From a virus, in IMG/VR virus record IMGVR_UViG_3300022836_000035, positions 1 to 25,631 of that record: DNA of 25,631 nucleotides; one strand, 5' to 3'. This document shows positions 1 through 25,631 of the stretch, in pieces (the first letter of the stretch is position 1; the number at the start of each line of letters is the position of its first letter). A program made the position numbers and the translations under genes. The notes beneath the pieces were generated by a model. The model was not told the origin of the DNA, made no database searches, and worked only from the letters and a program-made list of their open reading frames with translations.

Positions 1-1419
1 TACGCTCATTATATCCACAACGGCGATGCGAGCCTTGCTGCTAAGGAATTATACTCTCAAGGATATGGAGAGCGTATCGCAATAGATGCGCCTTTAAAAG
101 CTATCATAGATGATAAAGAGGTTTGTGTAAATACAGAGTTTCCCCTAGAGATATTTCCGCTTGAATTACAGCATTACATACTCGAAAGGCATCGCACATT
201 AAAACAGTCTATTGATTATATGGGTTGTAGCTTATTATTTTTAACCTCTATTATAGTAGGTAACTCACAACAGATAAAAATAAAAAACGGCTGGAAAGAA
301 ACGCCTAGTATTTGGCTCTCTTTAGTAGGAAAGGCAGGAGTAGGAAAGACGCCGTCTATTAAAGGTATTACGTTCCCTTTAGATAAAGCAAACAGCACAG
401 AGATAAAAAAGTATATTGTAGCGGAGGCTAAATTCGAGGAATTTAACAATATGGAGGCAAAGGATAAAGCCTTGACAGAGCCAGTTTATAAGCCAAAGAA
501 AACGCAATTTTTAGTTAACGACGTAACTCTTGAGGCGTTGGTAGAATTACACAACGAAAACACAAACGGCATAGGAGTATTAAAAGACGAGCTAGCAGGA
601 TTCTTTAAGGATATGAATAAATACCGCGAGGGCGGAGATATGGAGCATTGGCTTTCGTCTTGGAGTGGTGGAGAGATTAACCTAAACAGAAAGACCGCAA
701 AGAGTAGCTTTGTAGAGCGTGCTTTTTTACCAATTATGGGCGGTATACAGCCGAGTATATTAGACGGATTCCAAACAGAGGAGAACAAAAGCAACGGATT
801 TATTGACCGTATGTTATTCAGTTATCCAGAGCTTGAGGTAGAGGACTACGTAGACGAGGAGATTACACAGGATTTACTAGATTGGTACGAAAATTTTATC
901 ATTAAATTTTACGAGTCTACAAAAAGAAATCTAAAAATAAACGAGAGTAACGTAGTCGAGGCAGTAACCGCAGAGTTTACTCCAGAGGCTAAAATAGAAT
1001 ACAAAAGAATACACAAGGAAATAACAGCGATGCAAAAGTCGGAGGATATAGCAGAGGCAAATAAGTCAATGCTCCCTAAAATGAAAGCCTACGTCGCTAG
1101 ATTTTCTTTACTTATTAATACGCTAGAGTCTCAAAAAAATACTGAGATACACAAAGACGAAGTATGTAAGTCTAGTATTTTAAAAGCTGAAAAGTTAGCG
1201 CATTATTTTATAGATATGGCTAATAAAATAAAAATAGAGAGCGCAGAGCGTACTAAAATAAAAAGCAGTTTCGATAATAAAAAAGACGCCTATACTAATT
1301 TTAAAAGTATCTATACAAAAAACCCCGACGCCTCTCAAAAAGATATTGCCGATATGCTAGGCAAATCTATAAGAACAACGCAGAGATATATAACTAAATT
1401 TAATAACGAGAAATTATGA
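1..1419 (+). CDS. DUF3987-type phage helicase/primase protein (5' end cut off by the window)
   Basis: The frame is open from base 1, so the gene starts before the window; 472 residues are visible. The opening part ends in a 'FPLEIFP' stretch typical of the start of DUF3987 proteins, followed by a P-loop, GKAGVGKTPS, at about visible residues 110-119. DUF3987 proteins are ATPases of phages and mobile elements, often joined to a primase or TOPRIM part upstream, and probably act in replication. The last 35 residues (SQKDIADMLGKSIRTTQRYI) look like a helix-turn-helix, suggesting DNA binding. A shorter start at ATG 220 exists but would remove conserved sequence and is unlikely. The first gene of the replication block seen here; the helicase or primase role is inferred from family and context. 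Confidence 0.8.
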   Translation, partial: YAHYIHNGDASLAAKELYSQGYGERIAIDAPLKAIIDDKEVCVNTEFPLEIFPLELQHYILERHRTLKQSIDYMGCSLLFLTSIIVGNSQQIKIKNGWKETPSIWLSLVGKAGVGKTPSIKGITFPLDKANSTEIKKYIVAEAKFEEFNNMEAKDKALTEPVYKPKKTQFLVNDVTLEALVELHNENTNGIGVLKDELAGFFKDMNKYREGGDMEHWLSSWSGGEINLNRKTAKSSFVERAFLPIMGGIQPSILDGFQTEENKSNGFIDRMLFSYPELEVEDYVDEEITQDLLDWYENFIIKFYESTKRNLKINESNVVEAVTAEFTPEAKIEYKRIHKEITAMQKSEDIAEANKSMLPKMKAYVARFSLLINTLESQKNTEIHKDEVCKSSILKAEKLAHYFIDMANKIKIESAERTKIKSSFDNKKDAYTNFKSIYTKNPDASQKDIADMLGKSIRTTQRYITKFNNEKL

Positions 1420-1482
1420 TGAGAGTAAACCAAACATTTTAATTGACAAATACCGAACAACACCTACTAAAATAAATAAATT

Positions 1483-1569
1483 ATGAAGTCAATAATAGGA
1501 ATAGCAATACTTGTAATAGGAATATACTTCGCTACAAGAGCAACTAAAGACGAACCAAACGAATTTTAA
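1483..1569 (+). CDS. 28-residue single-span membrane peptide
   Basis: ATG at 1483 follows an A-rich leader and the frame ends five bases before the next gene. The product has a short positive N-terminus (MKS), then a hydrophobic helix IIGIAILVIGIYFA of about 14-15 residues, and a charged tail ending DEPNEF. This is the pattern of a tiny one-span inner-membrane protein. Its placement between two tightly packed genes supports it being real, but nothing shows its function. It could be a chance open frame; the clean hydrophobic block is the main argument for it. Confidence 0.45.
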   Translation: MKSIIGIAILVIGIYFATRATKDEPNEF

Positions 1570-1574
1570 AAACT

Positions 1575-2321
1575 ATGAAAAACGAATCAAACCGCTATAG
1601 GTTAACAGAGAAAGAAGAGGCTAATCTTTTAGAGATGAGAGCGAAAGCAGAGTCTAGTAGAGTTTTAGTAATTGGAGACGTACATCTCCCCTTTGAGCGC
1701 AAAGACTATTTGCAATTTTGTAAGGATACATACAAAGAGTATCAATGTAATAGAGTCGTTTTTATTGGAGATATAATAGATTCTCATTGGTCAAGTTTTC
1801 ATACTACAGACCCCGACGGACTAGGAGGAGGCGCAGAGCTAGACCTTTGCGTAGAGAGAGTTAAAGATTGGTATGAGGCATTTCCAGACGCTGAGATTTG
1901 TATAGGTAATCACGACGCTATAATAATGCGCAAGGCTTTCGATAGTGGAGTGCCTAAAGTTTGGATAAAAGAGTTTAACGACGTTTTAAAAACCCCTAGC
2001 TGGCAATGGGTAACGGATACATATATCGACGGCGTGCGTTATGTACATGGGCATAAAAGCTCTAAAGCAAGGACGGCAGCTCGTAGGGATATGGTCTCCA
2101 CAGTTACAGGGCATTTTCATACAGATTTCTATATAGATTATATGTTTGGAAAGACTAGAGCGATTTTTGCTATGGCTGTCGGCTGTGGTATTGACGACTC
2201 GCAATACGCCTTTGCTTACGCCGCAGGAGGTAAAAAGAACGCTATAGGGTGCGGAGTAGTTTTAAACGCAGGAGAGACGCCTATCCTTGTAAAAATGAAT
2301 TTAGAGAAATATAAGGATTAA
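1575..2321 (+). CDS. Calcineurin-like metallophosphoesterase
   Basis: The 248-residue protein carries the metal-binding motifs of the metallophosphoesterase superfamily in order: GDVH (about residues 34-37), GDIID (65-69), GNHD (111-114), HGH (158-160) and GHFHT (179-183). These ligands bind two metal ions, usually manganese or iron, and catalyse phosphoester hydrolysis. Phage members of this family occur in replication regions and may act on nucleotides or nucleic acid ends; the substrate cannot be told from sequence. ATG 1575 is chosen because it lies five bases after the preceding small gene. A charged N-terminal extension of about 28 residues precedes the fold. Family assignment is firm and the substrate is unknown. 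Confidence 0.9.
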   Translation: MKNESNRYRLTEKEEANLLEMRAKAESSRVLVIGDVHLPFERKDYLQFCKDTYKEYQCNRVVFIGDIIDSHWSSFHTTDPDGLGGGAELDLCVERVKDWYEAFPDAEICIGNHDAIIMRKAFDSGVPKVWIKEFNDVLKTPSWQWVTDTYIDGVRYVHGHKSSKARTAARRDMVSTVTGHFHTDFYIDYMFGKTRAIFAMAVGCGIDDSQYAFAYAAGGKKNAIGCGVVLNAGETPILVKMNLEKYKD

Positions 2322-2364
2322 ATTTTTTATATATAAAAATAAGTATTAACTTTAAACCAAAATA

Positions 2365-2490
2365 ATGGATATAGAAATAACAGAAAGCAAGAAAGACTAT
2401 TATTATTTAACAATTAATAAGATAAAACTAGGCGAGTTTGAACGCTCAGACCTCCGCCATCTAATAGAAAAAATCGATAACCAAATATAA
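2365..2490 (+). CDS. Small hypothetical protein, 41 residues
   Basis: Begins with ATG in an A-rich leader after a 43-base AT-rich gap and ends five bases before the DUF3127 gene. The product is charged, with a predicted beta-strand part (KDYYYLTINKIKLGEF) and then a helix (RSDLRHLIEKIDNQI). It has the codon preferences of its neighbours, such as gag and gac. No family recognised. Same-strand placement between replication genes suggests it is co-transcribed with the single-strand DNA-binding-like protein. Confidence 0.55.
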   Translation: MDIEITESKKDYYYLTINKIKLGEFERSDLRHLIEKIDNQI

Positions 2491-2495
2491 TAACT

Positions 2496-2831
2496 ATGAA
2501 AGTAACAGGAAAGATTACAAAAGTACTAGGAACGCAAAAAGGAACGTCCGCAGCAGGCAAAGATTGGCAAAAGCTATCTTTTATTTTAGAGACTACAGAG
2601 GACTATAACAACCTCTATTGCTTTGATGTATTCGGAGACGAGAAAGTAGAGCAGTTTTTGAAATACAATAAAATCGGGCAAGAGGTAGACGTAAACTTTA
2701 ACGTACAAACAAACGAGTACAAAGGAAAGTATTACACTAGCCTACAATCTTGGAAGATATTCAAGGCAGAGGCAACAGGGGAAACTCCAGAGGCAGCTCA
2801 AGAAGAGGCAAGCGACGATTTGCCATTTTAA
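2496..2831 (+). CDS. DUF3127 single-strand DNA-binding-like protein
   Basis: This 111-residue protein matches the DUF3127 pattern found in Bacteroidota and their phages: MKVTGKITKVLG, a GTSAAGKDWQK segment, and strands around residues 28-90 ending KYYTSLQSWKIFKA. The predicted fold is a single OB domain. The last residues are acidic and end DDLPF, the kind of tail by which bacterial SSB proteins dock repair and replication partners. It probably coats single-stranded phage DNA during replication and recruits helicase or nuclease partners encoded nearby. It is followed at once by a GC-rich hairpin, so it may close a transcription unit. The OB-fold and tail reading is by pattern. Confidence 0.85.
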   Translation: MKVTGKITKVLGTQKGTSAAGKDWQKLSFILETTEDYNNLYCFDVFGDEKVEQFLKYNKIGQEVDVNFNVQTNEYKGKYYTSLQSWKIFKAEATGETPEAAQEEASDDLPF

Positions 2832-2839
2832 TAACCATA

Positions 2840-2868
2840 GGGGGAGTTAGCGCTCCTCCTTTACTTTT
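2840..2868 (+). terminator. Hairpin with T-rich tail after the DUF3127 gene
   Basis: Stem GGGGGAG at 2840-2846 pairs with CTCCTCC at 2853-2859 (one G-T pair) around a six-base loop, followed by a T-rich stretch 2860-2868. The T-run is broken by AC, so termination may be partial. It separates the DUF3127 gene from the odd-composition methyltransferase gene. Confidence 0.6.
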
Positions 2869-2874
2869 TAGATT

Positions 2875-3525
2875 ATGAAAATATTAAATTTATATGCTTG
2901 TCTAGGTGGCAACCGATACAAGTGGAACGAAGTTAAAGAAGATATAGAAGTTACGGCTGTTGAGTTAGACCCTGAACTAGCTAGATTATATCAAGAGAGA
3001 TTCCCTAATGATACTGTAATCATAGCAGATGCACATCAATACTTATTAGAACACTTTAAAGAGTTTGATTTTATTTGGAGCAGTCCGCCTTGTCCTACTC
3101 ATTCTAAAATAAGAGTTACTCAAAAAAACAGAAGTACATTTATACATAAATACCCTAATATGAAATTATACGAAGAAATACTATTTCTTGAAAATTTCTT
3201 TGACGGAAAATATTGTATAGAAAATGTTAATCCTTATTACACCCCTTTAATACCTGCTCAAAAAAGAGGAAGACATTTATATTGGACTAATTTTGAAATC
3301 CCTAAAAATTTAGGTTCAAGAAAAATAGAGGGAACATTATGTAAAACTACTAATGAAGTAAAAAAATTATGTGATTTTCATCAATACGATTTCTACCAAT
3401 ATAAGGGAAAACAAAGAAAAGACAAGATAGCAAGAAACCTAGTGGACTATGAAGTAGGAAAAACTATTTTTGAAACTATGTTAAATGTTGAAGAAAAAGA
3501 TATGAAACAAATAAAATTATTTTAA
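2875..3525 (+). CDS. Small DNA cytosine-C5 methyltransferase
   Basis: The 216-residue protein has C5-methyltransferase motifs: motif I-like LNLYACLGGN (4-13), motif II VELDPELA (29-36), the catalytic Pro-Cys in SSPPCPTHS (Cys73), ENV (116-118) and motif VIII-like QKRGRHLYW (129-137). It would transfer methyl from S-adenosylmethionine to cytosine C5. At 216 residues it is much shorter than free-standing enzymes (300-400), so little remains for a target-recognition domain; phages do carry such short forms. Codon use differs from its neighbours: by my count Glu is GAA 15 times and GAG 4 times, whereas neighbours prefer GAG, and AAA, TTA and AAT are common. That fits recent acquisition. Likely role: marking phage DNA against host restriction. 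The target site is unknown. Confidence 0.85.
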   Translation: MKILNLYACLGGNRYKWNEVKEDIEVTAVELDPELARLYQERFPNDTVIIADAHQYLLEHFKEFDFIWSSPPCPTHSKIRVTQKNRSTFIHKYPNMKLYEEILFLENFFDGKYCIENVNPYYTPLIPAQKRGRHLYWTNFEIPKNLGSRKIEGTLCKTTNEVKKLCDFHQYDFYQYKGKQRKDKIARNLVDYEVGKTIFETMLNVEEKDMKQIKLF

Positions 3526-3526
3526 T

Positions 3527-3745
3527 ATGAAAGACAAAATACTAGAGGATTTAAAAGCGGAGTTTGACGCACGCTCGGAGGCAGGGATAAAAAAATATAA
3601 TACTACTCTGGAGGATAACAACAAAGACGATTTTTTACAACACTTAAAGGAGGAGTTAATGGATGCCGCTTTGTATATCCAAAAGCTGCAATCTGTAGAG
3701 CCTAATTACTGCAAGTGTAACATAACCTATACACTCAATGAATGA
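3527..3745 (+). CDS. MazG-like (all-alpha NTP pyrophosphatase-like) small protein
   Basis: The 72-residue product contains ARSEAGIKKYNTTLE and later FLQHLKEELMDAALYIQKL. A GIxKYxxTL segment, a run of polar residues, then LxxHLxEExxDAxxYIxK is the pattern of small phage proteins annotated as MazG-like nucleotide pyrophosphohydrolases, where EExxD helps bind magnesium. Such enzymes clean or rebalance nucleotide pools during infection. The gene starts two bases after the methyltransferase stop and overlaps the next gene by eight bases. It is short, with one EExxD copy, so activity is uncertain. The cysteines near the end (YCKCN) are not explained. Confidence 0.5.
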   Translation: MKDKILEDLKAEFDARSEAGIKKYNTTLEDNNKDDFLQHLKEELMDAALYIQKLQSVEPNYCKCNITYTLNE

Positions 3746-4055
3746 TAGCGGAGATATTACAGCAAAGTTTACAGCTTCAGAGCAAGCTATCGACAAGCTA
3801 CAACAGCCGACTATTGAAATCGAGAGAACTCGCAACGCAATACGAGAAACTGAGAAACGAAACGAGGGAGTTAGAGCAGAGCTTGAGGCTATCCAAAAAA
3901 GAATTAAAAAAGGTTATAAGGCAATACGAGAAAGCTCAGACGAGCAGCAAAGAATTGCAGAGGCTCAAAAAGAAATCTCAAGACTTGGCGGTCTCATTGC
4001 GTGGCAAGACAACCGCAGCAAACAAGCGGATACTATTATCGAAAGGGGTTATTAA
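3738..4055 (+). CDS. Coiled-coil hypothetical protein
   Basis: A 105-residue, highly charged product predicted almost entirely helical, with a coiled-coil from about residue 14 to 84 and a short end (LIAWQDNRSKQADTIIERGY). A second open frame (3742-4077) covers the same bases and also gives a coiled-coil. I prefer this one because its codons look like those of the neighbours: purine-rich first positions, A/T-rich third positions, and aga, gca and gag codons, while the rival frame has many rare cag, ttg, agg and tcg codons. It overlaps the MazG-like gene by eight bases. No family recognised; a structural or partner-binding role in replication is possible. Confidence 0.6.
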   Translation: MNDSGDITAKFTASEQAIDKLQQPTIEIERTRNAIRETEKRNEGVRAELEAIQKRIKKGYKAIRESSDEQQRIAEAQKEISRLGGLIAWQDNRSKQADTIIERGY

Positions 4056-4073
4056 TAATAAACACATTTTGCA

Positions 4074-5471
4074 ATGATTAAACTCCGCCCATACCAAGAC
4101 GAAATAATTAAATCCTTGCGTAACTCATTTAAGAGAAACCGCAGGGTTATACTTTGCGCTCCTACGGGAGCAGGTAAAACGATTATGTTTACCTACTTAA
4201 TATCGGAGCATTTAAAACGCGGAGGGAACGTCCTAGTATTAACTCATAGGAGCGAGCTACTAAAACAAGCAGGTAGCTCTTTCGAGAAGTTTGGACTCAC
4301 TCCCGAATATATAACGAGCGGCTCAAAGCCAGACCTAGAGGCAAAACTCCACGTTGGAATGGTCGAAACAATAGACAGACGCAAAGAAACCTATACCGAT
4401 TTTATAGCGTCAAAAACTCTAATAGTAATCGACGAGGCTCACTTGAATATCTTTACCAAACTACTCCCTTTGATTAACCCCCTTGCTTATGTAATAGGAG
4501 CAACGGCTACACCAGAGCGAAAGGGAAAGGCTGCCGTATCTCTCGACGAGTTTTATACTGCTATAGTACAAAGAATAGATACTCCCGAACTTATTAAAAT
4601 GGGTTTCCTATCCTCTGCAAATAGCTACGGCGTGCCAATAGATACCAAAGGATTAAAGCGCACAGGAGCGGATTACGATACCGCAAGCTATTACGAGGAT
4701 AACAAAACATATATCGGAGTCGTAGATAACTGGGTACGTATTACAGAGAATACAAAGACCTTATTGTTCGCATCGAATGTAAGAAGCTCTAAGGTTGTAT
4801 GCGCTCAATTTAATGCAAGAGGATACGAGGCAAAACATATCGACGGAAACACCCCTAAGAATGAGCGAGAGGCGATACTACAATGGTACAACGAAACCCC
4901 GAAAGCAATTATCTGTAACTGCGGTATTTTAAACGCAGGATTTGACCAACCCGACATCGAGACTATAATACTATACAGAGCTACAACCTCGCTCCCTTTG
5001 TTTCTGCAAATGTGCGGACGAGGCTCAAGGACTACCGACAAACTAAAGACCTTTAATATCCTAGACTTTGGCAATAACATCAAACGGCTAGGGCATTGGG
5101 AGAATCCTAGAGACTGGAGTCTAAAAAAGAAACTTACAAGAGAGCAGCCTGCGCCCGTAAAAGATTGCCCTAAATGTAAGGCGATATTATTAGCCTCTAC
5201 AAAGGTATGTCCTTATTGCTCTCATAAATTCATAAATAAAAAAGAGGCAGAGATTGCTAGACTTGAGCTAATTAGAAACGATGTAATCAAAAACTATAGC
5301 GATATGTCAAACAAAGAGCTAGCGCAGGCAGTAAAGGATAAATATATAACTGCGGCGTGGGTATTGCATCGTAAAACTTGCCGAGAGGACGCTAGAGATT
5401 TCCTAGAGGCGGTGGGGTATAAAAAGAGTTTTGAGTATGTGAATAAAAAAAGATTTAAAGTTTTTAGTTAA
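4074..5471 (+). CDS. Superfamily II DEAD/DEAH-box helicase with C-terminal zinc ribbon
   Basis: The 465-residue protein has the superfamily II motifs in order: Q-like LRPYQDE (4-10), motif I APTGAGKT (29-36), Ia LTHRSELL (56-63), motif II DEAH (120-123), motif III GATATP (142-147), then motif V around NAGFDQPDIE and motif VI QMCGRGSR in the second RecA domain. It resembles the SSL2/RadD-type helicases common in phages. After the helicase core a four-cysteine zinc ribbon (CPKC...CPYC, about 364-382) and a helical tail follow. It should use ATP to unwind or remodel DNA during replication or recombination. Start ATG 4074 lies 18 bases after the preceding stop. The gene ends just before a host-type promoter. 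Confidence 0.9.
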   Translation: MIKLRPYQDEIIKSLRNSFKRNRRVILCAPTGAGKTIMFTYLISEHLKRGGNVLVLTHRSELLKQAGSSFEKFGLTPEYITSGSKPDLEAKLHVGMVETIDRRKETYTDFIASKTLIVIDEAHLNIFTKLLPLINPLAYVIGATATPERKGKAAVSLDEFYTAIVQRIDTPELIKMGFLSSANSYGVPIDTKGLKRTGADYDTASYYEDNKTYIGVVDNWVRITENTKTLLFASNVRSSKVVCAQFNARGYEAKHIDGNTPKNEREAILQWYNETPKAIICNCGILNAGFDQPDIETIILYRATTSLPLFLQMCGRGSRTTDKLKTFNILDFGNNIKRLGHWENPRDWSLKKKLTREQPAPVKDCPKCKAILLASTKVCPYCSHKFINKKEAEIARLELIRNDVIKNYSDMSNKELAQAVKDKYITAAWVLHRKTCREDARDFLEAVGYKKSFEYVNKKRFKVFS

Positions 5472-5476
5472 AAAGG

Positions 5477-5508
5477 TTGTTTATAAGTTAAAAAGATTTG
5501 TACCTTTA
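5477..5508 (+). promoter_or_regulatory. Bacteroidota-type promoter, first cassette
   Basis: TTG at 5477-5479 (the -33 element) and TACCTTTA at 5501-5508 (one mismatch to the -7 consensus TAnnTTTG) are separated by 21 bases. The pattern matches the flavobacterial vegetative promoter. The start of transcription would lie near 5514, giving a leader of about 16 bases, rich in A and C, before ATG 5530. The spacer has the same length, and similar last bases, as in the promoter at 7509. Confidence 0.7.
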
Positions 5509-5529
5509 CAAAAACAAAAACAAAACATT

Positions 5530-5706
5530 ATGGCTTACATTAAAATCGCAGACAGAAATTTAAAACAAGTTGAGGTAAAAATCATTAGTAGAAAATTAGG
5601 TTTACATACCGCTCAAGTAAGAGAAGACAGACGTAATAGATATATAAGCGACTATATTCTTTTTAACAATCTTACAGGAACGCCTTATATGGTAAAAGAG
5701 ATATAA
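5530..5706 (+). CDS. Small basic protein, paralog of the gene at 7572
   Basis: A 58-residue protein starting MAYIKIADRNLKQVEV and containing REDRRNRYISD and NNLTGTPYMVKEI. It aligns along its whole length with the 60-residue product at 7572, with about 30 identical positions. The shared pattern is YxKIxDRNLKxVxV, REDRxNRxxSD, FNxLTGxPYMV. The likely fold is beta-rich with a basic surface. No known family recognised. It has its own host-type promoter 22 bases upstream and a GGGGAG hairpin eight bases downstream, so it is probably strongly expressed early. A nucleic-acid-binding or host-takeover role is possible but not shown. Confidence 0.8.
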   Translation: MAYIKIADRNLKQVEVKIISRKLGLHTAQVREDRRNRYISDYILFNNLTGTPYMVKEI

Positions 5707-5714
5707 AAAACAAC

Positions 5715-5736
5715 GGGGAGGCAACTCCCCATTTTT
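5715..5736 (+). terminator. GGGGAG/CTCCCC hairpin with T-run
   Basis: Perfect six-base stem (5715-5720 with 5725-5730) around the GCAA loop, a GNRA-type tetraloop, then five Ts at 5732-5736. An A-run before the stem can extend the pairing. It lies between the first paralog and the 70-residue gene; with a short T-run it may be a partial terminator or an mRNA-stabilising end. Confidence 0.6.
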
Positions 5737-5748
5737 AAAACAAACAAA

Positions 5749-5961
5749 ATGAAAAACTTACTACAAAGATTAGACCCCGAATTAAAAACAAAGCTTGACC
5801 TTGTGACTCTAGAACACCCAGACACCGCTCAAATAATTATTGATTCATTAACCGCAACGGATAATGTATATCAACTTTCATTCGGTACAATGTCATATAT
5901 GCAAATGTTCTTAGGTATAGACCTAGATAGCTTTTACTACATATTTGATTATAATGATTAG
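5749..5961 (+). CDS. Hypothetical acidic protein, 70 residues
   Basis: Starts with ATG after the hairpin and an A/C-rich leader. The product has a helical first half (MKNLLQRLDPELKTKLDLV) and an aromatic, acidic end (GIDLDSFYYIFDYND). No transmembrane segment or cysteine motif is seen, and no family is recognised. It overlaps the nuclease gene by eight bases, which suggests translational coupling with it. It could assist or restrain the nuclease, but this rests only on position. Confidence 0.65.
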   Translation: MKNLLQRLDPELKTKLDLVTLEHPDTAQIIIDSLTATDNVYQLSFGTMSYMQMFLGIDLDSFYYIFDYND

Positions 5962-6283
5962 CGAGGTTAAAATACAATCACAGATATTTCAATGGCATTG
6001 GAATAACTACCCCAAAGAGAGAGGTTTGCTTTGCTATAACCTAAACAACTCCGCTAACAAAATAGACGGCAACAGAAACAAAGCGCTCGGATTAATCAAA
6101 GGGCGCGCGGATATGGTTTATTATTACAATAGCCACGCCATTATGATTGAGCTAAAAAACGCTAAAGGAAAGCAAAGCAAAGACCAGATACTATGGCAGG
6201 AATTACTAGAGTCTCAAGGATTCACATATATAGTTATTCGTAGCCTAGAGGAGTTTAAAAAATTTAAAGAACAATTATGTTAG
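5954..6283 (+). CDS. VRR-NUC domain nuclease
   Basis: From ATG 5954 the product is 109 residues: MISEVKIQSQIFQWHW, then GLIKGRADMVYYY, an IELKNAKGKQSKDQ segment, WQELLESQGF and a final strand YIVIRSLEEF. The order of an N-terminal glutamate, G-x-x-x-GRxD, ExK and a QSxxQ segment is that of the VRR-NUC (PD-(D/E)xK) family, whose phage members act as structure-specific endonucleases resembling Holliday-junction resolvases. Likely catalytic residues are the Asp of GRAD and the Glu and Lys of ELK. A TTG start at 5945 would add three residues; ATG 5954 is preferred because it overlaps the preceding stop in the way seen elsewhere here. Probable role: resolving or trimming replication intermediates. 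Confidence 0.85.
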   Translation: MISEVKIQSQIFQWHWNNYPKERGLLCYNLNNSANKIDGNRNKALGLIKGRADMVYYYNSHAIMIELKNAKGKQSKDQILWQELLESQGFTYIVIRSLEEFKKFKEQLC

Positions 6284-6903
6284 ACACGATAAAAAAAGCA
6301 GTCGAGAAAGTAACCGACTTAAAAATAGATAAGAATACAAGACAGAGAGAGTATGTAGTGGCTCGCTGCCTATACTTTCATTTTGCTAGAGAGCTAACGG
6401 GCAAACCATTTGCAGAGATAGGACAAAGCACAGGACACCATCACTCTTCAGTATTACACGCTTTAAAAAGTTTCGAAGTACATTACAAATACAGCGATTT
6501 TTTTAAACAAAGCTATCAAGCTCTTGCTTTGATTCTACAGCCTACAAAATCCAAGGAGGCTATAGACGAGGAGCATATATCTTTAGACGAGGCAAAGGAT
6601 AAGATTAAGACTTTAGTAAATGTTAACATAAAATTACACGCAGAGATAAAAGAGCTTAAAAATAACCTGCCCGATTTCGATAAGTATTTCAACGGCATAC
6701 CAAAAGAAAGAGTACAATTTTTTATTAATAACCAAATGAGCGCTTTCTTAAATATGGAACGCGCTACAATTAAAAAGCAACAAAGTTATGAGCGAGAAAA
6801 CTCCAAGATTAGAGAAACAAAGCAAACCGCTATCCAAGCAGATTTTGAGGAAACGGGTATCCGAGCTAGAAACAAGGCTTACAAATCTTCACTCCCTAGT
6901 TAA
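6277..6903 (+). CDS. DnaA domain IV-like DNA-binding protein
   Basis: Residues about 21-67 of this 208-residue protein match the DNA-binding domain IV of the replication initiator DnaA: TRQREYVVARCLYFHFAREL, then TGKPFAEIGQSTG and HHHSSVLHALK, where DnaA has an IG...HSTV signature that reads DnaA boxes. The AAA+ ATPase domain of DnaA is absent. The rest is helical, with a coiled-coil around 105-130 and a charged end. It likely binds the phage origin or other repeats, or competes with host DnaA. It overlaps the nuclease gene by seven bases and its last 116 bases are shared, in another frame, with the next gene. The DnaA resemblance is clear; the function is inferred. Confidence 0.8.
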   Translation: MLDTIKKAVEKVTDLKIDKNTRQREYVVARCLYFHFARELTGKPFAEIGQSTGHHHSSVLHALKSFEVHYKYSDFFKQSYQALALILQPTKSKEAIDEEHISLDEAKDKIKTLVNVNIKLHAEIKELKNNLPDFDKYFNGIPKERVQFFINNQMSAFLNMERATIKKQQSYERENSKIRETKQTAIQADFEETGIRARNKAYKSSLPS

Positions 6904-6994
6904 AAACATCGCGCACAATCAAGAAGCAATAGTAACCGCTTTATCGTCTAACGAAATTAAAGACGTAGACGAGGCACAAACCACAGGATTATGA
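6788..6994 (+). CDS. Small coiled-coil protein overlapping the DnaA-like gene
   Basis: A 68-residue frame that starts inside the 3' end of the DnaA-like gene (overlap 116 bases) and stops with an ATGA overlap at the next gene. The first part is basic (KTPRLEKQSKPLSKQILRKR), followed by a coiled-coil (VSELETRLTNLHSLVKNIA) and an acidic tail. Codons in the part outside the overlap look normal for this phage. It contains only one Met, so a later ATG start is not available. Either the overlap is real, or translation enters the frame in another way, such as a TTG start or a frameshift from the upstream gene. No family recognised. Confidence 0.6.
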   Translation: MSEKTPRLEKQSKPLSKQILRKRVSELETRLTNLHSLVKNIAHNQEAIVTALSSNEIKDVDEAQTTGL

Positions 6995-7176
6995 ATTACG
7001 ACCTAATAGATAACATCGAAGTAGACGGAATAGATACAAACGACTATCCAGACTTTTGCGACGCTTTTATAGTCTCAGCGGACTACGAGGGCAAAGCAAT
7101 GACAGACGAGCAAATAGATACCTTAAACGAGGATTACAACTTTATACACGACTGCGTTTATACACAACTTTTTTAA
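6991..7176 (+). CDS. Conserved small acidic phage protein, 61 residues
   Basis: The product MNYDLIDNIEVDGIDTNDYP... continues with FCDAFIVSADYEGKAMTDEQ and LNEDYNFIHDCVYTQLF. The run 'DYPDFCDAFI...A...G..MTDEQ...LNED..F' resembles a small, recurring protein of Bacteroidota phages, recalled from general knowledge, with no assigned function. It is strongly acidic. The start codon overlaps the preceding stop (ATGA) and the next gene begins at the base after its own stop, so the three genes form one translational unit. Confidence 0.7.
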   Translation: MNYDLIDNIEVDGIDTNDYPDFCDAFIVSADYEGKAMTDEQIDTLNEDYNFIHDCVYTQLF

Positions 7177-7470
7177 ATGAGCATACCCGTAATATTTGAC
7201 AATCCTCACGAATTTTTTGAGGAGGCTACAAATCAAAACTATACAGACGCGCACGATTTATTTTATAGGTCTATGGTCGAGTATTTGCTAGACGAGTCTA
7301 TACAGTATGTATGTACGTTTATTTATAACGAATACGACAAGTATCATTTTGAGCCGCTATGTGACGACGACGAGCAGATTCTCTCCAGAGACGCCCTGCT
7401 TTACTTTGAATATATCGAGGAGTACGAATCCTGTCAATTAATATTTGAGGTTTTAAACGTTGAGGATTAG
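7177..7470 (+). CDS. Hypothetical acidic protein, 97 residues
   Basis: Starts directly after the previous stop codon. The product is very acidic and aromatic, with predicted helices (HEFFEEATNQNYTDAHDLFY, RSMVEYLLDESIQYVCTFIY) and ends in EVLNVED. No membrane span or known motif. Highly acidic small early proteins in phages sometimes mimic DNA and block host DNA-binding proteins, but there is no direct support for that here. It is the last gene before the second host-type promoter. Confidence 0.7.
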   Translation: MSIPVIFDNPHEFFEEATNQNYTDAHDLFYRSMVEYLLDESIQYVCTFIYNEYDKYHFEPLCDDDEQILSRDALLYFEYIEEYESCQLIFEVLNVED

Positions 7471-7508
7471 ATAGTTATAAATTATTTTTGAGAAATGTTG
7501 TTTTTTAT

Positions 7509-7540
7509 TTGGTGTAAACAAATAAAGGTTTGTATATTTG
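7509..7540 (+). promoter_or_regulatory. Bacteroidota-type promoter, second cassette
   Basis: TTG at 7509-7511 and a perfect TAnnTTTG (TATATTTG) at 7533-7540, separated by 21 bases. Transcription should start near 7547, leaving a leader of about 25 bases, rich in A and C, before ATG 7572. This places an upstream in-frame ATG at 7530 inside the promoter, so it cannot be the start codon for this transcript. Confidence 0.8.
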
Positions 7541-7571
7541 TATCAAACAAAAACAACTAAACACAAAAATT

Positions 7572-7754
7572 ATGAGCTACGTTAAAATTTCAGACAGAAA
7601 CTTAAAAAAAGTAAAAGTAACGATACTATCTCAAGGTAATAAATTTTCAAAAGTAATTAGAGAAGATAGAGTTAACAGATTTGTTAGCGACGTAGTATTC
7701 TTTAATAAATTAACAGGTAAGCCTTATATGGTTAACGTAAAAGAACTAGCATAA
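7572..7754 (+). CDS. Small basic protein, paralog of the gene at 5530
   Basis: The 60-residue protein begins MSYVKISDRNLKKVKVTILS and contains IREDRVNRFVSD and FFNKLTGKPYMVNVKELA. It is a full-length paralog of the 5530 product; the least conserved part is residues 21-29. I chose ATG 7572 because the other protein starts at the matching residue (MAYIKIADRN) and because an ATG 14 codons upstream lies within the promoter. No known family recognised. Two separately promoted copies suggest a dose or timing effect, or divergence of function. A GGGGAG/CTCCCC hairpin follows eight bases after the stop. Confidence 0.85.
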   Translation: MSYVKISDRNLKKVKVTILSQGNKFSKVIREDRVNRFVSDVVFFNKLTGKPYMVNVKELA

Positions 7755-7762
7755 CAACCAAA

Positions 7763-7781
7763 GGGGAGCTAACTACTCCCC
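7763..7781 (+). promoter_or_regulatory. GGGGAG/CTCCCC hairpin without T-run
   Basis: Perfect six-base stem (7763-7768 with 7776-7781) with a seven-base loop, then an A-rich stretch and ATG 7798. Without Ts it is a poor terminator; it may protect the upstream transcript end or limit translation of the next gene. The stem is identical to the one at 5715. Confidence 0.5.
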
Positions 7782-7797
7782 AAATAACAAAAACCCT

Positions 7798-7959
7798 ATG
7801 GAATTAAAAACAGCACTTAATAGATTATTCGACAAAGACCTAGATTTAAACTCTAAGCAGCAGCATATTTTAATTACAATTATAGGCGCGCATTCGAGGC
7901 ACGAATTTAAAGCAGGCTTACAAGCTGCAAAGGAATTAAAAAAAACCCTAGACTTTTAA
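7798..7959 (+). CDS. Small hypothetical protein, 53 residues
   Basis: ATG 7798 to stop 7959. The product is predicted mostly helical: MELKTALNRLFDKDLDL, a middle part QQHILITIIGAHSRHEF and a lysine-rich end AAKELKKTLDF. The central stretch is only weakly hydrophobic, so a membrane span is unlikely. No family recognised. It lies between the second paralog and the last small early gene, three bases before the latter's start, and is probably expressed from the promoter at 7509 by read-through of the hairpin. Confidence 0.55.
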   Translation: MELKTALNRLFDKDLDLNSKQQHILITIIGAHSRHEFKAGLQAAKELKKTLDF

Positions 7960-7962
7960 ATT

Positions 7963-8082
7963 ATGAGAAAATTAATACATAAATTTCTAGTAAAAAATTC
8001 AATAGTACCATATAAGACAATCACATTAAAAACGGGCGTAGTTGTAAATCACTACAGAGACGGACTCGTAGACGTTAGTTAA
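7963..8082 (+). CDS. Small basic hypothetical protein, 39 residues
   Basis: ATG 7963, three bases after the previous stop. The basic product has an N-terminal helix MRKLIHKFLVKN and a beta-like part (KTITLKTGVVVNHYRDGLVD). No family recognised. Its stop codon lies within the first of three tandem 10-base repeats, and a strong terminator follows 30 bases later, so it is the last gene of the early block. Confidence 0.5.
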   Translation: MRKLIHKFLVKNSIVPYKTITLKTGVVVNHYRDGLVDVS

Positions 8083-8110
8083 TTTTGTTTAGTTTTGTTT
8101 AGTTTTGTTA
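8081..8110 (+). repeat. Three tandem 10-base repeats (AGTTTTGTTT)
   Basis: The units are AATTTTGTTT, AGTTTTGTTT and AGTTTTGTTA, with no gap. The 10-base period nearly equals a DNA helical turn, so the TTTTG cores lie on one face, as in a protein-binding site or a bent segment. They sit directly before the terminator at the early/late boundary. Confidence 0.75.
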
Positions 8111-8111
8111 G

Positions 8112-8138
8112 CCCTGCCTTAATCGGTGGGGTTTTTTT
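8112..8138 (+). terminator. Strong intrinsic terminator at the end of the early region
   Basis: Stem CCCTGCC (8112-8118) pairs with GGTGGGG (8125-8131) around the loop TTAATC, with two G-T pairs, followed by seven Ts (8132-8138). It lies between the last small early gene and the late promoter-like motif before the terminase genes. Confidence 0.8.
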
Positions 8139-8142
8139 ATAT

Positions 8143-8177
8143 AATAACAATAACAATAATAATTTGTTTTAATAATA
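8143..8177 (+). promoter_or_regulatory. Late promoter-like motif 1 (before terminase)
   Basis: AATAACA (8143-8149), 14 bases, then TTGTTTTAATAATA (8164-8177). The same two boxes with the same spacing occur at 9727, 16972 and 19757. It lies directly after the early terminator and 34 bases before the terminase small subunit start, where a late promoter is expected. Confidence 0.6.
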
Positions 8178-8211
8178 GGGTTAATACTAATAGTTAACGC
8201 CTATTAATAAT

Positions 8212-8508
8212 ATGACAAAAGGAGCAGGCAACGTCGGTTGGTCTACAAAGACGAAAGGAATAGACAGACGCAAGAATCAATTTAAGCAGCTTATAACGGA
8301 GGCAACCTCTCAAGAGAACTTTATAGCTGTCTTTCAAACTTTAGAGGCAAGCGCGATGTCTGGAGACGTCCAGAGCGCCAAGCTCTACCTAGAGTATACA
8401 GTCGGTAAACCTATGCAAAGCGTGGATATAACATCAGAGGGCAACAGCGTAAACATTCCGACTATTTCTTTTACCTCAGCTATTGACGTAACCCCAGAGG
8501 ATGAGTAA
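8212..8508 (+). CDS. Terminase small subunit-like protein
   Basis: A 98-residue protein directly before the large terminase, overlapping it by eight bases. It has a basic N-terminus (KTKGIDRRKNQFKQLI), a helical middle, and ASAMSGDVQSAKLYLEYTVG, the typical end of the helical core in small terminases of Bacteroidota phages ('SGDxxAAKLxLEYxxGKP'). The end is flexible. The small subunit recognises the phage packaging site and brings DNA to the large subunit. It is short for the family, so part of the DNA-binding domain may be reduced. Position and motif agree. Confidence 0.8.
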   Translation: MTKGAGNVGWSTKTKGIDRRKNQFKQLITEATSQENFIAVFQTLEASAMSGDVQSAKLYLEYTVGKPMQSVDITSEGNSVNIPTISFTSAIDVTPEDE

Positions 8509-9727
8509 TATAAACCTCAGCGAAAAATTTGCGCCATTGTTCGATATACCCGACGGAGTGGATACGTTTATCATAACAGGCGGAAGATTCTCTCAGAAGT
8601 CATTTGCAACGTCTCTAAGCGCTTTAAATAGTTGTACGAAGTATGGGCATCGAATTTTATATTCAAGGTATACAAACGCCTCTCTGAAGGATTCCATCTT
8701 TGCAGAGGTAGAGGAGAAAATCGAAATCATGAATCTGGAGGATTCTTTCGAGTCGCAACAAAATAGGATTGTATCAAAATTCAATAAGAGCAAAATAGTC
8801 TTTAAAGGATTAAAGGCAGGCTCGGGAGTCCAGACTGCAAACCTCAAGGGATTAAAAGATTTCTCGATGCTCATACTTGACGAGGCGGAGGAAATGCAAG
8901 ACGAAGCAATCTACGATAAGATAGTGCTATCGATTAGAGGTAACGACGCGAGCAATCCAAACAGAAATATTAAGGTATTGATTTTAAACCCTACGAGTAA
9001 GGAGCATTTTATCTATATGAAGTACTACGAGAGTAGAGGCGTGCAAGAGGGATTTAATGGAGTCAAAGATAACGTCTGTTATATACATACCTCCTACCTC
9101 GATTGTCTAGAGTTTGTACCCGATGAGATACTAGACTATTTCGAGGATATGAAAGTAAGCAATCCAATCAAATACAATCACGTCGTACTAGGCTCTTGGC
9201 TATCAAAAGCGGAGGGAGTTGTTTATACTAACTGGAGATTCGGAGAGTTTAACCCCGACGGCTTACAGGTTATCTTTGGACAGGATTACGGCTTTACAGA
9301 CCCGACAACCTTAGTAAAAATTGCCATAGATAAAAAGAACAAAATAATCTACGCAAAGGAGGAGCTATATAAATCGAAGTTAACCATCTCCGAAATATAC
9401 GCAATAAATAGACAGAGAGCAGGGCGCAATCTAATCATAGGAGACAGCGCAAGCGCAGGAACTATCGCAGAGATGCAAAAACTAGGTCTTAATATTAGAG
9501 GCGCTAAAAAAGGCGCAGGGAGTATCGCGGCAGGTGTGGCATTGATTCAAGACTACGAGCTTGTCGTGCATCCAGACTCTAACAATATGGCAAAGGAATT
9601 AAACAACTATATCTATTCAGATAAGGGCGCAAATTTATTTTGTGATTTGTACAATCATAGTCTCGATGCGCTGAGGTACGGAGTTTCTCATTTGCTTGCG
9701 AATCGTGGAAAGGTAGAGATAAGGTAA
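8501..9727 (+). CDS. terL: Terminase large subunit (DNA packaging ATPase-nuclease)
   Basis: The 408-residue protein has an N-terminal ATPase with a variant Walker A, GGRFSQKS (27-34), and Walker B MLILDEAE (123-130), and a C-terminal RNase H-type nuclease with Asp262 in FGQDYGFTDP, Asp315 in IIGDSAS and Asp389 in DALRYG. It docks on the portal, cuts concatemeric phage DNA and pumps it into the prohead using ATP. The length is normal for the family. It overlaps the small subunit by eight bases, and a late promoter-like motif begins just at its 3' end, so the two terminase genes form their own unit. Confidence 0.95.
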   Translation: MSNINLSEKFAPLFDIPDGVDTFIITGGRFSQKSFATSLSALNSCTKYGHRILYSRYTNASLKDSIFAEVEEKIEIMNLEDSFESQQNRIVSKFNKSKIVFKGLKAGSGVQTANLKGLKDFSMLILDEAEEMQDEAIYDKIVLSIRGNDASNPNRNIKVLILNPTSKEHFIYMKYYESRGVQEGFNGVKDNVCYIHTSYLDCLEFVPDEILDYFEDMKVSNPIKYNHVVLGSWLSKAEGVVYTNWRFGEFNPDGLQVIFGQDYGFTDPTTLVKIAIDKKNKIIYAKEELYKSKLTISEIYAINRQRAGRNLIIGDSASAGTIAEMQKLGLNIRGAKKGAGSIAAGVALIQDYELVVHPDSNNMAKELNNYIYSDKGANLFCDLYNHSLDALRYGVSHLLANRGKVEIR

Positions 9728-9761
9728 ATAACATTAAACCTACAAAATTGTTTTTATTATA
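9727..9761 (+). promoter_or_regulatory. Late promoter-like motif 2 (before tail chaperone)
   Basis: AATAACA (9727-9733), 14 bases, TTGTTTTTATTATA (9748-9761). The last A is the A of the start codon of the next gene, so the transcript would be leaderless or nearly so, if this is a promoter. The first A overlaps the terL stop codon. Confidence 0.55.
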
Positions 9762-10369
9762 TGACAGAGACTATTAACATTTTAGTACCCGAAAACATCG
9801 CAGATATTACTCTAGACCAATACGTCAAGTTTGAGGCATTGAGAGCAAGAGAGGATACTCTAACGGAGCAAGGAATGGTTGAGAGAGTTATATCTCTGTT
9901 TACAGGAATCAAAAAGCAAGACGTTAAAAAATTAGTACACAAAGACTACGAGGGTTTAATGGCTCAGATAATTGCAGCCTGTGAGCAACAGGTAGAATTT
10001 GAACAGCGCTTTATGCTTGACGGAGTAGAGTACGGCTTTATCCCAAACCTAGACGAGATAACGACGGCGGAGTATGTAGACCTCAGCACTATAGGAATGC
10101 AGCTCGAGGATATGCACAAAATAATGGCTATACTATTTCGCAGGATTACAGAGGAGGACTCTTTCGGTAACTATGAGATACTGCCCTATAACCATAATAA
10201 AGAGAATGACGAGGTCATGAGAGCCTGCCCTATGAATGTAGTAAACGGCGCTCTGGTTTTTTTTTGGAGTTTATCGAGAGAATTAAAGGAGGCTATCCAG
10301 AAATCTACGAAAGCTCTGGAGGAGAGAAACAAGCCTCAAGCTATTTTAAAAAATGGAATTGGTACGTGA
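9761..10369 (+). CDS. Tail assembly chaperone, zero-frame product
   Basis: A 202-residue, mostly helical, acidic protein (VPENIADITLDQYVKFEALR, later MEDMHKIMAILFRR-like helices and GALVFFWSLSREL). Its size, its place before the tail genes and tape measure, and the second overlapping frame at 10264 fit the gpG/gpGT type of tail chaperone, which coats the tape measure until the tube assembles. At residues 166-168 (Val-Phe-Phe) translation runs over nine Ts (10257-10265), from which a -1 shift would lead to a 252-residue fusion. The start ATG 9761 directly abuts the promoter-like motif. The chaperone assignment is inferred from context and architecture. Confidence 0.75.
   Translation: MTETINILVPENIADITLDQYVKFEALRAREDTLTEQGMVERVISLFTGIKKQDVKKLVHKDYEGLMAQIIAACEQQVEFEQRFMLDGVEYGFIPNLDEITTAEYVDLSTIGMQLEDMHKIMAILFRRITEEDSFGNYEILPYNHNKENDEVMRACPMNVVNGALVFFWSLSRELKEAIQKSTKALEERNKPQAILKNGIGT
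10257..10265 (+). promoter_or_regulatory. T9 slippery run for -1 frameshifting
   Basis: Nine Ts read as gtT TTT TTT TGG in the zero frame, which is a perfect X XXY YYZ slippery heptamer. A -1 slip continues as TTG GAG TTT ATC and enters the 84-codon frame ending at 10518. Confidence 0.75.
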
Positions 10370-10518
10370 GTATTGATATGTTAGCGAATAGCGATATACT
10401 GAAAATTGACAAAGTACTAGCGACAAAGGTCCACGAGTTTCACACGTTCCTCGCTCATAAATTAGACAGGCAGAAAATGGAGGCACAACTAAGAAAACCA
10501 AACGTAACACAATTATAA
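10264..10518 (+). CDS. Tail assembly chaperone, -1 frame extension (gpT-like part)
   Basis: An 84-codon frame that overlaps the end of the 9761 gene by 106 bases and lies in its -1 frame. It has no ATG before codon 39 and opens within the T9 run, so it is best read as the C-terminal part of a frameshift fusion. The residues YFKKWNWYVSIDMLANSDI and TKVHEFHTFLAHKLDRQK form a conserved-looking helical domain like the 'KKWGWYxxIxxLAxxD' region of tail chaperones in related phages, recalled from general knowledge. In lambda the equivalent T part contacts tail tube subunits. Initiation at TTG 10264 is a less likely alternative, and an under-called T in the sequence another. Confidence 0.75.
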   Translation: MEFIERIKGGYPEIYESSGGEKQASSYFKKWNWYVSIDMLANSDILKIDKVLATKVHEFHTFLAHKLDRQKMEAQLRKPNVTQL

Positions 10519-10982
10519 TGAACGCATACAGTACACTACTAAGATATATAAAAGCTCTAGCGGAGCAGGACGAGTATGTTAAAACCATAACGATGGGAGA
10601 GGATATAGACCTCAACAAAGGAAACTTATTTCCGCTTTTTAATATAGATATAACAGAGGCGACTTTTACCTCTACGGCGACAATCTCGTTTAGTCTAAAT
10701 ATACAATGCCTAGATATAAGAGAGATTAACAAAGAGAATGTAAACGACAAATTTTATCTAAACGATAACTCGACAGATAACTTTAACTCGACGCTAACGT
10801 GTTTAAATGCGCTCTGGGTAAAAATGAACAGAGACTTTGCAACTAATAATATAACGGCGTCAGATAGTCCTACCTTGCAACAGATAACGTACTCGGATAA
10901 AAATTTACTAGACGGATGGGATATGTCTTTCGATGTTGAAATGCCTATCTCAGAAACAAACCTCTGCTTTTGGATAACTTAA
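10518..10982 (+). CDS. Probable tail terminator / tail completion protein
   Basis: A 154-residue protein starting with a one-base TAATG overlap with the chaperone frame. It begins with a helix (MNAYSTLLRYIKALAEQD), then beta strands (LFPLFNIDITEATFTSTATI, CLDIREINKEN), a TLTCLNALWVKM helix, and ends WDMSFDVEMPISETN. A helix followed by a beta-sheet, the NKGNLFPL segment and the position beside a gp10-like gene fit the small tail terminator (gpU-like) proteins of siphophages, which cap the tail tube. Family similarity is inferred, not certain; another head-tail joining protein is the alternative. Confidence 0.6.
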   Translation: MNAYSTLLRYIKALAEQDEYVKTITMGEDIDLNKGNLFPLFNIDITEATFTSTATISFSLNIQCLDIREINKENVNDKFYLNDNSTDNFNSTLTCLNALWVKMNRDFATNNITASDSPTLQQITYSDKNLLDGWDMSFDVEMPISETNLCFWIT

Positions 10983-11500
10983 AGAAAATATTTGACAAGC
11001 TAGGGAGTAATGTAGTAACTCAAGCAAGAGCCAATCTAAAGAAAAAAAAGAAAGGCGGCGGAGAGCTAGATAAGTCTTTGAAGTATAAACTCAAGGGCAA
11101 AGGCATCGAGTTTACTCTAGCGGATTACTGGGAATTTGTAGACGCAGGGGTTAAAGGAAAGGGAGGAACTAAGGCGGACGGGAAAGCTTGGAAACTAAAA
11201 AAGGTAACAAATAGAAAGTTTAAGTATAAAACAAAGAAACCCCCCTTTATGGCTTTCAATGGTTGGACTATCCGCAAGGGTATAGCGCCAAGAGATGCAA
11301 AGGGAAAGTTTATGAAACGCAAGAGCTTGCTGTATGCTATAGCAAATAGCGTATTTCACACAGGTATCGAGACGACGCATTTCTTTACCGACGCTTTGGA
11401 TAACGAGATACTAAGATTAGGCGACGATATAGGAGAGGCTTTTGCTTTAGACCTAATCGACGGAATGAACATAAAAAGTAATAACGTAACAATAACATAA
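10970..11500 (+). CDS. HK97 gp10-like head-tail/minor tail protein
   Basis: The 176-residue, strongly basic protein contains KKIFDKLGSNVVTQARANLK, LADYWEFVDAGVKGKGG, FMAFNGWTIRKGIAPR and a C-terminal helix. The 'YWEFVDxGVKGxGG' stretch and the basic loop are typical of gp10-like neck or tail-completion proteins in Bacteroidota phages. It probably sits at the head-tail joint. The start is TTG at 10970, 13 bases inside the previous gene; there is no ATG nearby and the residues MDNLKKIFDKLG fit the expected start. The run of five lysines (residues 24-28) is unusual. Function from family resemblance and position. Confidence 0.65.
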   Translation: MDNLKKIFDKLGSNVVTQARANLKKKKKGGGELDKSLKYKLKGKGIEFTLADYWEFVDAGVKGKGGTKADGKAWKLKKVTNRKFKYKTKKPPFMAFNGWTIRKGIAPRDAKGKFMKRKSLLYAIANSVFHTGIETTHFFTDALDNEILRLGDDIGEAFALDLIDGMNIKSNNVTIT

Positions 11501-12564
11501 TGATAAGAGCATTAAGTCCGTACTATATAGATACACCTCTCGTGTATGGTGTAACAACCTGCGATAAATACACGCTAAATGTTTGGGTTTGGAACGGCGA
11601 CAAGTCTACTCCAGATTCTACAAATAGCTATCAGATAACGTACGAAAACACAGCGGCATCGACAGGAACGCATAGCATAAATATAAACGCTATTATACAA
11701 GACTATATCGAATTTAAAGAGCCTAGTCCGTCGCTAGTTGCAGGGGTGCAAGTTATAGACGGAGATAACCAACAATGGGTTTACACCTTTGTAACCTATG
11801 ACGCTGTCGCTACTGTAGAGCATGAGGCTACGGATATAATGACGCTAGGATATGCGTACGGAAACGAGGGCAGAAATGTTACGGCTGTAACCGATAACAC
11901 TTTATTAATACCACAGCAATATAAAGTTAACATACAAGGGAGTTTTGTATTTCCTATCTACGTACCTATAACGATAACGACTGCGGAGTCTATAACCGTA
12001 AAGTCTTATCCTGCGTTAAATATAAATTATAGCGCTACACCTGCGCAGTCAGACCTCAGCGATGAGGTTGTGAAGTATCTTTGGATTGATATATCCGTAG
12101 CGACAAATGAATCTTATATAGAGATAATCTGGAACGGCAAAACGACAACGCTAGACATTACAAACGAGTGTAGGTATACTCCCTTAGATACATTTTTCCA
12201 AAACAAAGACGGCGCTTTGCAGAGCTTTACACTATTTAAAAAGCAAGAGGAAAGCATAAACGTAACGGATAGCAGTTTCGAGACCAACAGAGGGCAGGCA
12301 TCGGACGGATTCCATCAGTTTGTAAGGTACGGCGTGCAAGCTAGAACTACTTTAACGGCGGAGACGGGTTGGCTTGACGAGGATATGAATGAGATTGTTA
12401 AACAGATACTACTAACGGAGCGTATATGGAGCTTTGCGAGTGGGGTATACACGCCTTTAAACTTAAAAATGACGTCTCAAAAGTTTAAGACTAGACAAAA
12501 CGATAGGCTAATTAACTATACAATGACGTTCGAGAAGAGTTACAACGAAATAAACAACATATAA
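11500..12564 (+). CDS. Phage structural protein, probably tail tip or baseplate
   Basis: A 354-residue, beta-rich protein that begins MIRALSPYYIDTPLVYGVTT and continues with alternating strands (YTLNVWVWNGDKSTPDSTNS) and INAIIQDYIEF. I recognise this as a type of protein found beside the tape measure and distal tail genes in Bacteroidota phages, but no specific function is known to me. A block near residues 235-265 (FFQNKDGALQSFTLFKKQEE) recalls proteins that grip a tail ring. It begins with a one-base TAATG overlap and precedes the large tail protein by two bases. Likely part of the distal tail. Confidence 0.6.
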   Translation: MIRALSPYYIDTPLVYGVTTCDKYTLNVWVWNGDKSTPDSTNSYQITYENTAASTGTHSININAIIQDYIEFKEPSPSLVAGVQVIDGDNQQWVYTFVTYDAVATVEHEATDIMTLGYAYGNEGRNVTAVTDNTLLIPQQYKVNIQGSFVFPIYVPITITTAESITVKSYPALNINYSATPAQSDLSDEVVKYLWIDISVATNESYIEIIWNGKTTTLDITNECRYTPLDTFFQNKDGALQSFTLFKKQEESINVTDSSFETNRGQASDGFHQFVRYGVQARTTLTAETGWLDEDMNEIVKQILLTERIWSFASGVYTPLNLKMTSQKFKTRQNDRLINYTMTFEKSYNEINNI

Positions 12565-12566
12565 AT

Positions 12567-14927
12567 ATGGTTAACCTATTTATTAACGGCGAACTACTAG
12601 ACCAATACAAGGACGAGAGCGTGGATATTGTTAGCTCTGTCTTAGACGTGAGCGATATTACTAAAAATACAGGCGATTACTCTAAGAGTTTCACAGTACC
12701 TGCTAGTAAGAATAACAATAAAATATTCAAACATTGGTATAATGCGTCTATAGATAACGGCTTTGATGCTAGGAGTAAGGTAGACGGCAGTATAGATATT
12801 GACGGCGTACCTTTTAAGCTAGGGACGTTTAGGTTAAACAAGTGTAATATTGTAAAGGGTAGGCTTGAGAGTTATACGATTAATTTCTTTGGAAACCTGC
12901 CAAATATTACGGATACAATAGGCGAGGATTTACTCAGCGATTTAAACTTTCCTACCCTAGACCATGATTGGAGTAGCGACAACGTAAAAAGCGGACTAGA
13001 GGGCAGCTTGTTAAACGGCGACGTCGTTTATACCTTAATGGCAAACAAGCGCTATTTTTATAACTCACATTCGGGAGCGCACGACGTAGACGAGACTACT
13101 ATAAATATTTCTAGCGATGCGAGTAGCTCACACGCAACAGGCGTCGTATGGAGCGACCTGCGTCCTAGCGTAAAACTGCTAAAAATAATCGAGGCAATCG
13201 AGGCAAAATATAATCCTTTTTTATATGATAACCCGATTATATTCTCACGAGATTTTTTTAGTACAACCGAATTCGAAAAACAATATCTCTGGCTCAAGGC
13301 AAGCGATAGGCAAGCGATAGGAGGCGGCGAGGCGATTGTAGACTTTACAAGCGGAGACGGAACTTATATAAATTTATCAAACGACATCGGTACTTTTGTG
13401 ACTATAAGAACGGGAGCAACTAGGCAAAGATTTTTAATATCTAACATTATAACCCCTGCGTCTGGTTACGAAAATGTACCCTATACTTTTATAGTTAGAA
13501 ACGCAGATACGGAAGAGGACGTTTACGCTTGGGATAGTGAGCAATGGGCTAACGGCGACGGCGTTATCTCGATAGGTACTAGCTTATTCTCTCCAAGCGG
13601 CACAACCACTTTCAACTTTGAATGGTACGTAAAGAGTAACGCAAAAATCGAGTTTAACGCAAACGTTAGCGTTCTTAAATATATAGCCGACGTTCCGCAA
13701 ACTCCATTTAACTCAAGCTCTGGCTCGCAGACTTTAGTTAATAGGGTAATAATAGGAGACGAGATGCCAGAGTTAAAAATAGTTGATTTTCTCAAGGGCA
13801 TTTTTAATATGTATAAACTTGTAGCGATTCCAAAAACCGACGGCAGTATATACATAAACTCTCTAGATTCTTACTACTCTCAAGGTAAAAGATACGACGC
13901 AACTAAGTACATAGATTTTGCAAAGTTTGACGTTGACAGAGGCGAGCTTTTAAAGCGCATATCGTTTGAGTTTGAAGAGCCTAGCACTATAATGAATATG
14001 GAGTTTAAAAAGAGAGCGGCGGACGGGCAAGGTTACGGAGCATCGCTTGTAAATGTATACGAAAGCCTAACGCCAAAGAAACTAATTGACGGCGATACGC
14101 TAGAGGTAAAACTGCCGTTTGAGCAAATATACTTTGAGAAATTAACAGACCAAAATACAGCGGTTACAGACGCAAATACAAATATACAAACGGGCGTAAT
14201 ACTAGACGACAATTTAAACCAAGTTGTACCTAAGGCGGTTTTGCATTATGTAACTAGACAGGATATATCTAGCACTCCGATTCGTTTTGTTAATGACCTA
14301 GCGGCGGACGTTGTTTTAAATACGGAGCTAAACTCTCCAATACATCATTTTGGAGTTAACAATCCAATGTACTCAAATGTATTTGAGGCAGAGTTTAGTA
14401 ATTTTACAGGCGAGTCTTTAGTTAATAATTTATATAGTATACATTACAAAGATTATGTAACCGCAATTTTTGAGCTAAAGAGACGGACTTTTAAGTACGT
14501 TGCAAACTTGCCTATACAGATAGTTACAAGGCTAGATTTAAACGATGTAATCGCAATCAATGAAATAGACTACAGGATAAATAAATACTCTTACAACCTC
14601 TTAAACGGATTGACAAAATTAGAGCTAATAAACGGGTTTGATACTACTCTAAAAAATAAAGTATATATTCCGTCTACTATAACAATAGGTCAGTTATTTG
14701 AAAATTTAGTTTTTAACGTAGAGGGTATTTCTACGGATTACGTTGTTACAAAAGTAGACACAGGCGACGGCACAACTTGGGCGACTACATCTGTGGTAGG
14801 AGCGGATAACAATTTGGCAGGTATTAATATTGCAACTATGGGCAGCGGCACAATTACGCGGACTATGATAATAAGATACACAGGGAACGGAGTAACAACA
14901 GATATAACAATAGTACAAAATGAGTAA
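12567..14927 (+). CDS. Large tail (baseplate hub-like) protein with C-terminal BACON-like domain
   Basis: A 786-residue protein. The N-terminus (VNLFINGELLDQYKDESVDI, then TGDYSKSFTVPASKNNNKIF and LNKCNIVKGRLESYTINFFG) is of the kind seen in distal tail or hub proteins of Bacteroidota phages: a beta domain laid on the tail tip. The middle has many strands and a helix 'DEMPELKIVDFLKGIFNMYK', a hub-like signature. The last 85 residues (ending MIIRYTGNGVTTDITIVQNE) have the WATTS...I...T..TR...I and final VQN pattern of BACON domains, which bind glycans or mucin in Bacteroidota proteins. So it may help the tail tip attach to surface polysaccharide. It overlaps the next gene by eight bases. Confidence 0.7.
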   Translation: MVNLFINGELLDQYKDESVDIVSSVLDVSDITKNTGDYSKSFTVPASKNNNKIFKHWYNASIDNGFDARSKVDGSIDIDGVPFKLGTFRLNKCNIVKGRLESYTINFFGNLPNITDTIGEDLLSDLNFPTLDHDWSSDNVKSGLEGSLLNGDVVYTLMANKRYFYNSHSGAHDVDETTINISSDASSSHATGVVWSDLRPSVKLLKIIEAIEAKYNPFLYDNPIIFSRDFFSTTEFEKQYLWLKASDRQAIGGGEAIVDFTSGDGTYINLSNDIGTFVTIRTGATRQRFLISNIITPASGYENVPYTFIVRNADTEEDVYAWDSEQWANGDGVISIGTSLFSPSGTTTFNFEWYVKSNAKIEFNANVSVLKYIADVPQTPFNSSSGSQTLVNRVIIGDEMPELKIVDFLKGIFNMYKLVAIPKTDGSIYINSLDSYYSQGKRYDATKYIDFAKFDVDRGELLKRISFEFEEPSTIMNMEFKKRAADGQGYGASLVNVYESLTPKKLIDGDTLEVKLPFEQIYFEKLTDQNTAVTDANTNIQTGVILDDNLNQVVPKAVLHYVTRQDISSTPIRFVNDLAADVVLNTELNSPIHHFGVNNPMYSNVFEAEFSNFTGESLVNNLYSIHYKDYVTAIFELKRRTFKYVANLPIQIVTRLDLNDVIAINEIDYRINKYSYNLLNGLTKLELINGFDTTLKNKVYIPSTITIGQLFENLVFNVEGISTDYVVTKVDTGDGTTWATTSVVGADNNLAGINIATMGSGTITRTMIIRYTGNGVTTDITIVQNE

Positions 14928-15078
14928 TGATATAACAGAGGTAATCGACATTTTAAGGCGTGGAGATTTTTACGGCGCAGGCGACTGCGTAGAGGTAGCA
15001 AAGGGCAAAAGAGAAATTGTTGCCTCTTGGAGTGGATTAAAAAGGAAAGTTAAACGTACTATAAAAGCAAAAAAATGA
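14920..15078 (+). CDS. Small basic protein before the tape measure, 52 residues
   Basis: ATG 14920 overlaps the preceding stop by eight bases and its TGA overlaps the tape measure start (ATGA, 15075-15078), so it is tightly coupled to both. The product, MSNDITEVIDILRRGDFYGA followed by GDCVEVAKGKREIVASWSGL and a strongly basic end KRKVKRTIKAKK, has a helical start and a short strand pair. No family recognised. Its place suggests a role in tail assembly or regulation of tape measure synthesis. Confidence 0.65.
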   Translation: MSNDITEVIDILRRGDFYGAGDCVEVAKGKREIVASWSGLKRKVKRTIKAKK

Positions 15079-16964
15079 AAGAGGTAAAGATTAAATTCAC
15101 AATAGACGACAACGGAGCGGTTAAGTCTATAGAGGAAGTAAAGCAAGGGATTAAAGACGTCGGAGACGAGGCAGAAAAAACAGATAAAAAAGTCGAAGAG
15201 GTTGGTAAATCTGCGTCCAAGTCAAAGAAAGGTTTTGCTACAATGGGTAAAGGAATTAAGGCGGTAGGTACGGCTTTAAAAGCCGCAGGTATTGGCTTAA
15301 TTACAGCATTGATTGCAGGATTAACAGAGGCATTTTCTAGGAATAAAAGAATAATGGACGGCGTTAGTATTGTTTTAGGTACAATACAGGAAGTATTTAC
15401 GCAGGTTGCAGACGCCTTAATAGCTACCTATGACGCAGTAGCTCAGTCAAGCGACAACTTTGACGCTCTGGGTAAAGTAATGAGCGGTATATTAACTGTA
15501 GCAATATCTCCCTTTCAGTTAGCTTTTTTCGGAATTAAAAAAGCATTATTAGCCGCGCAGTTAGCTTGGGAGGATTCATTTTTTGGCGGCGGAGACGAGG
15601 CTAAAATGGCAGAACTAAGAAAGGAAATACAAGAGACCTCTGCCGACATTACAGAAATAGCCGACGAGTCTATGAAAGCAGCTATCTCTGTCGGAGACAA
15701 TATAAGTGAGGCTATTGATGAGGTTGTAAATATTACAGAGATAGCAACAAAGAATCTGTCTAAAGTAAATGTAAAAGCTGCTAACGAATCCGCAAAGGCT
15801 TACAAGGCTGCAAAAGATGCGGCTATAATTGCGCAAGCTCAAGCAGGTAAATTGATTGCCGAATATGACAGACAAGCAGAGCAACAAAGACAAATCCGAG
15901 ACGATGCAAATAAAAGCATAAAAGAACGACAAGAGGCAAACGTAAAACTAGGCGAGATACTAGAGAAACAAGAGAAAGCTCTTTTAAAACAGGCGGCAGC
16001 GGTAGAGGCAGGAGCTAGAGCAGAGGTTGCTAAAAATGATAGTATCGATAACCGCGCGGCTTTAATTGCTGCGGAGGCTGCAAGCGCTCAAGTGTTGGCA
16101 GATATAGAGGGTAAACGCTCAGAGCAGAAATCTAATACAAATACTTTACTACTAGAGGAGAAAGGTTTAATAACATCTGTTACAAACGCAGAGGGAGAAA
16201 GGCAAAAGCAGCAAAGAGAGTTTGACGCAGAGCAAGAGATTGACCCTTTAGTAAAATTACAAAAACAAAAGTCTGCGCTTGAGCTAGAAAATACGGCGAT
16301 TCTTGAGGACTTAGAGGCTAAGAGGTTACTCTACGCAGAGGGTACGCAGCAGAGAGTAGACGCCGAACAGGATTACCTAAATAAAAAGCAAGGTATTGAC
16401 AACCAACTTGTAGCTAATAATACAGCAACAAACAAGCAAATAAAAGCTAACGACCAAGCAACAGCAGACGCAAAAAAAGCAATACAAGACGCAAGCCTTG
16501 ACGCTGTAGCGACTGGCTTTAATATATTAGCAGGATTTGCAGAGGAAAATAAGGAGCTACAAGCTGCGTCTATAATAGCATCGAACGCCGTAGGTATTGC
16601 AAAAAACATAATAGATACAAACGCAGCAAATGCAAAGCTAACACTTGAGGGCGGAGTAGCTGCGCCTGCTTTGATTACCGCAAACTTTATCCGTATGGGT
16701 ATCGGTATTGCCTCGTCTGTTGCAGCAACCGCTAAAGGACTCTCAGCTTTAGGTAAAGGAGGAGGAGACGCAGGAGGCGCAGGAGGAGGCGCAGACGCAG
16801 GAGCAACCGCTCCAGCGTTTAATCTAGTAGAGGGAACGGAAAGCAACGCAATACAAGACAGCATAACAGGGCAAGACAACGCCGTCAAAGCTATAGTTGT
16901 TAGCGGCGACGTTACCACAGCTCAAAGCGCAGACAGAAACGTAATCGACTCAAGCGGATTTTAA
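15075..16964 (+). CDS. Tape measure protein
   Basis: The 629-residue protein has the layout of a phage tape measure: a basic N-terminal part (MKEVKIKFTIDDNGAVKSIE and KSASKSKKGF), hydrophobic helices at about 67-87 (ALKAAGIGLITALIAGLTEA) and 132-165, a long charged coiled-coil at about 230-480, a second Ala/Ile-rich hydrophobic part (490-560), a glycine-rich linker (GKGGGDAGGAGGGADAGA) and a conserved-looking end. Tape measures set tail length and enter the host envelope during DNA ejection. 629 residues at about 0.15 nm each would give a tail of roughly 95 nm; this is an estimate from the general rule. Coupled to the small upstream gene by an ATGA overlap. Confidence 0.85.
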   Translation: MKEVKIKFTIDDNGAVKSIEEVKQGIKDVGDEAEKTDKKVEEVGKSASKSKKGFATMGKGIKAVGTALKAAGIGLITALIAGLTEAFSRNKRIMDGVSIVLGTIQEVFTQVADALIATYDAVAQSSDNFDALGKVMSGILTVAISPFQLAFFGIKKALLAAQLAWEDSFFGGGDEAKMAELRKEIQETSADITEIADESMKAAISVGDNISEAIDEVVNITEIATKNLSKVNVKAANESAKAYKAAKDAAIIAQAQAGKLIAEYDRQAEQQRQIRDDANKSIKERQEANVKLGEILEKQEKALLKQAAAVEAGARAEVAKNDSIDNRAALIAAEAASAQVLADIEGKRSEQKSNTNTLLLEEKGLITSVTNAEGERQKQQREFDAEQEIDPLVKLQKQKSALELENTAILEDLEAKRLLYAEGTQQRVDAEQDYLNKKQGIDNQLVANNTATNKQIKANDQATADAKKAIQDASLDAVATGFNILAGFAEENKELQAASIIASNAVGIAKNIIDTNAANAKLTLEGGVAAPALITANFIRMGIGIASSVAATAKGLSALGKGGGDAGGAGGGADAGATAPAFNLVEGTESNAIQDSITGQDNAVKAIVVSGDVTTAQSADRNVIDSSGF

Positions 16965-16971
16965 TTAAAAA

Positions 16972-17008
16972 AATAACAAAAACAACAATTTATTGTTAGT
17001 ATAATATA
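16972..17008 (+). promoter_or_regulatory. Late promoter-like motif 3 (before prohead protease), with inverted repeat
   Basis: AATAACA (16972-16978), 14 bases, TTGTTAGTATAATATA (16993-17008). An inverted repeat AACAAT-TT-ATTGTT (16984-16997) overlaps the second box. The start codon at 17013 follows four bases later. The gap between tape measure and protease genes holds only this element. Confidence 0.6.
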
Positions 17009-17012
17009 GCCT

Positions 17013-18155
17013 ATGAAAAGATACGAGGGAAAATACAATAAAAAGAGCAAAGGAGTCTTTGCTATCTCATTGGTACACGACCCTGCCACCGCTGAACATT
17101 TCATTGCAATGGCAAAACAAGACAAGATTGTAACGCTTGCAAAAGTAGACGAGGAGAAACGTATTTTAATGGGTTTGGTATTACAACCAGAACAGCTAAT
17201 TTATAGAGTAGACGAAAACGGCAACGAATTTGAGATGTTTTTCTCTGAGGAAACAATACGAGATTTTTCTCAAAACTTTTTTCAAAGCGGATTCCAATTA
17301 AACTCAAAGCTAGAACACGATACACCAATAGAGGGCGTAACTTTTACCGAGTCTTGGCTAGTAGCCGACCCTAAAAAAGATAAATCCGCAGCCTATGGAC
17401 TTAGTTATCCTGTTGGCTCTTGGCTTGTTTCTATGAAAGTAGATAACGACGATATTTGGAACAACTATATTAAGACGGGCGAGCTGCGAGGATTTTCAAT
17501 CGACGGCATGGTCGAACTAGAGGAAGTAAATTTAAAAACCGATATACAAATGAGTAAAGAAAACAAAAGTATTCTTGCATTGCTTAAAGATATAGTAAGC
17601 AAAAACGAGAAACAAATAGAGGTAACTCTAGGGAGCGTAAAATCTGGAGAGCTAGATATTCAATTCGAGGGCGAAACTCTTGAGGTTGGAGCGGCTGTCT
17701 TTTTAATGGCAGACGAGGAGAAAGTGCAACTAGCCGACGGAAGCTATAAACTAGACGAAGGCGGAGAGATTGTAGTTAAAGACGGACTTGTAGAGTCTAT
17801 GTCTGAGGGCGAGGAAGTAGTAGACGAGGAAGTAGTCGAGGAGGTAGAGCCAGAGGCAGAGCTTGCCGAAGAGGACGAGGTAATCGAAGAGGTTAACGCA
17901 GACGAGGAGTCTATGAAAGTAATCAAAGAAATTTTAGACGATATGTTTAAGGCTTACGCCGAGAGTATGGACATTAAAATGAGCGGCTTAGAGTCTAAAC
18001 TAGAAACTTTAACATCTGAAAATGTAGAGTTAAAAGAGCAGGTAGTTACACTTTCGGCGCAGCCGTCTGTTGAGCCTATTAGCTCACAACCGAAACAAGT
18101 AAAATTAACAAAGCAAGGGCGTATCCTTGAAATAATCAAAAACGCAAACAAGTAA
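17013..18155 (+). CDS. XkdF-like prohead protease with scaffold-like tail
   Basis: The first 170 of 380 residues match the XkdF-type serine protease of phage heads: ILMGLVLQPEQLIYR (51-65), LEHD with likely catalytic His102, SWLVADP (114-120), YPVGSWLVSMKVDND, and RGFSIDG with likely nucleophile Ser162. Residues about 255-305 are extremely acidic (repeated EE, VVDEEVVEEVEPEAELAEED) and are followed by a coiled-coil, as in scaffolding proteins. The end is basic. Such fused protease-scaffolds guide capsid assembly, then digest themselves and trim capsid parts during maturation. The gene lies 26 bases before the major capsid gene and has its own promoter-like motif, which supports head assembly control. 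Confidence 0.85.
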   Translation: MKRYEGKYNKKSKGVFAISLVHDPATAEHFIAMAKQDKIVTLAKVDEEKRILMGLVLQPEQLIYRVDENGNEFEMFFSEETIRDFSQNFFQSGFQLNSKLEHDTPIEGVTFTESWLVADPKKDKSAAYGLSYPVGSWLVSMKVDNDDIWNNYIKTGELRGFSIDGMVELEEVNLKTDIQMSKENKSILALLKDIVSKNEKQIEVTLGSVKSGELDIQFEGETLEVGAAVFLMADEEKVQLADGSYKLDEGGEIVVKDGLVESMSEGEEVVDEEVVEEVEPEAELAEEDEVIEEVNADEESMKVIKEILDDMFKAYAESMDIKMSGLESKLETLTSENVELKEQVVTLSAQPSVEPISSQPKQVKLTKQGRILEIIKNANK

Positions 18156-18181
18156 ATTAATTAATTTAAAATAGGTAAAAA

Positions 18182-19099
18182 ATGGCAATTACATCAAATT
18201 ATGCAGGAAGTGCAGCCGTAGACATTATGCTACAGGCTATCAAGGAAGAGGATACTCTTAGACTTGGATTAATCAACGTAGTACCAGACGTAGGGTACAA
18301 ATTAAACTTGAGAAACTTAGACGTTACTCTTGGGGTTGTAGATTACGCTTGTGGAACTACAGCAGCAACAGACGCAGTAGCTTACTCTGAGAAAGTACTA
18401 ACACTTTCAAAGTTTAAAAACGAGTTTACAATCTGTAAAGAAGATTTCCGTCCAACGTGGAGCGGCGAGTCTATGGGAGCATCTGCTTTTAACGACCAAA
18501 CACCTCAAGAAATTGCAGACGCTATCGTTGCAGATACTGCAGGTAAATTAGCCGAATGGTTCGAGAACCAAATTTGGAACGGCTCGGGAGCAGCAGGACA
18601 AATGAGCGGATTAATTACGCAGTTTGCAGCAGACGGAGACGTTATAAAAGCAAACAACGGGATTACAGCAATCGGAGCGGCTATCTCTACGTCTAACGTA
18701 CTAGCAGCATTCGACGCAGCGACAGGAGCTTTACCTTACGCTTTAAGACGTAAGTCAGTAAACTTTATCGTATCTCCAGACGTTGCAGACGCATACACTA
18801 AGTTACTTATCCAAAACGGAGCAGCTAACGGATTAGGTGGCGACGCTAACACAGGATTAGTATACGGACGTTATACTGTGCAAGTTGTAAACGGATTACC
18901 AGATTCTACTATCGTTTTATTTGAAAAGGCAAATATCACTATGGGTACTGGACTTGCTTCAGATGCGACCTCTATTAGAGTTAAAGACCTTGACGAAGTA
19001 GATTTGAGCGGAAATGTTTTATACAAGTCTGTATTCGGTGGCGCTGTAGGATATTCTTACGGAGCAGAGATTGTTTGGTTACTTACTACAACAGCCTAA
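18182..19099 (+). CDS. Major capsid protein (HK97-fold type)
   Basis: The 305-residue protein follows the protease-scaffold gene and is closed by a strong terminator. It has the layout of a short HK97-fold capsid protein: an N-terminal arm, TLGVVDYACGTTAATDAVAY, a helix with NDQTPQEIADAIVADTAGKL and EWFENQIWNG (spine helix), then ALRRKSVNFIVSPDVADAYT and GRYTVQVVNGLPDSTIVLFE, typical of the P- and A-domains. It builds the icosahedral shell. There is no obvious propeptide after the short MAITSNYAG start, so the upstream protein serves as scaffold. Codons are those of highly expressed phage genes (aac, gac, cgt). Confidence 0.85.
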   Translation: MAITSNYAGSAAVDIMLQAIKEEDTLRLGLINVVPDVGYKLNLRNLDVTLGVVDYACGTTAATDAVAYSEKVLTLSKFKNEFTICKEDFRPTWSGESMGASAFNDQTPQEIADAIVADTAGKLAEWFENQIWNGSGAAGQMSGLITQFAADGDVIKANNGITAIGAAISTSNVLAAFDAATGALPYALRRKSVNFIVSPDVADAYTKLLIQNGAANGLGGDANTGLVYGRYTVQVVNGLPDSTIVLFEKANITMGTGLASDATSIRVKDLDEVDLSGNVLYKSVFGGAVGYSYGAEIVWLLTTTA

Positions 19100-19105
19100 A
19101 TACTA

Positions 19106-19132
19106 GGGGAGGTTTAACCGCCTCCCTTTTTT
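19106..19132 (+). terminator. Terminator after the major capsid gene
   Basis: Stem GGGAGG (19107-19112) pairs with CCTCCC (19121-19126), then six Ts (19127-19132). The loop TTTAACCG can form extra pairs. Same GGGGAG core as the hairpins at 2840, 5715 and 7763. It should limit read-through so that capsid protein is made in excess. Confidence 0.8.
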
Positions 19133-19148
19133 AAAACATTAATAATCG

Positions 19149-19163
19149 GTTGCGTAAAGCAAC
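19149..19163 (+). promoter_or_regulatory. Small hairpin before the tube-like gene
   Basis: GTTGC (19149-19153) pairs with GCAAC (19159-19163) around GTAAA, 19 bases before ATG 19183, and is followed by an A-run. With no T-run it is not a terminator; it may shape the ribosome entry site or cap the RNA. Low confidence. Confidence 0.3.
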
Positions 19164-19182
19164 TAAAAAAAATCTATAACTT

Positions 19183-19695
19183 ATGGCGTGTTTACTTACA
19201 AGCGGAAGAGCTAAAGTGTGCAAAGACGGACTCGGAGGTCAGTCTACCCTTTATCTCTTTGACAGCTTACCCGATGCTTTTACCGTTTCAAACGGAGAGG
19301 CTACGGCAATGAATGCAGCATTGACGGCAGCGTTTGCTTATCCTTTAGAGGGAGACGGCAATACACTTGAGCAGTCAATGGTGGGAGACAGAAATACGAG
19401 CAGCAGAGTAAATACTCAAACGCTTACGACTGTCTTAAAATCAATGGACGCTGCAACAAATGCAGAGTTTAATCTATTAGCAGCAGGATATCCTAGCGCG
19501 GTAGTAGTCGACAGAAACGGAAACTATATAGCTATCGGTCTTGACGATGGAATCGACTTTACAGTCGTGGCATCGACTGGGGGAGCAAAAACGGACGGTA
19601 ATATGTATACTTTAACGGGTGTATCTACTTGCAAGGACTTAGCTCCATTTTTAGACTCAGCTACTCAAACCTCTTTTTTAGCGGTAGTATCTTAA
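19183..19695 (+). CDS. Tail-tube-like structural protein
   Basis: A 170-residue, beta-rich protein: MACLLTSGRAKVCKDGLGGQ, STLYLFDSLPDAF, a variable middle, VVVDRNGNYIAIGLDDGIDF (107-126) and STGGAKTDGNMYTLTGVSTC. It is clearly related to the N-terminal part of the 22349 product (shared CKDxxGGxxxxYLF, DRNGNYxxIGL and TGGxKxxxNG). Its size, beta character, high expression context next to the capsid gene and framing by two terminators suit a major tail tube protein, though a capsid decoration protein cannot be excluded. A terminator directly follows. Confidence 0.6.
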   Translation: MACLLTSGRAKVCKDGLGGQSTLYLFDSLPDAFTVSNGEATAMNAALTAAFAYPLEGDGNTLEQSMVGDRNTSSRVNTQTLTTVLKSMDAATNAEFNLLAAGYPSAVVVDRNGNYIAIGLDDGIDFTVVASTGGAKTDGNMYTLTGVSTCKDLAPFLDSATQTSFLAVVS

Positions 19696-19711
19696 TCTAG
19701 TTTTATACTAT

Positions 19712-19748
19712 AAAAAAAGCCTTGCATTAATTTGTAAGGTTTTTTTTT
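19712..19748 (+). terminator. Bidirectional-type intrinsic terminator
   Basis: A-run (19712-19718), stem CCTTGCA (19720-19726) with TGTAAGG (19733-19739) including one G-T pair, loop TTAATT, then nine Ts (19740-19748). The A and T runs extend the stem. It ends the unit with the tube-like gene, just before late motif 4. Confidence 0.85.
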
Positions 19749-19756
19749 GTTTAAAT

Positions 19757-19791
19757 AATAACAATACAAGCAATATTTTGTTTTAATTATA
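19757..19791 (+). promoter_or_regulatory. Late promoter-like motif 4 (before the portal unit)
   Basis: AATAACA (19757-19763), 14 bases, TTGTTTTAATTATA (19778-19791), directly after a terminator and 14 bases before ATG 19806. Placement between a terminator and an operon head supports a promoter role. Confidence 0.6.
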
Positions 19792-19805
19792 TACAAGGTT
19801 GTTTT

Positions 19806-20114
19806 ATGATAGTTAACCCTAATTTAAGTACACATACAATAAAGATAATACCTAGATATATTCCGTCTAACGTGTTAACTTTAACCATTACGGATAGTAC
19901 TCTAGGAACGACTACGAAGGTAACGCCTGCCTATTCAATAGGCGGAGATTACAAGCTCTCTCTTGTATTTGATTATACATTTTTAGACGAGAGCAGTTAC
20001 CAGCTAAGACTAACGGACGACGTAGCTCAAGAGATAGTTTACAGAGGTCTAGTAATAGCTACAACGCAGGTAGCACAGAAATACAAGCAAACAGCAAACC
20101 GATATAATTGGTAA
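19806..20114 (+). CDS. Small structural protein, 102 residues
   Basis: A beta-rich protein beginning MIVNPNLSTHTIKIIPRYIP with strands TLTITDSTLGTTTKVTPAYS, YKLSLVFDYTFLDESSYQLR and the end EIVYRGLVIATTQVAQKYKQ. The 'YRGLxxATTQxxQKYK' end is, to my recollection, common in small structural genes of Bacteroidota phages just before the portal gene. No function known. First gene after late motif 4 and four bases before the portal gene, so it is probably a head or neck component. Confidence 0.6.
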   Translation: MIVNPNLSTHTIKIIPRYIPSNVLTLTITDSTLGTTTKVTPAYSIGGDYKLSLVFDYTFLDESSYQLRLTDDVAQEIVYRGLVIATTQVAQKYKQTANRYNW

Positions 20115-20118
20115 AAAT

Positions 20119-21786
20119 ATGAGTGATATTAAACTAATAACATTAACGAGCTATACAAGACCGCCTCTTATGGAGGATAAGTCTAGGGATTGGGTAATGA
20201 ATGGGCGTAATAATGAGCATTACAATTACATTATAGACCGAAATAACGGAAGTCCTACAAACTCAAGTATTAACCAGTCATATAGTACGCTTATTTATGG
20301 TAAAGGATTGCGCACATCTAGCGGAAGTTTAGGCGCAGAGCATTGGGGAAGATTACAAACGATATTAAGACCTAAAGAACTGCGTAAAATGGTCGCAGAT
20401 TTTCAAGTTTTTGGAGAGTTTAGCTTTGAGGTTATAGAAACCAAAGGCGGAGAGTTGCATTCTCTGACGCACATACCAAAGCAAATGATAATCCCGTCTA
20501 TTGCAAACGAAAAAAACGAAATAGAACACTATTGGTTTTCTAGAAATTGGCGTAAATATACGGACGCAGAAAATACTCCCGTACTTTTTAACGCTTACGG
20601 CGCTGCTAAAGGCAACTCTGTTTATGTAGCAAAGCCTTACGTTGTAGGCGCTGAATATTTTGGCGCTCCAAGTTATACGGCGGCTTTAGTTTATGCTGAG
20701 ATGGAAGAGGAAATCGCCAACGTACAAATATCGTCTATTAAAAACGGATTAAGCGCAGGGTATATAATACAGATACCAAACGGAACTAATTACACTCCAG
20801 AGGAGAAAGAGGAATTCGAGAGACAAGTTAAACGTAAACTAACGTCTAGCTCTAACGCGTCGAATTTTATTATCAGCTTTAACGACCAAGAGGTCGCTAT
20901 AGAGGTAACGCCGTTTCCTGTTAATGCAAACGTGCATAAGCAATGGGAAACGCTAACAACTGAGGCAAAAAATCAAATAATGACAGCGCACAAAGTAATA
21001 TCGCCGTCGTTAGTAGGTTTATCGTCTGCAAGTGGATTTAGCTCAGTAGCCGACGAGATGGATATGAGCGAGCGCCAAACTATAAAGAGAGTTATAAAGC
21101 CAAAGCAGGATTTTATCCTTGATGCAATAGAGGAGGTTTTAATAAACTACGGGATTAACCTAGATTTATACTTTGCTCCATTGACTGAGGAAGTTGTAGA
21201 GGTAAAAGAGGAAACCGCAGAGTTAAGCTCTCACGTTTGTATGAGTGAGGACATCGAGCTGTTTGCGATACTAGAAAAATACGCTCTTGACGCTCCAGAG
21301 GGATACGAATTAACAGACGGCAAAGAGTACGACGTTAAAATGTCTGCAAATCAAACAAGCGAGCAGGATACAAAGCTATGGAAAACTCGCTACGCCTTTA
21401 CTAAAGGAACTAGCAAAACCCCAAAAGGGCAATCTAGGTCTTTCTGTAATAAAATGGTTTCACTATCGGACGCAGGCAAAGTTTACCGCAAAGAGGATAT
21501 CGAGCTTATGAGCCAACAGGGTGTAAATGGCAAGTTTGCGCATAGTGGAGGCAAATACGACATCTTTCTTTATGGTGGCGGAGTTAATTGTTACCATCGT
21601 TGGGAACGTAGAGTATTTAAAAAGAAATTAAACGAGGACGGAAAGCCTAAAGGAGGCGGAGCGATGCAACAGACAACCTCTGTAAACGTAAACGAGGCAA
21701 AAAGACAAGGATATAAGCCTGTAAAAAATGCAAAAGACGTTGCAATCGCAGAAATAGACAAACCAGATAACGGCAGATACAAATAA
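20119..21786 (+). CDS. Portal protein with C-terminal minor head protein-like domain
   Basis: The first 350 of 555 residues fit a phage portal: NSSINQSYSTLIYGKGLRTS, ELRKMVADFQVFGEFSFEVI, the PSYTAALVYAEMEEEIANVQ clip-like helix, then VHKQWETLTTEAKNQIMTAH and SSASGFSSVADEMDMSERQT (long helix and crown). Portals form the ring through which DNA is packed. The last 160 residues are different: RYAFTKGTSKTPKGQSRSFC, then FLYGGGVNCYHRWERRVFKK, recalling the GxNCxHxWxRR end of SPP1 gp7/Mu F-type minor head proteins. The conserved Cys and His could bind metal. So this may be a portal joined to a minor head module. Portal assignment is good; the domain label is tentative. Confidence 0.75.
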   Translation: MSDIKLITLTSYTRPPLMEDKSRDWVMNGRNNEHYNYIIDRNNGSPTNSSINQSYSTLIYGKGLRTSSGSLGAEHWGRLQTILRPKELRKMVADFQVFGEFSFEVIETKGGELHSLTHIPKQMIIPSIANEKNEIEHYWFSRNWRKYTDAENTPVLFNAYGAAKGNSVYVAKPYVVGAEYFGAPSYTAALVYAEMEEEIANVQISSIKNGLSAGYIIQIPNGTNYTPEEKEEFERQVKRKLTSSSNASNFIISFNDQEVAIEVTPFPVNANVHKQWETLTTEAKNQIMTAHKVISPSLVGLSSASGFSSVADEMDMSERQTIKRVIKPKQDFILDAIEEVLINYGINLDLYFAPLTEEVVEVKEETAELSSHVCMSEDIELFAILEKYALDAPEGYELTDGKEYDVKMSANQTSEQDTKLWKTRYAFTKGTSKTPKGQSRSFCNKMVSLSDAGKVYRKEDIELMSQQGVNGKFAHSGGKYDIFLYGGGVNCYHRWERRVFKKKLNEDGKPKGGGAMQQTTSVNVNEAKRQGYKPVKNAKDVAIAEIDKPDNGRYK

Positions 21787-21787
21787 T

Positions 21788-22345
21788 ATGGCAGATTTTC
21801 TCTTTATATCACCGACAGAAATTAAACAAACTACGATTGTAGGCGGAGGAGTTGACAATGACCGCTTTGTGTTTGTGATTTCCGACGTAATGAATACAAC
21901 AATACTCCCGTTATTAGGGCAGCAACTTTACGACGTAATACTAGCAGGCGCAACGGCTAATAATTTAACAGGATTATACCTTGAATTATACACTAAATAT
22001 GTGCAACCGATAACCAAATTTCAAACAGTTGCAAACTTTGTGCTAATTAGTAACTATATGGTAGCTAACGGAGGCAGCGTTTCGCATACCGCAGACAATG
22101 CTCAATTAATGAGCGCGGAGGAGTTGACTAGGTTATCGAATACTTATGCAGGCATGGCAGATACGTTTATAGATAGGTTTAACGACTGGATAGTATTAAA
22201 CCATATTACAGAGTATAAAACAACGCAGGACGGCGTAGACGCATCGACGCACGTATCAAATCGCAGCGGTTGGTTTTTTGGTAATCCGTCAAATAGAATG
22301 CAAAACCCATACCCACAGAGTCCAGAGGACATAATTAAGTTTTAA
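21788..22345 (+). CDS. Head-tail connector/adaptor-like protein
   Basis: A mostly helical 185-residue protein (MADFLFISPTEIKQTTIVGG, VFVISDVMNTTILPLLGQQL, LYLELYTKYVQPITKFQTVA) that ends with SGWFFGNPSNRMQNPYPQSP. Helical bundle proteins of this size directly behind the portal are usually head-tail adaptors (gp6/gp15-type) in siphophages. I believe it belongs to a family often labelled DUF6712 in Bacteroidota phages, but cannot check this. The neighbours are portal (one base upstream) and the tube-like paralog (three bases downstream), consistent with a neck role. Confidence 0.65.
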   Translation: MADFLFISPTEIKQTTIVGGGVDNDRFVFVISDVMNTTILPLLGQQLYDVILAGATANNLTGLYLELYTKYVQPITKFQTVANFVLISNYMVANGGSVSHTADNAQLMSAEELTRLSNTYAGMADTFIDRFNDWIVLNHITEYKTTQDGVDASTHVSNRSGWFFGNPSNRMQNPYPQSPEDIIKF

Positions 22346-22348
22346 TAT

Positions 22349-23650
22349 ATGGCGAATTGTACTATACAAAGAGGTTATACAGAGTCTTGTAAGGATTTTC
22401 AAGGCGGCATCGATAAGGTGTATCTATTTCCATACGTAAAATATGGGGTTTCGGATATTACTTTCGGAGGTGGCTCTATAGTGAACAATCCCGACGCGCA
22501 AAATATTACGAGTTTCCCAAGTACTACGATTTACGAGTATGAGGCTGTAAATATTAGCTTTACCGAAAACGCTACAATTACAAACGGCGGTATTGAATGG
22601 TCTCAAGACTTATCTTTTACATTGCCTCGTAGCTTTGAGACTTTGAACGCTTTTAAATTGATGTATCAAGACTATTGCGCTATCATATTAGACCGAAACG
22701 GTAACTATAGGCTCATAGGTCTTTGGAATGGCGGAGAGGTTACAATAAACGCAGGTACTGGAGGAGAAAAAAACGCAATGAATGGCTCGACAATATCGTT
22801 AAAAGCGAGAGAGGATAACCAAGCGTATTTTTTAAGTAATTTTAATACAGATTTTACAATATTTAACAGCGAAAGCGTTAACTTTTTAGAGTTTAATGTG
22901 AATACCGACATCATAGCAACGTCAAATACCTTTAATATTGTAACGGGAGCAGGTACTTTTTTATATGATGTAACAACAGACGAGGGATATAACGCTACGG
23001 GGTTAACAGGAAACCATACAATCACGTTTCCAAGCGGCTCTGGTATACATAAAGTAAGTATTTCGGGAGTATTTCCTGCGTTTGATTACGAGGCAGAGGC
23101 GGATAGCGTTAAAATAATAGAGTTATCTAATTTCGGGATATACGGACAAGGCTCTACAGTTCAAGAGCTTGCTTTTAGGGGTTGCACAAATTTAACTATT
23201 AGCGCTACAGACGAGGGTAACTTTGGAAATGTAACAAATTTCGAGCAAGCCTTTGACGGCTGCGAAGCTTTAACAAGTTTCCCTTTTATAAATACAGGCA
23301 AAGGCGAGGAGTTTATTAATACTTGGCGAGATTGCTCCGTATTAACAGAGTTTCCTTTATTAGATTTTAGTAGCGGTACGGAGTTGGATAGCGCTTGGCA
23401 AAGCTGCGTATTATTAAAGTCATTTCCTGCTCATGCTTTTGATAATTGCACAGCAACAAATTTCACAGAGGCGTTTAGAGATACGGCTTTAAATACGCAA
23501 TCAATAGACGGCATACTTGAGAGTATAGATTTCGCAGGGCAGATAAACGGAACGTTTACACAAACGGGAGGGCAAGCGCCTAGCTCTGTAGGTCTAGCAG
23601 CAAAAGCAAGCCTAGAGGCTAAAGGGTGGAGTATAACAGTAACAACTTAA
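22349..23650 (+). CDS. Tail-tube-like protein with C-terminal leucine-rich repeat domain
   Basis: The first 165 of 433 residues parallel the 19183 product: ESCKDFQGGIDKVYLFPYV (12-30), ILDRNGNYRLIGLWNGGEV (113-131) and AGTGGEKNAMNGSTISL (135-151). A beta-rich linker domain follows (FNVNTDIIATSNTFNIVTGA, with GNHTITFPSG and KVSISGVFPAFDY). Residues about 270-400 hold BspA-like/DUF285 repeats with a period near 23-25 residues: NFEQAFDGCEALTSFPF, FINTWRDCSVLTEFPLLDF, LDSAWQSCVLLKSFPAHAF, NFTEAFRDTALN. BspA-type repeats often bind host surfaces. This may be a decorated minor tube or surface-exposed tail protein. Confidence 0.65.
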   Translation: MANCTIQRGYTESCKDFQGGIDKVYLFPYVKYGVSDITFGGGSIVNNPDAQNITSFPSTTIYEYEAVNISFTENATITNGGIEWSQDLSFTLPRSFETLNAFKLMYQDYCAIILDRNGNYRLIGLWNGGEVTINAGTGGEKNAMNGSTISLKAREDNQAYFLSNFNTDFTIFNSESVNFLEFNVNTDIIATSNTFNIVTGAGTFLYDVTTDEGYNATGLTGNHTITFPSGSGIHKVSISGVFPAFDYEAEADSVKIIELSNFGIYGQGSTVQELAFRGCTNLTISATDEGNFGNVTNFEQAFDGCEALTSFPFINTGKGEEFINTWRDCSVLTEFPLLDFSSGTELDSAWQSCVLLKSFPAHAFDNCTATNFTEAFRDTALNTQSIDGILESIDFAGQINGTFTQTGGQAPSSVGLAAKASLEAKGWSITVTT

Positions 23651-23664
23651 TAAATATATAAAAA

Positions 23665-23913
23665 ATGAAAATTTACGTCGATTCAGTAACAAAGGAGCTA
23701 GTAATATTAAACGGCATCGAATACAGATACCCAGCATATTGCGAAATACAAAGACAAAAGCAAGGGGATTTTATTATTATTAAAACAACCAATAACGTGG
23801 CTGTTTTAGATAAAACTATCTTCTCGGATTTACAAGACGAGGCAGGCACAGCTTACGCAAGTTTTGCAGCTTTAAAAACGGCTTTAGATTCTTACTTTGA
23901 TTCTACGCTTTAA
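23665..23913 (+). CDS. Hypothetical protein, 82 residues
   Basis: Starts 14 bases after the leucine-rich repeat gene in an A-rich leader. Beta-strand rich first half (MKIYVDSVTKELVILNGIEY, FIIIKTTNNVAVLDKTIF) and a helical end (AYASFAALKTALDSYFDS). Resembles small accessory genes that occur in the tail-fibre end of Bacteroidota phages, with no known role. It overlaps the next small gene by one base (TAATG). Confidence 0.65.
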   Translation: MKIYVDSVTKELVILNGIEYRYPAYCEIQRQKQGDFIIIKTTNNVAVLDKTIFSDLQDEAGTAYASFAALKTALDSYFDSTL

Positions 23914-24053
23914 TGAGTAGGCGCAGAGTAATAATGATGTTATTCGGGAGTGGTATCCCGACTTTGCTCACGAGCTTACAAGCGCGTGCAACATATTACG
24001 AAAATGAAACTTGTACTACCGCAATTTTAGATAAAATAGAAAAAATACAATAA
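23913..24053 (+). CDS. 46-residue protein with N-terminal hydrophobic segment
   Basis: ATG 23913 shares its A with the preceding stop and the frame ends one base before the fibre gene start. The product MSRRRVIMMLFGSGIPTLLT then SLQARATYYENETCTTAILD and KIEKIQ has an RRR start and a hydrophobic stretch of about 16 residues, like a short signal anchor or signal peptide with a possible cut after SLQARA. No family recognised. Such small genes next to fibre genes can be lysis-type or fibre-assembly factors; neither is shown. Confidence 0.55.
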   Translation: MSRRRVIMMLFGSGIPTLLTSLQARATYYENETCTTAILDKIEKIQ

Positions 24054-24054
24054 T

Positions 24055-25320
24055 ATGGCAAATTTACTAGAGCGTGCGAGTATCGTGTTAACACCAACCG
24101 CCTACAATAACGGAGAGGCGCTTTGCGTTAAACCAGAGGACGGGAGCGGAGATTTTCAATTTTCACGTGCTACTGAAGCAACAAGAGTAAACTCACTAGG
24201 TTTAGTTGAAGTAGTTGCAGATAACCTACCGAGAATAAACTACGAGGGTTTCAGTTATGATGGTAGCGGTAATATAATTCCAGATAGTGGATGCGGAAGT
24301 TGGTTGTTTGAACCGCAGAGTACAAACCTAATACCTTATAGCGAGGATTTTAGTAATTCAGCTTGGTCTAAAATTGGCGCTAGTGTTGTAGGTGGGTTTG
24401 ACTCTCCTGATGGTGGTGCAAATGCTTTTAAGTTGGTTGAGGGCACTAATACGGGTGTTCATTTTCTATTTGACTCAGCAAGTGTATTAAACGGAAGTAC
24501 TAACTACAATTCTATATATGTAAAACCTAACGGGGTAAATTGGGTAAAACTTTACGATGGTGCAAAAAATGAGGGCATTTATTTTGATTTACAAAACAAA
24601 GTTATAGGTACTAAATCTGCAGGTGTATTAGACTATTCCATAGTAGAGTTGTCAGATGGTTGGCTAAGGATTGGGTTTTCGTCAGTAGCTACATCTACGT
24701 CAGTAATATTTAGAGTGTATTTAGCTCCTGCAAACAATACGCTATCCTATACAGGAGACGGCACAAGTGGTGTTTACATATTCGGCGCACAAGTAGAACA
24801 ACAATCCTACGCAACATCTTACATTCCCACAGATGGAACCCAAAAAACAAGAAACCAAGACGTATGTACCAATGGAGGGAGTGTTTCAACAATAAATAGT
24901 ACATCGGGTGTTTTATATGCAGAAATAGCAGCTTTGGCAGATGATGGAACTAATAGAATTATATGTATATCAGACGGAACTAATGGTAATAGAGTGCAAA
25001 TATACTACTCAACGACTACTAATTCGCTTATAGGCTTAGTGGCTTCAGGAGGGTCAACAGTGGCTTCCCTAAACACGACTCTGTCAAATACTACAGATAT
25101 AACAAAGGTAGCTGTGAAATACAGATTAAATGATTTTGCACTATGGGTTAATGGAGTAGAAGTTGCAGTTGATATAAGTGGTAATCCTCCGATAGGTTTG
25201 GATAGGCTAGACTTCAGGCTCGGTGTTGGTATACTTCCTTTCTACGGAAGGACAAAAACAATAGCTGTGTTTTCAGAAGTCTTAACAGACGAGGAATTAA
25301 CTTTACTTACAACGATATGA
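24055..25320 (+). CDS. Tail fibre / receptor-binding protein with lectin-like domains
   Basis: A 421-residue, beta-rich protein. The N-terminus (MANLLERASIVLTPTAYNNG) likely attaches to the virion; the middle contains WLFEPQSTNLIPYSEDFSNSAW, SIYVKPNGVNWVKLYDGA and IFGAQVEQQSYATSYIPTDG, the recurring carbohydrate-binding/concanavalin-like module seen in phage fibres and many flavophage structural proteins. The C-terminal half (VLYAEIAALADDGTNRIICI, ALWVNGVEVA, RTKTIAVFSEVLTDEEL) is LamG-like. It probably binds surface glycans of the host. Its codons have more GAT and GGT than in upstream genes, so the adhesin part may have been exchanged. It overlaps the next gene by four bases. Confidence 0.7.
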   Translation: MANLLERASIVLTPTAYNNGEALCVKPEDGSGDFQFSRATEATRVNSLGLVEVVADNLPRINYEGFSYDGSGNIIPDSGCGSWLFEPQSTNLIPYSEDFSNSAWSKIGASVVGGFDSPDGGANAFKLVEGTNTGVHFLFDSASVLNGSTNYNSIYVKPNGVNWVKLYDGAKNEGIYFDLQNKVIGTKSAGVLDYSIVELSDGWLRIGFSSVATSTSVIFRVYLAPANNTLSYTGDGTSGVYIFGAQVEQQSYATSYIPTDGTQKTRNQDVCTNGGSVSTINSTSGVLYAEIAALADDGTNRIICISDGTNGNRVQIYYSTTTNSLIGLVASGGSTVASLNTTLSNTTDITKVAVKYRLNDFALWVNGVEVAVDISGNPPIGLDRLDFRLGVGILPFYGRTKTIAVFSEVLTDEELTLLTTI

Positions 25321-25631
25321 TGCAAATATATAAAACGAATTTTCCAACAGAACAACAAGGGAAAGACTACCTATTAAATTTAGGGGTAATTATAGAAGTA
25401 GAAAACGAAATAGTCTTTGCTAAAAATACCGCTGCGGTTGTATATATCGGTAAGGTGGTAAAGATACCAGCTACATACGATGCAGATGGTAATATTTTAA
25501 CTCCAGCAGTTTTCTACTCGGGTTTTGCAATCGATGTAATGAGCAGCGACATATTAGACTTTGGAACATTTGAGGTGTTTCCAGCGGACAAGGCAGCACA
25601 TAGTTTTTACGGTTGGGCGAGAGGCGCGGAA
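25317..25631 (+). CDS. Conserved phage protein beside the fibre gene (3' end cut off)
   Basis: Begins with ATGATG at 25317 (ATGA overlap with the fibre stop) and runs open to the end of the window, 105 codons. The visible product (MMQIYKTNFPTEQQGKDYLL then AAVVYIGKVVKIPATYDADG and FAIDVMSSDILDFGTFEVFP) resembles a small protein that often follows fibre genes in flavophages and has no assigned function. The translational overlap suggests co-expression and perhaps a role in fibre assembly. A start at the second ATG (25320) is equally possible. Confidence 0.7.
   Translation, partial: MMQIYKTNFPTEQQGKDYLLNLGVIIEVENEIVFAKNTAAVVYIGKVVKIPATYDADGNILTPAVFYSGFAIDVMSSDILDFGTFEVFPADKAAHSFYGWARGAE

Follow-up and report, generated by a model that had tools for sequence, protein, structure and literature searches.

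Two short genes, A and B, in a 25,631-nt stretch of viral DNA (IMG/VR record IMGVR_UViG_3300022836_000035, positions 1 to 25,631; hereafter the window) are likely to represent two lineages of one small accessory family that occupy two fixed, swappable docking slots. Each slot would consist of a host-type sigma-ABfr promoter and a site that is either empty or holds one exchangeable cassette, composed of an A/C-rich leader, a small ORF and a GGGGAG/CTCCCC hairpin. That such slots exist and that cassettes are exchanged between them is very likely from the comparison of related phages described below. Both units described in the original prediction (TTG-21-TAnnTTTR promoter, A/C-rich leader, 58- or 60-residue protein, hairpin) are present in full, and both hairpins start 8 bases past the stop codons, in agreement with the claimed distance of within eight bases. 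The prediction had also placed each unit at the head of a run of genes; the second is followed by just two further small genes up to the terminator-like hairpin at 8110-8133. The features of the window are as follows:

2839..2860, + strand: third hairpin, downstream of the DUF3127 gene; AGGGGGAGTTAGCGCTCCTCCT with a T-rich tract behind it
2875..3525, + strand: C5 cytosine DNA methyltransferase, the content of slot 3; absent or swapped for an N4/N6 methyltransferase in sister phages
4074..5471, + strand: DEAD-type helicase (ResIII/Helicase_C), left flank of slot 1
5477..5508, + strand: putative slot-1 promoter, TTG-N21-TACCTTTA, kept in relatives with an empty slot or other contents
5509..5529, + strand: A/C-rich leader of gene A
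5530..5706, + strand: gene A, 58 aa, family MAYxKISDRNLK...REDR
5715..5730, + strand: hairpin GGGGAG-GCAA-CTCCCC, then ATTTTT, with the next ATG 18 nt on (-12.8 kcal/mol with flanks)
5749..5961, + strand: 70-aa gene (MKNLLQ...), right flank of slot 1
7177..7470, + strand: 97-aa gene, left flank of slot 2
7509..7540, + strand: putative slot-2 promoter, TTG-N21-TATATTTG
7541..7571, + strand: A/C-rich leader of gene B
7572..7754, + strand: gene B, 60 aa, a second member of the gene A family
7763..7781, + strand: hairpin GGGGAG-CTAACTA-CTCCCC, without a U-tract, with the next ATG 16 nt on
7798..7959, + strand: 53-aa gene (MELKTAL...), right flank of slot 2
8110..8133, + strand: terminator-like U-tract hairpin closing the slot-2 unit

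The window was compared with contigs of sister phages, in which most backbone proteins share 85-96% identity with their window counterparts. Median identities to the window proteins were 94% for the helicase, 96% for TerL, 94% for TerS and 88% for the 97-aa gene, with less conserved medians for DnaA-C (65%), the 53-aa gene (71%) and the 70-aa gene (58%). The best match of the window TerL was to Nonlabens phage P12024L (47% identity), a 35.7-kb phage, and judged by sequence the slot-bearing phages are a marine flavobacterial siphophage group related to it. The slot census was performed on 28 distinct sequences of site 1 and 34 of site 2 and yielded 18 empty and 44 filled slots. The ORFs in the slots fell into about 32 unrelated small families, 5 of which (the A/B family among them) were found in both slots of different phages; the only cassette genes of recognisable function encode methyltransferases and one MUG113/T5orf172 protein. 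The GGGGAG hairpin was present in 32/44 filled slots and in none of the empty ones, and since the remaining 12 filled slots lack it, it is not obligatory.

The promoter pattern gave 6 matches in the window alone against 1.35 expected, which is weak evidence because 1 of 100 shuffles also reached 6. Across the census, TTG-N18..22-TAHHTTTR was present in 25/28 distinct site-1 and 26/34 distinct site-2 sequences, compared to 0.3 and 0.6 after shuffling. These counts bear out the predicted host-type promoter and support a putative assignment of the slot promoters to the Bacteroidetes sigma-ABfr type (consensus TTTG/TANNTTTG; PMC6847099). The promoter persists where a slot has no gene or an unrelated one, as in L094, whose slot 2 is empty and yet has the same promoter as the filled slot of L062; the promoter therefore belongs to the slot, contrary to the claim that each gene copy has its own. 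The same observation bears on the explanation by moron-type insertions, which we regard as unlikely. According to this explanation, independent units, each equipped with a promoter and a terminator, entered between backbone genes, as would fit genes of obscure origin standing between conserved neighbors with a promoter upstream and a stem-loop downstream, and an extra gene lying between genes that are neighbors in relatives (18 distinct sequences have the empty slot). A promoter kept in empty slots lies outside the insert, however, and most slot hairpins are only 13-30 nt from the following ATG, a gap too tight for a promoter of the next gene, so that the slot unit is not transcriptionally closed.

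The extent of the exchanged segment was delimited from related cassettes in opposite slots of different phages. In these cross-slot pairs the ORFs were 70-99%, the leaders 69-87% and the hairpins 79-100% identical, whereas the flanking genes were 51-53% (upstream) and 53-56% (downstream) identical against a random baseline of 50%. Similarity is confined to leader, ORF and hairpin and excludes the promoter and flanking genes. We favor, with some reservation, a route in which homologous recombination would exchange cassettes through two short regions of common sequence, namely the leader right behind the -7 element and the hairpin; a cassette may be lost by recombination between A/C-rich leaders on both sides of it. 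A dedicated, selected exchange system made up of slots, hairpins and A/C-rich leaders, by which marine phages would rotate a common pool of dozens of small counter-defence genes among fixed early promoters, with the hairpin as the recognised substrate of a phage-encoded activity, seems quite improbable. Searches for tyrosine (PF00589) and serine recombinases, ERF, YqaJ and RecT detected none in 9 records, all of which may be fragments. Very unlikely, too, is an integron-like arrangement, in which the hairpin would be a folded recombination site and a site-specific recombinase would insert cassettes behind a fixed promoter. The fixed promoter, the mobile ORF with its 3-prime hairpin, the empty slots and the two to three docking points would suit it, but the attC core RYYYAAC/GTTRRRY is missing from the hairpin (AGCTAAC has G at position 2), and on this mismatch and the recombinase result from those 9 records integron kinship was dropped. 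Moreover, a scan of the collection for the hairpin pattern returned 74 stretches, unrelated contigs included, several of them with a terminator-like U-tract behind the hairpin; the motif alone therefore resembles a common terminator type and is informative only in slot context. Ordinary recombination needs no more than the identity of hairpin and leader.

The GGGGAG/CTCCCC pattern was found twice in the window, where 0.00 occurrences were expected, and an Rfam search of the window returned no match. The hairpin may serve as a terminator or attenuator, predicted to be stronger in slot 1, where a U-tract follows, and leakier in slot 2, where none does; the cassette gene would then be highly expressed early and the genes behind it less. 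A VRR-NUC nuclease is encoded nearby (5957-6283), and to regard it as an enzyme acting on the hairpin would be a mere guess. The third hairpin has nearly the same stem and follows the DUF3127 gene, which shows that such hairpins are not confined to the A/B pair; it marks a further slot, which has either no gene or a DNA methyltransferase of one of two unrelated kinds (C5 or N4/N6). The hairpin had been described as part of the A/B cassette plan and proved common to many unrelated slot genes. For this reason we dropped autoregulation, a form of feedback used by many phages, in which the basic protein would bind the GGGGAG hairpin of its own mRNA and control downstream genes. The basic character of the protein and the position of the hairpin beside the family gene in the window, L009 and L014 are compatible with it, but it is highly improbable given the many unrelated genes that carry the same hairpin 3' and the family members in L017, L018 and L023, which lie outside this phage group and lack such a hairpin, and in L026, which has a different, U-tract terminator.

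The A and B proteins are identical at 30/55 aligned positions and are basic (pI 9.9 and 10.2, respectively), both as predicted. Comparison of A with its closest variant gave dN 0.063 and dS 0.86, so the coding of A/B is genuine and under purifying selection, which supports A/B as a true protein family. Profile searches returned nothing significant in Pfam (best E 0.097), PHROGs (best E 0.11) or PDB (best E 0.12), in line with the statement that the signature matches nothing recognised. Relatives are present in other phages, and tblastn of A against 50,697 phage records found no match. The sole match to surface was a remote protein of Tenacibaculum phage JQ (QIG62338.1; 42.9% identity to the L018 protein across 79% of its length, E 3e-3, 22/53 identities), which like A/B stands behind a TAnnTTTG-type promoter and unlike them has no MAYxKISDRNLK start, REDR motif or hairpin; it is a probable distant relative. 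Scanning 84,980 bacterial and archaeal genomes twice, with a reach restricted to sequences that match short motifs, revealed no A/B relative, and a host origin of the family is therefore unsupported. Structure prediction, also proposed earlier, was performed by using AlphaFold2 (pLDDT 83 for A and 82 for B) and gave a strand-strand-helix-strand fold for A. Fold searches with the predicted A/B structures gave no Foldseek E < 1e-3. The small strand-strand-helix-strand phage inhibitors p56, Dmd and T7 Gp2 came up with VIA Z 4.6, 4.1 and 3.9, scores within the chance range.

Gene A shares 91% identity with the other-slot gene of sister phage L009, 74% with the L014 gene and 54% with B. In the tree, A groups with L009 and L014, and B lies outside (support 95/94); the partners of A are an other-site gene of sister phages and a gene from a different phage group. 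Because A is closer to the other-slot gene of a sister phage than to B, we interpret the two as separately acquired members. A and B occur together only in the window and in two contigs whose slot sequences are identical to it, the A gene of the window recurs in L001 with an unrelated gene replacing B, and most sister phages lack both, so the gene is dispensable and the argument from two kept copies to an important function loses its basis. Simple duplication, the original reading, in which the promoter-gene-hairpin cassette was copied within the phage lineage and kept for an important gene, would explain the common plan and the DNA identity of about 73-75% in aligned stretches of the two units, but is scarcely credible given these identities, the tree, the unrelated genes served by the same promoter and hairpin, and the absence of one or both copies from most relatives.

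The slot location and the interchangeable DNA methyltransferase slot with the same hairpin make host takeover or counter-defence plausible. The A/B proteins may work early against the host, in counter-defence or as small host-enzyme inhibitors; such a role for the slot proteins is the least certain part of our proposal and is offered tentatively. The slot contents suggest that the slots probably hold an interchangeable store of early, host-fighting genes, and we read A and B as accessory early genes that may serve in host interaction or counter-defence. To our knowledge, few anti-defence genes are known in Bacteroidetes phages. Slot position (promoter, gene, GGGGAG hairpin) finds, homology-free, about 32 small phage gene families in metagenomes, mostly without assigned function and predicted to be early and host-facing. 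The cross-slot copies also provide a rare clear view of small accessory genes moving between phages, with breakpoints narrowed to leader and hairpin.

Among known systems, the PeSL (promoter-early stem-loop) elements known from T4-type phages (Arbiol et al. 2010; Comeau et al. 2014; both cited in PMC4503421) are close. As outlined in PMC4503421, a host-like early promoter and a stem-loop mark regions that shuffle small nonessential genes among close relatives, and these regulatory elements are the likely homology for shuffling. Our phages likewise have a host-type promoter (of predicted strength) at the variable locus, in 25/28 and 26/34 slots, and close relatives that shuffle genes, the breakpoints lying at leader and hairpin. 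In contrast to the PeSL as outlined there, promoter and stem-loop flank a single gene instead of forming a composite intergenic motif, the promoter remains part of the slot, the slots are few and fixed (two, and a further one for methyltransferases), and the kinship is to Nonlabens phage P12024L, not to a T4-type myovirus. Prophage loci with full defence systems are similar in having a fixed locus in related phages with interchangeable accessory genes, and differ in that each of our slots carries one small ORF downstream of a host-type promoter, in phages with no integrase detected. In archaeal viruses (PMC11065993), small, poorly conserved and differing single genes also stand behind a conserved strong promoter region. 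Our slots differ in belonging to a bacterial phage, with two docking sites, a shared 3-prime hairpin and a function that we infer. Several of the archaeal-virus promoter-sharing proteins proved to be defence inhibitors, and these anti-defence genes were found via their regulatory sequence, by the same logic as our reading of the slots (PMC11065993).

It is the slot system surrounding genes A and B, each slot being a fixed promoter with a place that is empty or holds one exchangeable cassette (leader, ORF and hairpin), that constitutes the real finding here, not the protein family itself. The plan that the original prediction described for the two units (promoter string, leader, small basic protein and hairpin) was confirmed in the window sequence, with the genes located as follows:

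5530-5706, gene A, 58 aa, pI 9.9, in slot 1
7572-7754, gene B, 60 aa, pI 10.2, in slot 2

The two proteins are identical at 30 of 55 aligned positions (54%). Both genes have a TTG-N21-TAnnTTTR promoter-like string followed by an A/C-rich leader, and in both a GGGGAG/CTCCCC hairpin begins 8 bases past the stop codon. The hairpin pair is not due to chance (0.00 expected in the window); the promoter string matched 6 times against 1.35 expected and in a single genome could be partly chance, a matter settled by comparison of relatives. By sequence, the putative promoters of A and B fit TTTG/TANNTTTG, the consensus for Bacteroidetes, where adenines preceding the start codon are favoured for translation (PMC6847099).

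Sister contigs were chosen for carrying one of the two left-flank genes, the helicase gene next to A or the 97-aa gene next to B, and the slot sequence was taken as everything between that gene and its right-hand neighbour. The backbone is conserved, with median protein identities to the window of 94% (helicase), 96% (TerL), 94% (TerS) and 88% (97-aa gene); identity drops to 71% for the 53-aa gene, 65% for DnaA-C and 58% for the 70-aa gene. Slot contents, unlike the backbone, are not conserved: site 1 was empty in 11 of 28 distinct sequences and site 2 in 7 of 34, and filled slots held about 32 ORF families, mostly of 40-110 aa; among the families that were searched, most had no recognisable relatives. 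The promoter was retained in empty and filled slots alike (site 1, 25/28; site 2, 26/34; 0.3 and 0.6, respectively, after shuffling), and the hairpin occurred in 32 of the 44 filled slots and was missing from all empty ones. TTTTT usually follows the hairpin in slot 1 and is usually missing in slot 2.

Five families (A/B, MKAVTRQ, MTTLNLT, MTQAKYK and MTYLxAT) each turn up at either site, depending on the phage. Identity between cross-site pairs was 70-99% for the ORF, 69-87% for the leader and 79-100% for the hairpin, against 51-53% for the upstream gene and 53-56% for the downstream gene (random baseline, 50%). Because strong similarity in these alignments runs from about the -7 element to the hairpin, we take leader, ORF and hairpin as the moving unit; the promoter and the sequence past the hairpin, as the alignments indicate, belong to the slot.

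The original prediction read the two units as a duplicated cassette, and this reading was not supported. A is 91% identical to the slot-2 gene of sister phage L009 and 74% to a gene of L014, from another phage group, and the tree joins these three without B (support 95/94), so a fresh duplication is very unlikely. Phage L001 carries an A identical to that of the window, and its slot 2 holds an unrelated 49-aa gene before the same kind of hairpin; the two family members coexist nowhere but in the window and in two contigs whose slot sequences are identical. Two separate acquisitions would be the simplest account.

Homologs sought in phages were found by IMG/VR scans in the window's group and several others (L014, L015/L016, L017, L018, L023 and L026), with invariant residues M1, Y3, K5, I6, DRNL, V16, REDR and one later D. 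No relatives of A/B were found in 84,980 prokaryote genomes, and none of A among named phages; the L018 member matched Tenacibaculum phage JQ protein QIG62338.1 (E 3e-3; 22/53 identities). A is under purifying selection, since dN is 0.063 and dS 0.86 to its nearest variant. AlphaFold2 predicted a strand-strand-helix-strand fold (pLDDT 83 for A, 82 for B), and structure searches found nothing significant; p56, Dmd and T7 Gp2, all phage inhibitors, scored within chance range (Z 4.6, 4.1 and 3.9). A/B is a newly recognised family of small ORFans whose function is uncertain.

GGGGAG-type hairpins lie mainly in three places in the phage group: slot 1, slot 2 and the end of the DUF3127 (SSB-like) gene, where the hairpin has a T-rich tail. 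The window's content at this third slot is:

2875-3525, C5 cytosine methyltransferase, also in the window's nearest kin

At this place, compared also in L031, L038, L036 and L050, some phages of the group lack any gene and others carry an N4/N6 methyltransferase. The readiest interpretation of unrelated DNA methyltransferases swapping at one place is that they shield the phage from host restriction. By association, which is not proof, the small genes of the other two slots may likewise be host-directed. Overall, the observation in the original prediction stood, and its interpretation was partly supported.

Some further features were observed at the slots. In part of the group the promoter has an additional element, AAATGTTAAAGTTTTGTTAAAATT, upstream of it (site 1 of L032, L033 and L057; site 2 of L001, L053 and L029). 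Its presence at both sites may mean that longer promoter regions are also exchanged, or the element may be UP-like. In some sister phages slot 2 ends in a conserved structured element of 63-64 nt (GACGGGAGTT...GGTCGTTGCGCGGTTAC...CTCGTC, then TTTTTT), directly 3' of the GGGGAG hairpin in two of them:

L029, 9084-9146
L030, 4361-4423
L052, 9137-9200
L064, 2700-2762

It had no Rfam match and could represent either a small RNA or an extended terminator. Site 1 of L006 holds a 162-aa ORF with a MUG113/T5orf172 (GIY-YIG-type) domain, and close to slot 1 of L008 lies a 159-aa candidate GIY-YIG homing endonuclease (3164-3643), absent from the window. Downstream of slot 1, window 6277-6903 encodes a protein with a DnaA C-terminal domain (PF08299, E 1.3e-10) and a possible replication or regulatory role. 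At window 3738-4077, two putative ORFs (105 and 111 aa) overlap nearly fully in different frames, both also open in L008.

Comparison revealed fixed promoters, exchangeable contents, a common 3' hairpin, cross-slot transfer and breakpoints at leader and hairpin. Exchange would proceed by homologous recombination at the leader and hairpin stretches; five recombination gene families were sought and none was found in nine records, possibly fragments. Cassettes may be lost via the repeated A/C-rich leaders, since phage L152 keeps the empty-slot string AAAACAAAATTTTATATT past its hairpin. The hairpin would terminate transcription partially, and host polymerase would express the slot genes early, with functions presumably directed at the host.

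In PeSL elements of T4-type phages, as cited in PMC4503421 (Arbiol 2010; Comeau 2014), promoter and stem-loop motifs mediate gene shuffling. The slot system works alike but is not a member, as promoter and hairpin do not form one composite motif here and its phages are of another type than T4. Retention of the promoter in empty slots sets it apart from morons. A parallel is offered by archaeal viruses, whose small anti-defence genes have a promoter region, not their sequence, in common (PMC11065993), just as differing genes here stand behind a common promoter.
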